NCBI GenBank assembly: GCA_031292575.1
Contig: JARLGX010000005.1
Location: 62,001-126,000, forward strand
Length of the DNA: 64,000 nt
From: Paludibacter sp.
GTDB lineage: Bacteria > Bacteroidota > Bacteroidia > Bacteroidales > Paludibacteraceae
Direction of reading: 5' to 3'
A program made the position numbers and the translations under genes. Below, in pieces: positions 1-64,000 of the stretch. The notes beneath the pieces are model-generated. The model did not search any database. It was not told where the DNA came from and worked only from the letters and a program-made list of their open reading frames with translations. Numbering within the stretch: position 1 is the first letter of the stretch; each line of letters starts with the position of its first letter.

Positions 1-714
1 TTTTAAAAATAAATCATCCTTCTTTTCAAAATCAGGATTATACGATTTTCCCATGTGCAATAACCCTGCATGAGAAAATGTATCCGATCTTGTTTTATGA
101 GCCAATATTCCAACCGGTGTTTCACTAACCTTAGCCTCAAGGACTACTGCTCCGGCACCATCGGCATATAACATGCAGTCTCTGTCATGAGGATCGCTAA
201 TGCGCGACAGAACCTCGGCACCAATAACCAAAATCTTTTTAGCATCACCTGATTTAATAAAATAATCTGCCTGAATAACTCCTTGTAACCAACCGGGGCA
301 GCCAAAAGTCAAATCGTAAGCAATGGTTTCGGGGTTTTTAATTCCGAGCTTTTGCTTTACTTTCGAGGCCATTGCAGGTACATGATCAGAAGCACGATTA
401 TCGAATTGAGTATCGCCAAAATTATTTGCAACAATAATGTAGTCTAGCTCTTCCTTATCAATATTTGCTGATAGAATTGCATTTTCAGCTGCAAAAAAAG
501 CCATATCTGATGTAGTTAAATCATCAGTAATATAACGTCTTTCGGCAATAGTTGTAATTTCCAGAAATTTATCCGTGATTTCCTTATTGGATTTTGTTAT
601 CTTTTCTCCGTTCGATTCAAAAAATTCATTTTTGTGAAAATCTTCGTTCTTAATTTGTTTTGAGGGAATGTAATTCCCTGTTCCAGTTATTACACTATAA
701 GTACTTGTATTCAT
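1..714 (-). CDS. 3-oxoacyl-ACP synthase III family protein, partial (C-terminus off the left edge)
   Basis: This gene is not in the ORF track because it leaves the window; I translated it from the ATG at 714. About 238 codons are visible. The product begins MNTSTYSVITGTGNYIPS and carries the thiolase-fold active-site motif FGCPGW, with the Cys at residue 139. Downstream, YADGAGAVVLE matches the conserved FabH region. The family condenses an acyl-CoA with malonyl-ACP to start fatty acid or related acyl chains in the cytoplasm. The active-site His and Asn regions lie outside the window. Bacteroidota often carry several FabH paralogues, so this may serve a specialised lipid or pigment pathway rather than the main fatty acid pathway. 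The neighbour aroK is on the same strand 199 bp upstream with its own promoter-like box, so the two need not be one operon. Confidence 0.85.
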   Translation of the reverse strand, partial: MNTSTYSVITGTGNYIPSKQIKNEDFHKNEFFESNGEKITKSNKEITDKFLEITTIAERRYITDDLTTSDMAFFAAENAILSANIDKEELDYIIVANNFGDTQFDNRASDHVPAMASKVKQKLGIKNPETIAYDLTFGCPGWLQGVIQADYFIKSGDAKKILVIGAEVLSRISDPHDRDCMLYADGAGAVVLEAKVSETPVGILAHKTRSDTFSHAGLLHMGKSYNPDFEKKDDLFLK

Positions 715-781
715 GTTTTAATTTAAATGTTCTGGTAAATATATAATCTGTTTTTTTGGTAATTTAATTCTATTTTGGGGA

Positions 782-789
782 CAAAGTTA
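782..789 (-). promoter_or_regulatory. -7 box of the ketoacyl synthase gene
   Basis: The minus strand reads TAACTTTG, a match to the Bacteroidota -7 consensus TAnnTTTG, about 68 nt upstream of the ATG. I see no clear -33 TTTG, so this is a one-element call. Confidence 0.4.
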
Positions 790-913
790 AAAATAATTTT
801 GAGATATTTGAGTATGAAATACTTTTATGTGACATAAAGAACTTAATGTCTATTATCAAAAACACTGTAAATAGCACTAAAATAAACCGATAAGAATTAT
901 AAAATCAGAAAAA

Positions 914-1432
914 TTAATTTTCTCTTTTACGCACTAATTCACTAATTTCCATAACCACATCTTCAATTTCACCTGAAATAGAATATTCGGCTTGTGCGTA
1001 AAAAGGTTCTCGTTTGTCCAATCCTTCAGCTATAAATCTATTCAGTTCTTCCCCTTTTCGATCAGCAAGCAGAGGTCGCTTATTAGCATGTGAGGCTTCA
1101 AGACGTTCGCACAGGTCAGCAGCTGAGTGTTTGAGGTAAACGGTTAGACCATGAGTCTTCATATATTCCATGTTGTCGAAGAAGCATGGAGCACCACCAC
1201 CGGTAGAAATTATTACGTTTTCAAATTCGGCAACTTCGTGTAGGCATTGTTGTTCAAGTATTCTGAATTCGGATTCTCCAATTTCCGAGAATATCTGAGA
1301 AACAGTTTTAAAATGCTTCTCTTCTATATGCGTATCCATATCCACAAAATTGTAACCAAGTTCCTTAGCCAATAATTTACCAATCGTAGTTTTGCCGGAT
1401 CCCATGTATCCTATCAAGAAAACTCTTTTCAT
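914..1432 (-). CDS. aroK: Shikimate kinase
   Basis: The product phosphorylates shikimate at O3 with ATP, the fifth step of the chorismate pathway for aromatic amino acids. The 172 residues match the usual family length. The Walker A loop GYMGSGKTTIG is at residues 8-18 with Lys14. The shikimate-binding residues appear as DMD at 31-33, Arg57, and GGGAP at 78-82. The lid region contains NKRPLLADR. The ATG at 1432 gives the canonical MKRVFLIGYMGSGKT beginning. It stands alone between the partial ketoacyl synthase and the divergent asparaginase. A TATTTTTG box lies upstream at 1495-1488 on the minus strand. The identification is secure. Confidence 0.96.
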   Translation of the reverse strand: MKRVFLIGYMGSGKTTIGKLLAKELGYNFVDMDTHIEEKHFKTVSQIFSEIGESEFRILEQQCLHEVAEFENVIISTGGGAPCFFDNMEYMKTHGLTVYLKHSAADLCERLEASHANKRPLLADRKGEELNRFIAEGLDKREPFYAQAEYSISGEIEDVVMEISELVRKREN

Positions 1433-1487
1433 TATAATAATCTATAAGTATTTAAATCAATTACTTATGTTTTGAATTTAAAGTTAG

Positions 1488-1495
1488 CAAAAATA
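1488..1495 (-). promoter_or_regulatory. -7 box of aroK
   Basis: The minus strand reads TATTTTTG, fitting TAnnTTTG, about 56 nt upstream of the aroK ATG. There is no convincing -33 element at the right distance. Confidence 0.4.
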
Positions 1496-1591
1496 GTAAT
1501 AAATTATCAAGGGGAGGTTTATTTGCGAATAAAAAACTCAAAATCGGATTCAAAATGTGACTTTAGTACCGTAATGGTTGATTTTTTACGC

Positions 1592-1599
1592 TATCTTTG
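1592..1599 (+). promoter_or_regulatory. -7 box of the asparaginase gene
   Basis: TATCTTTG is an exact TAnnTTTG match. It covers the TTG start codon assumed in the ORF track (1597), so translation must begin further downstream; the GTG at 1624 leaves a leader of roughly 20 nt. Confidence 0.6.
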
Positions 1600-1623
1600 C
1601 AAGAAATTTTTTACATAATTGTT

Positions 1624-2658
1624 GTGGATAAAGAAAGTGCTGTATTATTGATTTTTACGGGTGGAACCATCAGTATGTCAGAAGACCCGGCAACTGGAGC
1701 ATTACGCCCCATCGATTTTGACCGACTTCAAGAATATTTGCCTGAACTTAAGCAAACCGGCATTCGTGTAAAGAGTATTCCCTTTTTGCCGCTTATCGAC
1801 TCGTCGGACGTTCATCCACCGGTATGGGAGCGAATGGCACAGATCATTCAGGAAAATTATGATGATTTTGACGGATTTGTAGTGCTTCATGGCACTGATA
1901 CTATGGCTTATTCTGCATCAGCGATGAGTTTTATGCTTGAAAATTTATCTAAGCCCGTAATATTTACCGGAGCTCAGTTACCCATTGGTATGATGCGTTC
2001 GGATGCTAAAGAAAATTTGCTAACCGCTATAGAAATTGCCACCGCTAAAGAAAACGGGCAACCAATTGTTCCTGAAGTATGTATATTTTTCGAAGACACA
2101 CTTTTCCGCGGAAACCGCACAACGAAGAAAAATGCAGAACATTTCAGCGCTTTCAATTCATACAATTATCCGCCTTTAGCCAAAGCAGGTGTTCATATTA
2201 AGTATTTCCGTTCGTATGTTCACTATCCGTCGGCCGGAACCAGTCTACGCGTTCGAACCAAAATAGATCAAAATATTGCTATTCTAAAACTGTTTCCAGG
2301 TATTTCGGAGCACACAGTAAATGCTATTTTGAATATTTCAGGATTAAAAGCAGTAGTTCTCGAAAGCTTTGGTGCAGGGAACGCCCCTCGTCGAACTTGG
2401 TTCTTCAATTCGCTAAAAGAAGCAACCGACCGTGGAATTTTAATTGTAAATAAAACACAGTGTAGTACTGGTTCTGTGGAAATGGGACGTTACGAAACCA
2501 GCCTGAATCTTGTAAATGCTGGTGTAATGAGTGCTTACGATTGTACCACTGAGGCTATTGTTACCAAACTAATGCACTTGTTAGGCGAGTACGATTCGCT
2601 TGACGATGTAAAGCATAAACTTAGTGTGAGCATGTGTGGTGAAATGACCGTGATTTAG
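1624..2658 (+). CDS. ansA: Type I L-asparaginase
   Basis: The product hydrolyses L-asparagine to aspartate and ammonia in the cytoplasm. The two catalytic threonine motifs of the family are visible: TGGTIS close to the N-terminus and HGTDTM about 80 residues later. TGAQLPIG and a C-terminal STGSVEMGRYE region are also typical. I place the start at GTG 1624 (MDKESAVLLIFTGG) rather than at the track's TTG 1597. The upstream codons overlap a perfect -7 promoter box, and known cytoplasmic asparaginases begin only about ten residues before TGGTI. This gives 344 residues, close to the E. coli AnsA length. The absence of a signal peptide fits the cytoplasmic type I enzyme. The gene ends at a large bidirectional terminator shared with the convergent beta-propeller gene. 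Confidence 0.93.
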   Translation: MDKESAVLLIFTGGTISMSEDPATGALRPIDFDRLQEYLPELKQTGIRVKSIPFLPLIDSSDVHPPVWERMAQIIQENYDDFDGFVVLHGTDTMAYSASAMSFMLENLSKPVIFTGAQLPIGMMRSDAKENLLTAIEIATAKENGQPIVPEVCIFFEDTLFRGNRTTKKNAEHFSAFNSYNYPPLAKAGVHIKYFRSYVHYPSAGTSLRVRTKIDQNIAILKLFPGISEHTVNAILNISGLKAVVLESFGAGNAPRRTWFFNSLKEATDRGILIVNKTQCSTGSVEMGRYETSLNLVNAGVMSAYDCTTEAIVTKLMHLLGEYDSLDDVKHKLSVSMCGEMTVI

Positions 2659-2664
2659 GATTGA

Positions 2665-2730
2665 TAAACAGAGTAACTAAAAAAAGGAATAAGACCATAA
2701 TCTTATTCCTTTTTTTAGTTACTCTGTTTA
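2665..2730. terminator. Bidirectional terminator with a perfect 30-bp stem
   Basis: Bases 2665-2694 and 2701-2730 are exact reverse complements, separated by the 6-nt loop CCATAA. The stem contains seven-base A and T runs, so it can act as an intrinsic terminator in both directions. It sits between the convergent asparaginase gene (stop at 2658) and the beta-propeller gene (stop at 2740). A perfect 30-bp arm is much longer than typical intrinsic terminators. Confidence 0.85.
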
Positions 2731-2739
2731 TACTCAGTT

Positions 2740-3765
2740 TTATTTTAATCCAACTTCAAGTACCGTGAAGGAATTCGGTTTCAAAGATGGTCGTGGATGT
2801 GAATTTTCAGCTGTTGGTGCAGGAACTTCACCATACTCAGCTGTTGGCAAATAAATTTTATGTGTTTTAGAATTCAACGTTATCGTTCTGGCTCCTTTTT
2901 GAGTTGGAAAGTTTTCTAAAACAGAAAATTTATTTTCATTTTCTTCCTGAACCACAGTCATAAATCCTTCGCCACACGAAGCATAGACTCTCTTTAAAAC
3001 CGGATCAAAAGATACGCCATCAACACCTTTACCAATTGGAAGCGTTGCAACAACTTTTCCATTTTCGGTATTAAGGACAACCAATGTCTTATTATCGCAA
3101 ACCGAAAATAAGCGATGATTCTTCACATCAAAAGCCAACCCGCTTGGTTCTTCGCCTGGTTTAATTGACCAGTTGTGGAGAACCTTCAACGTTTTGGCAT
3201 CGATTTCGCTTATTGTGCTTTTATTTTCAATGTTCACATAAATTTTCCCATTACCATCGGTTGCAGAAAATTCAGGTTTCCCTGACAATTGAATAGTTCC
3301 AATAACTTTATTAGTCACAGCGTCAATAACTGTAGAGTTTGAACTTCGTCCGTTAAATGTAAAAACTCTGGATGTAAATGGGTCATAAAGAATTGCATCC
3401 GGATTATTGCCGGTTACTTTTATTTTTTCAATAAATTCTAACTTTTTTAAATCAATAATAGTCACTGAAGAGTCTCTCCCATCACTAATAAAGCCTTTAT
3501 TCAAATTTTCGGCTACAGCTATTCCGTGTACACCTTGCGTATTTGTTATTGTTCCAATAAGAGTGTTATTGGTTACGTCAACAACCTGAACCATATTACC
3601 ATGCGAAACATATAACCGGGAAGCAGATTCATCCATTGTTATATAATCCCAGCCACCGTTACCATCCAAATGTATTTTGCTTAATACCTGATACTTGGAT
3701 TGCGCAAAAACGGAGCTTGCACTGACAAAAAGCAATAAAACGAAAGAAAAATGTAGTTTTTTCAT
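2740..3765 (-). CDS. Secreted YVTN/YncE-like beta-propeller protein
   Basis: The 341-residue product has an N-terminal signal peptide, with a hydrophobic stretch ending SSVFAQS near residue 22, so it is predicted to be exported. The rest consists of repeated roughly 40-residue units such as RLYVSHGNMVQVVDVTNN and SSVTIIDLKKLEFIEKI. These are the YVTN repeats that fold as a seven-bladed propeller in YncE-like proteins. Family members bind ligands or partners in the periplasm, and no enzymatic residues can be assigned here. The gene is a single unit, separated from the upstream rsmA by a small ORF and ending at the shared bidirectional terminator. The substrate or partner is unknown. Confidence 0.8.
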   Translation of the reverse strand: MKKLHFSFVLLLFVSASSVFAQSKYQVLSKIHLDGNGGWDYITMDESASRLYVSHGNMVQVVDVTNNTLIGTITNTQGVHGIAVAENLNKGFISDGRDSSVTIIDLKKLEFIEKIKVTGNNPDAILYDPFTSRVFTFNGRSSNSTVIDAVTNKVIGTIQLSGKPEFSATDGNGKIYVNIENKSTISEIDAKTLKVLHNWSIKPGEEPSGLAFDVKNHRLFSVCDNKTLVVLNTENGKVVATLPIGKGVDGVSFDPVLKRVYASCGEGFMTVVQEENENKFSVLENFPTQKGARTITLNSKTHKIYLPTAEYGEVPAPTAENSHPRPSLKPNSFTVLEVGLK

Positions 3766-3810
3766 TTTTAAAAATTTTGAATTAATAGTAGGGATGTTTA
3801 GAACAAAAAA

Positions 3811-3960
3811 TCACTCTTTAAATAATTCGTTCAATTTTTGTTCAATTTCTTTGACTGCTTTCGATTGAGAAAGTAAAATCTCGTTATTGTTTTTTAAATC
3901 AATTGACTCAAACAAAGTGCCAATAAATTCCTCCAACGATTGGATATTTTGAATAATCAC
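3811..3960 (-). CDS. Possible 49-residue coiled-coil protein downstream of rsmA
   Basis: This is too short for the ORF track. Reading from GTG 3960 gives 49 residues of charged heptad-like sequence ending KEIEQKLNELFKE. An in-frame TAA lies directly before the GTG, so no longer version exists. The frame starts 24 bp after the rsmA stop codon on the same strand and could be translated from the rsmA transcript. I do not recognise the family. The regular hydrophobic spacing and acidic/basic composition favour a real helical peptide, but the non-ATG start and lack of a visible ribosome-binding site leave doubt. Confidence 0.35.
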   Translation of the reverse strand: MIIQNIQSLEEFIGTLFESIDLKNNNEILLSQSKAVKEIEQKLNELFKE

Positions 3961-3984
3961 TTAATTTTCAATTAGATAAACTTA

Positions 3985-4767
3985 TTACTTTGAAGCAAGT
4001 GCAGCTTCTACCCTATTTGTCAGGTCAATAAATGCAGCCACATCCAATCGCTCCGGTCGCAAATCGAACAACGAGTCAGCATACATAGGATGACCGGCTT
4101 CAACGAGTGGCTTCAATGAGTTGCGTAAAGTTTTACGACGTTGGTTGAAAGACGTTTTGACCACCGTTTTAAATAGCTGTTCGTTGCATTTAATCTGAGA
4201 CACGTCATTCCGGGTAAATCTGATCACAGCCGATTTAACCTTTGGGGGCGGGTCAAAAACGTGCTCGTGAACAGTGAAAAGGTATTCAATTTTATAATAA
4301 GCCTGCATCAATACACTCAAAATTCCGTAGGTTTTACTTCCGGCTGGAGCTGCAATGCGTTCGGCTACTTCTTTTTGAATCATACCTGCCAAACATGGAA
4401 TTGAATCCTTGTTGTCGAGCATTTTAAAGAAGATTTGGCTCGAAATATTGTACGGAAAATTGCCAATAACACAAAACTTGCTTGGAAAAATACTTTTCAA
4501 ATCCATTTTCAGAAAATCAGCTTCAATAACTTTGAGCTTCGGATAATGTTCTTGAAGGTACTTCACCGATTCCGTATCAAGCTCTACTGCCGTGAGGTCA
4601 ATCAACGGATTTTGAAGTAAAAACTGAGTAAGCACTCCCATTCCCGGACCAATTTCGAGCACAGAGGTTTCTCCGTCAAGGATCAAACTATTAGCAATCT
4701 GACTGGCGATTCCCATGTCTTTTAGAAAATGCTGTCCCAGGTATTTTTTTGCTCTTACTTCTGTCAT
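3985..4767 (-). CDS. rsmA: 16S rRNA (adenine1518/1519-N6)-dimethyltransferase
   Basis: Also called ksgA. The enzyme dimethylates two adjacent adenines in the 3' hairpin of 16S rRNA with S-adenosylmethionine during 30S assembly. The SAM-binding motif EIGPGMGVLTQFLL is near residues 38-51, and the adenine-site motif appears as NFPYNISSQIFF near residues 104-115. The C-terminal helical domain contains the conserved region FNQRRKTLRNSL. The length of 260 residues is normal. The start MTEVRAKKYLGQHFL is the expected beginning, with the conserved KKxLGQHFL segment. The gene is divergent from the GtrA/flippase pair. A 10-bp hairpin lies just upstream of the start codon. Confidence 0.96.
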   Translation of the reverse strand: MTEVRAKKYLGQHFLKDMGIASQIANSLILDGETSVLEIGPGMGVLTQFLLQNPLIDLTAVELDTESVKYLQEHYPKLKVIEADFLKMDLKSIFPSKFCVIGNFPYNISSQIFFKMLDNKDSIPCLAGMIQKEVAERIAAPAGSKTYGILSVLMQAYYKIEYLFTVHEHVFDPPPKVKSAVIRFTRNDVSQIKCNEQLFKTVVKTSFNQRRKTLRNSLKPLVEAGHPMYADSLFDLRPERLDVAAFIDLTNRVEAALASK

Positions 4768-4782
4768 TAGTTTGATATTTAT

Positions 4783-4805
4783 GCTGAATTTTGTTAAAAT
4801 TCAGC
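4783..4805. repeat. Perfect 10-bp hairpin upstream of rsmA
   Basis: GCTGAATTTT and AAAATTCAGC flank the 3-nt loop GTT. It lies 16 bp upstream of the rsmA ATG and about 12 bp from the divergent gtrA promoter. It could be a leader hairpin or an operator. It is followed by neither gene end nor T-run, so it is not a terminator. Confidence 0.45.
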
Positions 4806-4816
4806 TGGATGCGAAA

Positions 4817-4842
4817 TTGTCAATTCATAAATTGTATCTTTG
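4817..4842 (+). promoter_or_regulatory. Promoter of the GtrA/flippase pair
   Basis: A TTG at 4817-4819 precedes TATCTTTG at 4835-4842. The -7 box is an exact TAnnTTTG match. The 15-nt spacing is a little short for the family. The leader to the ATG at 4941 would be about 95 nt. Confidence 0.5.
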
Positions 4843-4940
4843 CATAGCCGAATAAAAAGCACACAAAAGTAATTAAAATTGTTTGTTATTACGACATTAT
4901 CGATGCAACAAAATACTGTGAAACAATCCAAGACAGCTCA

Positions 4941-5435
4941 ATGAGAAAAGAATTTATATCTGTTGGTCGTCATATTTGTATAGTTATCGACTTTTTCTAT
5001 CCACCTTTTAGAAAATATATGACTTTGCAGTTTTTCCGTTATGGAATTTCGGGAGTGGCAAATATGATTTTCGACTGGATCTTATACTTCACCATTTATC
5101 ATTTTGCTTTGAGGCAACACATGTTATCATTTGGTTTTATGACATTTAGCTCTCATATTGCAGCTTTATTTCTCACTTTCCCGATAACTCTTTTTACCGG
5201 ATTTTTGCTTCAAAAATACGTCACGTTCACTTCGTCGGAACTACGCGGAAAAGTTCAACTGTTTCGTTACTCAATTGTTGTATTTACCAATTTATTATTA
5301 AATTATTTGGGATTGAAACTTTTGGTCGATATTATAGGTCTTTTCCCTACTCCATCAAAAATGATAGTTACAATATTCACCACAATGTTCAGCTATTTCT
5401 CTCAAAAGAAGTACACATTTAAAACGCATTCTTAA
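4941..5435 (+). CDS. GtrA family integral membrane protein
   Basis: The 164-residue product has four hydrophobic segments and the family-typical beginning of the membrane part, FFRYGISGVANMIFDWILY, followed by the late motif YFSQKKYTF. GtrA-like proteins are thought to move or help move lipid-linked sugars across the inner membrane for polysaccharide or O-antigen decoration. No glycosyltransferase partner is adjacent, so the sugar is unknown. The first 30 residues before MTLQFFRYG are less typical; the ATG at the inner Met could be the true start, but the membrane core is unaffected. A flippase-like protein follows after 45 bp on the same strand and is probably in the same operon. Confidence 0.82.
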   Translation: MRKEFISVGRHICIVIDFFYPPFRKYMTLQFFRYGISGVANMIFDWILYFTIYHFALRQHMLSFGFMTFSSHIAALFLTFPITLFTGFLLQKYVTFTSSELRGKVQLFRYSIVVFTNLLLNYLGLKLLVDIIGLFPTPSKMIVTIFTTMFSYFSQKKYTFKTHS

Positions 5436-5480
5436 ATTGGAATAAGGTTTCTTAACTTATTATTCATTAAACTCCTCTAA

Positions 5481-6461
5481 ATGAAGGCTTTTATTCAACC
5501 TATTGAAATTCATAAATTCATAAAAGAAAGATGGGTTTCGATGTTGAAATGGATAATCCTACTGGCTGCTTTTTCTTTTCTTACATACAAATTTATCACA
5601 TTCAATCAATACAATCAATTCTTAATCCATTGGAAATCAATTTCGCCATCGCAGTTTTGGTGGCTTATAGGCGTGTTGGCGTTGCTGCCGCTCAATTGGC
5701 TGCTTGAAGCAATAAAATGGAGAAAATTAGTTTCTAAAGTACAGGAAATTAATATAAATAATTCTATTAAAGGAGTGTTGGCCGGCATTTCAACGGGATT
5801 CTTCACACCCAATCGTGTTGGAGAACTGGTTGGACGAGTAATATATTTGGATGCCGAGAAACGAAAAGCAGGAGTAACTTTGAGCGTTGTAAATAGTCTG
5901 AGCCAAAACCTTGTAATGACTTTAATTGGCGTTCCGGCTTGTTTTTTGTATTTTAACAGAGCTGCAACAAAAATTGAGATCAATAGTGCTTCTTATTTAA
6001 CTGTTTTAATCTCTTGCTTATTGATTTTAGGTTTAGTTTATTTCAAACTTCCGCAACTCAGCCGCCTCTTTAAACAAAGTCGTTATTCCGAAAAGATAAA
6101 AGAATTTACCTATTGTCTTAATGATTTCAATAAACAGGACTTATTTCAAATAATGTTTATTTCGCTTTGTCGGTTCATTACTTTTAGCCTTCAGTTTTTC
6201 CTTATGTTGCGGTTTTTTGGAGTTGATTTAACTGCCATACAAGCTTTAATAGCTATTCCTACAACCTATTTATTTGTAACATATACGCCATCGTTGGCTT
6301 TTTCTGAACCGGCAGTTCGAAGCTCGTATGCTGTAATTGTTATGGGAGCTTTCTCTGGTCAGGTAGTTGGTATCGCTTTAGCAGGAGTTTGTATCTGGTT
6401 GGTAAACTTTGTCATTCCGATGTTGATAGGATCGGTGATTTTGGTAAGGAAAAGAGCGTAG
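5481..6461 (+). CDS. Lysylphosphatidylglycerol synthase TM-region/AglD-like flippase-type membrane protein
   Basis: The 326-residue product is almost wholly hydrophobic, with about eight predicted membrane spans. It contains the family signature region LLEAIKWRKLV followed by STGFFTPNRVGELVGR near residue 113. This resembles the membrane domain of MprF and of AglD-like proteins, which lack the soluble synthase domain. Such stand-alone proteins are inferred to translocate lipids or act in isoprenoid/polysaccharide metabolism. The exact substrate cannot be read from sequence. The ATG at 5481 is used; the Met at residue 21, directly before the first membrane span, is an alternative. It probably shares the promoter of the GtrA gene. 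Confidence 0.75.
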   Translation: MKAFIQPIEIHKFIKERWVSMLKWIILLAAFSFLTYKFITFNQYNQFLIHWKSISPSQFWWLIGVLALLPLNWLLEAIKWRKLVSKVQEININNSIKGVLAGISTGFFTPNRVGELVGRVIYLDAEKRKAGVTLSVVNSLSQNLVMTLIGVPACFLYFNRAATKIEINSASYLTVLISCLLILGLVYFKLPQLSRLFKQSRYSEKIKEFTYCLNDFNKQDLFQIMFISLCRFITFSLQFFLMLRFFGVDLTAIQALIAIPTTYLFVTYTPSLAFSEPAVRSSYAVIVMGAFSGQVVGIALAGVCIWLVNFVIPMLIGSVILVRKRA

Positions 6462-6554
6462 AATTTATTTGTGACTACATTTTTATTTCTAAAATTGCCA
6501 CTTAGCTTTATTTCGTCGATATATCGCTTTACAAAACAAAATTAAGTTGATGAC

Positions 6555-6584
6555 AAAAAAGCCCTTTTCCAATCGGAAAAGGGC
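6555..6584 (-). terminator. Intrinsic terminator of tRNA-Glu/rpsT
   Basis: A perfect 10-bp stem, GCCCTTTTCC and GGAAAAGGGC, has loop AATC. On the minus strand it is followed by six T residues. It lies about 25 bp beyond the rpsT stop codon. Confidence 0.88.
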
Positions 6585-6608
6585 TTCAGTATAATTTTCA
6601 AGAAGCAA

Positions 6609-6863
6609 TTACGCCAATTTGTTTACATAAACAGCCAACTTAGATTTTAAGTTGCTGGCTTTGTTTTTGTGAATGATATTACGTTTTGCCAATTTATCTA
6701 ACATTGCACTGATTTTTGGTAACATTTCAGTAGCAACTGTTTTGTCTGCAGTAGTACGCAATTTACGCACAGCATTACGAGCTGTTTTTGCATAATAACG
6801 ATTGTGCAATTTTTTCTTTTCAGCTTGACGAATTCTTTTAATCGATGATTTGTGATTTGCCAT
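6609..6863 (-). CDS. rpsT: 30S ribosomal protein S20
   Basis: The 84-residue, highly basic product begins [17 protein letters not shown] and continues with [16 protein letters not shown], the classic S20 pattern. S20 is a primary binding protein of the 16S rRNA body, stabilising the 30S subunit. The length is normal. tRNA-Glu lies 44 bp upstream on the same strand with a strong promoter ahead of it, and I see no second promoter between them. The mRNA is therefore probably released by tRNA 3' processing. A strong terminator follows. Confidence 0.97.
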
Positions 6864-6907
6864 CTCAATCTTATTTTTTAAATCTGTAAATTTCTTATTT
6901 TTTTCTG

Positions 6908-6979
6908 TAGTCCATAGGGGAGTCGAACCCCTCTTTCCAGGATGAAAACCTGGCGTCCTAACCGATAGACGAATGGACC
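6908..6979 (-). tRNA. tRNA-Glu (anticodon UUC)
   Basis: The minus strand folds into a standard cloverleaf. The acceptor strand GGTCCAT pairs with ATGGACT, including one G-T pair at the end. The anticodon stem CCAGG/CCTGG encloses TTTTCAT, giving anticodon TTC. The T arm is GAGGGGTTCGACTCCCC-like with TTCGACT in the loop. The discriminator is A, and the 3' CCA is not encoded (the DNA continues CAG). It is followed by rpsT in the same transcript. Confidence 0.95.
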
Positions 6980-7023
6980 ATCTGATTTTTTTAATTAAGA
7001 ACTGTTATTCTCAATTGCGGGTG

Positions 7024-7054
7024 CAAATATACGTCTCTTTTTTGAATTGACAAA
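7024..7054 (-). promoter_or_regulatory. Promoter of tRNA-Glu/rpsT
   Basis: On the minus strand TTTG (7054-7051) is followed after exactly 19 nt by TATATTTG (7031-7024), a full match to both Bacteroidota promoter elements. The expected start is about 40 nt upstream of the mature tRNA 5' end. Confidence 0.8.
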
Positions 7055-7168
7055 GGCTTTGCTGTAATTATTTCTATTTTTTCGTAATGAACTATTTATC
7101 AACTTATAGAACCATCAAACCAATCAAATTTCAAAAGAACAGTCTCGTATTTAAACTGAATAATTTGT

Positions 7169-7176
7169 TACATTTG
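7169..7176 (+). promoter_or_regulatory. -7 box of recO
   Basis: TACATTTG matches TAnnTTTG. It lies inside the N-terminal extension of the ORF-track version of recO and about 18 nt before the ATG at 7195, which supports the later start. Confidence 0.5.
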
Positions 7177-7194
7177 CAGCTTGATTTGATTTTT

Positions 7195-7917
7195 ATGCAG
7201 ACAAAAACATCTGGAATCATCTTGCATTCCATAAAATATACCGATACATCAACAATTATTACCGTTTATACCCGGCAATTTGGGCGAGTGTCGTATATGG
7301 TTCATGGAGTTAATAAAAAGAAATCAGTTTGTCCTATCGCATTTCTTCAGCCACTTACACTTGTTGAGATGGATGTGTATCATGCTCCGGGAAAGAGCAT
7401 TCAACGAATAAAGGAAATTAGTATAGAACATCCTTATAGTGGAATTCCTTTTAATCCAGTTAAAAACTCTTTAGCTTTGTTTCTTTCGGAAGTTCTTTTT
7501 AGAACATTGCATCAAACAGAGCCGGACGATAATTTGTATCTTTTTCTCGAAAATTCTTTTCTACAATTAGATTGCAGTGAGGCAGGCATCTCAAATTTTC
7601 ATTTGGTTTTTCTGCTTAAACTAACCCGTTATTTAGGCTTCGAGCCAAATATGGATGAGAAGCAGAAAAGTTATTTTGACTTAATGAATGGAGTATTTTT
7701 GAAAGAAAAACCGTTTCACCCACATTTCCTCCTTCCTGAAATTTCAAATGACTTTAAAATGGTATTGATGTCCGATTATTCCAGTATGCATGATTTGGTA
7801 TTTTCAAGGTCAAACCGCACCAATTTACTTCAAAGCTTAGTGGAATTCTACCGGCTACATATTCCTGATTTTCATGGGTTACAATCGCTGCAAGTTCTTC
7901 AAAGTTTATTTGATTAA
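7195..7917 (+). CDS. recO: DNA repair protein RecO
   Basis: RecO loads RecA onto SSB-coated single-stranded DNA with RecR in the RecFOR pathway. The product begins MQTKTSGIILHSIKYTDTST and continues with TVYTRQFGRVSYMVHGVNKKKS, the N-terminal OB-fold of the family. An alpha-helical C-terminal domain follows. I choose ATG 7195 over the track's 7087. The first 36 codons of the longer version contain a -7 promoter box, and the family always starts just before the RxIVL/TxGIILHS segment. The resulting 240 residues match the usual size. The zinc-finger cysteines of some RecO proteins are not evident. The gene is convergent with the LysM peptidase, with only 15 bp between the stops. Confidence 0.9.
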   Translation: MQTKTSGIILHSIKYTDTSTIITVYTRQFGRVSYMVHGVNKKKSVCPIAFLQPLTLVEMDVYHAPGKSIQRIKEISIEHPYSGIPFNPVKNSLALFLSEVLFRTLHQTEPDDNLYLFLENSFLQLDCSEAGISNFHLVFLLKLTRYLGFEPNMDEKQKSYFDLMNGVFLKEKPFHPHFLLPEISNDFKMVLMSDYSSMHDLVFSRSNRTNLLQSLVEFYRLHIPDFHGLQSLQVLQSLFD

Positions 7918-7932
7918 ATGCGGGGTTATTTA

Positions 7933-9609
7933 TCAGTTTTTTGCAAAAACTATTACTTTTTCTCCAATTTTGACTTTGTTGCCTGTTTTATTGTTCCATT
8001 TTTTCAAATCGTCAACTGTACACCCATACTTTTTAGCAATTGTGTAATAGGATTCGCCTGACCTTACTTTGTGCTGAATAGTTACTGGTTTACTATCAGG
8101 TTTAGTACTTGTACTTTTAGGTTCATCAGATTGAGTCAGTTTTAATTTTTGACCGAGTTGAATCTTAGAATCGGTCAGATTATTGATTTTCATCAGTTCA
8201 TCAACTGAAATATTGTTATTTTTGGCAATAGTAATTAGAGTTTCTCCTTTTTTTACTTTGTGTTTTATCCCTTTTTCAGAAATTTCAGACTTATTATTTT
8301 GCTGTTTATCGGATTTGTCGGCAATGATATCTTTTGTTTTTGGCTCAACGTCCTGAGTTAATTTTAGTTCTTGTCCGGGTTTTATCTTTGCATTTGGAAT
8401 GTTATTAATCTTCTCCAATTCGGCAACAGGAATATTATATAATTTTGAAATACTATATAATGATTCCCCTGAAATTACTTTATGTTTTGTAGTTTTTTGG
8501 GGCTTTTCTACTTTAGCCATTTCAGTTGTTTTGGCTGGTTCAGCTTCTTGATTTATTTTTAGCTCTTGACCCGGATGAATTTTTCCTTTTGGGATGTTAT
8601 TTATCTTTTTCAATTCATCTACCGATGTATTGTATAATTTTGAGATACTAAAAAGTGTTTCTCCTTTTTTTACAACGTGAGAAGTATTTTGCTGTTTGTT
8701 AGATGTTTCAGTTTTGTTTAAAGTGGTTTTATTGTCCGCCAGATTCGAAGAATTATTGATGGTGGTTTTTGCATCTTCAACTATTGTTTCTTCATCTTTT
8801 ACTTTTAATCGTTGTTTGAGTCGTAATTTGTTACTGGTTATGTTGTTTTTTCTCTTTAGTTCAGTTATGGTCATTCCGTATTTTTGAGCTATTGACGAAA
8901 GTGTTTCACCTGATTTTACGCGATGATATTCTGCTGGTATTACTTTCTTTGTTTGTTGTGCCGGTTCAGAAGGCTGTATTTTTGCATAATTAGCCACAAA
9001 AGTTTGTTTTGGTTTAGGGGTTTCGGATTCGCTCTTGAAGCTTTTAGACAAATTATGAAAAATTGTCAAAATTGGATTGGCCACAATTACCCTACTCGCT
9101 TTTAGAAATCGTTTGGTATAATACGCTTCTGTTGAGCTTGAAATTGTTACCCCACTATGAACCGCAGCGTGAATAAAATTAAATTCTCCATTTCCCTTTG
9201 CTGCAACAACAATTCCCACGTGTCCCACTTGTTTACTTCGATGCCGGCCGGAGAAGAAAACCAAATCACCAACTTTTAAATTACTGCGGTCCACCGGTTC
9301 GAATTGATTTGCTTGTTCTCTGGAAGAGCGATCTAAATTATATCCAAAATTTCTATAAACATAAGAAGTAAATCCGGAGCAATCAAAAGAAGACGTCCCC
9401 GGAGAGCCATAATGGTATGGAGTGCGCAAAAATAACTTGCCGTAATTTACAAGAGAATCACTTAATGAAATCTGATTTGAAGCTCTATAATTATTTATTG
9501 TAGAATCGGGTAAAGATGCAAAAACAGGTTCCGAGTACATTTCTGCAATCGAAAAAAATGTAAAAAAGGAAAAGACAAAAAGTATTTGAAAATGTTTTTG
9601 CAAAGACAT
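7933..9609 (-). CDS. Exported NlpC/P60 peptidase with five LysM domains
   Basis: A cell-wall hydrolase predicted to cut peptide bonds of peptidoglycan stems. The first 31 residues form a signal sequence. The NlpC/P60 domain spans about residues 50-170, with the catalytic Cys77 in DCSGF, His130 in GHVGIV and the third residue His147. Five LysM repeats follow at about 228-272, 311-355, 375-419, 448-492 and 511-555. They are separated by linkers rich in Lys, Thr, Ser, Pro and Glu, and each ends in a KxGQxLK-like segment. LysM binds N-acetylglucosamine-containing glycans, so the repeats should anchor the enzyme on peptidoglycan. The order, catalytic domain first and LysM array last, is less usual than LysM first. 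A TATCTTTG box lies upstream at 9648-9641. It appears monocistronic. Confidence 0.92.
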   Translation of the reverse strand: MSLQKHFQILFVFSFFTFFSIAEMYSEPVFASLPDSTINNYRASNQISLSDSLVNYGKLFLRTPYHYGSPGTSSFDCSGFTSYVYRNFGYNLDRSSREQANQFEPVDRSNLKVGDLVFFSGRHRSKQVGHVGIVVAAKGNGEFNFIHAAVHSGVTISSSTEAYYTKRFLKASRVIVANPILTIFHNLSKSFKSESETPKPKQTFVANYAKIQPSEPAQQTKKVIPAEYHRVKSGETLSSIAQKYGMTITELKRKNNITSNKLRLKQRLKVKDEETIVEDAKTTINNSSNLADNKTTLNKTETSNKQQNTSHVVKKGETLFSISKLYNTSVDELKKINNIPKGKIHPGQELKINQEAEPAKTTEMAKVEKPQKTTKHKVISGESLYSISKLYNIPVAELEKINNIPNAKIKPGQELKLTQDVEPKTKDIIADKSDKQQNNKSEISEKGIKHKVKKGETLITIAKNNNISVDELMKINNLTDSKIQLGQKLKLTQSDEPKSTSTKPDSKPVTIQHKVRSGESYYTIAKKYGCTVDDLKKWNNKTGNKVKIGEKVIVFAKN

Positions 9610-9640
9610 AGCTTGAATAAGTCTGATAATTAATGTATTG

Positions 9641-9648
9641 CAAAGATA
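9641..9648 (-). promoter_or_regulatory. -7 box of the LysM-NlpC/P60 gene
   Basis: The minus strand reads TATCTTTG, an exact TAnnTTTG match, 32 bp upstream of the ATG. No clear -33 TTTG is seen. Confidence 0.5.
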
Positions 9649-9696
9649 CCTTTTTTAGGTTATAAAGCAGGATCATTTTTCTCTTTTTAAGAAAAA

Positions 9697-9722
9697 AGGA
9701 GATTCTTTATAAACACTCTCCT
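9697..9722 (-). terminator. Intrinsic terminator of the radC-ABC-LD-carboxypeptidase operon
   Basis: On the minus strand AGGAGA pairs with TCTCCT across a 14-nt loop, followed directly by a T-run. It lies about 20 bp after the carboxypeptidase stop codon. The stem is short, so confidence is moderate. Confidence 0.5.
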
Positions 9723-9740
9723 AAATTATAAAAAATGAGT

Positions 9741-10634
9741 TTAATAATATAAAGATGTACCTTCATTTGTTATCTGAAGATTCACATTTGCTCCCAAAAC
9801 TAAAGGCAAATTAAAATTGACATGCCCGGCTGGGAAATTGAAGCAAAGCGGATAATTGTAATCCTTTACAGCATCATAAATGATTTCGGCTATAGTTTGC
9901 ATCATGAGCGAATCTTCTTCACAATCAGCAAATTGACCGACAACAAGTCCAGAAAGTTCTGACAGAACACCACTAAAACGCAAGTTTTGTATCATTCGGT
10001 CGATGTGATAAGGCTTTTCAGCTATATCTTCGATAAAAAGAATAGAATTTTTGTAATCCAAATCGAATTGACTGCCTCGCAATCCCATCAAAACGGATAA
10101 ATTTCCTCCAATTAAATTTCCTTCAGCTTTTCCATGTCGATTCATAAGATGTGGCTGAATTTTGTAAGTTGGCAATTGTCCGAACAAAATGTCTTTTAAT
10201 CGCAAAACTTGTTCCGATACAGCGGGTGATTCTGCCAAATGTTTTGCCATAATTCCATGAATAGAGGCTACTCCGAGCTTAGTAATAGCATTGTGTAAAA
10301 TAGTAATATCACTAAATCCAATCAGCCATTTAGGTGATTTTAGAAATTCAGTGAAGTCTATTTTGTCAATAATTTGCGCGATACCATAACCGCCACGACT
10401 GCATAGAATAGCTTTTACATTTGGGTCATTCAACGCATTTTGAAAATCTGAAATACGTTGTTCCTTTGTTCCCGCAAAGCGTCCATATGCCAACCGTGCG
10501 AATTCGCCTTCAGTTACATGTAATCCCCAACTGACAAGTGTTTTATTTGCGCCATCAATAAATTCAGGATTTATTGAACCCGAAGGAGAAACTATGCGAA
10601 TTTGGTCAGATGACTGTAAATATGGAGGAATCAT
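9741..10634 (-). CDS. LD-carboxypeptidase (S66 family, LdcA/MccF-like)
   Basis: S66 serine peptidases release the terminal D-Ala from murein tetrapeptides during peptidoglycan recycling; some members cleave microcin C instead. The 297-residue product carries the nucleophile Ser108 in IGFSDIT. The triad Glu lies in LFIEDIAEKPYHIDR and the His in FPAGHVNFNLPL. The oxyanion region CSRGGYG is at residues 78-84. There is no signal peptide, consistent with a cytoplasmic enzyme. The gene follows the ABC permease after 15 bp and is the last of a four-gene operon. The recycling role is the default inference. Confidence 0.88.
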   Translation of the reverse strand: MIPPYLQSSDQIRIVSPSGSINPEFIDGANKTLVSWGLHVTEGEFARLAYGRFAGTKEQRISDFQNALNDPNVKAILCSRGGYGIAQIIDKIDFTEFLKSPKWLIGFSDITILHNAITKLGVASIHGIMAKHLAESPAVSEQVLRLKDILFGQLPTYKIQPHLMNRHGKAEGNLIGGNLSVLMGLRGSQFDLDYKNSILFIEDIAEKPYHIDRMIQNLRFSGVLSELSGLVVGQFADCEEDSLMMQTIAEIIYDAVKDYNYPLCFNFPAGHVNFNLPLVLGANVNLQITNEGTSLYY

Positions 10635-10649
10635 GTTTATATTTTTGAG

Positions 10650-11966
10650 TTAGTATTTCAGCCACTTCCAAAGTTCTTTCCAGGATACTTTCTTGCCGTA
10701 CATCAAAATACCTGTACGGTATATTTTGCCGGCCATCCAAGTCGTACCAATAAACGAAAGTATTAGAATTGACAACGAAAGAATGATTTGCCATGCAGGG
10801 ACATCAAAAGGAAGCCGCACCATCATCACAATGGGTGAAGTAAAAGGAATCATCGAACACCAGAATGCCAATGGACCATCGGGATTTTGAGCAGCAAAAA
10901 TGCCGGCATAAATACCAAATATGATTGGAAGCATGATGGGCATGGAGAATTGTTGTGTGTCGGTTTCGTTATCAACCGCCGAACCAATGGCCGCAAAAAG
11001 CGAAGCATACAATAAATACCCGCCTAAGAAATAAACAATAAACAACCCGATAATTTCTATGTAATTTAACCCATTCAAGGCGGCAAATAATGTTTGGACT
11101 CCCGAAGGAGTGGCATTCGCCGGAACTGTCTGCATACCCATTTGGCCCATTTGATGCAAGGTGTTTGAATCTACGTTTCCGCTAAATATAGTACTTGCTC
11201 CAACCGCAATAATGCCGGTCAGAATTACCCACATAAGAAATTGTGTTAACCCTACCATCGCAATTCCGATGATTTTTCCCATCATTAACTCAAATGGTTT
11301 TACCGACGAAATCATCACTTCCACAATTCGGTTGGTTTTTTCCTGCACCACACCGTTCATTACCTGTGCGCCATAAATAACGATAAACATATAAATGATA
11401 AATGCCGTAATCATTCCTATTGTCAAAGCTAATTCGGCCGAGCCAACTTTATCTTTTCCGTTTTCGCCCCATTTAATTGTTTCCAAATCAATCTCTGTGC
11501 GCGATTTATCTACCATTTCTTTTAGATTTGGGATGTTATATGCCGCCAGTTTTTGTTCTTCCACATATTTATTTAGCATTCCGGCAATATAACTTTTCAG
11601 CTCCATATTCACTTGCTTTTCGGAATATAAAGTAGCAGCTTTTGGATTATTTTTCAAATCATCGGTTATATAAAGCAAAGCTGTGAACTGATTGTTGTCT
11701 GAATTTTTCTTTTTAACTTCTTCAACAGGCTCATCAATAAACCGAAATGTGTAGACATCATTGCTTTTCAATACGTTGGTATAGAGATGAGTTTTGTCAA
11801 TTACAACAATATTCTTAACTTTATCATCTTTGATGCCACCTAACCAAACTACAAGTGCAATCATTCCGGCAAAAAGAACAGGAGTTAAAAAAGTTAGCAG
11901 AATAAATGATTTTTTCATTACCCGCGTAGTATATTCACGTTTTATTATCAGACTAATCTTACTCAT
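10650..11966 (-). CDS. ABC-2 type transporter permease (NatB/YhaP-like)
   Basis: The 438-residue product has one N-terminal membrane span (about residues 20-42), a long extracytoplasmic domain (about 45-170) and then a cluster of five or more spans. This is the architecture of ABC-2 permeases of the NatB type. The conserved segment EKTNRIVEVMISSVKP is seen just after the second span. Such permeases export sodium, drugs or peptides, and the substrate here is unknown. Its start overlaps the stop codon of the ATPase gene by 4 bp, so translation is coupled and the two form one exporter. Confidence 0.88.
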   Translation of the reverse strand: MSKISLIIKREYTTRVMKKSFILLTFLTPVLFAGMIALVVWLGGIKDDKVKNIVVIDKTHLYTNVLKSNDVYTFRFIDEPVEEVKKKNSDNNQFTALLYITDDLKNNPKAATLYSEKQVNMELKSYIAGMLNKYVEEQKLAAYNIPNLKEMVDKSRTEIDLETIKWGENGKDKVGSAELALTIGMITAFIIYMFIVIYGAQVMNGVVQEKTNRIVEVMISSVKPFELMMGKIIGIAMVGLTQFLMWVILTGIIAVGASTIFSGNVDSNTLHQMGQMGMQTVPANATPSGVQTLFAALNGLNYIEIIGLFIVYFLGGYLLYASLFAAIGSAVDNETDTQQFSMPIMLPIIFGIYAGIFAAQNPDGPLAFWCSMIPFTSPIVMMVRLPFDVPAWQIILSLSILILSFIGTTWMAGKIYRTGILMYGKKVSWKELWKWLKY

Positions 11967-12865
11967 GCTTTCACGGTTTTAATAAAAATATCATTCATAC
12001 TTGGTAATAACTCTTCGAAAGAAAGAATTTCGGTTTGTTTAATTATTTCATTCAACAACAAATTATTTCCGCCGGATATTTGTTTCCTGATTGTGCTTTC
12101 CATCATGCCATTTTTGGTTGATTGCGAAAGCAATTCGATTTTTTCATTCCCTAAAATCGGACTTTGGGAACGAACAACATAGGTGTTGGTAGCGTGTGAA
12201 GCTCTGATTTCAGCTACATTTCCCTGCAATACAATTTTTGCTTTATCCACTAATGAAATATTCTCACACAAGTCTTCAACTGTTTCCATATTGTGCGTGG
12301 AAAAAATAATGGTAGCCCCTTTATCGCGTAATGCCAGAATTTCACGTTTAATAAGATCAGTGTTAACCGGATCGAAACCGCTGAATGGTTCATCAAAAAT
12401 CAGGAGTTTCGGTTCGTGCAAAACGGTGATGATAAATTGTACTTTTTGAGCCATACCTTTCGACAGTTCTTCCACTTTTTTACTCCACCAAGCCTCAATT
12501 TCAAATTTCTCGAACCAATATTTCAATGCTTTGAGCGCATCACTTTTGGTCATACCTTTAAGTTGAGCCAGGTACAAAGCCTGATCGCCCACTTTCATTT
12601 TTTTGTACAGTCCACGCTCTTCGGGCAAATATCCAATATGTTGCACATCGGCGGGAGTCATCCGTTTACCGTTCAATCGCACTTCGCCACTATCGGGGGC
12701 GGTTATACAATTGATAATACGAATCAACGTAGTTTTGCCGGCACCATTCGGACCCAGCAAACCGTAAATTGAATTTTCGGGAACAGTAAGACTCACACCA
12801 TCCAACGCTAAATGTCCGGCATATTGTTTTACTACGTTTTCTACTTCCAGGAATTTGATGTTCAT
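11963..12865 (-). CDS. ABC transporter ATP-binding protein
   Basis: The nucleotide-binding subunit for the downstream permease. I start at ATG 12865 (MNIKFLEVENVVKQY) rather than the track's 12952, because the upstream 29 codons overlap radC and do not match the family. The Walker A motif GLLGPNGAGKTTLI, the signature LSKGMAQKVQF, and Walker B LLIFDEPFSGFD are all present, followed by the switch His in FSTHNMETVE. The 300-residue length includes the usual C-terminal extension of NatA-like subunits. It starts 40 bp after the radC stop codon and overlaps the permease by 4 bp. Confidence 0.94.
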   Translation of the reverse strand: MNIKFLEVENVVKQYAGHLALDGVSLTVPENSIYGLLGPNGAGKTTLIRIINCITAPDSGEVRLNGKRMTPADVQHIGYLPEERGLYKKMKVGDQALYLAQLKGMTKSDALKALKYWFEKFEIEAWWSKKVEELSKGMAQKVQFIITVLHEPKLLIFDEPFSGFDPVNTDLIKREILALRDKGATIIFSTHNMETVEDLCENISLVDKAKIVLQGNVAEIRASHATNTYVVRSQSPILGNEKIELLSQSTKNGMMESTIRKQISGGNNLLLNEIIKQTEILSFEELLPSMNDIFIKTVKA

Positions 12866-12905
12866 CGGTTTATTGGTTAATTTGTGTTCAGGGATTGGAA
12901 AATCA

Positions 12906-13607
12906 TCACATTTTCCCTTCATCAGCAAAACTATAATATTGGCCTTTTGCAATAATGATATGATCGAGTAAAGTTATGCCAATGGCTTCGCAACCGCCTT
13001 TGATTCGGCGTGTGATTACATCGTCTTCGTGGCTCGGACGATTTTGCCCCGAAGGATGATTGTGTGCAACTACAACGGCTTGTGCCGATTTTTCCAACGC
13101 CAATTTCAGTAACATGGGTACATCCACTACAGTTTGTCGGCTACCTCCCTGTGTCAATCGTTTTATCTCAATTACTTTGTTGGCTCCGTTAAGCAACCCG
13201 ATCCAAAACTCTTCGTGCGGTAAATCCACCAACTGTGGTTCGAAAAGGTCGAAAAGATCGAGGCTGGAAGTAACTTTTTTCCGTTCCAGTATTTCACTGG
13301 TTTTACGACGCTTACCAATTTCGAGTGCAGCCATAATGGTTACAGCTTTTGCTTCGCCTATGCCCTTGAACCGTTTGCACAAATCATTTATAGTAAGTTG
13401 AGCCAGTTCGTTCAGGTTGTCCTTGCACTCACGCATAATCCGACGCGACAGTTCCACGGCCGATTCGTCCCTGTTTCCGGAACCAATCATGATAGCCAAT
13501 AACTCCGCATCTGAAAGACTTTGCGAGCCTTTCCGAAGCATTTTTTCGCGCGGGCGGTCATCTTCTGCCCAATCGCGGATTGTCAAATGTTTATCGTCGG
13601 TTACCAT
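12906..13607 (-). CDS. radC: RadC family JAB-domain protein
   Basis: The 233-residue product has an N-terminal helix-hairpin-helix part (LAQLTINDLCKRFKGIGEAKA) and a C-terminal JAB/MPN metalloprotease-like domain. The zinc motif there is HNHPSG followed by Asp in SHED. RadC proteins were once tied to DNA repair, but their biochemical role is unsettled. The ATG at 13607 is supported by the conserved TIRDWAEDDRPREKML beginning. A complete promoter lies only 5 bp upstream of this ATG, so the transcript may be nearly leaderless. It is the first gene of the operon with the ABC exporter and carboxypeptidase. Confidence 0.93.
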   Translation of the reverse strand: MVTDDKHLTIRDWAEDDRPREKMLRKGSQSLSDAELLAIMIGSGNRDESAVELSRRIMRECKDNLNELAQLTINDLCKRFKGIGEAKAVTIMAALEIGKRRKTSEILERKKVTSSLDLFDLFEPQLVDLPHEEFWIGLLNGANKVIEIKRLTQGGSRQTVVDVPMLLKLALEKSAQAVVVAHNHPSGQNRPSHEDDVITRRIKGGCEAIGITLLDHIIIAKGQYYSFADEGKM

Positions 13608-13611
13608 GTGT

Positions 13612-13642
13612 CAAAAATACGAATAATTTTCTTTTTTACAAA
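13612..13642 (-). promoter_or_regulatory. Promoter of the radC operon, abutting the start codon
   Basis: On the minus strand TTTG (13642-13639), 19 nt, then TATTTTTG (13619-13612) match both consensus elements. The predicted transcription start falls on or within a few bases of the radC ATG. Confidence 0.65.
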
Positions 13643-13660
13643 TTGATAGGAATGGAAATA

Positions 13661-13695
13661 AAAAAGCTGCTTAAAAGTGGGAGTTTGAAGCAGCT
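13661..13695 (-). terminator. Terminator of the three-lipoprotein cluster
   Basis: AGCTGCTT and AAGCAGCT form an 8-bp stem. On the minus strand it is followed by a T-run. It lies 39 bp after the stop of the last lipoprotein gene. The stem is nearly the same as that of the priA terminator at 15462-15495. Confidence 0.75.
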
Positions 13696-13733
13696 AAATT
13701 GTAATTTAAAAAACAATGTGTTCATTTGTCACA

Positions 13734-14333
13734 CTATAGTGGTGTGGGGTTACTGTAATCAAAGCTTTTTAATTCCCAGGTTTTTATTTGGACAGGCCCT
13801 AAATTATATTCTTTGGTATATAACTTAACGATTCCTATTTGGGGCTTAAAATATATTTTCTCATACAGAGAATAATTAAAACTTCTGATGTTCCTTTCAA
13901 TTACATATGTATCATTAAAACTACCGGCCGGAACAGTAACATCTTCGATACTGATTACTTTTGAATTATTGGTTGAGAAATAGGATTCATTCCATATCTG
14001 GTTCAATGAGAATGGAACGACATAAATCCTCTTAATGAAACTATTGGAGTTAAAAATTATGGTGTCCTTACTTTGACTCACAAAAAACGTGTCGGTGCGA
14101 TTTGTATAACTTAAGAGCCAAACTGCAGAATTTGCCCCGTTAATTGTTCTGTTATCAACAATTGAAACTCTGAGTGGTTCTGATTTATTCAATACACTAT
14201 CAAAAACATTGTAAAACCAGTAATAACCAACTGAATTAGGGAAATAATCAACCTGCTTAAATTCATGCTTACAGCCAAATGCAGTAACAAGAACAATCAC
14301 ACTTAGAAATAAACCACTTTTATTACTTTTCAT
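13734..14333 (-). CDS. Small lipoprotein of unknown function
   Basis: The 199-residue product starts with a lipoprotein signal ending VTAFGC, with Cys21 as the lipidation site. The following KHEFKQ has no Asp at +2. The mature part (YFPNSVGYYWFYNVFDS and later repeated Tyr/Phe-rich beta-strand-like segments) resembles the all-beta outer-membrane-associated lipoproteins common in Bacteroidota, but I do not recognise a family. It is the last of three tandem lipoprotein genes on the minus strand, 61 bp after the previous one, and ends at a clear terminator. It is likely cell-envelope located. No function can be assigned. Confidence 0.65.
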   Translation of the reverse strand: MKSNKSGLFLSVIVLVTAFGCKHEFKQVDYFPNSVGYYWFYNVFDSVLNKSEPLRVSIVDNRTINGANSAVWLLSYTNRTDTFFVSQSKDTIIFNSNSFIKRIYVVPFSLNQIWNESYFSTNNSKVISIEDVTVPAGSFNDTYVIERNIRSFNYSLYEKIYFKPQIGIVKLYTKEYNLGPVQIKTWELKSFDYSNPTPL

Positions 14334-14394
14334 TTTCGATAATTTTAGCTGAATGATTTGTAGAATGTAAGATACCCTCTCGAGCCAAATATGT

Positions 14395-14874
14395 TCATAA
14401 TTTCGATATATTAAGTTTGGCTGTATAATTTTGAGAATTAATTGGCTTTCCGGTAGGATATGGATCTAACCTTATAAGGCAAATTCTGTAACCCAATGTA
14501 TCCTTACGGTAGTAAAGATTATCATCACATTTATATTCGTCGTGACATCCTAGAATAATTAAATATATACTTGATTGCGTATTTTGGTGGGTCAACAATA
14601 TTTGAATTGTTGCAGTACTACCGTAACAAAGATAACATTCTGATTTAGGACACCTCGAATCATAAATAACTTTTTCAAAACTAACTGAGAGCCTACTATC
14701 GGAAGAGTTATTACTCGGATTAAAAAGTATAAGTGATTTAACTTCCTGTGTTTTTATAAAAAAAGACACACCAAGATGATTTGTGTTGGTTAATGTCGAA
14801 TCTTCTTTAGCACACCCCATTCCGCCTATAAGAAACAGTGTAATTACAATCATTAAAATAGCTTTGGTTTTCAT
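14395..14874 (-). CDS. Small lipoprotein of unknown function
   Basis: The 159-residue product has a lipobox LIGGMGCAKED, with Cys21 and an acidic stretch after it. The mature part contains four further cysteines in a CPKSECYLCYG cluster and GCHDEYKCDD, which could form disulfides in the periplasm. I do not recognise the family. The gene is 11 bp downstream of the next lipoprotein gene and is probably co-transcribed with it. The signal peptide resembles that of the 14886 product (LFGDMGC against LIGGMGC), hinting at a shared origin of the N-terminal part only. Confidence 0.6.
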   Translation of the reverse strand: MKTKAILMIVITLFLIGGMGCAKEDSTLTNTNHLGVSFFIKTQEVKSLILFNPSNNSSDSRLSVSFEKVIYDSRCPKSECYLCYGSTATIQILLTHQNTQSSIYLIILGCHDEYKCDDNLYYRKDTLGYRICLIRLDPYPTGKPINSQNYTAKLNISKL

Positions 14875-14885
14875 AGTGCTAAAAG

Positions 14886-15332
14886 TTATTTTGTGATTGA
14901 CACTGTGATTATTTCTCTATGCGGTTGGCCAGAAAGATATAATGCTAAACATGGTGAACTATATGATTCGTTTTGTTTAGGATATCGATAAGTAATATGA
15001 ACTTTAAAATCATTACGGGTAATTGTTGGAAAGTAAGTAAAACTTTCAAAATAGTTTTCGGGTATTCTGTATAAAGTGTCCCCAATTTGAGATAAAATAG
15101 AGGCTGGCATTTTATATGTTGCATCAGAGATATTGTATGTTATCACAGTGTCATTTAAGTTTACAGATACAATGATGTAACCAATTTTGGAGTGCTGCTG
15201 TCTTGTACATGGGTCATATCCTATAATATACCCATCCATACGTTGAATAGCTATTTTTTCATCTACGCATCCCATGTCTCCAAAAAGAAAGAACATGATA
15301 ACCCCAACAAATAAAGCCATTCTATTTTTCAT
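14886..15332 (-). CDS. Small lipoprotein of unknown function, first of three
   Basis: The 148-residue product has a lipobox ending FGDMGC at residue 22 followed by VDEKIA. The mature part is short and beta-rich, with the segment VSVNLNDTVITYNISDATY and two cysteines. No family is recognised. It begins the three-gene lipoprotein cluster; a TAGATTTG box is found 63 bp upstream. The cluster lies between radC and priA, and is bounded by two similar terminators. Confidence 0.6.
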   Translation of the reverse strand: MKNRMALFVGVIMFFLFGDMGCVDEKIAIQRMDGYIIGYDPCTRQQHSKIGYIIVSVNLNDTVITYNISDATYKMPASILSQIGDTLYRIPENYFESFTYFPTITRNDFKVHITYRYPKQNESYSSPCLALYLSGQPHREIITVSITK

Positions 15333-15394
15333 AATCTTATCTGTTTAGGGCGAATAATAAATCTTTTGAGTCAATGAAACTTATTATTAAGATG

Positions 15395-15402
15395 CAAATC
15401 TA
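15395..15402 (-). promoter_or_regulatory. -7 box of the lipoprotein cluster
   Basis: The minus strand reads TAGATTTG, fitting TAnnTTTG, about 63 bp upstream of the first lipoprotein ATG. No clear -33 element. Confidence 0.4.
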
Positions 15403-15461
15403 CCTTAAAACGTTGCATCTCTGCTTCAATTAATTTCATCCAATGTTATAATTCTATCAAT

Positions 15462-15495
15462 AAAAAAGCTGCTTCAAATTGAGGCTTGAAACAGC
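15462..15495 (-). terminator. Terminator of priA
   Basis: GCTGCTTCAA and TTGAAACAGC form a 10-bp stem with one wobble pair, followed on the minus strand by six T residues. It lies about 38 bp after the priA stop codon. Stem sequence closely matches the terminator at 13661-13695. Confidence 0.8.
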
Positions 15496-15532
15496 AAATC
15501 TTGTTAACAGAATCCAAGCTTTACAGATAAAA

Positions 15533-17992
15533 TTACATTGGATCTACATCTAGATTTACCCACAAAGCTTTGAATTTTGGTTCGGCAAGGAGGTTATTTG
15601 TGATTTGGCGGAGGATTGCTTTTGCTTTTTCGGCAGAGGCTTCAACTTCAAACTTGAGTAAAATGTGTTTGATATACATATTTTGTATACGCGAGATGGA
15701 CGGAACGTTCGGTCCTAGCACACGGTTGTTGAACACTGCACGCAAATCGACAGCCATGCGGGCGGATGCCTGGTTCAAAATACTCGGGTCGCGATGGCGA
15801 AGGACGATCTGAATCATGCGGAAATACGGCGGATATTTGAATAATTTACGCTCGTCGCACTGGGTGGCAAACATAGCCTGATAGTCATTCCGGATAACCT
15901 GCCCGATAATCGGGTGCTCGGGTGATGAGGTCTGGAGAATTACCGTACCACGCTTATTTTTACGTCCGGCACGCCCGCTCACTTGTGCCATTAATTGGAA
16001 CGCGCGCTCGTGAGCCCGGAAGTCAGGGAAGTTAAGCATGTTGTCCGCATTCAGAATGCCGACCAGACTCACGCACTCGAAATCGAGACCTTTAGACACC
16101 ATTTGCGTTCCAATAAGAATATCCACTTTGTGTTGTTCGAAGTCGGAAATGATCTTTTCGTACGACTTTTTGGAACGGGTTGTATCCAAGTCCATGCGCG
16201 AAACACGGGCGTCCGGAAAAATCTGTTTGATTTCGTCTTCGATCTTTTCAGTTCCAAAGCCTTTGGTGGAAAGCGTTCCGGGCATTTTACAAGCCGGACA
16301 GATATTCGGAATCGCTTCGGTATATCCGCAATAATGACAAGTCAGCGTATTGAACGATTTGTGAACGGTAAGACTCACATCGCAGTTTTTGCAATGCGGC
16401 ACATAGGCACAAGCCTTACATTCTATATACGGTGCATAACCACGGCGGTTCTGAAAAAGGATAACTTGCTCTTTGTTCTGAAGCGCTTTGGCAATTCGCT
16501 CCAATAGAGTATCGGTAAAATGGCTTTCCATTTGTTTTTTCCGATAGGCTTCTTTGGTATCCACCACCAGAATTTCAGGCATAGCCATATCTTCGTGGCG
16601 TTGGTTCAATTCCACAAAGCCGAATTTACCATTCTGCGCATTTTGATATGTTTCGATGGCGGGAGTAGCCGTTCCAAGCAAGGTTTTTGCACCGTGCATG
16701 GATGCCAACACGATGGCAGCATTGCGGGCATGATAACGCGGTGCGGGGTCGTATTGCTTATAACTCGACTCGTGTTCTTCGTCCACAATGATCAATCCGA
16801 GTTGGCGGAAAGGCAAAAAGATAGACGACCGCACGCCTATTATAACGTCGTAGGTTTTATCATTAAGTACATTGTTCCAGATTTCCACCCGTTCGGCATC
16901 GGAGAATTTGGAGTGATACACCCCGAGGCGTTTGCCGAACACCCGTTTCAACCGCGTGGTGAGCTGCGTGGTCAGGGCAATTTCGGGAACAAGATAAAGC
17001 ACTTGCTTTCCATCGGCGAGTACCTTATTAATAAGGTGTATGTATAATTCGGTTTTGCCGCTGGACGTAACACCGTGCAACAACACCACCGGTTTTTCAA
17101 TAAACTGCTTTTCAACCTCCTTCAAAGCCACCTGCTGAAACTCATTGAGCGGGTAAACGGCAGAAGTCTGCACATCCGAAACATCTAACCGTCCGATTTC
17201 TTTCAGGTAGGTTTCCAGCACGCCCCGTTCTATAAGTCCGCTGAGCACCGCAGCCGAAGCTCCCGATTTTTCCATCAGCTCTTTGCGCGAAACTTCACGG
17301 CGCTTAGACGGAATGAGGCATTTCGACAAATCGATGTACATCATCAGCACATCCAGTTGCTTTTTGGCTCGGCTCAGGTCGTCGAAAATTTTGCGGAGAT
17401 TATCTTCCTGCATGGCTTCGGCGGACATGCGCACAAAAGTATCGTTCTTCACACGGAACTTATCGGTCAGCTCTTCGCTAATTTCCAACGCACCTTTATC
17501 CAACAATGCTTTCAGGGTTGGCATCACGTCGCGCATTTCGGTTACTTTATTGAGTTCCGAAACGGTGGTCGGTTTGCCGTCGGACAAGGCATCCAGCACT
17601 TTTTGTTCTTTTTCCGAAAGTAAAGTTTCGGCTTCGTAATCGGGATTAATGCACACCCGCGTTTCGCTTTCCAGCTTCAAACCTGCCGGAACGGCCGCCT
17701 GATACACATCGCCCAGAAAAGCCTGGTAGTAGGATGCAATCCATTCCCAGAACTTCATTTGCGGACGACGGAGAATGGGCGCATTATCCAGTAAGCACAC
17801 AATATCTTTGGCTTCGTAAACCGTAGGCATAATTGTGTGAACGAGATACACCACGGCGGTGTACATTTTCTTTTTGCCAAACGGCACCACCACCCGCATG
17901 CCAATTCGCACCGAGTCCGCCCATTCATCCGGCACGGAGTAGGTAAAAGTATTGGGCAATGGTAAAGGTAATATGACGTCGACGTATTTCAT
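15533..17992 (-). CDS. priA: Primosomal protein N' (replication restart helicase PriA)
   Basis: PriA recognises stalled forks and loads the replicative helicase. I start at ATG 17992 (MKYVDVILPLPLPNTFTYSVP); the track's ten extra residues do not fit the family, which begins with this 3'-DNA-binding domain. The product has 819 residues. The helicase core has Walker A GVTSSGKTE with Lys313 and Walker B DEEH at 404-407. The zinc-binding insertion with CxxC pairs begins at Cys525 (CKACAYVPHCKNC) and runs to about residue 567. The second RecA domain includes GTQMVSKGLDFECV and QVSGRAGR. All catalytic features are intact. It is flanked by the lipoprotein cluster downstream and the YgjV-like gene upstream. 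Confidence 0.96.
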   Translation of the reverse strand: MKYVDVILPLPLPNTFTYSVPDEWADSVRIGMRVVVPFGKKKMYTAVVYLVHTIMPTVYEAKDIVCLLDNAPILRRPQMKFWEWIASYYQAFLGDVYQAAVPAGLKLESETRVCINPDYEAETLLSEKEQKVLDALSDGKPTTVSELNKVTEMRDVMPTLKALLDKGALEISEELTDKFRVKNDTFVRMSAEAMQEDNLRKIFDDLSRAKKQLDVLMMYIDLSKCLIPSKRREVSRKELMEKSGASAAVLSGLIERGVLETYLKEIGRLDVSDVQTSAVYPLNEFQQVALKEVEKQFIEKPVVLLHGVTSSGKTELYIHLINKVLADGKQVLYLVPEIALTTQLTTRLKRVFGKRLGVYHSKFSDAERVEIWNNVLNDKTYDVIIGVRSSIFLPFRQLGLIIVDEEHESSYKQYDPAPRYHARNAAIVLASMHGAKTLLGTATPAIETYQNAQNGKFGFVELNQRHEDMAMPEILVVDTKEAYRKKQMESHFTDTLLERIAKALQNKEQVILFQNRRGYAPYIECKACAYVPHCKNCDVSLTVHKSFNTLTCHYCGYTEAIPNICPACKMPGTLSTKGFGTEKIEDEIKQIFPDARVSRMDLDTTRSKKSYEKIISDFEQHKVDILIGTQMVSKGLDFECVSLVGILNADNMLNFPDFRAHERAFQLMAQVSGRAGRKNKRGTVILQTSSPEHPIIGQVIRNDYQAMFATQCDERKLFKYPPYFRMIQIVLRHRDPSILNQASARMAVDLRAVFNNRVLGPNVPSISRIQNMYIKHILLKFEVEASAEKAKAILRQITNNLLAEPKFKALWVNLDVDPM

Positions 17993-18096
17993 TTTTAATA
18001 GAAGCGAATGATATAGTTTCAAATTACTTAATACTAATAAAATCAGATATTTACAATCATTTTAAAAATGCAAATTCAACAAAATAAATATTATGA

Positions 18097-18741
18097 TTAA
18101 ATGGTTTTTGTAAATGTTGCATAATCATTTTTCGTCTGTTCAAAGCCCATTTTTTTTAAATATCTTTGGTGGCTTTTATTTTTACTATTACATATGATTT
18201 CCGTAATATTCTGTTTTTTAATAAGTTCTATATTCTTTTTATAAATAAAATCTCCAGGTTTCAAATCGCGATATTCGGCCGTTACAAAATCAAGATGGAC
18301 GGTGAGGGTATGAATGTTTTTAGTTCCTATAAATACGCCGGCAACTGAAGCATTTCGTAAGAGTAATATTGCAAAAGTGTTATTTTCATTTCCTTGTTTA
18401 AATTTTTCTTTATTAAAAAAAGGGAAAACCTTTTTAATCTCGCGTTGATAAAAATCAATAAAATAATCCAAGTAAGAATCGTCGACATCTACGCTGATTG
18501 CTTTAAATAATTCCAGATGCGAGTACATTTTATACAAATAATATAAATCGGCTACTACAATAAACAAATTGAGGAAACCTACCGGAAAAGCTCCAATGGC
18601 AAAGCCATAAAACGAAAATACGGCAGCACCAATAAGATTATACCATCTGAGTTTTTTTATTGAACTCATCGTTAACGATACGGCTACAATAACGGATCCG
18701 CAGTAGCCTACCCATTCGAGTAGAGGAATATTTAACTGCAT
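18097..18741 (-). CDS. YgjV-like membrane protein with a C-terminal GNAT-like domain
   Basis: The first 70 or so residues form three short membrane segments with the YgjV-like pattern WVGYCGSVIVAVSLTMSSIKKLRWYN. From about residue 90 to the end (total 214) the sequence is soluble. It ends like a GCN5-type acetyltransferase: DLKPGDFIYKKNIELIKK, IICNSKNKSHQRYLKKMGFEQ, with the late GNAT pattern of Asn/His followed by a Lys-Met-Gly-Phe turn. The function is unknown; a membrane-tethered acyltransferase is an inference. A TAATTTTG box is present at 18800-18793 on the minus strand. It is divergent from the dihydrouridine synthase gene. Confidence 0.65.
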   Translation of the reverse strand: MQLNIPLLEWVGYCGSVIVAVSLTMSSIKKLRWYNLIGAAVFSFYGFAIGAFPVGFLNLFIVVADLYYLYKMYSHLELFKAISVDVDDSYLDYFIDFYQREIKKVFPFFNKEKFKQGNENNTFAILLLRNASVAGVFIGTKNIHTLTVHLDFVTAEYRDLKPGDFIYKKNIELIKKQNITEIICNSKNKSHQRYLKKMGFEQTKNDYATFTKTI

Positions 18742-18901
18742 AGTTTTATCATTTAATTAATTCTCTTATCAAAATAACATCTAAGAGGATTGCAAAATTA
18801 ATCATTTTTCTGATTATAAAACTATTGATAGAAATCTCATTGAAAATGTTTTCGTTATGAGAAAGTTCTGTGATTTTACAGGTATTAGAATAAACTTTCC
18901 A

Positions 18902-18909
18902 TACCTTTG
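18902..18909 (+). promoter_or_regulatory. -7 box of the dus gene
   Basis: TACCTTTG fits TAnnTTTG, 23 bp before the ATG. Confidence 0.5.
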
Positions 18910-18932
18910 TATTTTTAAAATAAAACTTTAGC

Positions 18933-19871
18933 ATGCAAATATATCTAGCCCCGCTTCAAGGTCTTACCGACTGGATTTTCCGCGAATCGTTCTCCGAACA
19001 TATTGGTCGCTTCGATAAAACTTTTACCCCTTTTGTGCGTGTACAAAGTGGTGGTTTTTATCGCCCAAGCCAATGCAACGATATGTTACCAGCACATAAC
19101 ACGTTTCAAAAACCAGTTCCGCAGTTTTTGGGAAAGGATGCCGATTCATTTAAACTCTTTGAGGAACTTTGTCACGAACATAATTATACAGAGGCAAATA
19201 TCAACATGGGATGCCCTTTTCCAATGATTACGGGCAAAGCGATGGGAGCAGGATTGTTGTCACATCCAGCAGATGTGTCAAAACTACTGGAAGATATTTT
19301 TACAGATACACAACTGAAAATTTCCATCAAATGCCGGTTAGGACAAGAAAATTCAACGGAATTTCAAGCACTGATACCTGTTTTCAATGATTTCCCGATG
19401 GAAGAAATTATTATTCATCCGAGGGTTGGTAAACAACAATACAAAGGGGAAATTGATGTGAATGCTTTTGCTCTGTATGCTCCACAGTTGAAACATCCGA
19501 TTTGTTACAATGGCGATATTTTGACAATTAATGATGTGGAACAGATTCAGACACTCGCTCCACAAGTGGATCGTTTTATGATTGGGCGCGGAATACTGCA
19601 AAATCCGTTTTTATTAGCAGAAATACAAAAACAAGCTATTTCGCAAAATCAAAAAGCCGACATATTACGAAACTTTCATTTATCTATTATTGAACATTGC
19701 AAACAAAAATACTCAGGCGACTTGCATTTTCTGAAACGATTGGAAGAGCTATGGGAATACCACCATCTGGCATTTGAAGACGGGCGTAAGATTTACAAAC
19801 AAGTTAAGAAATGCAAGAATCTGGTTCAATACGAAGCAGTGGTTTTCAAAGCTATTAATGAAATGGCATAA
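18933..19871 (+). CDS. dus: tRNA-dihydrouridine synthase
   Basis: An FMN enzyme that reduces specific uridines in tRNA D-loops with NADPH. The 312-residue TIM-barrel protein starts MQIYLAPLQGLTDWIFRE, the normal Dus beginning. The catalytic Cys94 is in NINMGCPFP, and KCRLGQE and IIHPRVGKQQYKGE hold the conserved substrate and flavin residues. The closing FMN site is MIGRGILQNPFLL. The C-terminal helical domain is shorter than in E. coli DusA. Which tRNA position it modifies cannot be told from the sequence. The gene is convergent with tag, 24 bp apart. Confidence 0.93.
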   Translation: MQIYLAPLQGLTDWIFRESFSEHIGRFDKTFTPFVRVQSGGFYRPSQCNDMLPAHNTFQKPVPQFLGKDADSFKLFEELCHEHNYTEANINMGCPFPMITGKAMGAGLLSHPADVSKLLEDIFTDTQLKISIKCRLGQENSTEFQALIPVFNDFPMEEIIIHPRVGKQQYKGEIDVNAFALYAPQLKHPICYNGDILTINDVEQIQTLAPQVDRFMIGRGILQNPFLLAEIQKQAISQNQKADILRNFHLSIIEHCKQKYSGDLHFLKRLEELWEYHHLAFEDGRKIYKQVKKCKNLVQYEAVVFKAINEMA

Positions 19872-19895
19872 CTGCTATTTTACTTTTTTAGGAAT

Positions 19896-20465
19896 TTATT
19901 TAAATCGGCATCCATCCAAATGGTCGTTTACCATACCGGCAGCTTGCATAAAAGCATAACAGATGGTTGAACCCACAAACTTAAATCCGCGTTTAAGCAA
20001 ATCTTTACTCATAGCATCCGATTCGGTCGATTTCGCGGGAATTTCGGCATTCATTGTTGGATGATTCATGATTGTTTTTCCGCCTGTGAACTGCCAAATA
20101 TAGTTATCAAAAGTTCCAAACTCTGCTTTTACAATCAGGAAAGCTTTAGCATTGCCTACCGTTGCGCGAATTTTAGCCTGATTACGGACAATGGAAGCAT
20201 TCTGCATTAGACTTTGTATCTTTTCTTCGCCATACAAAGCAATTTTCTCTACATCGTAATTATCAAAAGCACGACGGAAATTCTCGCGTTTATGAAGAAT
20301 GGTTCTCCAGCTTAATCCTGCCTGAAAAGCATCCATCACCATAAATTCAAACAGTTTTCGGTCATCGTGAAGTGGTTTGCCCCATTCGTCGTTATGATAA
20401 GCACGCATTAAGGTATCTGAGCCCGGCCAGTTACATTCAGTTAATTCATTATTCATATTGTACAA
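19896..20465 (-). CDS. tag: DNA-3-methyladenine glycosylase I
   Basis: The enzyme removes 3-methyladenine from alkylated DNA. The 189 residues match the family in length. The zinc ligands are visible as Cys in ECNW near the N-terminus, His in MRAYHNDEWG, and His and Cys in VNDHLDGC at the C-terminus. The base-binding region QAGLSWRTILHKRENFR and the late GFKFVGSTICYAFMQA are typical. The ATG at 20465 or the one nine bases later (MNNELTECNWPG) may be used. A full-consensus promoter lies upstream at 20573-20541. Confidence 0.95.
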   Translation of the reverse strand: MYNMNNELTECNWPGSDTLMRAYHNDEWGKPLHDDRKLFEFMVMDAFQAGLSWRTILHKRENFRRAFDNYDVEKIALYGEEKIQSLMQNASIVRNQAKIRATVGNAKAFLIVKAEFGTFDNYIWQFTGGKTIMNHPTMNAEIPAKSTESDAMSKDLLKRGFKFVGSTICYAFMQAAGMVNDHLDGCRFK

Positions 20466-20489
20466 TTTGTAATTATTACTTTAATGCCA

Positions 20490-20517
20490 TTTGAGCAGAA
20501 GAAATAGTGTAATTTTG
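20490..20517 (+). promoter_or_regulatory. Promoter of the HD-domain gene
   Basis: TTTG at 20490-20493, 16 nt, then TAATTTTG at 20510-20517. It lies about 65 bp upstream of the ATG. Spacing is shorter than usual. Confidence 0.4.
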
Positions 20518-20540
20518 TCTTCTGTCAAAAAACTTTATTG

Positions 20541-20573
20541 CAAAGTTAGTGTTCTTTTTTAATATCATTCAAA
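20541..20573 (-). promoter_or_regulatory. Promoter of tag
   Basis: On the minus strand TTTG (20573-20570), 21 nt, TAACTTTG (20548-20541); both elements match. It overlaps head-on with the HD-gene promoter region, so the two transcripts run across each other's leaders. Confidence 0.6.
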
Positions 20574-20581
20574 TGTGAATT

Positions 20582-21139
20582 ATGAATTATGAATTAAAAA
20601 TAAATCCTTTTGAAATAATTGAAAAATATTATTCCAAAGGAAGTGAGATTTATTATGTTTTAGTCAAACATTGCGAACAGGTAAGAGACAAAGCATTAGA
20701 TATTTCCTCTAAACACCCCGAATTAAATCTTAACAACCAGTTTATCTCTGAAGCAGCTATGCTTCACGATATTGGCATATTTCTATGTGATGCCCCACGA
20801 ATTCATTGCCACGGTTCACATCAATATATTGAACATGGATATTTGGGAGCAGATGTGCTTCGAAGTGAAGGTCTGCCACTTCATGCGTTGGTTTGTGAGC
20901 GACATACTGGAGTGGGGCTTAGTCTGGAAATGATTGAAAAAGGCAAACTACCGCTTCCTCATCGCGACATGCTGCCTGTGTCGCTCGAAGAGCAAGTAAT
21001 TTGTTATGCCGATAAATTCTATTCAAAGACTCAGCTAAATGAAGAGCATTCGCTTGAACGAATCAGAACATATTTGAATCGCTATGGCAAACAGGAAGTA
21101 AATAAATTCGATAAATGGCATTCTCTTTTTGAGGGATAA
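20582..21139 (+). CDS. HD-domain phosphohydrolase-like protein
   Basis: The 185-residue product contains the HD metal-binding signature: His in VLVKHCEQV, HDIG in AAMLHDIGIFL, then ECRHTGVGLS-like CERHTGVGLS and a late Asp in CYADKFYS. HD proteins hydrolyse phosphate esters of nucleotides or second messengers. Stand-alone short members of this kind, with the HCHGSHQYIEHGYLGADVL segment, are common in Bacteroidota, but their substrate is not known to me. The ATG at 20582 is the first of two close ATGs. The gene is convergent with the DUF3078 gene with only 8 bp between stops. Confidence 0.8.
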   Translation: MNYELKINPFEIIEKYYSKGSEIYYVLVKHCEQVRDKALDISSKHPELNLNNQFISEAAMLHDIGIFLCDAPRIHCHGSHQYIEHGYLGADVLRSEGLPLHALVCERHTGVGLSLEMIEKGKLPLPHRDMLPVSLEEQVICYADKFYSKTQLNEEHSLERIRTYLNRYGKQEVNKFDKWHSLFEG

Positions 21140-21147
21140 TAAAATCC

Positions 21148-22638
21148 TTAGTTGAAATTGTGTGAGAAACCAACACTGATTAGTTGTTTGAACTGCATTT
21201 TTGCAATTGCACCGTTTGTTTCAATTACGGTATTATCGTAACGCGGATTAAACGAGATACGGGTAGACATGAATCGATTAATTGTCATGTTACAAACCAT
21301 TTCCCAATCAATTTGCATTTTTTGGTAGTTGGTAAAAAATGACAAATTAGAATCGAGATGAATTTCTTTTGTTAACGGATAAGAACATGTTGCTTTGAAT
21401 GAACTTCCTATTTGACTCAACACATTTTCGCCTGTTTTAATGCCAAAAAGATTTGGATTTACATTTTTGGTATCACTCATATAAATATAATTATACGTTA
21501 CGGGCGAAAGCATTATTGAGAATATCTTTTTGTATTTATAATCCATACCAACACCAATATTTAACCTTATAGGGGTCAGAAATGAAGTTTTCATAACGTT
21601 TGAATTTATTCCGTTATAACTATTAAAAAACTGGGTTGAAAAATCGACAGATCCACTATAAAACCAGTTACCACCAGCTTTTACACCTAACTTGCTATTA
21701 ATTTTAAATATATCGTCATTTGTACTTATCATGTGCAAAGTATCACCTGCATTTGTATTAAAACCCATGTGCCATTCTGCCGTATTTTCCCATTGAATGC
21801 TTTTTTTATTATCGTAGTTCAACTGCGCGGTTACTATTCCAAGCATTGCAAGGTTGCTGTTTCCACCCTGATACCAATTTGGTGAAATATAGTTTTGCGA
21901 AAATTGAGCTAAAGCAGTTTCTTTATGCTGCCATGGACCTATATGTTCTCTACGCACAATTAATCGCCGGCGATAAGGATTAAGTTCTTTAGCATCAGAG
22001 AACTTAATATTATTGATCGGCTTAATTTTTATATAGTGATTTTTATAATTTTCAGGGTCGGGCAATTCATCAAAATCAATACTGTATAAATCAATGTCAG
22101 TTTTTGTAATTTCATCGCGGGCATCGTTACGTAATTCAGTAATTATCTGATCTACAGTTTGTACTTTTGTCGGCTTTGAAATTTCTTCGGACAATGTTGA
22201 GGCTTTAAATCCATAAAAAAGAGTTTTTAAATCGGGTTGAAAATTCACTTTTATATCAAAAGGTAAACCTTTATATACTAAATCGATGAAAAAAGGATTT
22301 GCCAGAAGAAGCAATGAATCTATTTTTACCGGAACATAATTGGCCGACAAACTGGAAGGAGTGAGAGAATCAGGAATTTGCACTTTCAAATCAGCATTTT
22401 TTGCGGGTTTAGCCGATTTATTTAATACATCTTTAACTGTGTCTGCTACTGCTTTAGCTTGCGTAGGTACTTTTGGTGTTTTAATTGAATCCGAAAATAC
22501 ACTTTGGAATAAACTATCCGTATTAATAATTTCAGAAGCAGGAATATTCAAATTTTTATTATTATCAAAAGGTTTATTTGCATAAACACCAGAAATAGAA
22601 AAAAGAAACGCTACAGAAATAATTACCTTAAACTTCAT
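21148..22638 (-). CDS. DUF3078 family exported protein
   Basis: The 496-residue product has a signal peptide ending SGVYA and then a low-complexity Lys/Pro/Ala-rich stretch. A C-terminal half of alternating beta strands looks like an outer-membrane-associated barrel. The segment RREHIGPWQHKETALAQFSQ followed by NWYQGGNSNLAMLG is what I know from DUF3078 proteins of Bacteroidota. The final residues SVGFSHNFN end in an aromatic-Asn pattern seen in barrel strands. The function is unknown. It lies 59 bp downstream of rmuC on the same strand and may share its transcript. Confidence 0.75.
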   Translation of the reverse strand: MKFKVIISVAFLFSISGVYANKPFDNNKNLNIPASEIINTDSLFQSVFSDSIKTPKVPTQAKAVADTVKDVLNKSAKPAKNADLKVQIPDSLTPSSLSANYVPVKIDSLLLLANPFFIDLVYKGLPFDIKVNFQPDLKTLFYGFKASTLSEEISKPTKVQTVDQIITELRNDARDEITKTDIDLYSIDFDELPDPENYKNHYIKIKPINNIKFSDAKELNPYRRRLIVRREHIGPWQHKETALAQFSQNYISPNWYQGGNSNLAMLGIVTAQLNYDNKKSIQWENTAEWHMGFNTNAGDTLHMISTNDDIFKINSKLGVKAGGNWFYSGSVDFSTQFFNSYNGINSNVMKTSFLTPIRLNIGVGMDYKYKKIFSIMLSPVTYNYIYMSDTKNVNPNLFGIKTGENVLSQIGSSFKATCSYPLTKEIHLDSNLSFFTNYQKMQIDWEMVCNMTINRFMSTRISFNPRYDNTVIETNGAIAKMQFKQLISVGFSHNFN

Positions 22639-22697
22639 ACCTTAAAACTTTATGTCTTATTTAATCGGGTGCAACAAGTTAGATAGATTAATAACGA

Positions 22698-24035
22698 TCA
22701 ATAGTTTTCAAAACCTGTTGGCAGAGACTTATTTCCTGTTTTGGCACCCAGTTCTTTTATCTTTTCGGCTGTACGGATAATATTTCCGGAACCGTCTTTC
22801 ATTTTTTTCATTGCATCATCATATGCACTTGAAGTTCGATCAATATTGGTTTTAATTTTAGCCATATCTTCAGCAAAACCAATAAATTTATCGTACAATG
22901 CACCGCTCAAACGAGCAATTTCCTGCGCATTTTTTGTCTGGTTTTCCTGCTTCCATATCGACGAAATGGTTCGCAGAGTTGCCAACAAAGTTGTCGGGCT
23001 TACAATTACAATTTTGCGCTCCCAAGCGTATGAAAAAATCTCTCCATCACCCTGAACAGCTACCGAAAACGAGGCCTCAATTGGCAAAAACATTAAAACA
23101 AAATCGGGAGTATTCAAATTTTGTGCATTCTGATAATTCTTTTCACTCAGCAATTTCACATGACTACGCAACGAATTAATATGATCTTTTAAATGTGCAA
23201 CTCGTTGTTCTTCAGTTTCTGCCGATACAAACCGCTCGTAAGCTACCAGTGAAACTTTGGAGTCAATAATAATATGTTTGTTATCCGGCAAATGAATAAT
23301 CACATCAGGTCGTTGTACGCTGGAGTCTGCACCATCAACCACTTCTTCACGTTCATATTCCTGCCCTTTAGTCAAGCCTGAACGTTCCAACACACGTTCC
23401 AATATCACTTCACCCCAATTTCCCTGCTTCTTCACATCTCCTTTGAGAGCTTTGGTCAGATTATTTGCTTCTTGGCTTACGCGAGTGTTCAACTCCGTTA
23501 ACTTCCTTACTTCTTCACGCAAGCTTATCTTATCGCGCAATTCCTTATCGTAAGTTTCTTCCACCTTCTTTTCAAAAAGCTGGATTCGGTCTTTTAATGG
23601 ATTCAGAATTTCACTCAGGTTTTTATGATTTGAAATCGTAAATTCGTCGGATCTTTCCTTTAAAATTTTTGTTGCTATATTTTCAAACTCGGTTGTTAAG
23701 CGCTTTTGAAGGCTCTCAATTTCTATTTTTTGATTTTCGAGTTTCTCTGCTAAATTTTGATTTATCGTTTTTAGCGTAGCAACTTCTATGCCACGGTTGT
23801 TTGCCATTTCTAATTGCAGAGCCAGTTCCAACTGTAATCGTTGTAACTCTTCCGATTTCATTCGCAGCGTTTCCAAAGCAACAGATTTCTGCATTTCTGC
23901 CTCATTTTGAGCATTTAACAAACTCTTCTCATTTGTTTCGTACATAATTTTTTGAGTAGCTTGTTTGCGTGAAAGTAAAAACCAAGCCAGCAAAAAGCCA
24001 ATTATAAGTGTGGACACTGCAAGTAAGTATTCCAT
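22698..24035 (-). CDS. rmuC: DNA recombination protein RmuC
   Basis: RmuC limits inversions between short repeats in E. coli; its nuclease-like core is conserved. The 445-residue product begins with a membrane anchor (MEYLLAVSTLIIGFLLAWFLL). A long coiled coil follows over about residues 30-190. The RmuC domain then includes KGDVKKQGNWGEVILERVLE, RPDVIIHLPDNKHIIIDSKVSL and FLPIEASFSVAVQ. The length is normal. A small DNA-binding-like gene lies 75 bp upstream and the DUF3078 gene 59 bp downstream, all on the minus strand. Confidence 0.94.
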   Translation of the reverse strand: MEYLLAVSTLIIGFLLAWFLLSRKQATQKIMYETNEKSLLNAQNEAEMQKSVALETLRMKSEELQRLQLELALQLEMANNRGIEVATLKTINQNLAEKLENQKIEIESLQKRLTTEFENIATKILKERSDEFTISNHKNLSEILNPLKDRIQLFEKKVEETYDKELRDKISLREEVRKLTELNTRVSQEANNLTKALKGDVKKQGNWGEVILERVLERSGLTKGQEYEREEVVDGADSSVQRPDVIIHLPDNKHIIIDSKVSLVAYERFVSAETEEQRVAHLKDHINSLRSHVKLLSEKNYQNAQNLNTPDFVLMFLPIEASFSVAVQGDGEIFSYAWERKIVIVSPTTLLATLRTISSIWKQENQTKNAQEIARLSGALYDKFIGFAEDMAKIKTNIDRTSSAYDDAMKKMKDGSGNIIRTAEKIKELGAKTGNKSLPTGFENY

Positions 24036-24110
24036 AATTTAAAGTTTTTATAAGTTTTATTAAAAATAAAATCACCTACTCTTGGGGGTAGTAAAGTTTC
24101 CAAAATTAAA

Positions 24111-24320
24111 TCAATCGAACAAAGTTGGATGGTCTTCTTCCATTTTTCGGATGATGGCAAACATGAGAGTTTCACGAATTAACTTAGATTTATTTTGCAC
24201 TTTATACTTTGAAATATAGCGGTTTAACGCTTTATTTTCTTCATCATTTAATGTGAATATTTGTCGGTGAGTGCGTAATGAATTTCGTTTAGTTGACGAA
24301 ATTGTTATTTTTTTTGCCAT
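24111..24320 (-). CDS. Small basic protein, ribbon-helix-helix-like
   Basis: The 69-residue product is basic at the N-terminus (MAKKITISSTKRNSLRTHRQ). It then has a pattern of one strand and two helices, FTLNDEENKALNRYISKY and NKSKLIRETLMFAIIRK, which looks like a ribbon-helix-helix DNA-binding protein. Similar short proteins are common in Bacteroidota genomes next to housekeeping genes. No partner toxin is visible, so I do not call it an antitoxin. The ATG at 24320 is preceded by a TATTTTTG box at 24348-24341 on the minus strand. It may regulate itself or the downstream rmuC, but this is inference. Confidence 0.6.
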   Translation of the reverse strand: MAKKITISSTKRNSLRTHRQIFTLNDEENKALNRYISKYKVQNKSKLIRETLMFAIIRKMEEDHPTLFD

Positions 24321-24340
24321 AAGTAATCAATAATTCTGTA

Positions 24341-24348
24341 CAAAAATA
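24341..24348 (-). promoter_or_regulatory. -7 box of the small ribbon-helix-helix-like gene
   Basis: The minus strand reads TATTTTTG, 20 bp upstream of the ATG. No -33 element at the usual distance. Confidence 0.4.
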
Positions 24349-24390
24349 ATATTATCCCAGCGATTTTAACGGGATTAATTCAAAAAACTG

Positions 24391-24398
24391 TATTTTTG
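24391..24398 (+). promoter_or_regulatory. -7 box of yraN
   Basis: TATTTTTG lies 65 bp before the ATG of yraN. A 10-bp palindrome AACCTAGGTT follows in the leader at 24428-24437. The -33 element is unclear. Confidence 0.35.
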
Positions 24399-24462
24399 AA
24401 AAATTTTTTATTGAAATTCAATTTCTAACCTAGGTTTTGAAACCTTTATTCTCATTTTAAAA

Positions 24463-24828
24463 ATGGCTGAACATAACGATTTAGGTGCATTGGGCGAGCA
24501 ACGTGCTCAGGCATATTTACGGAACAAAGGGTTTCATATCCGTCATATCAACTGGGTTTGCGGAAAACTTGAACTAGATATTGTTGCCGAAAAAGATGGC
24601 TGGTTAGTAATTGTAGAAGTAAAAACACGCTCCACTGAAACTTTTGAGCACCCCGAAGAAGCTATTACGAAACGAAAAATAAGAAATATAATTAACGCTA
24701 CGCACGAATACATCATTCAATTTGACTGGAATGGTGAAACACGGTTTGATGTCGTATCGGTAATTCCTCACGGTCAGTCGTTCGATATAGAACATATTGA
24801 GGATGCATTTCTGTCGCCCGTAAATTAA
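24463..24828 (+). CDS. yraN: YraN family (UPF0102) endonuclease-like protein
   Basis: The 121-residue product begins MAEHNDLGALGEQRAQAYL, the standard UPF0102 beginning. It carries the PD-(D/E)xK-type residues: Glu in GEQRA, Asp in LELDIVAE and the EVK triad in VIVEVKTRS. The fold resembles Holliday-junction resolvases, but the substrate is not firmly known. The length is normal. It is a single gene, ending at a near-perfect hairpin shared with the convergent anti-sigma-like gene. Confidence 0.9.
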   Translation: MAEHNDLGALGEQRAQAYLRNKGFHIRHINWVCGKLELDIVAEKDGWLVIVEVKTRSTETFEHPEEAITKRKIRNIINATHEYIIQFDWNGETRFDVVSVIPHGQSFDIEHIEDAFLSPVN

Positions 24829-24847
24829 TTCTCTTTGGTATCTCAAA

Positions 24848-24894
24848 AAATAATGTCGTAAATTTTGCATTAACAAAATTTTACGACATTATTT
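24848..24894. terminator. Bidirectional hairpin terminator after yraN
   Basis: AAATAATGTCGTAAATTTTG (24848-24867) pairs with 24874-24894 with only one bulged base, loop CATTAA. A-runs and T-runs flank it on both strands. It lies 20 bp after the yraN stop and about 110 bp past the convergent minus-strand gene. Confidence 0.7.
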
Positions 24895-25005
24895 ACTTAA
24901 AAAACTTACACCTATTTTAATAACTCATACCTATTAAGTTATAACACTAATATAAAAAATTCGATTTTAAGTTCCCTCTGAAGGGAATAAATAGCACTTA
25001 ATTTA

Positions 25006-25254
25006 CTACAACAACCCGCATTTATCCAAAATACTGGTTTCCATTTCATGCACTTCGTTAGCTGGAAGTTTAAAAAATTCAAGCTCTCCAAGCAATATAT
25101 GTCTTGCTTCGTTTGCAATTGAAATTTGATCTGGATGATTTTCAAAATAATTTCTCCATTTTTCAGGCGATAAGTCTGTGGGATTAATTATGTAGTTGAT
25201 AAAATCATCATCTATCAAAAAACTTATTAAACGTTTGTCAGTTTTAGTACTCAC
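25006..25254 (-). CDS. FecR-type anti-sigma N-terminal domain protein, unusually short
   Basis: The 82-residue product follows the ECF sigma gene by 77 bp on the same strand. Its sequence (LIDDDFINYIINPTDLSPEKW, NHPDQISIANEARHILLGE) resembles the cytoplasmic sigma-binding N-terminus of FecR-like anti-sigma factors of Bacteroidota. Those proteins continue with a membrane span and a periplasmic FecR domain. Here the protein stops after the N-terminal part, and I found no membrane segment or FecR-like sequence in any frame downstream before 24900. It may be a soluble anti-sigma or a remnant. A weak TTCCCT/AGGGAA hairpin lies just downstream at 24972-24987. Confidence 0.6.
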   Translation of the reverse strand: MSTKTDKRLISFLIDDDFINYIINPTDLSPEKWRNYFENHPDQISIANEARHILLGELEFFKLPANEVHEMETSILDKCGLL

Positions 25255-25331
25255 GTAATTGCGTATTATTTTATATTAAAACGCATTACCAGATAATTTG
25301 TACTCACAAATCAGAAATAATTCATCAAAGA

Positions 25332-25910
25332 TTAAACCGCACAACTTCTCAGCTTTGAAATGCCGCGGTGAATAAGGTTTCGAACCGATTGATAATTCAT
25401 GTTCATAATAACACAAATGTCTTCGTATTTTTTTTCTTCAATATAATATAGTTCAATTGCACTCCGTTGCCTTGGGGACAACTGATTAAGCATCTTAGAT
25501 ACAAAAGCATTATCGAGGCTTGCCTTTTCAGCATTTATATAATCGTGTTCAATATTATCACATGAAATTACATCCAATTCATCCACTGCAACGTCAGACA
25601 AGTGTATGCGTTTACGGCTCTCATCGCACAATTTATTTTTCAACGAGATAAGCAAGTATGATTTAAAATTAATCACTGCGTCTAATTCAGTTCGCTTATT
25701 ATATATCTTAATAAACACATCCTGAATGCAATCTTTCAAAAGTTCAACATCTGTTGTCAATCTATAGCCATAGTTATAAAGCATATTGACGTGTAAATTA
25801 TATAATTTAGAGAACGCAGCCACATCGCCTTCTTTAAAATCAGCAAGAAGTTGACTCGTCTGAATATCTGAATCAGAATAAGGTGTTTTTTTGATGTAAT
25901 TATTTTCCAT
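25332..25910 (-). CDS. ECF RNA polymerase sigma factor (sigma-70 family)
   Basis: The 192-residue product has sigma region 2 (AAFSKLYNLHVNMLYNYGYR, LLKDCIQDVFIKIYNKR) and region 4 (LSPRQRSAIELYYIEEKKYEDICVIMNMNYQSVRNLIHRG). It lacks region 3, as expected for extracytoplasmic-function sigmas of the FecI-like group of Bacteroidota. Such factors usually sit before an anti-sigma gene and a SusC/SusD pair. Here the partner is an 82-residue stub, and no SusC/SusD gene follows. A TATTTTTG box is upstream at 25950-25943. The target promoters are unknown; control of the neighbouring carbohydrate locus is possible but not shown. Confidence 0.9.
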   Translation of the reverse strand: MENNYIKKTPYSDSDIQTSQLLADFKEGDVAAFSKLYNLHVNMLYNYGYRLTTDVELLKDCIQDVFIKIYNKRTELDAVINFKSYLLISLKNKLCDESRKRIHLSDVAVDELDVISCDNIEHDYINAEKASLDNAFVSKMLNQLSPRQRSAIELYYIEEKKYEDICVIMNMNYQSVRNLIHRGISKLRSCAV

Positions 25911-25942
25911 TACAGTATAAATTGGTTGTAAATCTGACGGAA

Positions 25943-25950
25943 CAAAAATA
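25943..25950 (-). promoter_or_regulatory. -7 box of the ECF sigma gene
   Basis: The minus strand reads TATTTTTG, 32 bp upstream of the ATG. It fits the housekeeping consensus, suggesting the sigma gene is not only autoregulated. Confidence 0.45.
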
Positions 25951-26060
25951 CTGCACCGACTATCGAGATGGTTGTAAATACTGATTTCTATATGGGAAAT
26001 TTAGGTAAGGTGTTTTATAACATGATTTTTTGTTAATTTGAGCTTTGTTTGAAAAATAAT

Positions 26061-26093
26061 AAAGGCGAAACAACTTTGGATTGTTTCGCCTTT
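26061..26093 (-). terminator. Terminator of the carbohydrate locus
   Basis: AAAGGCGAAACAA (26061-26073) and TTGTTTCGCCTTT (26081-26093) form a perfect 13-bp stem with a 7-nt loop. It lies 127 bp beyond the stop codon of the last gene of the locus. The stem's own A and T ends allow action in both directions. Confidence 0.7.
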
Positions 26094-26219
26094 AAAGGTG
26101 GTACGCAATAAGTAATATTAATTCAAATCTCGATCAACTAATTATTTACTTACTATATTTTAGTTTACTGTGAATCTTATATTGCTTGAAAACCCTTGAT
26201 AGAAATGCTTTAAGCACTT

Positions 26220-29200
26220 TCAGAGCTTCTGAAACCAATAAGCTCCTTCATTTCCGTGGGTAACATTCAACTGATATGTTTGTGCGCCTTTTAATGACTT
26301 ATTAATCACTTTTTCTTCACCTGTTTTTCCATTAATAAATTTCAGGGCATATTTTCCTTTTTCCAATTGAACAGGAATTTTAGATTCAGATTGGGAATAA
26401 ATGATAATTCCTATACCTGATTTTTCCAACTCCTTATAATTCTCACTATTCACCAGTGTAATATCCATTTTTGCTGCTGCTTTTAAAAAATCTTTATCGG
26501 TTGAAGGTAGCACAGGGCAAGAACCTCCAGCCATAAATACAGCCCAAGCCATACCAGGATAATTTTCAGCATCATAAATAACAGCCTTTTCAGGATATTT
26601 TGTCCGATATTCACTTACGGCTTTGTAAGCATCTTTAAAAGTAACATTTCCAACTTTCATGATACGAGCAAATTGGCGAGGTGCCAGATTTTGACCTCCT
26701 TTTGGAGCATAAACACTACCATCACTCTTATAATGCCAGTAACGAATATCAATGACATCTACCAAAGATGATCGTTTTGGATCGGCAAGTATAGAATCCT
26801 GCACATCTTTCGTTGTGCTTAAAGCTACCGTCGCTTTTTTGCCTGTTTCTTTTTCCCATTCGCCAATCACATCCAACCAGAAACGAACAAACTTGAGCGG
26901 ACCGGTAAATTCGGCACTAATAAGCTGAATAACATTTTTGTTATCGGCAAAATTATTCAGGCACTGACGAATGTAATTTCGGTAATACTCCCTTCTGACA
27001 GGAACTGAAATATCGTAAAACATATCGGCTCTATAGATACGCTTGTCGCCGGCGAAATTTATAGGTTCGGGAAAACCAAGGTCGTTGATATTATTGGCCG
27101 ATCTCCAGGGACAATCAACCCAATGAGCTCCGGCTTCAATGATATTATGTTGGAAAAAGTTTTCGTGATATAAAAGCATACCATCTTTGCCTGCTTTATC
27201 AGCAAAGTCTTTTAACCGATACCAATACCATGCATTAGGGCGATTTAGATCATATTTCGATAATCCATCCCAGGCAATTCCTTCGCTGCTTCTGCCAAAA
27301 GGTTGTTCGTAAAACGGCGCCCAAACATCACCATCTCGTTCGCGGACACGCTCGTGACCATCTCTTCTTCGGTCTGCCCACAAACCATAATTATGATCAA
27401 GGACAGCAAAATTATCCCTTTTCATAATTGAAACCACAGAGTCAATCCGGTCTGTGAGTCCAAATCCTTCACGACCGGGGACAAAACGTGTAACACCTGG
27501 TTTTGTTAAGTTTGAATTGATATATTTTGGTTTCAACTTTCCGCTCCACCATTGAACATCGAGCTTTGCTCCTGTGATTAATGCTCCATCGCAAACTATA
27601 CGACCATTTACAATTCCTATTTCAGGAATATAGGCTTTAACTTTCATCGGTTTGCTTTTCAGTTCGTTCACAGTCAACAGTTTTGAATGATCAACTGACG
27701 GTTTAAAAACAGCTTGTTCAATCCATTTTTCCGTTGTAAGAAGTGGAATGTATGATTCCTTAACCATTTCAGCAGCTTCTTTCAATGAGGGACTACTTGA
27801 GGCATTTGTATTTTTAGGTAAAATACGTCCACGCGCCGAAACGTCCTGATTCAAACGAGTTGCAAGCTGATCATAATAGATGCTTCTTGGTTGAACATGA
27901 TTATTTGAATTATACCACTGACCATCTCCGGAGAACTGTCCCCAACATCCGTATGCTCTGTTTTGAGCATCCTTTGCCGGAGAAAAGCATTCTAATTCGG
28001 AAGCTGTACATTGCCAGAATAAACTGTTTGAAGTTCCCCAACCTGCTCCGTTTTTATCCTGTCCCAAATTTTTAAAAGTCAGATTATTCCCATCTATATT
28101 TACAATATCAAACAATAGTCCGCAAGCCCATGCATCAATTGCACCGCTAAATCCAAGAGATCCTTTCGACTCACATTGCACAAAAGCATTCGGACCCGGA
28201 GCACAATATCCGGCAGCAAAATCGTTTATTCCATTCTCGGAATAGCAACGTTGAAACAAATTTTGTTGCCCCATTGTGTAGAATATTATCCTGCGGAAAC
28301 CTCCGATTTCTGAAACCGGATCGAGTGAGATACAATCTTCAACTGTAGTTTTGGAAGAATTTGGTTGAAGAAAAACTGCATTTCCAGCGAAATGATTAAA
28401 ATTCATTTGTCGAACCCAGCAGTTTTCTGCATTTTCTATTGAAACTCCTGTCCAACAATGATCTTCATCTTTCGCATACTTTTTATTATAATCCGATGTC
28501 ATGGTCATATTTTCGACCCCTGACTCGGAAATACGTCCGTTCCAAACATATTTAGTTACTGTTGCACCACCAAATTTTGAATCAATCGCTACAGTAAGAG
28601 GTGCATCAATTGTGATTTCATTCCCTTTAATCGCTGTTATGGTCCTATCCCAGTTCACTTCCATATCACCTTCCTTCCAACCCAAAGCACTAATACCACC
28701 GCCAAAAATATCGCATCCCACAGATTTAATCCATTCACTGGTGCACGGGCGGACAATTTTTAAACGGTCACCGATTCTCAGACCTGCAACAGAATTGACT
28801 TCGAATGTCTTTTCGTTTACAGGCACATAATTGGAAGTAACTTTGAATGTATCTTTTGGCAATAGATTGTTTATGCCTTCAATATGCAAAACTGCAGAAC
28901 GATCAACACCATGTCTCAAAATAACGGTTTCGTGTTTGTCGGTACCTCTCAAAACTACGCCCGAAGCCGTAATCCACAAACTTTTACTTACATTAAAAAC
29001 ACCTTTATCGAGCAAAACTGCACCCCGATAACCATTAATATCCGGTTTCAACGCAGATACATAATTTATTGCCCGTTGTATTGCATCAGAAGCATCAGCA
29101 TCCTGCTGAGGTACAAAAATGACATTTTTTATGTCTGGAATATCTTGTTCTGAACTTTTGTATCCGCAATAGGAAAAATCGAGTATGCGGTTTCCTTTGG

Positions 29201-29324
29201 CATCTTTGATATAAGTTATTTTATCGTTTTTTACTTTTAAAGGAAATTCCTGAGCATTTCCGTACTGAAATGTACTTAACACAACCGCACAAAATGTTGC
29301 AAAATACAATTTTAGATTATTCAT
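26220..29324 (-). CDS. Exported beta-helix protein with a C-terminal TIM-barrel-like region (DUF4955/DUF6298-like)
   Basis: The 1034-residue product has a signal peptide (cleavage near GNAQE). Its N-terminal half looks like a right-handed parallel beta-helix, as in pectin-active enzymes: DADASDAIQRAINYVSA, then ENAENCWVRQMNFNHF and PNSSKTTVEDCISLD ladders. From about residue 560 a different domain begins, with barrel-like motifs NYGLWADRRRDGHER, LLYHENFFQHNIIEAGAHW and LISAEFTGPLKFVRFW. From memory these regions correspond to DUF4955 and DUF6298 of Bacteroidota polysaccharide loci; I cannot confirm this without a search. Acidic residues in the second half could be catalytic, but none can be named. 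It lies 35 bp after the PL1-like gene and ends the locus. Confidence 0.65.
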   Translation of the reverse strand: MNNLKLYFATFCAVVLSTFQYGNAQEFPLKVKNDKITYIKDAKGNRILDFSYCGYKSSEQDIPDIKNVIFVPQQDADASDAIQRAINYVSALKPDINGYRGAVLLDKGVFNVSKSLWITASGVVLRGTDKHETVILRHGVDRSAVLHIEGINNLLPKDTFKVTSNYVPVNEKTFEVNSVAGLRIGDRLKIVRPCTSEWIKSVGCDIFGGGISALGWKEGDMEVNWDRTITAIKGNEITIDAPLTVAIDSKFGGATVTKYVWNGRISESGVENMTMTSDYNKKYAKDEDHCWTGVSIENAENCWVRQMNFNHFAGNAVFLQPNSSKTTVEDCISLDPVSEIGGFRRIIFYTMGQQNLFQRCYSENGINDFAAGYCAPGPNAFVQCESKGSLGFSGAIDAWACGLLFDIVNIDGNNLTFKNLGQDKNGAGWGTSNSLFWQCTASELECFSPAKDAQNRAYGCWGQFSGDGQWYNSNNHVQPRSIYYDQLATRLNQDVSARGRILPKNTNASSSPSLKEAAEMVKESYIPLLTTEKWIEQAVFKPSVDHSKLLTVNELKSKPMKVKAYIPEIGIVNGRIVCDGALITGAKLDVQWWSGKLKPKYINSNLTKPGVTRFVPGREGFGLTDRIDSVVSIMKRDNFAVLDHNYGLWADRRRDGHERVRERDGDVWAPFYEQPFGRSSEGIAWDGLSKYDLNRPNAWYWYRLKDFADKAGKDGMLLYHENFFQHNIIEAGAHWVDCPWRSANNINDLGFPEPINFAGDKRIYRADMFYDISVPVRREYYRNYIRQCLNNFADNKNVIQLISAEFTGPLKFVRFWLDVIGEWEKETGKKATVALSTTKDVQDSILADPKRSSLVDVIDIRYWHYKSDGSVYAPKGGQNLAPRQFARIMKVGNVTFKDAYKAVSEYRTKYPEKAVIYDAENYPGMAWAVFMAGGSCPVLPSTDKDFLKAAAKMDITLVNSENYKELEKSGIGIIIYSQSESKIPVQLEKGKYALKFINGKTGEEKVINKSLKGAQTYQLNVTHGNEGAYWFQKL

Positions 29325-29359
29325 TTCTTGATGATTTATTTAAAAATTTTGAATTGGGA

Positions 29360-31051
29360 TTACATCAAACTTTTACGTCCGGCAAGGGTGTCGTGGTTGT
29401 TTTTTTGATTTTTCCAATCAACTTTCTTTTTGGTATCAATTCCGTTGATGTATTTCTCAATATTGGTATAACCGTCACCGTTGCAATCTTTCACAGCATC
29501 CGATGGGTCATTTGGATTCAGACCATTTGCAATTTCCCATGCATCGGGCATTCCATCTTTATCGGTATCAACATACGGTTCGCCTTTGTATTCGGGCAAT
29601 CCGCCAACCTGACGAATATCGGTAATAATTCCTTTTTTATATGAATCAACAGGAAGGCGCCGTTTAACATATTTAGGTACATACAACGGAGCATTTTCAA
29701 CGTAAATAGCTTTCCCTGTAATTACAGTTTTAATAATTCGAGAATCTACGGCATCGCGTTTAGGGAAATTAGCACCAACATTTTTCAATACAAATTTATA
29801 AGCCTCTTTCGCGCTCATAAGCGTAACATAAGGCATTACAAAGGGCTTATCTACTTTAATCTTGTTTACAAAATCAGCAAAATTAAGTCCCTCTGAGATT
29901 TGAACTCCACCATCCCAATTGTTTTTAGTAACTTTTTCATTCCCATCTATTATGTTTCCTGCTACATAAGCCTTACCAAATGTAATAGGTTTGCTTCTAT
30001 CCCGTCCTGATTCAGGTTTTAAAATTCTATATGATATCGGTTTATCAAGTGGAGTAATCGGACCCGGTTTGAAGTAATTGTCCATAATATTGAACAAGCT
30101 ATTACTATCTCCTCCATCAACTGAACGATTCCACCAGTTGAAGATAACGTTATTCACAAAATTAAAGCCGCCATCCATACCTACCGAACAGTTTCGGCTG
30201 ATATTGGAAGCATAGAGATTTCTTGTAAACATGCAGTTATGACCACCACAGGTAGAACCAAAGGCATGATTGTAAGTATCTAATCCTTCTGAAAAAATAG
30301 AATTTTGAATAGTAACATTTACGGTAGGGAGTTTCTCTCCTTTTCCATTGGCTCCACGATTGTAAACATGTCGATATATTGACATATTTTCGTCGAGACC
30401 CCAACTTGCAGAGCAGTGGTCAAGCATAATATTTCCGACAGGATTTCCTCCAACTGCATCGTCCCTGTCACCAACATCCTGCGCTCCTCGACGGAAACGC
30501 ATGTCGCGCATAATCACATCGTGTGTATCGATTAAAAATGAAGCGCCTGTAACACAAACTCCATCGCCGGGAGCTGTTTGTCCGGCAATAGTCAGGTAAG
30601 GTGCACGAACATGGATAGGAGTTTTGAGTCGGATAATTCCCGAAACATTAAAAACAATTATACGTGCTCCACCTGTTTCGCAAGCTTCACGAAAAGAGCC
30701 CGGACCTTCGTCGGCCAGTGATGTTACTGTTATCACTTTTCCTCCACGCCCTCCAGCAGTGTATTCACCACCTCCTTGTGCTCCGGGGAATGCAGGAATA
30801 TCAGATTTCAATAAATCTTCAGGTTTTGATGCCCATGGTCTGTACGGCCGACCGGCTTCTGCTTCTTCATTCACGATAGGCAAAGCTTTTTGCCATGCCA
30901 AGTCCGATTTTCGATCTATCTCAGCTTCCTGACGTGCTACTCTGGTCTTCACCGAATCAGGGATAATTGGATATTGAGCCATTAATGGCAAAAGGAAGAT
31001 ATTACACGCTAATATCGCCAAAACTTTTTTTCTTACTTGATTTCTTTTCAT
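29360..31051 (-). CDS. Exported pectate lyase-like protein (PL1-like) with a calcium-binding C-terminus
   Basis: The 563-residue product has an N-terminal hydrophobic signal (FLLPLMAQ). It then carries the typical pectate lyase beginning: FPGAQGGGEYTAGGRGGKVI, TSLADEGPGSFREACE, and the beta-helix run IMLDHCSASWGLDENMS. Such enzymes cleave polygalacturonate or related uronans by beta-elimination and need calcium. Near the C-terminus DTDKDGMPDAWEIANGL and DCNGDGYTNIEKYIN are thrombospondin-3/dockerin-like calcium loops. It starts 60 bp after the stop of the regulator gene, with no promoter-like box between them, so it is probably co-transcribed with it. The exact substrate is an inference from family and context. 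Confidence 0.82.
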   Translation of the reverse strand: MKRNQVRKKVLAILACNIFLLPLMAQYPIIPDSVKTRVARQEAEIDRKSDLAWQKALPIVNEEAEAGRPYRPWASKPEDLLKSDIPAFPGAQGGGEYTAGGRGGKVITVTSLADEGPGSFREACETGGARIIVFNVSGIIRLKTPIHVRAPYLTIAGQTAPGDGVCVTGASFLIDTHDVIMRDMRFRRGAQDVGDRDDAVGGNPVGNIMLDHCSASWGLDENMSIYRHVYNRGANGKGEKLPTVNVTIQNSIFSEGLDTYNHAFGSTCGGHNCMFTRNLYASNISRNCSVGMDGGFNFVNNVIFNWWNRSVDGGDSNSLFNIMDNYFKPGPITPLDKPISYRILKPESGRDRSKPITFGKAYVAGNIIDGNEKVTKNNWDGGVQISEGLNFADFVNKIKVDKPFVMPYVTLMSAKEAYKFVLKNVGANFPKRDAVDSRIIKTVITGKAIYVENAPLYVPKYVKRRLPVDSYKKGIITDIRQVGGLPEYKGEPYVDTDKDGMPDAWEIANGLNPNDPSDAVKDCNGDGYTNIEKYINGIDTKKKVDWKNQKNNHDTLAGRKSLM

Positions 31052-31111
31052 TTAACTGGATTGTATTGTTTATATTTAAAACGAACAAGAAATCTTTTTG
31101 TAATCGGAAAA

Positions 31112-34100
31112 TCAGTTTTTTCTGTATTTATTCATATATTCTGTGGGAGTTTGGTTATATTTTTTTCTGAAACATTTTCCGTAGTAACCGGCTTCTTTGA
31201 ATCCTACTGTAAAAGCAATTTCAGAAATAGTCATATCAGTATTTTTCAACAATTCTATTGATTTGTTCAACCTGATTTCTTTAACCAAATCTACCGGTGC
31301 TAACCCGGTCAAACTTTTCAGCTTTTTAAAAAATGCCGAACGGCTTAACCCCAGATTCTCAGCAATGGCATCAATATTATAATCACTATTGTGAAGATTT
31401 TCTTCAATTACCTGATGAATTTTCTCTAATAAATGAATATCCTTTTTTACCAAGTATGTTTCGTAATTATCATTATCACTTTTTTCATGTAATTCATCCT
31501 CTTGCTTCCATATTTTTTCACGGAAAACTTTGCGTTCGCTCAGCAATTGTTCAATGCGTGCAATCAGGTATTCTTTACTAAAAGGCTTAGTTATATAGGC
31601 ATTTGCACCCATACTTATGGCCTTGATTTTAGCTTCCTCGTCATTTTTAGCAGTCAGAATAATTACAGGTATATGACTAATCTGAAAATCTTTACGAACT
31701 TGTTCCAACATTTCCAGGCCACTCATTTCTGGCATCATTTGGTCGGTTACCACAATGTCAGGGTGATAATGAAGGATTTTCTTTAACCCTTCAACTCCAT
31801 TATTTGCCACATGAACATTGTATTTATCTTCAAGTTGTAGTTTCAGTAATTCACATAGGTCTTTATTATCTTCCACCACTAAAAGAGAGGGTAAATTGCT
31901 GTTTGCTTCTTCAGTTTTATCTTCCAATTCTTCATCGATTTGTTCATTTTCTGAATTATCTGAATTATTCTCAGAAACAGTGTCACCTACATAAAAATTA
32001 GCTTCAGATGGTTTATAATGATCTTTCCCCAACAAAAGCTCTATGGTAAATATCGACCCTACTTCCGGCTTCCCTTCGGCCGAAATGGTACCATGGTGCA
32101 AGGTCATTATTTCTTTTGAAAGCGCTAAACCAATCCCGGTTCCTGGATAATAAGCATTTTTTGAATTCTCACCTTGCGAGAAGCGTTCAAAGATTTCGGT
32201 AATTTTATTTTGTGGAATGCCTACACCTGTATCTTCAACTTTTATGTAGCATTTTGATTTATCTTCGGTTATACCCGTCGTAACAAATATATTTCCTCCC
32301 GGATTTGTAAATTTAAATGCATTTGAAAGTACATTTCTGATAACTATCTCCAGTTTATCTTTATCAGCCCACAGGAGAATATCCTGATTATCAAGTGCGA
32401 ATGTAAAACCAATTTCGTTTTCCTCTGACATCACGATAAACTCTTTGTGAAAAGATTCAACAAACTGGTTGAGGTCGAACTGAGAAACATGTAAAATCAT
32501 TTTTCCGTTCTGAATTTTTCTGAAATCGAGAATCTGATTGACTAATTGCAACATTTGGTTTGCGCTTTTTTCAATCAATGCAATGTATTGTTTGCCTTTA
32601 TCTGTAAGTTGTTGTTTTTGTTTTAGTTCCTGAATAGGCCCCATGATTAAAGTAAGAGGGGTTCTCAGTTCGTGAGAGATATTAGTAAAAAACTTAATTT
32701 TGAGTTCAGAAACCCGCTGTTCAATGTAAACCTCATTCCGCATTCGAATGTAGAACAAAACGCCTTTTACAGTTACATAAATCAAGAACAGGACAAAAAT
32801 TGAATAAATAATATATGCCCACCATGTAAGCCACCAAGGTGGTAATACAATGATTTCCAACGTTCTCTCAGACTTTAATGAAGCATTAGCCTCATCTACT
32901 GCCTGTACTCTGAAAAGATATTTGCCCGGGGGAATATTCGGATAGGATGCAATTCTGTTTTTATTGTTTAAATGCCATTCCTTTTCAAATCCTTCAAGAA
33001 TGTACTTGTAAGAAACCCTGTTTTGATTATAATAGTTTAATGCAGCAAATTCAATAGCAAAAGTTGATTGATTGTGCTTGAGCGTAATGGAATTAACGTA
33101 TTTGATGGATCCTTTTAGAATTGGGTCATTTTTAAAGCTCCGTAAATCTCTGTTTGAAACTAAAAAATCGACAATAAACGTTTTATAATCGCAATTATAC
33201 GTTTCAATTCTTTGAGGGTTAAATTCTAAAATTCCTTTACGGTTACCAAACCACAATTCGCCGGATAAAGTCTTTAGGGCACTGGATTCTTCCATTTGTA
33301 CATTGATAAATCCATCGTATTGGTCAAAATTGCGGAATGTTTCCCTGGTCTTATCAAACCGCGAAATAGCATTCTCGGTTGCAAGCCATAAAGTGTTTTG
33401 ATTGTCTTCTATAATTGATAAAATCACTTCACTTTTCAGCCCTTCCTTCAATCCATACGATTTAAAAACCGGAAGATTTGCTTTTTTATCATACCTCTCA
33501 AGCTTATTCAACCCCCCTCCAAAAACACTGACCCAAATTTGCGATGAGGCATCTTTAAATAGTACATAAATGTCATTATCAGATATGTCTGAGCCAACCA
33601 TTTCATTTCTATATATCTCAAAATCAATTTGGTTCGGATCTTTAAAATGACTATCGAAAGACATCAGCCCGTCACTGGTTCCAACCCAAATCCTTCCATC
33701 TTTATCTTCTGTCATATTTCTGACCTCCATATACAAGCCATACTTTGGATAAAGAGCAAAACAATTAAATTTATTTTTAAACGTAATCTGTCCGTTGGAA
33801 TCATTCAGCAGGTTCAACCCACCTCCAAATGACGCTACCCAAATGCGATTATTGCTGTCTTCGAAAGTATAATATATATCATTCCCACTTATTGATGAAT
33901 TGTTTTTTTCGTTATACACAAAGCGTGTAAAATTATATCCTAGTGGCGAATTGTTGTTGAGTTCTGCCCTTACAAGCCCACTCCCTTTGGTAGAAAACCA
34001 AAGAATACCCTTTCTGTCTTCCATAATATGGTAGACATTTCCTATTAAATAGTTTTTCTTTGAAAAAACACGTTTTATCTTCCCATTTCGATCAAGTTGA

Positions 34101-35512
34101 TATACCTCAGCCAATCGATTTGCTACCCAAATATCGCCATTACGAGATTGAAACATTGTTTTTACCGCATTATCGGCATTTAAAGGCTGGTTTGGCGAAG
34201 TAAGATGAAACAGGTTAAATTGTTGTTTCGGAAAACTTATGCTAAAAATACCGTTTCCGGTAGAAGTTAGCCAAAGAATGTTGTCTTTGTCCAATAAAAT
34301 ATCGAAAAAAACTGGTTTCTCACCGTTTTGAAACAACTCTTTTTGTTCGTTTAACAATGTAATGGTTAGAAGTGAGCGGTCAAAATGTGCAATATCTCCG
34401 GATGAAGTGAGGAAAAACATCCCTAACTCTTTTCCATCCTGAAATTTCAATTCCGTATTCACCTTTCCAGCAGGTAATTCGAATCGTTTAACTGATTTAT
34501 TAAAAGAGTCGTAATAAACTAACGTTGACTGATTTAGCTCAATCCACAGTTTATCGTAACTATCTACATAAGAACTTTTAACAACGTCTCTTCCCGAAAG
34601 AGGAATTACTTTAACAAAATCGGACGTTTGATCATTATATTCATAAATACCTTTGTTACTGATTGAAATAAAAAATGTTTTACCATTGGAGCTAACAATA
34701 TCTTGTATCGCACCAGCATCAGGCAACAATTTCTTTTTTGTAACACTTCCATCCTTATAATTTACTTTATAGATGTTACCATTGTTATCTCCAAGCCAAA
34801 GAAATTTACGATACAAAAATGCGCATGAAAACTCTTGTCCGGCTGCCGGATTAATTTTTTTGAGAACAAAATCAGATGGCTTTAACTTTAAAATCTTCCC
34901 TTTTTTGCAAGAGATTATTTTATAATCCATTCCAATCCAATTAATATAATTTTTATCCTCAATCAAAAGATTATTCATCAACTTGTGTCCCCGCTTCATT
35001 TGGGAGTCGTACAAAAGGGAGACTTCCATCTTTCCATTTCCTTCAGAAACTACCTGAAGTAAATCTTTATTTTTTGTAAGCAACAACAAATTACCCGATT
35101 CCGTCTTTTGTATCTTAATTATTTTGGGACTGACTGAATATTTCTTTTTTATTTCATTAAAAACATCATAATAATGTTCATTCCGTTTGTCGAACAGGTA
35201 TAATTTATGGTCGATAGTTTTAATCCACAGGTTTCCATCTTTAGCTTCGATAATTGTCTGAACTTTATTGGGCGGAATATCAGTATAATCGTCCCTATTG
35301 TTATATGTTTTGAATTTAACGCCGTCAAAACTCGAAAGTCCATACCATGTTCCAAACCACATAAATCCATCCTTATCTTTTATAACACAGTGAATAGTGT
35401 TATGAGGTAAGCCATCTTCGATGGAATAATTTCTCACTATCATGTTTTTATAACAAAAACCAGATTGAGAAACAAGGATTATGAAAAATAAAAGAACTAA
35501 GTACTTTTTCAT
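31112..35512 (-). CDS. Hybrid two-component system regulator (HTCS)
   Basis: A single-chain sensor and transcription factor of the type that controls polysaccharide loci in Bacteroidota. The 1466 residues contain a signal peptide, then two seven-bladed sensor propellers to about residue 780 (repeats such as DGLPHNTIHCVIKDKDGFMWFG and DRKGILWFSTKGSGL). A Y_Y_Y domain and a membrane span at about 893-922 follow. The HisKA domain has the phosphoacceptor His947 in SHELRTPLTLI, and the HATPase has NAFKFTNPGG and DTGVGIP. The receiver domain has the phospho-Asp1257 in VVTDQMMPEMSG. The AraC-type HTH occupies about 1360-1466. The periplasmic propellers should bind a glycan fragment directly. It has its own promoter-like box and is followed by the PL1-like and beta-helix genes. 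Confidence 0.95.
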   Translation of the reverse strand: MKKYLVLLFFIILVSQSGFCYKNMIVRNYSIEDGLPHNTIHCVIKDKDGFMWFGTWYGLSSFDGVKFKTYNNRDDYTDIPPNKVQTIIEAKDGNLWIKTIDHKLYLFDKRNEHYYDVFNEIKKKYSVSPKIIKIQKTESGNLLLLTKNKDLLQVVSEGNGKMEVSLLYDSQMKRGHKLMNNLLIEDKNYINWIGMDYKIISCKKGKILKLKPSDFVLKKINPAAGQEFSCAFLYRKFLWLGDNNGNIYKVNYKDGSVTKKKLLPDAGAIQDIVSSNGKTFFISISNKGIYEYNDQTSDFVKVIPLSGRDVVKSSYVDSYDKLWIELNQSTLVYYDSFNKSVKRFELPAGKVNTELKFQDGKELGMFFLTSSGDIAHFDRSLLTITLLNEQKELFQNGEKPVFFDILLDKDNILWLTSTGNGIFSISFPKQQFNLFHLTSPNQPLNADNAVKTMFQSRNGDIWVANRLAEVYQLDRNGKIKRVFSKKNYLIGNVYHIMEDRKGILWFSTKGSGLVRAELNNNSPLGYNFTRFVYNEKNNSSISGNDIYYTFEDSNNRIWVASFGGGLNLLNDSNGQITFKNKFNCFALYPKYGLYMEVRNMTEDKDGRIWVGTSDGLMSFDSHFKDPNQIDFEIYRNEMVGSDISDNDIYVLFKDASSQIWVSVFGGGLNKLERYDKKANLPVFKSYGLKEGLKSEVILSIIEDNQNTLWLATENAISRFDKTRETFRNFDQYDGFINVQMEESSALKTLSGELWFGNRKGILEFNPQRIETYNCDYKTFIVDFLVSNRDLRSFKNDPILKGSIKYVNSITLKHNQSTFAIEFAALNYYNQNRVSYKYILEGFEKEWHLNNKNRIASYPNIPPGKYLFRVQAVDEANASLKSERTLEIIVLPPWWLTWWAYIIYSIFVLFLIYVTVKGVLFYIRMRNEVYIEQRVSELKIKFFTNISHELRTPLTLIMGPIQELKQKQQLTDKGKQYIALIEKSANQMLQLVNQILDFRKIQNGKMILHVSQFDLNQFVESFHKEFIVMSEENEIGFTFALDNQDILLWADKDKLEIVIRNVLSNAFKFTNPGGNIFVTTGITEDKSKCYIKVEDTGVGIPQNKITEIFERFSQGENSKNAYYPGTGIGLALSKEIMTLHHGTISAEGKPEVGSIFTIELLLGKDHYKPSEANFYVGDTVSENNSDNSENEQIDEELEDKTEEANSNLPSLLVVEDNKDLCELLKLQLEDKYNVHVANNGVEGLKKILHYHPDIVVTDQMMPEMSGLEMLEQVRKDFQISHIPVIILTAKNDEEAKIKAISMGANAYITKPFSKEYLIARIEQLLSERKVFREKIWKQEDELHEKSDNDNYETYLVKKDIHLLEKIHQVIEENLHNSDYNIDAIAENLGLSRSAFFKKLKSLTGLAPVDLVKEIRLNKSIELLKNTDMTISEIAFTVGFKEAGYYGKCFRKKYNQTPTEYMNKYRKN

Positions 35513-35556
35513 GAAATAAAAACGATAAAAATGGGTGTTTAACAGTAATTTGTCTG

Positions 35557-35564
35557 CAAAAATA
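35557..35564 (-). promoter_or_regulatory. -7 box of the HTCS gene
   Basis: The minus strand reads TATTTTTG, about 45 bp upstream of the ATG, in the 149-bp gap after the esterase gene. The -33 element is weak. Confidence 0.45.
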
Positions 35565-35661
35565 TAAAACTATCTTTATAAATGATCTGAATGCCAATAA
35601 ACTATAACAATATTATGCAATCGGTTGTTTTGCTCACACACGTTCAGTAAAAACACCTTGA

Positions 35662-37122
35662 TTAAAAGAACTTTTCCCACGGATTATTACTTCGGAATGG
35701 AACAGCCGGCAACCCTTCTTTGTTGATAAGATTTGATAAAGCAGCTTCATTCCATCCTAAGCGAACCGAAACCGGCTTTTGAACCTCCGGCGATGAAACA
35801 ATCACGTTATTTCCTTCAATCACAGCACTTGCTGGAATAAATTTACCATCTGATCCTGCAATAGAGAACCATGTAAGTGGTTTCCCATCACGACTTGTCA
35901 ATCCGCTTCCTGTATTTGTAAAAGTCACTTCAATCGTCTTACCCACAATTTTCATTTTCTGATAGGTTGGTCCCGAACAAACCACATTTTTCTGGCCGTA
36001 GGCTTTATTCAGCGCAACCAGGCTTAACCGGCGACCGACTTCCCATTTATATCCGGGATGTAGATCGACAATGCTATCCATCAAATCGGTGATAGTTACC
36101 ATCCCTGTATGAGGTAACTTCAGTGCCAAAGCTTGTGATTCCCAAAATTCAGGTTCGTTGAAAACCGTATGAGGACGAACATCTTTGGATGCCGAATAAT
36201 GAAAAGGAGCAATTTGTACGAAATAAAATGGTAACTCAGGGTTTCCCCAATCATTTCTCCAACTCTCAATCAGCGTTTTAAATTTATAAGCATAACGGAT
36301 ATTTTCGTTCAGAAAACAGTTCGATTCGCCCTGATACCATAGAAAACCTTTGAGCGCAAAAGGAATCAACGGCTGGATCATCGTACTGTAAAACTTGCCG
36401 GGATCACCTCCATCAGCCGAAAGTTTTTCCAGGACTTTCCCATTTTTCATTTTCGGTGCAACATCCATTTTAGATGCTTCAATCCAGGGTTCTATACGGC
36501 TTCCGGGTACAGCCGACGAAATCATACCTATCGGAACATGCAATTTCGCATACAATTCTTTGGCAAAATAATAGCCGACCGCCGAAAAATCAACCAGCGG
36601 ACGACCCATTGCTGCATCCCATCCTGCATGAGTGGAATCGGGCGACATATATTTACGTCGAACTAAGAAAATCCTGATATTGGTATTTTTCGCATTATTC
36701 AAATCATCTTCTGGCGGCTTATATCCCTTTACTGCCGACTTGAAATTACTATATTTCCGCATGGCATATTCCATATTCGATTGGCCGGAGCAAAGCCATA
36801 CTTCACCCACCAAAATATTTTTCAACACAATGGTGTTTGTTCCCTTAATCGTCATTTCGCGAGGGACATCCGATGCTTCCATAGGATTGAGCTTCACCAT
36901 CCAGTTGCCGGAATCATTGGCAACAGTGGTTTTAATTTGTCCTTCGAAAGTAACAGTAATCTTTTCGCCTTTATCGGCTGTTCCCCAAATTGGAACTGAC
37001 TTAAGACGTTGCAGCACCATATTATGCCCAATGATTTTAGGCAAAACTACTTCTCCAAAAAGATTGGAAGTGAACGTAATTAAAATACTAACTGAGAGTA
37101 TTGAGAGTTTTTTGAAATTCAT
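35662..37122 (-). CDS. Exported SGNH-type esterase (sialate O-acetylesterase-like)
   Basis: The 486-residue product begins with a signal peptide (ending NLFGEV). It carries the family pattern of nucleophile Ser in LCSGQSNMEYAM, GFLWYQGESN, and the C-terminal Asp/His in VDLHPGYKWEVGRRL. Proteins of this family deacetylate sialic acids or plant polysaccharides. In a rhamnose/uronate locus a pectin-type acetyl ester is the more likely target. Beta-sandwich segments flank the catalytic domain (LPKIIGHNMVLQR, IWGTADKGEKITVTF). It lies 18 bp after the GH2 gene and before the HTCS, and is likely the last gene of that transcript. A paralogue lies at 42300-43727. Confidence 0.85.
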   Translation of the reverse strand: MNFKKLSILSVSILITFTSNLFGEVVLPKIIGHNMVLQRLKSVPIWGTADKGEKITVTFEGQIKTTVANDSGNWMVKLNPMEASDVPREMTIKGTNTIVLKNILVGEVWLCSGQSNMEYAMRKYSNFKSAVKGYKPPEDDLNNAKNTNIRIFLVRRKYMSPDSTHAGWDAAMGRPLVDFSAVGYYFAKELYAKLHVPIGMISSAVPGSRIEPWIEASKMDVAPKMKNGKVLEKLSADGGDPGKFYSTMIQPLIPFALKGFLWYQGESNCFLNENIRYAYKFKTLIESWRNDWGNPELPFYFVQIAPFHYSASKDVRPHTVFNEPEFWESQALALKLPHTGMVTITDLMDSIVDLHPGYKWEVGRRLSLVALNKAYGQKNVVCSGPTYQKMKIVGKTIEVTFTNTGSGLTSRDGKPLTWFSIAGSDGKFIPASAVIEGNNVIVSSPEVQKPVSVRLGWNEAALSNLINKEGLPAVPFRSNNPWEKFF

Positions 37123-37140
37123 TTTTTATAGAGATATAAA

Positions 37141-39735
37141 TTATTTTGTATGTTTTTCGCCGAAATCAGTTTGTTGCTTTTCCACTTCATCCAACAGCTT
37201 TTGTCTTTGTTCATCAGTAAGTTTCACTTTTATGGAAGTAGAATCTTCAATTTGTTTAACTAAAGTCTGATGTTGTTTTATGAAATTAAAGGGCAAATCG
37301 GTTGGAACACTCTCAAATTCAATTTCGGCTGAAGTTGGTGCTTGCGTCCCTTCAAATTGCACCCGCGCTTTTACTTTAATTTTACCGGCTTTGTTAGTCG
37401 AGCGGATTAGCACCGGAGCCGAGCCCCATTCCACGGCACGAGGATTGGCATTAATGGTTTGGTCACCAATAATTTCGCCTTCACCCTCCACCGTGAACAC
37501 GATATTGTCTTTTGCCAACCGCCGCACATTGCCATTATCATCGGTAATTTCAGCCACCACAACGATAAAATCGGAACCATCGGCCACAAGCGGTTTCCCC
37601 AGACTGTCGATGTACAACCGGATTTTAGTTGACCTGCGCGAAGGCATTTTCTTTTCACTGCAAACAACTTTTCCGTTGATAATTCCTTCGGCCAGAAAGC
37701 TCACTTTTTGCCAGTCTTTAAGCCTGTAAGAATAATCGCGTGCCTCCCAAAAATCATAGACATTTTCGAAAGTAACAGGTGCATAAGGTATATGCCCTTT
37801 GGCATGAACCACGGGTTTTGTCCACGATTTTCCTTCGTAAGCAGTGAGCCGCACCGAATCGCAATTGCTGAAAACGGTTACATTCGCATCCGAAAACGGC
37901 GTCATTTCATTAACCACATAAACCATCGGACCGGTTTCCACGTTTGGAACTTTTAATGCCGGATTCACCTGACTTTTGAACATGTAATAAGCGTATTTCG
38001 GCTGACGGAACGCATCGAAAATGCCACCCCAGTACGGATCGGGATGATAACCACGCTGGTGATCGAACGGATGCCATTGCGCACCGCCAACAAATTGTCC
38101 GGTGGTGTGGAACATCGCGTCGTACGATTGTGCCAGCGACAAAGCCTGTACCAACATGGGGCGTTCGCCCCAACTGCGGCTGGCGCGATTGTTAGCATTG
38201 TGTGCATACCAATCGTCCACGTTTTCACCAAATTCACGTGTAAAAATGGATTGTTTCGCCTTACCCTCGTCTGTTGGCCAGCCGTAAACCACATCGTAAT
38301 TATCCGCCACACCTTCCGAATGTAAATCGGCAGCTGCACCCGGTGCTCCCGGATACGGAAATTCGTCTTTCGTAATTTTCAGGGAATTAAGCGAGAATTC
38401 TTTCGGGAAACGGGTTTCGTTTAGAATTGGTTCCCATAAAAGAACAGAAGGGTGATTGCGGTCGCGGCGAATAATATCTTTGGTATTTTGATACACACGT
38501 TGTTCAAATTCAGGGTCTTTATTCCAAAATTGCCAACCGGGAGTAGCCACAATAATAAACATTCCAAGTTCATCACAAGCATCCATGAAAGCCGGATCAT
38601 GTGGATAATGAGCTGTGCGGATAATAACGCAACCTGCATCACGAAGTCGTTTCACATCGCGCCATTGCTGCGAATTAGGTACGGCATTGCCCACGTATGC
38701 AAAATCCTGATGGTGATTTCCACCAATTAATTGTCCGTAAGGTTTACCGTTAAGATAAAATCCATCCTTGCCACGAAACTCAGCTTTACGGATTCCCACA
38801 CGAACGATTCCACCGTCAATGGCTGTTTTTCCTTCCTTTACCAATAAATTCACACGATACAAATCAGGCGTTTCAGGCGACCAAAGTTTTGGATGAACAA
38901 TGGTTGTTTGCTGTTTCACCGTTTTCGATTCATTTGGTTTTAAGAATATTCTACTGTTTATTTTCCTTACAATATTCCCCTTGGGATCAACAAGTGAAGT
39001 TTCCAACGTAACGGTCTTTGCTTTTGACCCGTTGTTTTTCAATTCCGTATTGACAAAAACATCAGCACTTTTTGCACTTATATTATCGTAATGCACAAAC
39101 ACTCCTCCACCAGCCGTTTCACCTGCTTCGATGGCATCGGTTATGGCTATTTTATTTTTACAAATCATCCACACATCGCGGTAAATGCCTCCATGATAAG
39201 CAAAGTCGAGCGTATATTGCGGTTTGCCGGGCGGATAACTTTTATCATCGCTGTTATCGGCCATAACTGCCAATTGGCATGTATCTCCTGCTTGCGCTCC
39301 GTTGGCTGTTAAGTTTATTGTTATCGGTAAGTACCCTCCAAAATGCTCTTTCACTAATTTTCCATTCAAATAGATTTTTTGCTTACCCATGATGGCTTCA
39401 AAATGGATGAAAACATCTTTTCCCTTGGCATCGGTAGGCACCACAAAGCGTTTCCGATACCAGGCTATACCCTGATAATTACGACAACCACTGGCTTCAG
39501 CCGGCATCAGTTCTACGGAATGAGGCGTTGCCACCACTTCCCATGCCGAGTCATCGAATTTCGTTTTATTGGCATCTTTTACATCACCCCTGTAAAATCT
39601 CCATCCGAGATTAAAGTTATACACTTGTCGTCCACTGCCTGCCAACTGATAAAATCCGGCAACAGAAGTTTCGGAAGCAAATGAAATCATGCAAAATTGC
39701 AGAAATGTAAGAATAAGAATGTGTTTTAGTTTCAT
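37141..39735 (-). CDS. Exported GH2-family glycoside hydrolase
   Basis: The 864-residue enzyme has a signal peptide (ending ISFASE), an N-terminal sugar-binding jelly roll (GIAWYRKRFVVP), an immunoglobulin-like domain and the TIM barrel. The acid/base is Glu440 in WEPILNET, and the nucleophile is Glu501 in FTREFGEN. GH2 members act as beta-galactosidases, beta-glucuronidases or beta-mannosidases; the exact one cannot be decided here. The C-terminal part (VVAEITDDNGNVRRLAKDN) is the DUF4982/Big-like domain often seen in plant-glycan GH2 enzymes, and an unusual Lys/Glu-rich tail follows (QRQKLLDEVEKQQTDFGEK). It overlaps no neighbour and is 18 bp upstream of the esterase gene. Confidence 0.88.
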   Translation of the reverse strand: MKLKHILILTFLQFCMISFASETSVAGFYQLAGSGRQVYNFNLGWRFYRGDVKDANKTKFDDSAWEVVATPHSVELMPAEASGCRNYQGIAWYRKRFVVPTDAKGKDVFIHFEAIMGKQKIYLNGKLVKEHFGGYLPITINLTANGAQAGDTCQLAVMADNSDDKSYPPGKPQYTLDFAYHGGIYRDVWMICKNKIAITDAIEAGETAGGGVFVHYDNISAKSADVFVNTELKNNGSKAKTVTLETSLVDPKGNIVRKINSRIFLKPNESKTVKQQTTIVHPKLWSPETPDLYRVNLLVKEGKTAIDGGIVRVGIRKAEFRGKDGFYLNGKPYGQLIGGNHHQDFAYVGNAVPNSQQWRDVKRLRDAGCVIIRTAHYPHDPAFMDACDELGMFIIVATPGWQFWNKDPEFEQRVYQNTKDIIRRDRNHPSVLLWEPILNETRFPKEFSLNSLKITKDEFPYPGAPGAAADLHSEGVADNYDVVYGWPTDEGKAKQSIFTREFGENVDDWYAHNANNRASRSWGERPMLVQALSLAQSYDAMFHTTGQFVGGAQWHPFDHQRGYHPDPYWGGIFDAFRQPKYAYYMFKSQVNPALKVPNVETGPMVYVVNEMTPFSDANVTVFSNCDSVRLTAYEGKSWTKPVVHAKGHIPYAPVTFENVYDFWEARDYSYRLKDWQKVSFLAEGIINGKVVCSEKKMPSRRSTKIRLYIDSLGKPLVADGSDFIVVVAEITDDNGNVRRLAKDNIVFTVEGEGEIIGDQTINANPRAVEWGSAPVLIRSTNKAGKIKVKARVQFEGTQAPTSAEIEFESVPTDLPFNFIKQHQTLVKQIEDSTSIKVKLTDEQRQKLLDEVEKQQTDFGEKHTK

Positions 39736-39813
39736 GAAATATTGTTCTGTTATTTATACTATTCACTCTTTAAGAAGTATCGTTTGCTCGATGAGAACAA
39801 AGTTTTACTCATT

Positions 39814-39854
39814 CGGAGTCAACTTTTGCTCTTTATTAGCAAAATTTTGCTCCG
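39814..39854. repeat. Imperfect hairpin in the gap between the DUF5703 and GH2 genes
   Basis: CGGAGTCAACTTTTGCT (39814-39830) faces AGCAAAATTTTGCTCCG (39838-39854), 14 of 17 bases matching across a 7-nt loop. The right arm contains the perfect palindrome AGCAAAATTTTGCT. The 228-bp gap holds nothing else that I can identify; there is no ORF. Confidence 0.5.
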
Positions 39855-39963
39855 AAGGAGGCGATAACTCCCATTTTTTTCTTTTTGAATATGTCCAGAG
39901 CATCAAAATAAAATTGACGTTTACCAGAGACGAAATGTAACTGTAACGCCCAATGAGTTTATA

Positions 39964-42234
39964 TTATTTTACCATGATTACAATATCCTGTCTTCTATTT
40001 TCAGGAATTATTGAAACCACCCGCACTTTCCCATCCTTCAATTCAGCTTCTACAGTCGTATTTTTTGGCGCATGTAATTTAAAATGTACATTCCAATCTT
40101 TTGGCCATGCCGGAAAAAGAAGGATTTTGCCATCGTCGGTGGTTTGCAAAAGCATTTCCTGCAAACCAATCATGCCACTGCCTCCCCAATTGCAATCGGG
40201 ACTCCAGTCGAAACCGGGACCCCAGAATGCAGGAAAACGGTACGGTCCGTTGGCAAGTTTCAGCGAATTTAATCGTTTGGCTTCGTCGGTTAGTCCGAGG
40301 CAGGCTGCAAAAATATTATCCTGTTTCCAACCCACATGACTTCTGAATTTTTGAACATCAGGATCGTAAAGATAGGTATTTCGGGCAATTTGCAGACTAT
40401 CTTTCCCCACTCCAAAAATATGCCATGGAAACACCGGATAAAGCTGGGGTGCTTCTGTATTATTCACCCTTTCCCATGTTTTGGCTGGTGAAATCATCGT
40501 TTTTCCATCAATAATTCTCAATGGTATTGGTGGAATGGTTTTGAGCAAAGAATCATTGCCCAATGTTTTCAAAATGGTTTTCAATGCAGCAATTGTACTT
40601 GCCGGATTATTGGCCATTTTATATGTTTCACAAGCCGAAGCCGGAAAAAGGATTAAATGTCCTTCGCCATCCAGCGTTTTCCGCCCCCGATGTTGTGCCA
40701 GATAGCGGTAATGTTCGTCGAAAAAGCGGACACAACTTTCAATCAGCGGTTTGTATTTCGCAATATCAGCATTTGCATACTCTTTCGTTTCCAGAATCAT
40801 TTGGCAGATTTCCAGTGCCGTATCCCAGGTATACTCTAACCACGCGTTGTATTCAACTCCTTTGTCAAAATAATCAGGGCGTTTCCAACCGTATTCGCTT
40901 GGGTTGGGCAACCCGAAATTCTCAATCTGTTCCGTAAAGCATGCCCCTTGATGATTCCAATAAATTTTAGAGCGAAGTTCGGCATTTTTCAAAATACGAT
41001 TGTAAAACTCAAATTCAGGAATCATCATGTCGAAATCACCCGATTTCAACATAGGCCAGTAAACCAATCGTTGATTTTGCGCAGTAAAAGTGCCACCTGT
41101 CCAGCGACGGTAATCGGGTGTAAATGCCAGCTTTGAATCAACAAAAACCGGATCGAAAGTAAACAGTCCTCCGTTGAAGCGGGTAGGCCAACCGCTGTGG
41201 GCATTACAGCCAAGCATATAACGAAACAACGTGTAATTCCGCGAAAGATTTGCAGCTTCGCCGTCGATATGAATAAAACTGCGGTTCCAAAAATCATTCC
41301 ACCAGACAACAGATTGTTTCCCGTCGATTTTTGTGTTTATCTTTTCAATTGTTTTATTTAAAGCAGATGTCCATTCGCTAATATTTTTATCCTGTGAAAT
41401 TTGCAGAGCAATTTTTAATTCCTGTTTTTTAAAAGGTTTTTTACTTTTGAAAATCCATGCTTTATAATCAGTTCCTGAATAAATCCCCTTTTCAGTACGA
41501 TTGAAAATCAGATTTTCGCCCCACATTTTTCCCCCTGAAGTGAGTTGGCAAAGAGGATTATATAGTTGAGGTTTCACACTTTCGAGTCCTTGCTGAGCAA
41601 CGGTTATATCAAAAATTGTCTTTTCGGAATTTCGGTGAAAAAAAGTAACTGAATTCTCCGTAGTCGAAATTGAATCTTTCCCTGTAACAAGCCCTTTGGG
41701 AGGAGACCATTTGTAGGATCCCTGATCTCCTTCCCCTTTTCGGATTATTCGGTCAGCATATCGCCAGTTTTCATAACTAATTTCTGACGTAATTTTCTTT
41801 TTGCTTACAATTTCAAAGTGAATAACCGGCTTAAAAACATCTGCCCAAAGTTGAATGGTAATTCCATTGGCTGAAAATTCAACATAACCATCGTTTAATT
41901 TCAAAGTCTGACGGAAATTTGTTGCCTCGGTGAATGGATTAGGTGAAAGACGCACCCTGAAACGCCCTTGTTTAAGCATGGTATTATTTTCATCGAAAGC
42001 ACCACTTTTACTGACGTAAAATAACAAATCACCATTTTCCACCCACACATTCATGCCGATATCGCCGCCACCACAGGGCATTGATTCCGATGAATTGTGA
42101 GATGGGGAAGTCCATGTGTAATCTGGTTCTATAGCAAAAGCAGAGGAACAGACTAAAAAGAGGAAAAAAAGAAGAACCCCTAACCCCTGAAGGGGAACTA
42201 ATTTAGCTTTGCTTTGTATTCTTCTCATATTCAT
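39964..42234 (-). CDS. DUF5703 family exported protein, GH95-like helical-barrel hydrolase
   Basis: The 756-residue product has the beginning DYTWTSPSHNSSESMPCGGGDIGMNVWVENGD that I associate with DUF5703. A long (alpha/alpha)-barrel part follows (RYMLGCNAHSGWPTRFNGGLF, EYNAWLEYTWDTALEICQ) like GH95/GH65-type enzymes. The carboxylates are not assignable by eye. A fucosidase- or galactosidase-type activity is possible. The first 34 residues are an odd signal peptide: the segment LVPLQGLGVLL is encoded by a repeat arm (42176-42197) of the inverted repeat pair. The start could be residue 1 or residue 3. The gene lies in the carbohydrate operon, 65 bp after the esterase stop codon. Confidence 0.65.
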   Translation of the reverse strand: MNMRRIQSKAKLVPLQGLGVLLFFLFLVCSSAFAIEPDYTWTSPSHNSSESMPCGGGDIGMNVWVENGDLLFYVSKSGAFDENNTMLKQGRFRVRLSPNPFTEATNFRQTLKLNDGYVEFSANGITIQLWADVFKPVIHFEIVSKKKITSEISYENWRYADRIIRKGEGDQGSYKWSPPKGLVTGKDSISTTENSVTFFHRNSEKTIFDITVAQQGLESVKPQLYNPLCQLTSGGKMWGENLIFNRTEKGIYSGTDYKAWIFKSKKPFKKQELKIALQISQDKNISEWTSALNKTIEKINTKIDGKQSVVWWNDFWNRSFIHIDGEAANLSRNYTLFRYMLGCNAHSGWPTRFNGGLFTFDPVFVDSKLAFTPDYRRWTGGTFTAQNQRLVYWPMLKSGDFDMMIPEFEFYNRILKNAELRSKIYWNHQGACFTEQIENFGLPNPSEYGWKRPDYFDKGVEYNAWLEYTWDTALEICQMILETKEYANADIAKYKPLIESCVRFFDEHYRYLAQHRGRKTLDGEGHLILFPASACETYKMANNPASTIAALKTILKTLGNDSLLKTIPPIPLRIIDGKTMISPAKTWERVNNTEAPQLYPVFPWHIFGVGKDSLQIARNTYLYDPDVQKFRSHVGWKQDNIFAACLGLTDEAKRLNSLKLANGPYRFPAFWGPGFDWSPDCNWGGSGMIGLQEMLLQTTDDGKILLFPAWPKDWNVHFKLHAPKNTTVEAELKDGKVRVVSIIPENRRQDIVIMVK

Positions 42235-42290
42235 AATCGTTGATTTATAATGGAATGAAGTAATTATATGCCCCTTTAGGGGTTAGGGGT
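42176..42290. repeat. Inverted repeat pair A around the DUF5703 start codon
   Basis: The left arm ACCCCTAACCCCTGAAGGGG (42176-42195) and the right arm CCCCTTTAGGGGTTAGGGGT (42271-42290) are inverted copies with one mismatch. The minus-strand ATG (42234) lies between them. In mRNA they would pair around the start codon. The right arm begins 10 bp after the upstream gene's stop; the left arm is coding. Other copies are at 46946-47050 and 59862-59970. Confidence 0.8.
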
Positions 42291-42299
42291 CATAGCACT

Positions 42300-43727
42300 C
42301 TACCAATTATCACTCCTAAATGAAGACACAGGCATACCATCCGATCCATACAAATCACCATCCACATAATTTTCAAAAGCATAACGCACAGCAACAGGTT
42401 TTTTCACTTCATCGCTTTTTACATACATTTTACTTCGTTCAATCCATGCTTTGGCAGGATGAAAAACCTTGTCATCACCGGCAACCGTGAAAAGTTTTGA
42501 TTCAAAATTATTAGCCGAAATCCACATCGGAGCACGTTCAAAACTAACAATTACTGTATCACCTTTAATTTCTATGCCGCTATAAACTGGACTTTCGGAC
42601 GCAACACCTTTAAATCCGTAGGTTTTAGTCAAAGCAAGTAAGGCCAGCCGTTCACCGGCAATTTGTTTTTTTCGAGGATGAATCCCTTTTTCCAGTCCGG
42701 CATCTAACAATACCGCCATTCCCGATTGAGGAATCATCGATTCAGCTTTCAGTTGAGCTTCGCGCAAATAAGCCGAATTGATCACTTTTTTACCTTTTTC
42801 AGTAATAATTCCATAATCGAATGGAGCAATTTGGCAGTAATAAAAAGGAATCATGTCCTTTTGTGCCCAGTTGGTTCTCCAACTTTCCACCATAGTTTTA
42901 AACATCGCAGCGTAGGTATCGGCATGATCATAATTCGATTCACCCTGATACCAGATTATTCCTTTTATTGTCAGTCCAACAATCGGATGAATCATAGCCT
43001 GATAAAGTGTAGTCGGTGTGCGGTTTTTCTCTTTGATATCGGCTTCGGTTTTCGGAATTTTCACCGAAGGAAAAGCACGCAACATATCTTCTGTCATCCA
43101 TGCTTCAATACACGAACCACCCCAAGAACTTAAAATCAATCCAACCGGCACATGAAGCATTTGTTGCATTAACCGACCGAAATAATAGCCCGTGGCACTA
43201 AAATCTCGAACAGATTCAGATGTGGCTTCTTCCCATTTTCCTGTCACATTATTTTGAGCTTCAATGGTTGAATTTCGTTTTACAGTGAATAATCGAATAT
43301 CCGGATTAGCACTTTTCAGAATGTCCATATTCGACCCATCAACCTGCTGGTTTTTAAATCCCTTCATGGGCATTTCCATGTTACTTTGTCCAGAGCACAG
43401 CCAAAGTTCGCCAAAAATCACATTGTTCAACGTCAACGCTTTACCATCGGTGATTGTAAGCGTATATTTTTTACCATCTGCAATTGGAGTTTTGAATGAA
43501 GTTTTCCAATTGCCGTTTTTATCAGCTTCCGTTTTAACCGGAGTTTTTGACCAGGAAGTCAGAATTGTAACTGTTTTGTTTGCATCAGCTTTTCCCCATA
43601 TATTCACCTGAGTATTCTGCTGCATCAACATGTTATCTGAGAAAATTGAAGGAAGTTTGATTTCAGCAATTGTTATCTGCGTAAGAGATAACATGAATAG
43701 AAATATTAATTTAGAAAGATGTTTCAT
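42300..43727 (-). CDS. Exported SGNH-type esterase (sialate O-acetylesterase-like), second copy
   Basis: The 475-residue product has a signal peptide ending IAEIKLPSIFSD, Ser in LCSGQSNMEMPMKGF and GIIWYQGESNYDHADTY. The late His segment reads KGIHPRKKQIAGERL. In the paralogue at 35662 the residue two before the His is Asp (VDLHP). Here it is Gly, so the expected Asp at that position is missing; a nearby Asp or Glu may replace it. The family deacetylates sugars. The gene starts 17 bp after the GH106 stop codon and is clearly in the same operon. Confidence 0.85.
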   Translation of the reverse strand: MKHLSKLIFLFMLSLTQITIAEIKLPSIFSDNMLMQQNTQVNIWGKADANKTVTILTSWSKTPVKTEADKNGNWKTSFKTPIADGKKYTLTITDGKALTLNNVIFGELWLCSGQSNMEMPMKGFKNQQVDGSNMDILKSANPDIRLFTVKRNSTIEAQNNVTGKWEEATSESVRDFSATGYYFGRLMQQMLHVPVGLILSSWGGSCIEAWMTEDMLRAFPSVKIPKTEADIKEKNRTPTTLYQAMIHPIVGLTIKGIIWYQGESNYDHADTYAAMFKTMVESWRTNWAQKDMIPFYYCQIAPFDYGIITEKGKKVINSAYLREAQLKAESMIPQSGMAVLLDAGLEKGIHPRKKQIAGERLALLALTKTYGFKGVASESPVYSGIEIKGDTVIVSFERAPMWISANNFESKLFTVAGDDKVFHPAKAWIERSKMYVKSDEVKKPVAVRYAFENYVDGDLYGSDGMPVSSFRSDNW

Positions 43728-43744
43728 TTTATATGTTGATTTTG

Positions 43745-46700
43745 TTATTTAGTTATAAAAGTCAATGGTCCAATTAGTCCTGCTTCCAGCAGTTTATCTT
43801 CACTCATGCGGTATTTGCCGTTTGTCCAGATTCCGGGAAATGGTGGTGTACCTTTATCTGAACCATTTATTGCATTTGCCCAGGTGTTGGTCACTTCAAT
43901 TTCGAGTGAATTTAAACCATTTTTCAGAGCTTTGGTTATGTCAACCTGATAAGGTGTTGTCCAAGCCGTTCCACAATCAATGCCGTTAACGCGAACAGTT
44001 GCCAGATTACAAACTTTCCCTAAATTCAGGTAGATTTTGTTCAATTTAGAATCTGCATTCCAATTAAAACCGCTTTGATAAATGGCTGTACCCGAATAAA
44101 ATTTAATCAGCGGATTTGCACTTTTACTCCAGTCGAAAAGCTGGTTTGATAGTTCCGTTTGATTATTTTTCAAGAAAGAGACATTCCACTTTCCGTTAAT
44201 TTCAAACGGTTTTGTGACAGCATTTGTTGGCTGTTCCACAACATTCGGTTGATTTGTTTTATTGCTGAAAACAACAAAAACAGATTCGTAAGGGGCTAAT
44301 GTAAGTTTCATCGAAGTTCTTCCTGATGTCGATTTCCAACTTTCAGGGGATGTAATTTCAGCATTAACCGGATTCCATAACTCCGGTGTTTTTCCAACGA
44401 TCCGAAATGATGCATCAAAGTTTCGTGTATTATTTTCCTGATTTGAAATAAAATAAATATCGGCTTTATCGCCCCGACGATGCGTCCACGCTATTTGTTC
44501 CGGCACAATCACATCCATTTCAATCCCATAAGCCGAGAAATCATTGGCTGTAAAAGGCAAGGTTGGAATAATCACGCCTGCCTTTTCTAACTCATTTATT
44601 TTTGCCTTAACTTCAGCCGAAAGTGGTACATTGTCGGGATTCATTGGGTTCGACAAAGGCAATACGAGCACTTTGTACGAAGCTCCACCGGGCAACACCA
44701 ATCGTCCGTTTTTGGCCTCAGCCAATCGTAGTAAAGCATCCTTATTGAACGAGTCGTAGGCATATCCCCGCAATGGGTTAATCCATTTTTCGGGTTCAGC
44801 CATGTTAGCTGAATGATGAACTCCGGCTGGCATTTCACATTGCGGCTGGCCTTCATTCTTCAGCCGGATGCGTTCACTTTCCACGCGTTCCGCCCCGAAA
44901 ATTCCGGGAAGTGAAGGTACAAGCCGGTCAGGCAAGATGGCACGGCGCGGAATTTCTTCACCCGTAAATACAGCAATGTCAGCAACCGGATGACCATATT
45001 GCAACATAGCCTGGCAGCGGGTTACATAATCAACCCAAGCTTTGCCCGATTTCCACCAGGTTTGATCACGCTGAAAATAGTGACCAATTCCATCTAAGGT
45101 AACTCCCGGCGCACGATCCATATACGGATTGTGTACAAAAACATGAAAGAAAACTTTATTGATTCCCAATGCAAAATTACGGTCAAGAACCGGTTTTAAC
45201 AGAGCTGGATCTTCATCCCAATTAACCCTCAATTCTGTGAAACTTTCACATTGAATAATATTTTTACCATAAATATGGGCTCCACTGATGGCATCGAGCA
45301 TGTCGTTGGGCTTATCGTGAGTAGGACTGCGTAACCAAAACTCGCCCATTGGACGATCGGGTATTTGGAAGTGCAACATGCCATCGCTCACAAAAGTTGG
45401 AGCTATACATTCATTCGACGTTTCGCACCCGTAAGCCTTGGCATTTTTCTGCATAACTTTGAAAAACACATCCACCACTAGTTCGGAAATAGTCGTCCGC
45501 ACATCGCGCAAAACTTTCTCCGAAACTTGTACATTCTCAATCGGATAACCTGCCAATAATGGCAAGTATGGCATTAAATCGTAACCACGCCGGGCTTTAA
45601 ATTCGGTAGCAAAATTACTGCTCCAGTTTTGGCTGCCACATTCCCAACTGTCGATGTGCATAAATTTCAGTACCCGATGCGCCAATGCCGAGTCGGTTTT
45701 GGCAAAAGCTGCCCCAAACCAATTGTCGAATTGTTTTTGCACTGCTGTCTCTGAAAATTTATCGCATTCAAGTCCTTTTGCCTCACCACCGGTTGCATTG
45801 GTTTGTCCAGTGGAAGTATGTCCCATGCGCAAAATCCGCCAAGTGCCACGCGGAAGATTACATGTGAGGTATCCATCTTTAAAAGACGAAGTTAGATTTA
45901 TGATTTTATCTTTTGGCGTACAATCTGAAGTTGTGATTTCATGCGACGAAGTTTCGTTTGCTACACGCCAAACAAGTCCGGCTTTGCCTTCCCATTGATT
46001 AATTCTGGGGGTAGAACTCAACTTAATTTCTTTGATTTTCAAAGTCGGTTTCCATTTGGCAGCGTCCAAATCTTCGCTTCCGGGCTCAGTTCCAACAGGA
46101 GTCCAGGATAAGCGGAAATAACTTGCTGTGGTAGGTGTAACACTGAACGTACTGTTGAATCCCGTGTTTTGCCAACCCTGACGGGCAGGAATAAGCAGTT
46201 TGACTAAGTGGAAATTTACCCCATCATCACTGGCTGAGACGGCAAGTCGCTGCGACTCAAAATTATTTCCTGTAGGCGTCAGCTCTATGCTTCGCAAGGT
46301 AAAAGGGCTGGTATAGTGATACTCAAGATAACACGGTTTCGACGCTTTGAAATCTTTTCCGGGGATGGAAAACGGAATGGAGTCATCAGGATTGTCAGAC
46401 TTTACTGAAAAATCATCCCTTGATTTTCCGAAAGAGGCGTTAGAAACCGGAAGTGCATAGACAGCAATATCATCGTAATAGCCCTGATAAGATTCAGGAA
46501 TTTTGATTTTCAAATTATTAATTTTTCCTCCGGCAATAATCGTATCAGTAAATACCACTTTTTGCATGGACTCCTTGGGCGTAATCCACGGTCCGCCGGC
46601 TAAGGCAAAACCATCTGAAACATGCATACCAAGTTTCAACCCGAGACTATCAGCTTCCTGCATGCTGTAACGCACCATTTCCCACCATTGGGGTGTCAGT

Positions 46701-47008
46701 TGCGAAACGGCGTTCGGATAAGTTCCATCAACACCCCGTATTGTCATTAAATATGCACCTCCCAAACCGATTTGCTTCATGGCTTCCAAATCGGCTTTGA
46801 TACCGGGCTTGGAAACTGCACCATGCATCCAGTACCAAAAAGTCCAGGGTTTGGCTTCGACAGACGGATGATTGAATTGGTTGTAAAGAGAAGGTTGGGA
46901 AAAAGAAAAAGTTGAAATAAATAAAAACAGAAAAAGAACAAAAGAACCCCTAACCCCTAAAAGGGAATTGAAGTTACATTTGTCTATAATATTTTTTTTT
47001 TCTAACAT
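43745..47008 (-). CDS. GH106-like alpha-L-rhamnosidase, exported
   Basis: The 1087-residue product shows the GH106 beginning WTFWYWMHGAVSKPGIKADLEAMKQIGLGGAYLM. It also has the typical barrel residues KFMHIDSWECGSQNWS and MLDAISGAHIYGKNIIQCESF. The C-terminal beta-sandwich is the carbohydrate-binding-like domain (NLATVRVNGIDCGTAWTTPYQVD). GH106 enzymes release alpha-L-rhamnose from rhamnogalacturonan or glycosides. The N-terminus MLEKKNIIDKC continues with NSLLGVRGS, which is encoded by an arm of the repeat pair at 46946-47050, directly before the signal hydrophobic core. No later ATG can start before the core, so the repeat is likely translated. The start lies 41 bp beyond the preceding GH2 stop codon. 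Confidence 0.85.
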   Translation of the reverse strand: MLEKKNIIDKCNFNSLLGVRGSFVLFLFLFISTFSFSQPSLYNQFNHPSVEAKPWTFWYWMHGAVSKPGIKADLEAMKQIGLGGAYLMTIRGVDGTYPNAVSQLTPQWWEMVRYSMQEADSLGLKLGMHVSDGFALAGGPWITPKESMQKVVFTDTIIAGGKINNLKIKIPESYQGYYDDIAVYALPVSNASFGKSRDDFSVKSDNPDDSIPFSIPGKDFKASKPCYLEYHYTSPFTLRSIELTPTGNNFESQRLAVSASDDGVNFHLVKLLIPARQGWQNTGFNSTFSVTPTTASYFRLSWTPVGTEPGSEDLDAAKWKPTLKIKEIKLSSTPRINQWEGKAGLVWRVANETSSHEITTSDCTPKDKIINLTSSFKDGYLTCNLPRGTWRILRMGHTSTGQTNATGGEAKGLECDKFSETAVQKQFDNWFGAAFAKTDSALAHRVLKFMHIDSWECGSQNWSSNFATEFKARRGYDLMPYLPLLAGYPIENVQVSEKVLRDVRTTISELVVDVFFKVMQKNAKAYGCETSNECIAPTFVSDGMLHFQIPDRPMGEFWLRSPTHDKPNDMLDAISGAHIYGKNIIQCESFTELRVNWDEDPALLKPVLDRNFALGINKVFFHVFVHNPYMDRAPGVTLDGIGHYFQRDQTWWKSGKAWVDYVTRCQAMLQYGHPVADIAVFTGEEIPRRAILPDRLVPSLPGIFGAERVESERIRLKNEGQPQCEMPAGVHHSANMAEPEKWINPLRGYAYDSFNKDALLRLAEAKNGRLVLPGGASYKVLVLPLSNPMNPDNVPLSAEVKAKINELEKAGVIIPTLPFTANDFSAYGIEMDVIVPEQIAWTHRRGDKADIYFISNQENNTRNFDASFRIVGKTPELWNPVNAEITSPESWKSTSGRTSMKLTLAPYESVFVVFSNKTNQPNVVEQPTNAVTKPFEINGKWNVSFLKNNQTELSNQLFDWSKSANPLIKFYSGTAIYQSGFNWNADSKLNKIYLNLGKVCNLATVRVNGIDCGTAWTTPYQVDITKALKNGLNSLEIEVTNTWANAINGSDKGTPPFPGIWTNGKYRMSEDKLLEAGLIGPLTFITK

Positions 47009-47050
47009 ATGCAGAATAACTAATTTAGTTCCCCTTTAGGGGTTAGGGGT
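46946..47050. repeat. Inverted repeat pair B around the GH106 start codon
   Basis: ACCCCTAACCCCTAAAAGGG (46946-46965) faces CCCCTTTAGGGGTTAGGGGT (47031-47050). The GH106 ATG (47008) lies between them. The first base of the upstream GH2 gene's TGA stop overlaps the right arm at its end (47050-47052). The pair could form a 20-bp GC-rich stem in mRNA. Confidence 0.82.
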
Positions 47051-49905
47051 CATTTAAACTTCAACACAATTCTTCCTGTTTGTTCACCGTCCACCCATTT
47101 TGGTTGGGCTGATGGCCCGTTTAAATCAGTTGAATTTACTTTATTTCTAACTGGTGGAATTACATTTAAAATTGAAATTCCGCTTTCAGGCAACTTATAG
47201 AGCAAATTATCGCGACCGTCACGTGGTTGGTAAACGCCAACATACGTATCCGGTGTTTCATTGGTAATGCTTATTTCACCTTCCGAAGTTTTCAGGGTCA
47301 TCCAGCTTACATGGGCAAAATAGCCTTTAAATTCGGGATAATCGAATGATTCACCTGGAATGGGATCATTGTATTTATTTTCCCATAAATCGTAAACCGG
47401 ACCCTGGGTTCGGTTTTGCCATACCCGATACGGACCGTCGCCCAACCAGCGTTTACTTTGAACTTTGTCTTCAGGATAATCGAATTTTATTCCCATCATA
47501 TCTACCACTGCACTGAAATTATAGCTGTAATCCAACGTCATTGTTCCGTTGGGAGCAATCGTCCATTGTGCTTTATCCATATTTCCAAGTTTATAATTAG
47601 CAGTTACAATCAGGTTTTTACCATTTTCTTTTATATCAAATCCGGTAAAAACAGCTGCATCGGTAAATTCCGTATAAGTACGTTCTTTCGCTTTTGCATC
47701 CGGATCGTCATGGTTGTAGAACTGATCCAATGAACGGTCGGCTCGGCGAGCCGCAAAAAAGTGAGGTCCGTTGGCAAAACTGATTTCACGTCCACCAATC
47801 GAAACACCTTTCAGTTCGCCATCTTTTTTGCTGAAAGTAATTTTCTCATTTGCTGCAGTAATAATCAATGATTCAGAAGTTGATTCCTGAGTCGGAACCG
47901 GACCTTCAATGGTTGAACTTTGTGCCGGTTTTTGAGCCGGTATTCTGAACGACCAACGCCAAAGTTCTTCACCACGATAATCAATAGCCGTAAGAAATAA
48001 TGCATCGGCTTGAGGGTCAATAGTCGTATTCAAATTGAGTTTCCCGGCTGAATGTGCCACAATATCCGAACCATTCACTTCGCCTTGTTTCAACACTTTT
48101 ACTGTTCCTTTTTCGTCGGAGGCAGATGGAAATTTCACCTGTTTCCACACAAAACGGCAAGTATTTATGTTCAGAAAATCATACCGGTTCTCAATATTGA
48201 AAACTCCGTTAAAAGTGGCATCAATACTCTTTTCAACCACCTGCACCGGACACCAGACTTGTTTTATCGTAAAATAGCTTCCCTCTTTTTCGTGATGCGG
48301 ACCTACAATTCCATCGCAAGCCCAATTTCCCTGGTTATCAATAAATCCGTTCATATCCACACGCTTTACACCTTCGTCAATCAAGGCCCACAAAAAACCA
48401 CCGGCACACCGTGGATGTTTCCGCATCATTTCCCAATAATCGTACAATCCGGCACCCAATCCGCCATCATACAATCCATGTAAAAATTCGGTTGGCATAA
48501 AAATTTCCGGCTTGCGCAAATAATCTTCTGTTTCGCCGTACGAGCGGTAATGCATGGTTTCAAATCCTCCGAAATTTCCCTGAGGATGAATAACAGGGCG
48601 GTGCTGCACATCGTATTTCCAAAATTCTCCATTCAGTTCGTTGTTCCAACCGCCTTCGTTGCCGTTACTCCACCAAATTACACACGGATGATTCACATCG
48701 CGCTCCACCATTTCTTTCACCAGTTTTATCCCCGTTGGGGTATCGTAATGTCCGTGCCACCCCCCCAGTTCATCCATCACATACAGTCCAAGCGAGTCAC
48801 AAGCATCCAAAAAATCAGGATCGGCAGGATAGTGTGAAAGGCGTACCGAATTCATATTCATACTTTTAATCAAAAGTACATCTTCAATGTTTTTTGCCTT
48901 GGAAAGTGTCCGGCCACTTTCAGGGCGGAAACTGTGGCGGTTCACACCTTTTATTAAAACTTTAACGCCATTGATATACAAACCATCACTTGGACGAACT
49001 TCGATGGTGCGAAATCCGAATTTATCGGAAACCTGATGTAAAACAGTACCATTTGCGTCGAGTAATGAAACCTGAGCAGTATAACGGTTTGGAGTTTCAG
49101 CAGTCCAAAGAAGTGGATTTTTTACAGACAATTCAGCTGTTGCCCAATCACTTCCTTCTTTTACCGAAGTAACGGATTCAGCCACTTGCTTGCCTTTTGC
49201 ATCGAGGATAACAGTTTTTATACTTGCTTTTTCAATGGCTTTATTCAATTGACAATTCGCCTTGAAAGTTCCATCGGCATGAGCATCAATGGAAAACTGT
49301 TGAATATTAATTACAGGCATTACTTCAAGAAAGACCGGGCGGAAAATCCCACCAAAGTTCCAATAATCAGCACGGCGTTCAGCCAGATTTACGTTTGGAT
49401 CGGCACTTTCTTTGTTTACCGTCACTTCCAGTAAATTTTTCTTTCCATATTTTACTCTATCGGTTATGTTGTATGAAAAACGATAAAATGCACCCTGATG
49501 CATCTGACCAGCTTTCTGACCATTGATTTTTACCTGTGTATCCGTCATCGAAGCCTCGAAAACAATGTTTATCTGTTTTCCCCGCCATGCGGTCGGAACT
49601 TCAAATTCATATTTATACATGCCGGTTTCATTGGCAATACCTTCGGCAGTAGCTTTTCCGTAAAATTTCATTCCATACTGATATTGCCCAAATCCCTGTA
49701 ATTCCCAACACGAAGGCACTCCAATTTTGGTCCATTTGCCGGAATTCATTCCTTCGGTACAAAAGAAATCCCATTGCACCATATCATCGCAACCGTGCCC
49801 TGAAAGGTAAATACGTTCGGTTGTTAGTGTTGACTTTTGAGCAAAAATGGAACTGATTGGGGAACCAAAAAGTGTAAAAATCAAAACAAATTTTAAATAC
49901 TTCAT
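47050..49905 (-). CDS. Exported GH2-family glycoside hydrolase
   Basis: I start at ATG 49905 (MKYLKFVLIFTLFGSPISSIFA), since the 15 extra residues in the track come before a normal signal peptide. The 951-residue enzyme has the sugar-binding and Ig-like domains, then the TIM barrel with acid/base Glu417 in WSNGNEGGWN and nucleophile Glu473 in MPTEFLHG. A C-terminal beta-galactosidase small-chain-like region follows (ISFANGPHFFAARRADRS). It resembles exo-beta-galactosidases acting on plant glycans, but the specificity is unknown. A terminator before it (50048-50085) suggests it starts its own transcription unit. A TAGTTTTG box is at 50044-50037 on the minus strand. The last amino acid is followed by TGA that touches the repeat. 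Confidence 0.88.
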   Translation of the reverse strand: MKYLKFVLIFTLFGSPISSIFAQKSTLTTERIYLSGHGCDDMVQWDFFCTEGMNSGKWTKIGVPSCWELQGFGQYQYGMKFYGKATAEGIANETGMYKYEFEVPTAWRGKQINIVFEASMTDTQVKINGQKAGQMHQGAFYRFSYNITDRVKYGKKNLLEVTVNKESADPNVNLAERRADYWNFGGIFRPVFLEVMPVINIQQFSIDAHADGTFKANCQLNKAIEKASIKTVILDAKGKQVAESVTSVKEGSDWATAELSVKNPLLWTAETPNRYTAQVSLLDANGTVLHQVSDKFGFRTIEVRPSDGLYINGVKVLIKGVNRHSFRPESGRTLSKAKNIEDVLLIKSMNMNSVRLSHYPADPDFLDACDSLGLYVMDELGGWHGHYDTPTGIKLVKEMVERDVNHPCVIWWSNGNEGGWNNELNGEFWKYDVQHRPVIHPQGNFGGFETMHYRSYGETEDYLRKPEIFMPTEFLHGLYDGGLGAGLYDYWEMMRKHPRCAGGFLWALIDEGVKRVDMNGFIDNQGNWACDGIVGPHHEKEGSYFTIKQVWCPVQVVEKSIDATFNGVFNIENRYDFLNINTCRFVWKQVKFPSASDEKGTVKVLKQGEVNGSDIVAHSAGKLNLNTTIDPQADALFLTAIDYRGEELWRWSFRIPAQKPAQSSTIEGPVPTQESTSESLIITAANEKITFSKKDGELKGVSIGGREISFANGPHFFAARRADRSLDQFYNHDDPDAKAKERTYTEFTDAAVFTGFDIKENGKNLIVTANYKLGNMDKAQWTIAPNGTMTLDYSYNFSAVVDMMGIKFDYPEDKVQSKRWLGDGPYRVWQNRTQGPVYDLWENKYNDPIPGESFDYPEFKGYFAHVSWMTLKTSEGEISITNETPDTYVGVYQPRDGRDNLLYKLPESGISILNVIPPVRNKVNSTDLNGPSAQPKWVDGEQTGRIVLKFK

Positions 49906-50047
49906 GCTGTTTGAGCGTATTACATAAATTTTATCAAATGTCATTTTCAAGACGCAAAAAAGGAATATTTGTACCCATCTGAACGAGTACTGAAAACCTG
50001 AAAAACGAGTCTGATTATCAGTTTTTGAACAATAAGCAAAACTACGT

Positions 50048-50085
50048 AAAAAAGCCGTTCTAACCTAAGTTCAGAACGGCTTTTT
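50048..50085 (-). terminator. Terminator between the MFS and GH2 genes
   Basis: AAAAAGCCGTTCT and AGAACGGCTTTTT form a perfect 13-bp stem with an 11-nt loop. It lies about 19 bp after the MFS stop codon and splits the carbohydrate locus into two transcripts. Confidence 0.82.
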
Positions 50086-50103
50086 AATTTTTCAAAATCT
50101 ATT

Positions 50104-51345
50104 TCAATACTCTGTTTTATTGATGAATTTTGGGTTCAACATGGTTAGTTGCAACAGAATCGCCACTAAGACTACAATTCCAAGTACAGCAAAATTGCCT
50201 CCAAGATTTCCCGCGTCATCCGATTTCCCAAGAAAACCGGTTATAACTGCACCCGAAGCAATTCCAACTAAATTCATCAAACCATAACCGGTTGCACGAT
50301 ACCGTGGCGACACAAACTGGCAAAGAATGGGCATGTTGTTTACATCAAAAATTCCGAAACCAAGCCCGAAGCAAAGAGCACCCCCCAGAACAGTAGTGAA
50401 ACTATGCCCGTAACCAAGTAGAATCAATGCCGGAATGGTTAGCCCCAACCCAATTACTCCTGTATAAATTCTCCCTTTCAGGTTTTTATGTACCCACTTG
50501 TCGGAAAGAACTCCACCAATCAAAACACCTGCAAACGAAGCCATAGCCATGGTAATAGTTGCCATAGGTCCGGCCTCTGTCATTTTCAAATGAAGCGATT
50601 CTGAAAGTAAGGTCGGGAGCCAGTTTTTGGTAGCCCAACCAGGCAAACTCGGAGCCGAGAAATAAAATAAAAGTACCCAAAAGGAAATATTCCCGAGCAA
50701 CATGCCGATTCCTTTAAATGATGTGGCAAGTTCTTTCAAAATAGAATTTTTCCGGACAGCATCCACATCATATCCTTTCTTTTCTTTCAAAAACAAAATC
50801 AAAACAAGGCTATATGCAACTCCCACCAATCCAAACCAATGAAAAGTTGTTTGCCACGAAAAATTGCCGGCAATAGTTGCACCAAAACCTCCAAATGCCT
50901 GACCAAGATAAATTCCTGTGGTGTGAATTCCAATTGCCAGCGAGCGTGTTTTCCCGTCATGATAATCAGCAATCAGCGATAAACCGGCAGGAATGTAAAA
51001 TGCCTCGCTAATTCCCATGATTGCCCTAAGCCAGTAGAGTTGGTCGAAAGTATGCGCAAAGCCCATCATCAACGTTACTCCCGACCAGACAAACAGGCTG
51101 CCAACAATCATCCATTTACGGTTCAATCTGTCGGCAATAACACCCGAGATGGGACTCATCAACGCATAAATCCAAAGAAAAACTGCCATCAATCTGCCAA
51201 AATTCTCCGCCGAAACCAATTCATGAATATCTATCATCATCGATGGCTTCATGGTGGAAAGCATCTGACGGTCCAGGTAGTTGAGCAACGCTACAAACCA
51301 CAGCATAGCCACTACAAGCCAAGGATAGATTTTTTTAGATTTCAT
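50104..51345 (-). CDS. MFS transporter, anion:cation symporter (hexuronate-type) family
   Basis: The 413-residue protein has about twelve hydrophobic spans and the family beginning LLNYLDRQMLSTMKPSMM. The conserved loop GVIADRLNRKWMIVG between spans 2 and 3 is also present. This group carries hexuronates, glucarate and related acids with protons. The substrate is an inference, likely a sugar acid released by the enzymes of the locus. It is a second carrier besides the one at 62861. It follows the DapA/NanA-like gene by 63 bp, with a 15-bp hairpin between them, and ends at a strong terminator. Confidence 0.82.
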   Translation of the reverse strand: MKSKKIYPWLVVAMLWFVALLNYLDRQMLSTMKPSMMIDIHELVSAENFGRLMAVFLWIYALMSPISGVIADRLNRKWMIVGSLFVWSGVTLMMGFAHTFDQLYWLRAIMGISEAFYIPAGLSLIADYHDGKTRSLAIGIHTTGIYLGQAFGGFGATIAGNFSWQTTFHWFGLVGVAYSLVLILFLKEKKGYDVDAVRKNSILKELATSFKGIGMLLGNISFWVLLFYFSAPSLPGWATKNWLPTLLSESLHLKMTEAGPMATITMAMASFAGVLIGGVLSDKWVHKNLKGRIYTGVIGLGLTIPALILLGYGHSFTTVLGGALCFGLGFGIFDVNNMPILCQFVSPRYRATGYGLMNLVGIASGAVITGFLGKSDDAGNLGGNFAVLGIVVLVAILLQLTMLNPKFINKTEY

Positions 51346-51367
51346 TTATTGGATATTAGTTGGTGCA

Positions 51368-51400
51368 AACTTTTCCAAAGTTTAGAACTTTGGAAAAGTT
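51368..51400. repeat. Perfect 15-bp hairpin between the aldolase and MFS genes
   Basis: AACTTTTCCAAAGTT (51368-51382) and AACTTTGGAAAAGTT (51386-51400) are exact inverted copies with loop TAG. It lies 8 bp after the aldolase stop codon. It may be a processing or attenuation site; there is no T-run beyond the stem on the minus strand. Confidence 0.7.
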
Positions 51401-51408
51401 ATATAGAA

Positions 51409-52311
51409 TTATAAATCAAGCTTTTCAATTGCCTGACGAATTTTGTCTTTGTGTTCTTCGTCAAATTTATTAAACGGAGCAGCCAGAAAATCATTGCAAA
51501 TTCCCAATACCGAAAGTCCGGCTTTCACTCCTTTCAAATAACTTGAGCCATAACTTCCAACTGTATAAATCGATGCGCTGATTTGCATTACCTTGGCATG
51601 AAGTTCACGAACTTTATCCACATCTTTTGCTACCGCGGCATTGTATAAATCAACATACAGTTTCGGGAACATGTTAGCTCCACCATTTACACCTCCGTGA
51701 GCACCCATTAGCACCACTTCGCCCATCATTTCTTCCGGTCCCACAAAGATAGAAAAATCCGGACGGTCGCGCATTTCGTGCATCACCGATTGGAAATAAC
51801 CACCACCAGCCGAACTGTCCTTAAAACCGATAACTTTTGGGTTTTCGGCAATACGACGAATGGTTGACGGCGCAAACGACACTTTGGTATGCGTTGGCAT
51901 ATTGTACAAGTAGATAGGCAGTTTGAGTAGCGGAATCAGTTGCTCGTAAAACTCAGCTAATTCGGCCTGACCGGTTGCATAATAATAAGGCGGAGCAGAC
52001 ACCACCGCATCGGCACCACATTCGGCCGCCAAATCGGCTAACGTTATACTATCCACCAGCGAAGTATCTGAAATTCCGACCAACAAAGGCAACCGGTTTT
52101 TCAAAATACGAGCCGTTTGTTTAATCATTTCGCATCGAAGTTCAAAACTAATGCTCTGTGCTTCGCCGGTTGTACCAAGGATAAAAACACCGTGAACACC
52201 GCCAGCAATGACATGTTCGATTAATCTCTCAAGCCCCTCAACATCAAGCGTGTTATTATCTAAAAGCGGCGTTACTAATGGTGGAACTATTCCACGTAAA
52301 GTTGTTTTCAT
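51409..52311 (-). CDS. DapA/NanA-family aldolase or dehydratase
   Basis: The 300-residue TIM-barrel protein has the family motifs GTTGEAQSI near residue 45 and YLYNMP near residue 136. The Schiff-base Lys is in VIGFKDSS. The family includes dihydrodipicolinate synthase, N-acetylneuraminate lyase, 2-keto-3-deoxygluconate aldolase and dehydrogluconate dehydratases. In this locus a sugar-acid aldolase or dehydratase for uronate or rhamnonate breakdown is more likely than lysine biosynthesis. It lies between a GH2 gene and the MFS gene, on the same strand. There is no signal peptide, so it acts in the cytoplasm. Substrate assignment is an inference. Confidence 0.78.
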   Translation of the reverse strand: MKTTLRGIVPPLVTPLLDNNTLDVEGLERLIEHVIAGGVHGVFILGTTGEAQSISFELRCEMIKQTARILKNRLPLLVGISDTSLVDSITLADLAAECGADAVVSAPPYYYATGQAELAEFYEQLIPLLKLPIYLYNMPTHTKVSFAPSTIRRIAENPKVIGFKDSSAGGGYFQSVMHEMRDRPDFSIFVGPEEMMGEVVLMGAHGGVNGGANMFPKLYVDLYNAAVAKDVDKVRELHAKVMQISASIYTVGSYGSSYLKGVKAGLSVLGICNDFLAAPFNKFDEEHKDKIRQAIEKLDL

Positions 52312-52340
52312 AAAAATAATTTTTGTTCTTATATTTAGTT

Positions 52341-52396
52341 CCGCGAATTCTAATTCGCGTTTATTTACAATAATAATACCGCGAATTGGAATTCGC
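52341..52396. repeat. Two CGCGAATT-type palindromes between the GH2 and aldolase genes
   Basis: CCGCGAATTCTAATTCGCG (52341-52359) and CCGCGAATTGGAATTCGC (52379-52396) are each nearly self-complementary. They are separated by a 19-nt AT-rich spacer. The first can fold with one central mismatch. They lie in the 93-bp gap between the GH2 stop and the aldolase ATG. Confidence 0.65.
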
Positions 52397-52404
52397 AGAA
52401 TCCG

Positions 52405-59858
<7,454 letters not shown>

Positions 59859-59861
59859 ATG

Positions 59862-59970
59862 ACCCCTAACCCCCTGAAGGGGAATTGAATTAGTTTCGTC
59901 AAATTTGATATTCATTTCATTAAGCCTATAAATTGCAGGATGCAAATATTCCCCTTTATGGATTAGAGGT
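59862..59970. repeat. Inverted repeat pair C upstream of the fusion gene
   Basis: ACCCCTAACCCCCTGAAGGGG (59862-59882) and the more divergent CCCCTTTATGGATTAGAGGT (59951-59970) face each other. The ATG at 59915 lies between them, and the second arm ends at the stop codon of the GH67-like gene. It is the most decayed of the three pairs. Confidence 0.7.
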
Positions 59971-62709
59971 CTAATAAAACATCCAATCCATAGTTTCTTC
60001 ATCGCCTGCACCAACTAAACCCACATTACGAGCTGTAATGTTAGCCGAAGTAAAGCCAAGAACCAAACACAAACCTTTCGGTAACAAAAGTTTATTGTCC
60101 CCTGCGTTGAAACTGTAAGTATGTACATTAACTGCCGGCAGATTATCTATTTTCAACGCGTTCATCAAAACCGGATCGGCCTGACCATATAAGTTAGCAC
60201 CGGCATCAGTTTCCAGCATTGGAGCTTTTGCAAATTTTTTCTGATCATCCTTGAAAAACCCTACCAGTAATTTAACCGGTTCTGCATTTGAAAATTCTAT
60301 CGTTGTCCCTTTATCTGACTGAGTTTTTGAGTTTAGCAAACAAGCATTCATTCCTATAAGTTCGGGTGCAATTTCTTCCACATCCGATTTGAGATCGCTG
60401 TATAACGAAACGCCGGGAGTAAGCTTTAGAATTGGAAAATCACTGATCAATTTAATATTCGCAACGGGTAAAGCTGAAATTACAACCGGTTTTTGTATAC
60501 CTCCGTTCAGTTTTGATTTCAACAAAGCCAGATTGTTTTTATAATTCACCAATTCCTTTTGATAATGCACCAACATCTCTGCCCATGTTTTATTTTTTCC
60601 GTTGTCGCCACCAATCGGAATGCGGCGTTGTGAAGTTTGCATACTGTTTGCATACAAGTAAGTGTTTTTAGTCAAATCGACCAGTTTGCTATAATGTTCC
60701 AGGCTTTTTTCCAAAAATGGAACGGCAGCATCCAGGCTTTTAATATTTTTTCCCCATTGGTAATCAAGCACCAATTTCGCAGCTTTTACTTTGTTGTTGA
60801 AGAAATAAGCAAATTCCCTGTAACAATGCATATCGTTGCGCAACCGCTCAAATTCAGCTTTATTTTTAGTTACCTTCCCTTCTACCGAATCGATGGCCGA
60901 CTCTGCTTTGTCGCCGTGAGCAATTACCTGAGCTATAATATCGAGTGGCAATTCCCCTACATGAGGTTGGTGTTTCCATTCTTTCTCAACATATTCAATC
61001 AATTTTTCGCCAACAGGTCCACAACTTTCGTAAAAACCGGGGTAAATCTTGTATTTATAGGGGTTAACCAACTGGCTCATAAACATACCAAGTAATAACG
61101 TCTGGCGATTTCCCTCTGTAATTCCGAACCGGCGGATTAATTTTGGCGCAATTTCACCCGACTGATCGTAAGCTTCTTGTATTTTACGTGCATCACTGTC
61201 ATTAATTCCATAGTAATCGGCTAATTGCTGATCCCAATAATTAATTTCGTCCTTTCTGTCTCGATGACAATTCCAAGCATAACGAGCCCATGCTTTAGTC
61301 CACATCCAGTCACGGTCAATTTGTTTCAGGCGAGCACCATTTGGCAATTTATCTGCCGTGTAAGGGTAATCCCAATACGAAGCCTGAGGGTATAAATGCA
61401 GTCCATTGGCACCCTGAATATTGTGCATGGCAATTACGGCTTTTTGAATAAATTCGGGAGAACTCCAACGCCACGGCTCCAAATTAGCCATAATATGAAC
61501 ATTGCTGATAAAAACAGGTCCGAGTTTACTCAAATCCCTGTCGGTTTTCGACCAGGGACCACCGGGTTGATAGGTTGTCAGACTTTCGCCGGTGTATTTG
61601 TTCATCGTGTACAGGTTTTTATACAATGGCTTTGCTGCTTCAATATCCATTTTAGCATCCGTGTCGTGTGCACGAAGAATGATTGGTGGTTCATCGGTAC
61701 GACCCAAGGCTTTCAGACCATCTTTTATGCCGGGGATAATGGTTTTCGTAAACCAGTTCACATCATCCTCGTACGTATCCATGGCTTCTCCAAGCGTAAT
61801 CAAAAAACCTATATTTGGATATTTTTCAACAAAAGCGGCAATGCTTTTTCTGGTATAATCACTGATCAAAGGTGTAATCGGGCGATTTCTATCCTGCGTT
61901 TTAATGCCGTAATGTTCGGCAAACGGTTTGGAAACAATAATGTTGTAAAACATTTGTATTACAAAAATTCCACGTTTATCAGCTTCTTTGGTCAGGAATT
62001 TATAGATTTCCTCGTTCTTTTTAAATGTTTCCTCGCTCACTTCCACAGCAAACGGATAATCTTTCAGCCGTACCAACGAAGCAAACGGGTGGCCACTCCA
62101 AAGGTAAAGCGTGTTCATGCGATTAGCCACCAACATATCAAGGTATTGAATCCATTGCTTTTTATCGTAAAACCATGGAAAAGTTTCGGGTGTATAAGGA
62201 TATTCATACACCGTGCGACCGGGCAGGTAAGTCGATTTTTGCATGCCAATACACGTCCCGCGAAGCACCATTTCGGGAGCATCGGTCAATGAAGCCGGCA
62301 AATCCAGTTTTTTCTCGTTTTGCAAACGGTCTATAATTTCGCGGCAACCGTAAATCACCCCATTGCCATCGGTGCCACAAATAAGGGTGGTATTTTTTTT
62401 AGTAGAAATAAAAAAACCTTCCTTCTTCATCGAATCGGGCAACTGGACTTTAAGCTTTTTCAATACCTGTTTTAATGCAGGATCGTTTTTTTCAAAAGCC
62501 AGCATGTATTTTTCATTTTTATTGAATTTCTTTATTTCTGTTTTTGAATTTACCTCAAAATTTTTAGACTGAAGTGACTTACTCAGCATATTCGCTGCAA
62601 ACTGTACACGGTTTGAAGCAGTAGGAGAGATGATAAGGTTAATTGTTTCACCGTATATGATCCCCGAAAATATCAACAAAAAAAATAAAACTAACCCTTT
62701 CAATTTCAT
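59971..62709 (-). CDS. Exported GH67/alpha-glucuronidase-like hydrolase, family uncertain
   Basis: I start at ATG 62709 (MKLKGLVLFFLLIFSGIIYG), a normal signal peptide; the track adds 23 residues. The 912-residue protein has an N-terminal beta-hexosaminidase domain-2-like fold (PTASNRVQFAANMLSKSL, TDGNGVIYGCREIIDRL). A TIM-barrel-like centre follows with ANRMNTLYLWSGHPFAS, GFLITLGEAMDTYEDD and ILRAHDTDAKMD. This is similar to GH67/GH115 alpha-glucuronidases, but I see no clear match to either family's catalytic motif. A late helical part follows. A uronic-acid-releasing or similar glycosidase is the best guess. It sits directly after the second MFS gene, at the promoter-proximal end of the visible locus. 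Confidence 0.6.
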   Translation of the reverse strand: MKLKGLVLFFLLIFSGIIYGETINLIISPTASNRVQFAANMLSKSLQSKNFEVNSKTEIKKFNKNEKYMLAFEKNDPALKQVLKKLKVQLPDSMKKEGFFISTKKNTTLICGTDGNGVIYGCREIIDRLQNEKKLDLPASLTDAPEMVLRGTCIGMQKSTYLPGRTVYEYPYTPETFPWFYDKKQWIQYLDMLVANRMNTLYLWSGHPFASLVRLKDYPFAVEVSEETFKKNEEIYKFLTKEADKRGIFVIQMFYNIIVSKPFAEHYGIKTQDRNRPITPLISDYTRKSIAAFVEKYPNIGFLITLGEAMDTYEDDVNWFTKTIIPGIKDGLKALGRTDEPPIILRAHDTDAKMDIEAAKPLYKNLYTMNKYTGESLTTYQPGGPWSKTDRDLSKLGPVFISNVHIMANLEPWRWSSPEFIQKAVIAMHNIQGANGLHLYPQASYWDYPYTADKLPNGARLKQIDRDWMWTKAWARYAWNCHRDRKDEINYWDQQLADYYGINDSDARKIQEAYDQSGEIAPKLIRRFGITEGNRQTLLLGMFMSQLVNPYKYKIYPGFYESCGPVGEKLIEYVEKEWKHQPHVGELPLDIIAQVIAHGDKAESAIDSVEGKVTKNKAEFERLRNDMHCYREFAYFFNNKVKAAKLVLDYQWGKNIKSLDAAVPFLEKSLEHYSKLVDLTKNTYLYANSMQTSQRRIPIGGDNGKNKTWAEMLVHYQKELVNYKNNLALLKSKLNGGIQKPVVISALPVANIKLISDFPILKLTPGVSLYSDLKSDVEEIAPELIGMNACLLNSKTQSDKGTTIEFSNAEPVKLLVGFFKDDQKKFAKAPMLETDAGANLYGQADPVLMNALKIDNLPAVNVHTYSFNAGDNKLLLPKGLCLVLGFTSANITARNVGLVGAGDEETMDWMFY

Positions 62710-62743
62710 ATTTAAATAACTAATATTCCACCTAAAAATAACA

Positions 62744-62772
62744 ACAGAAAGACGTAAAAAACGCCCTTCTGT
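62744..62772. repeat. Short hairpin between the MFS and GH67-like genes
   Basis: ACAGAAAGACGT (62744-62755) faces ACGCCCTTCTGT (62761-62772) across AAAAA. The stem needs two G-U pairs in RNA. It lies in the 151-bp gap after the MFS stop codon; the rest of the gap shows nothing else. Confidence 0.35.
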
Positions 62773-62860
62773 ACTCAACTTCTTTCTATTATGAAATCAA
62801 CAAAACCAGTGTTTGATAAATTACTTATTCGAGTATTTATTCTCACTTTAAAAATTTAGT

Positions 62861-64000
62861 TTACCTTATCTCTATTTTTTGATTATTCGGCACTAACAAA
62901 TAAAGAGATAACCAACATAGCAGATAGGCCATACTGGCAATGGCAAACACCACATAATAACTGCCCGTAATCTGAAGTATCAATCCCACTGCGCCGGCAA
63001 ACAAAACACCGCCGATAGCACCGGCAAACCCCGAAAGTCCGGTAACAGAACCAACTGCATTTTTCGGATAAATATCGGAAACAATGGTAAAGATATTGGC
63101 TGCGTAACCCTGATGGGCAAAAGTAGCCATGGAAATGAGAGCTACTGCCAGCCACACATTGGAAGTAAACGAGGTAAAGAATATCGGAACCACCAGCAAA
63201 GCCATAACAAAAATGGTGAGCTTACGCGCTGCCAACGGGTTTTTACCGCGACCGATCAAAAACGACGACAACCAACCGCCAAAGATGGAACCTCCGATTG
63301 ACACAACATAAATCACAATAAGTGGCAATCCAATTCTTGTTAAATCAATATGATAGTTTGAATTCAGGTATTTAGGCAACCAGTAGAGAAAAAACCACCA
63401 GATAGGGTCAGTAAGGAAACGTGCCAGACAAATTCCCCAGGTTTGTTTATATGACACAATGGCTTTCCACGGGAGTTTTTGTGTTTCGGGTTCTTTTTCG
63501 TCCTGAAGGATATAACTTAGCTCAGCAATACTAATTTTATGGTTTTCTTCAGGCTTGCGATATGTAATTATCCAAAAAAACAACCACACAAAACCCAAAG
63601 CCCCTGCCGAAATAAACGCCCATTGCCAACCCCATTTCAGGGCAATAACAGGAACTACGAGTGGCGTGAGAATTGCACCGAGATTTGAACCTGCATTAAA
63701 CAGTCCGGTAGCCATGGCACGTTCTTTTTTCGGAAACCATTCAGCAGTTGTTTTTACAGCAGCAGGAAAATTGGCCGAAGCACCAATGCCTAATCCAAAA
63801 CGAGCTACGGCAAAAGCAGCCACTGTACTGAAAACGGCATGAAACATGCCCGCAACACTCATCAGTACCACCGAAACTATAAATCCAAGGCGTGTACCGA
63901 TTTTGTCGAGTAAAGTTCCCATCGAAATCAACCCGATAGCATACGCCGCCTGAAAAGCCATGATGATAAAACCGTAATCTGCTTCCGACCAACCGAATTG
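62861..64000 (-). CDS. MFS transporter, hexuronate (ExuT-like) family, partial at the right edge
   Basis: The track starts at an internal Met (63961), but the frame is open to the window edge, adding WSEADYGFII before it; the true start is outside. The visible 379 residues carry the ExuT-type motifs KTTAEWFPKKERAMATGLFN, GSNLGAILTPLVVPV and WWFFLYWLPKYLNSNY. Ten or so spans are seen. The family imports galacturonate or glucuronate with protons. Together with the carrier at 50104 it suggests that the locus feeds on uronic acids. It is upstream of the GH67-like gene in the same direction. Confidence 0.82.
   Translation of the reverse strand, partial: QFGWSEADYGFIIMAFQAAYAIGLISMGTLLDKIGTRLGFIVSVVLMSVAGMFHAVFSTVAAFAVARFGLGIGASANFPAAVKTTAEWFPKKERAMATGLFNAGSNLGAILTPLVVPVIALKWGWQWAFISAGALGFVWLFFWIITYRKPEENHKISIAELSYILQDEKEPETQKLPWKAIVSYKQTWGICLARFLTDPIWWFFLYWLPKYLNSNYHIDLTRIGLPLIVIYVVSIGGSIFGGWLSSFLIGRGKNPLAARKLTIFVMALLVVPIFFTSFTSNVWLAVALISMATFAHQGYAANIFTIVSDIYPKNAVGSVTGLSGFAGAIGGVLFAGAVGLILQITGSYYVVFAIASMAYLLCWLSLYLLVPNNQKIEIR

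Follow-up and report, generated by a model that had tools for sequence, protein, structure and literature searches.

REPINs and BIMEs are mobilised by RAYT (TnpA-REP) transposases, and the Bacteroidetes subclass 2.6 has atypical repeats which, like the Paludibacter element described here, carry no GTAG/CGTC tag (PMC3116915, PMC6006769). Our element resembles REPINs and BIMEs in that it consists of high-copy palindromes of ~20 nt, forming inverted pairs around a variable centre and situated mainly in intergenic regions. Unlike them, it lacks the GTAG tag, has no cognate RAYT that we could find nearby, and its arms are functionally asymmetric, lie at operon junctions and are often coding: the copies are mostly located between genes, yet 27 candidate reading frames cross the arm.

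In its coding use the element can be likened to the Rickettsia palindromic elements (RPE), palindromic mobile repeats that occur in frame in unrelated host proteins; RPEs, however, are translational fusions within ORFs, whereas the Paludibacter element sits at junctions, where it ends the upstream gene and would give the downstream one a start and a leader (PMC10969869). Similarly, REP insertions in subclass 2.4 tnpA-REP genes are in-frame repeats leaving the frame undisturbed, but there the repeat sits in its own transposase gene, and in Paludibacter it is host metabolic genes that have it at their N-termini (PMC6006769). Operon MITEs, for example Chunjie, are also short mobile elements within operons (PMC10969869); in contrast to these, the Paludibacter element appears to take over the translation start, and by eye we saw no target-site duplication in its flanks, the filled and empty sites at hand not being from very close strains. 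As the GTAG/CGTC tag is lacking and no cognate RAYT was found, we do not file the element as a member of REPINs or RPEs. In the part of the literature searched we found no earlier description of it, and a search with the arm sequence gave unrelated papers.

We aimed to explain three such inverted repeats in the window, that is, in the whole analysed stretch of 64,000 nucleotides. We interpret them as copies of a REPIN-like mobile palindromic element located at operon junctions, in which the loop ATG together with ~20 codons would form the new start and leader of the downstream gene; we assign to this reading a probability of about 0.83.

Copy number and architecture of the repeat family

The 19-base arm CCCCTAACCCCYRAAGGGG has 45 exact copies in the 3.46 Mb genome, and 214 if up to three mismatches are allowed, whereas the reversed arm pattern, used as a control, yields 0 exact copies and 1 near one; hence the arm pairs are not a product of chance. 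Exact copies were observed in 30 of 35 congeners (1 to 83 per genome) and in 13 of the 395 genomes of a phylum-wide Bacteroidota sample, the present genome counted. Among named records, the whole inverted pair belongs mostly to Paludibacter, with a few occurrences in Emticicia, Ferruginibacter, Chitinophagales and others. The congener G016, represented by one contig (3,685,504 bases), has 47 copies, and both its TrpB and its TrpC have element-coded leaders; these observations are therefore not caused by draft assembly.

In the 299 kb around the copies, we found 42 inverted pairs and 54 single arms. The element length is about 70-125 bp, and terminal inverted repeats are present in the family copies. 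In the copies inspected, the foot of the palindrome reads ACCCCTAA, and neither a GTAG (GT[AG]G) nor a CGTC tag is seen there. Rfam gave no accepted match, just a sub-threshold one to a eukaryotic microRNA family.

On its loop side, the arm (46965-46990 in the window, and other copies) often has the form GTTASTTTTGTCT, containing TAnnTTTG. TAnnTTTG is the Bacteroidetes -7 promoter box; no -33 box was seen with this inner motif. Other repeats were encountered as well. The window itself has, between ORFs (2664-2731), a perfect 31-nt inverted repeat with a 6-nt loop. In genomes from other families of the class, two related glycosyltransferases (named by eye) have an SPFGGWG leader, and in another Bacteroidia genome (L325, 1428-1446) a related palindrome lies in frame inside an isoleucyl-tRNA synthetase-like ORF (also named by eye).

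Three copies in the window and the starts of the adjacent genes

The features considered are listed in Table 1. On the gene (minus) strand, all three elements have the same layout: the 5' arm, an A/T-rich loop and the 3' arm. The arms of element 1 are 95% complementary; the degenerate 5' arm of element 3 reads CCCCTTTATGGATTAGAGG. The three inverted pairs had been reported by a sequence-only reading of this DNA; they are indeed present, although their spans (115, 105 and 109 bp) slightly exceed the 85-110 bp given there. The same reading placed an arm at, or within 10 bp of, the upstream stop codon and an in-frame ATG in each loop, and both statements hold: the 5' arms are at 9, 0 and 0 bp, and the ATGs at 42234, 47008 and 59915 are all in frame.

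Table 1. Elements, genes and start codons in the window
Feature	Coordinates	Strand	Details
Element 1	42176..42290	-	5' arm 42290-42271 and 3' arm 42195-42176 (gene sense), with the loop between
ATG directly before element 1	42291..42293	-	ATGACCCCTAACCCCTAA reads M-T-P-N-P-stop
Loop ATG, proposed DUF5703 gene start	42232..42234	-	second in-frame ATG at 42228
Gene 1, DUF5703_N protein	39964..42234	-	PF18961, E 1.5e-113; predicted element-coded leader MNMRRIQSKAKLVPLQGLGV
Element 2	46946..47050	-	5' arm 47050-47031, 3' arm 46965-46946
ATGA adjoining element 2	47050..47053	-	TGA stop of the upstream gene overlaps ATG
Loop ATG, proposed GH106 gene start	47006..47008	-	in-frame
Gene 2, GH106 alpha-L-rhamnosidase	43745..47008	-	PF17132, E 2e-160; predicted leader MLEKKNIIDKCNFNSLLGVRG
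Element 3	59862..59970	-	5' arm 59970-59951, degenerate; 3' arm 59882-59862
Element 3 loop ATG	59913..59915	-	in-frame but redundant
Gene 3, beta-glucuronidase/beta-L-arabinofuranosidase-like (GH2-type)	55689..59858	-	native ATG 59858, downstream of the arm

In genes 1 and 2, the stretch from the arm to the core of the signal peptide contains not a single ATG, GTG or TTG, and hence the arm has to be coding; judging from the reading frames, translation must begin in the loop and continue through the arm. The ATG directly before element 1 may be the orphaned native start. In several congeners the orthologs of both genes have ordinary signal peptides and no element: those of gene 1 begin MNKLKYIFFFLSISF, and the empty-site ortholog of gene 2 (G062) begins MKKLKLLFLLVSVVG. 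The insertion of element 2 is common to the congener G065, and independent repeats are found at the orthologs of genes 1 and 2 in other congeners. In two of the congeners (G026 and G020; L362, L375), the gene 1 ortholog has a different repeat, read as LLPSPQGEG, in frame in its N-terminal region.

In the case of gene 3, the native ATG follows directly after the arm, which makes the arm 5' UTR and the ATG in the loop redundant. The protein matches the NCBIfam equivalog NF049877 (2497 bits; residues 6-1389 aligned to profile positions 2-1400). Thus, the suggestion that the arm enters the reading frame of all three genes stands for genes 1 and 2 and fails for gene 3, whose native start lies behind the arm and aligns from profile position 2.

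Operon junctions and candidate element-derived leaders

The placement scan targeted every listed copy with at most one mismatch, yielding 299 kb of sequence around them with 138 arms; gene boundaries were taken from a simple codon-usage gene finder. Co-directional gaps constitute 60 of the 63 gaps with an element compared to 79 of the 97 without one (p = 0.015), and this preference is real but modest, as the genome itself is mostly co-directional. Where an arm faces the 3' end of a gene, the stop codon lies within -17 to +15 nt in 42 out of 44 cases; in ten of the 44 it ends at the arm, and in six the arm itself contains it (as TAA with its end at offset 7, or as TAA/TGA at 14-15). Read inwards, the 5' arm, TGACCCCTAACCCCTRA, contains a stop codon in each of the three frames. 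The left flank is ATGA, followed by CCCC, in 6 of these 44 arms against a background of 0.5% (~28-fold, p = 8e-8), as also seen in window elements 1 and 2. Such a flank is consistent with an insertion just behind a start codon, the first A being that of the element. At its other end, the element either stops short of the following gene, with the 3' arm lying right in front of it, or takes the place of that gene's start; most copies precede an intact native ATG.

Starts that have been replaced are best seen in the trp operon, compared in 41 genomes of the genus, including the present one. The presence of the element is lineage-specific: a junction that is filled in some species is empty in others. 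At empty junctions the native starts are kept (TrpG MKILVFDNYDS, TrpA MNRINQLF, TrpC MTILDKII), whereas at filled ones the native methionine is gone and the leader runs into the next residues (SPLGVGG-NRINKLF). A 3' arm is near 63 of the starts, and in 54 of these the native ATG is lost. All 54 genes have an open in-frame element ATG, the other two frames giving 0 and 6; since some of the trp insertions are inherited, these 54 cases are not 54 independent events. Other repeats occur in this operon, too. At the trpG-trpD and trpD-trpC junctions (L135, C40) one such repeat is a minisatellite built from ATGYCATTGTGMRG-type units and another is a CCACGAAGTGG...AACCGTGGG palindrome, and in congeners the same trp junctions have further inverted repeats of the TTATTTGCCTTCGGGCG type, with the native ATG intact.

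In the outward direction, the 3' arm has one or two open frames (SPLGVRG / SPLG[VA]RG, PLQGLGV). In the 299 kb, an in-frame loop ATG was found for 14 of the 59 arms facing a downstream gene versus 3 of the 53 facing the other way. The scan of the copies in this genome yielded 27 candidate frames, each opening at a loop ATG and continuing across the arm into an ORF; in 25 of these the ATG is 53-65 nt before the arm end, and most of the candidate leaders are similar, M...[DE]x[ST]NFxSPLG[VA]RG. The genes concerned, about two dozen, include those for MurI, RsmH, NifB, NifE, TrpB, TrpE, TrpG and TrpF. The family model starts just past the leader in MurI, RsmH, CysN, CysH, NifB, NifE, NifV, TrpB and TrpG, and many of the leader genes lack any ATG, GTG or TTG from the leader to the beginning of the conserved domain; in MurI, the next possible start codon falls within the conserved DSGYGGLT motif. 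As both the loop sequence and the ATG position are alike in unrelated genes, the loop ATG probably travelled with the element.

The sequence-only reading had proposed checking if copies lie between same-strand genes and retain frame, and the placement scan, the trp junctions and the leader scan all gave a positive answer. There is also strong support for its side remark that the arm could be a mobile repeat which has been domesticated as protein sequence.

Proposed mechanism, alternatives and mobilisation

According to the mobile-element reading, the element would insert at an operon junction, often right after the ATG of the downstream gene or beside the upstream stop. The stops in the three frames of the 5' arm would close the upstream gene, the A/T-rich loop would often bring an ATG, and the 3' arm would be open in the outgoing frame; the loop ATG and about 20 codons would then become the translation start and the N-terminal leader of the downstream gene. 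If a native ATG survives after the arm, as in window gene 3 and at many copies, the element would be only a spacer. Ribosomes would thus initiate in the loop, and the copies have presumably moved by transposition. Most likely, the element was tolerated, and would by now be needed, because its own stop and start come with it. We lean towards the view that the mobile repeat is now a portable 'stop-then-start' module, on which many core genes of the genus, some of them essential, depend.

A further possibility, compatible with the above, is coupled re-initiation: the hairpin would bring the stop of the upstream gene next to the start, be it downstream or in the loop, and in this way preserve coupling, so that ribosomes terminate, stay and restart at the hairpin. 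In the predicted folds the 5' base of the stem holds the stops, whereas the starts are either at the 3' base or in the half-unpaired loop; besides, at some empty trp junctions the start and the previous stop overlap as ATGA. Many of the empty junctions, however, are not tight in this genus, and we hold this addition tentatively, at somewhat less than even odds.

Alternatively, a long mRNA stem could sequester the start and tune translation or serve as an RNase processing site, which was the view of the sequence-only reading. Stable stems are indeed predicted from the arms of elements 1-3 (MFE -49, -51 and -38 kcal/mol; z = -3.1, -6.2 and -1.6), but the loop ATG is in the A/T-rich loop outside the stem, with a mean unpaired probability of about 0.5, variants in the arm spacers are not matched beyond chance (no significant covariation, p = 0.19), and the presence of the element at the same junction differs between species. 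Hence, sequestration of the start by the stem is not borne out, and this explanation as a whole seems unlikely. Still less probable is ordinary REP/REPIN intergenic clutter, with the leaders being gene-calling artefacts and the true starts being unusual codons after the arm: the prevalence of copies before intact native ATGs is as expected of extragenic repeats, but both the 54 of 54 lost-start trp genes with an open loop ATG (0 and 6 in the control frames) and the conserved domains starting right behind the leader, many without an intervening start codon, argue against it. A gene-specific regulator of glycosidases was rejected, as copies are also found in trp, nif, cys and many other operons.

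If the mobile-element reading is true, there would be a clear route for selfish repeats to become indispensable, via the translation initiation of operon genes, and many sites throughout the genus would have their gene calls and annotated N-termini affected. Bacteroidota rarely use Shine-Dalgarno sequences. The junctions that occur both with and without the element offer natural replicates, and thus testable material on the evolution of N-termini, on translational coupling that survives insertion and on translation start in Bacteroidota.

As for a mobilising enzyme, no such arm is present within 1.5 kb of the PF01797 proteins of this genome, no Y1 transposase flanked by the arm was found, this genome's own Y1 genes included, and no transposase-bearing parent transposon with the same ends was seen in the stretches examined. 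The candidates of PF01797 class 1 and of the 2.4-like and 2.6-like groups that we inspected, in this genome and congeners, have other repeats or none nearby, and a third group, of the SGQAYFLTW type, is absent from several copy-rich genomes. The copy number is correlated with the number of Y1 genes (partial rank r = 0.44 given genome size). In the congener G017 (L192, 1938-2066), a tnpA-like gene of the SGQAYFLTW type is disrupted by one copy of the paired element. The 2.4-like tnpA genes (L152, L156) contain tandem peptide repeats, RDAMHDDNC and GVSMVNNELIREGGP, inside tnpA-REP-like proteins, which resemble the repeat insertions described for subclass 2.4 tnpA-REP.
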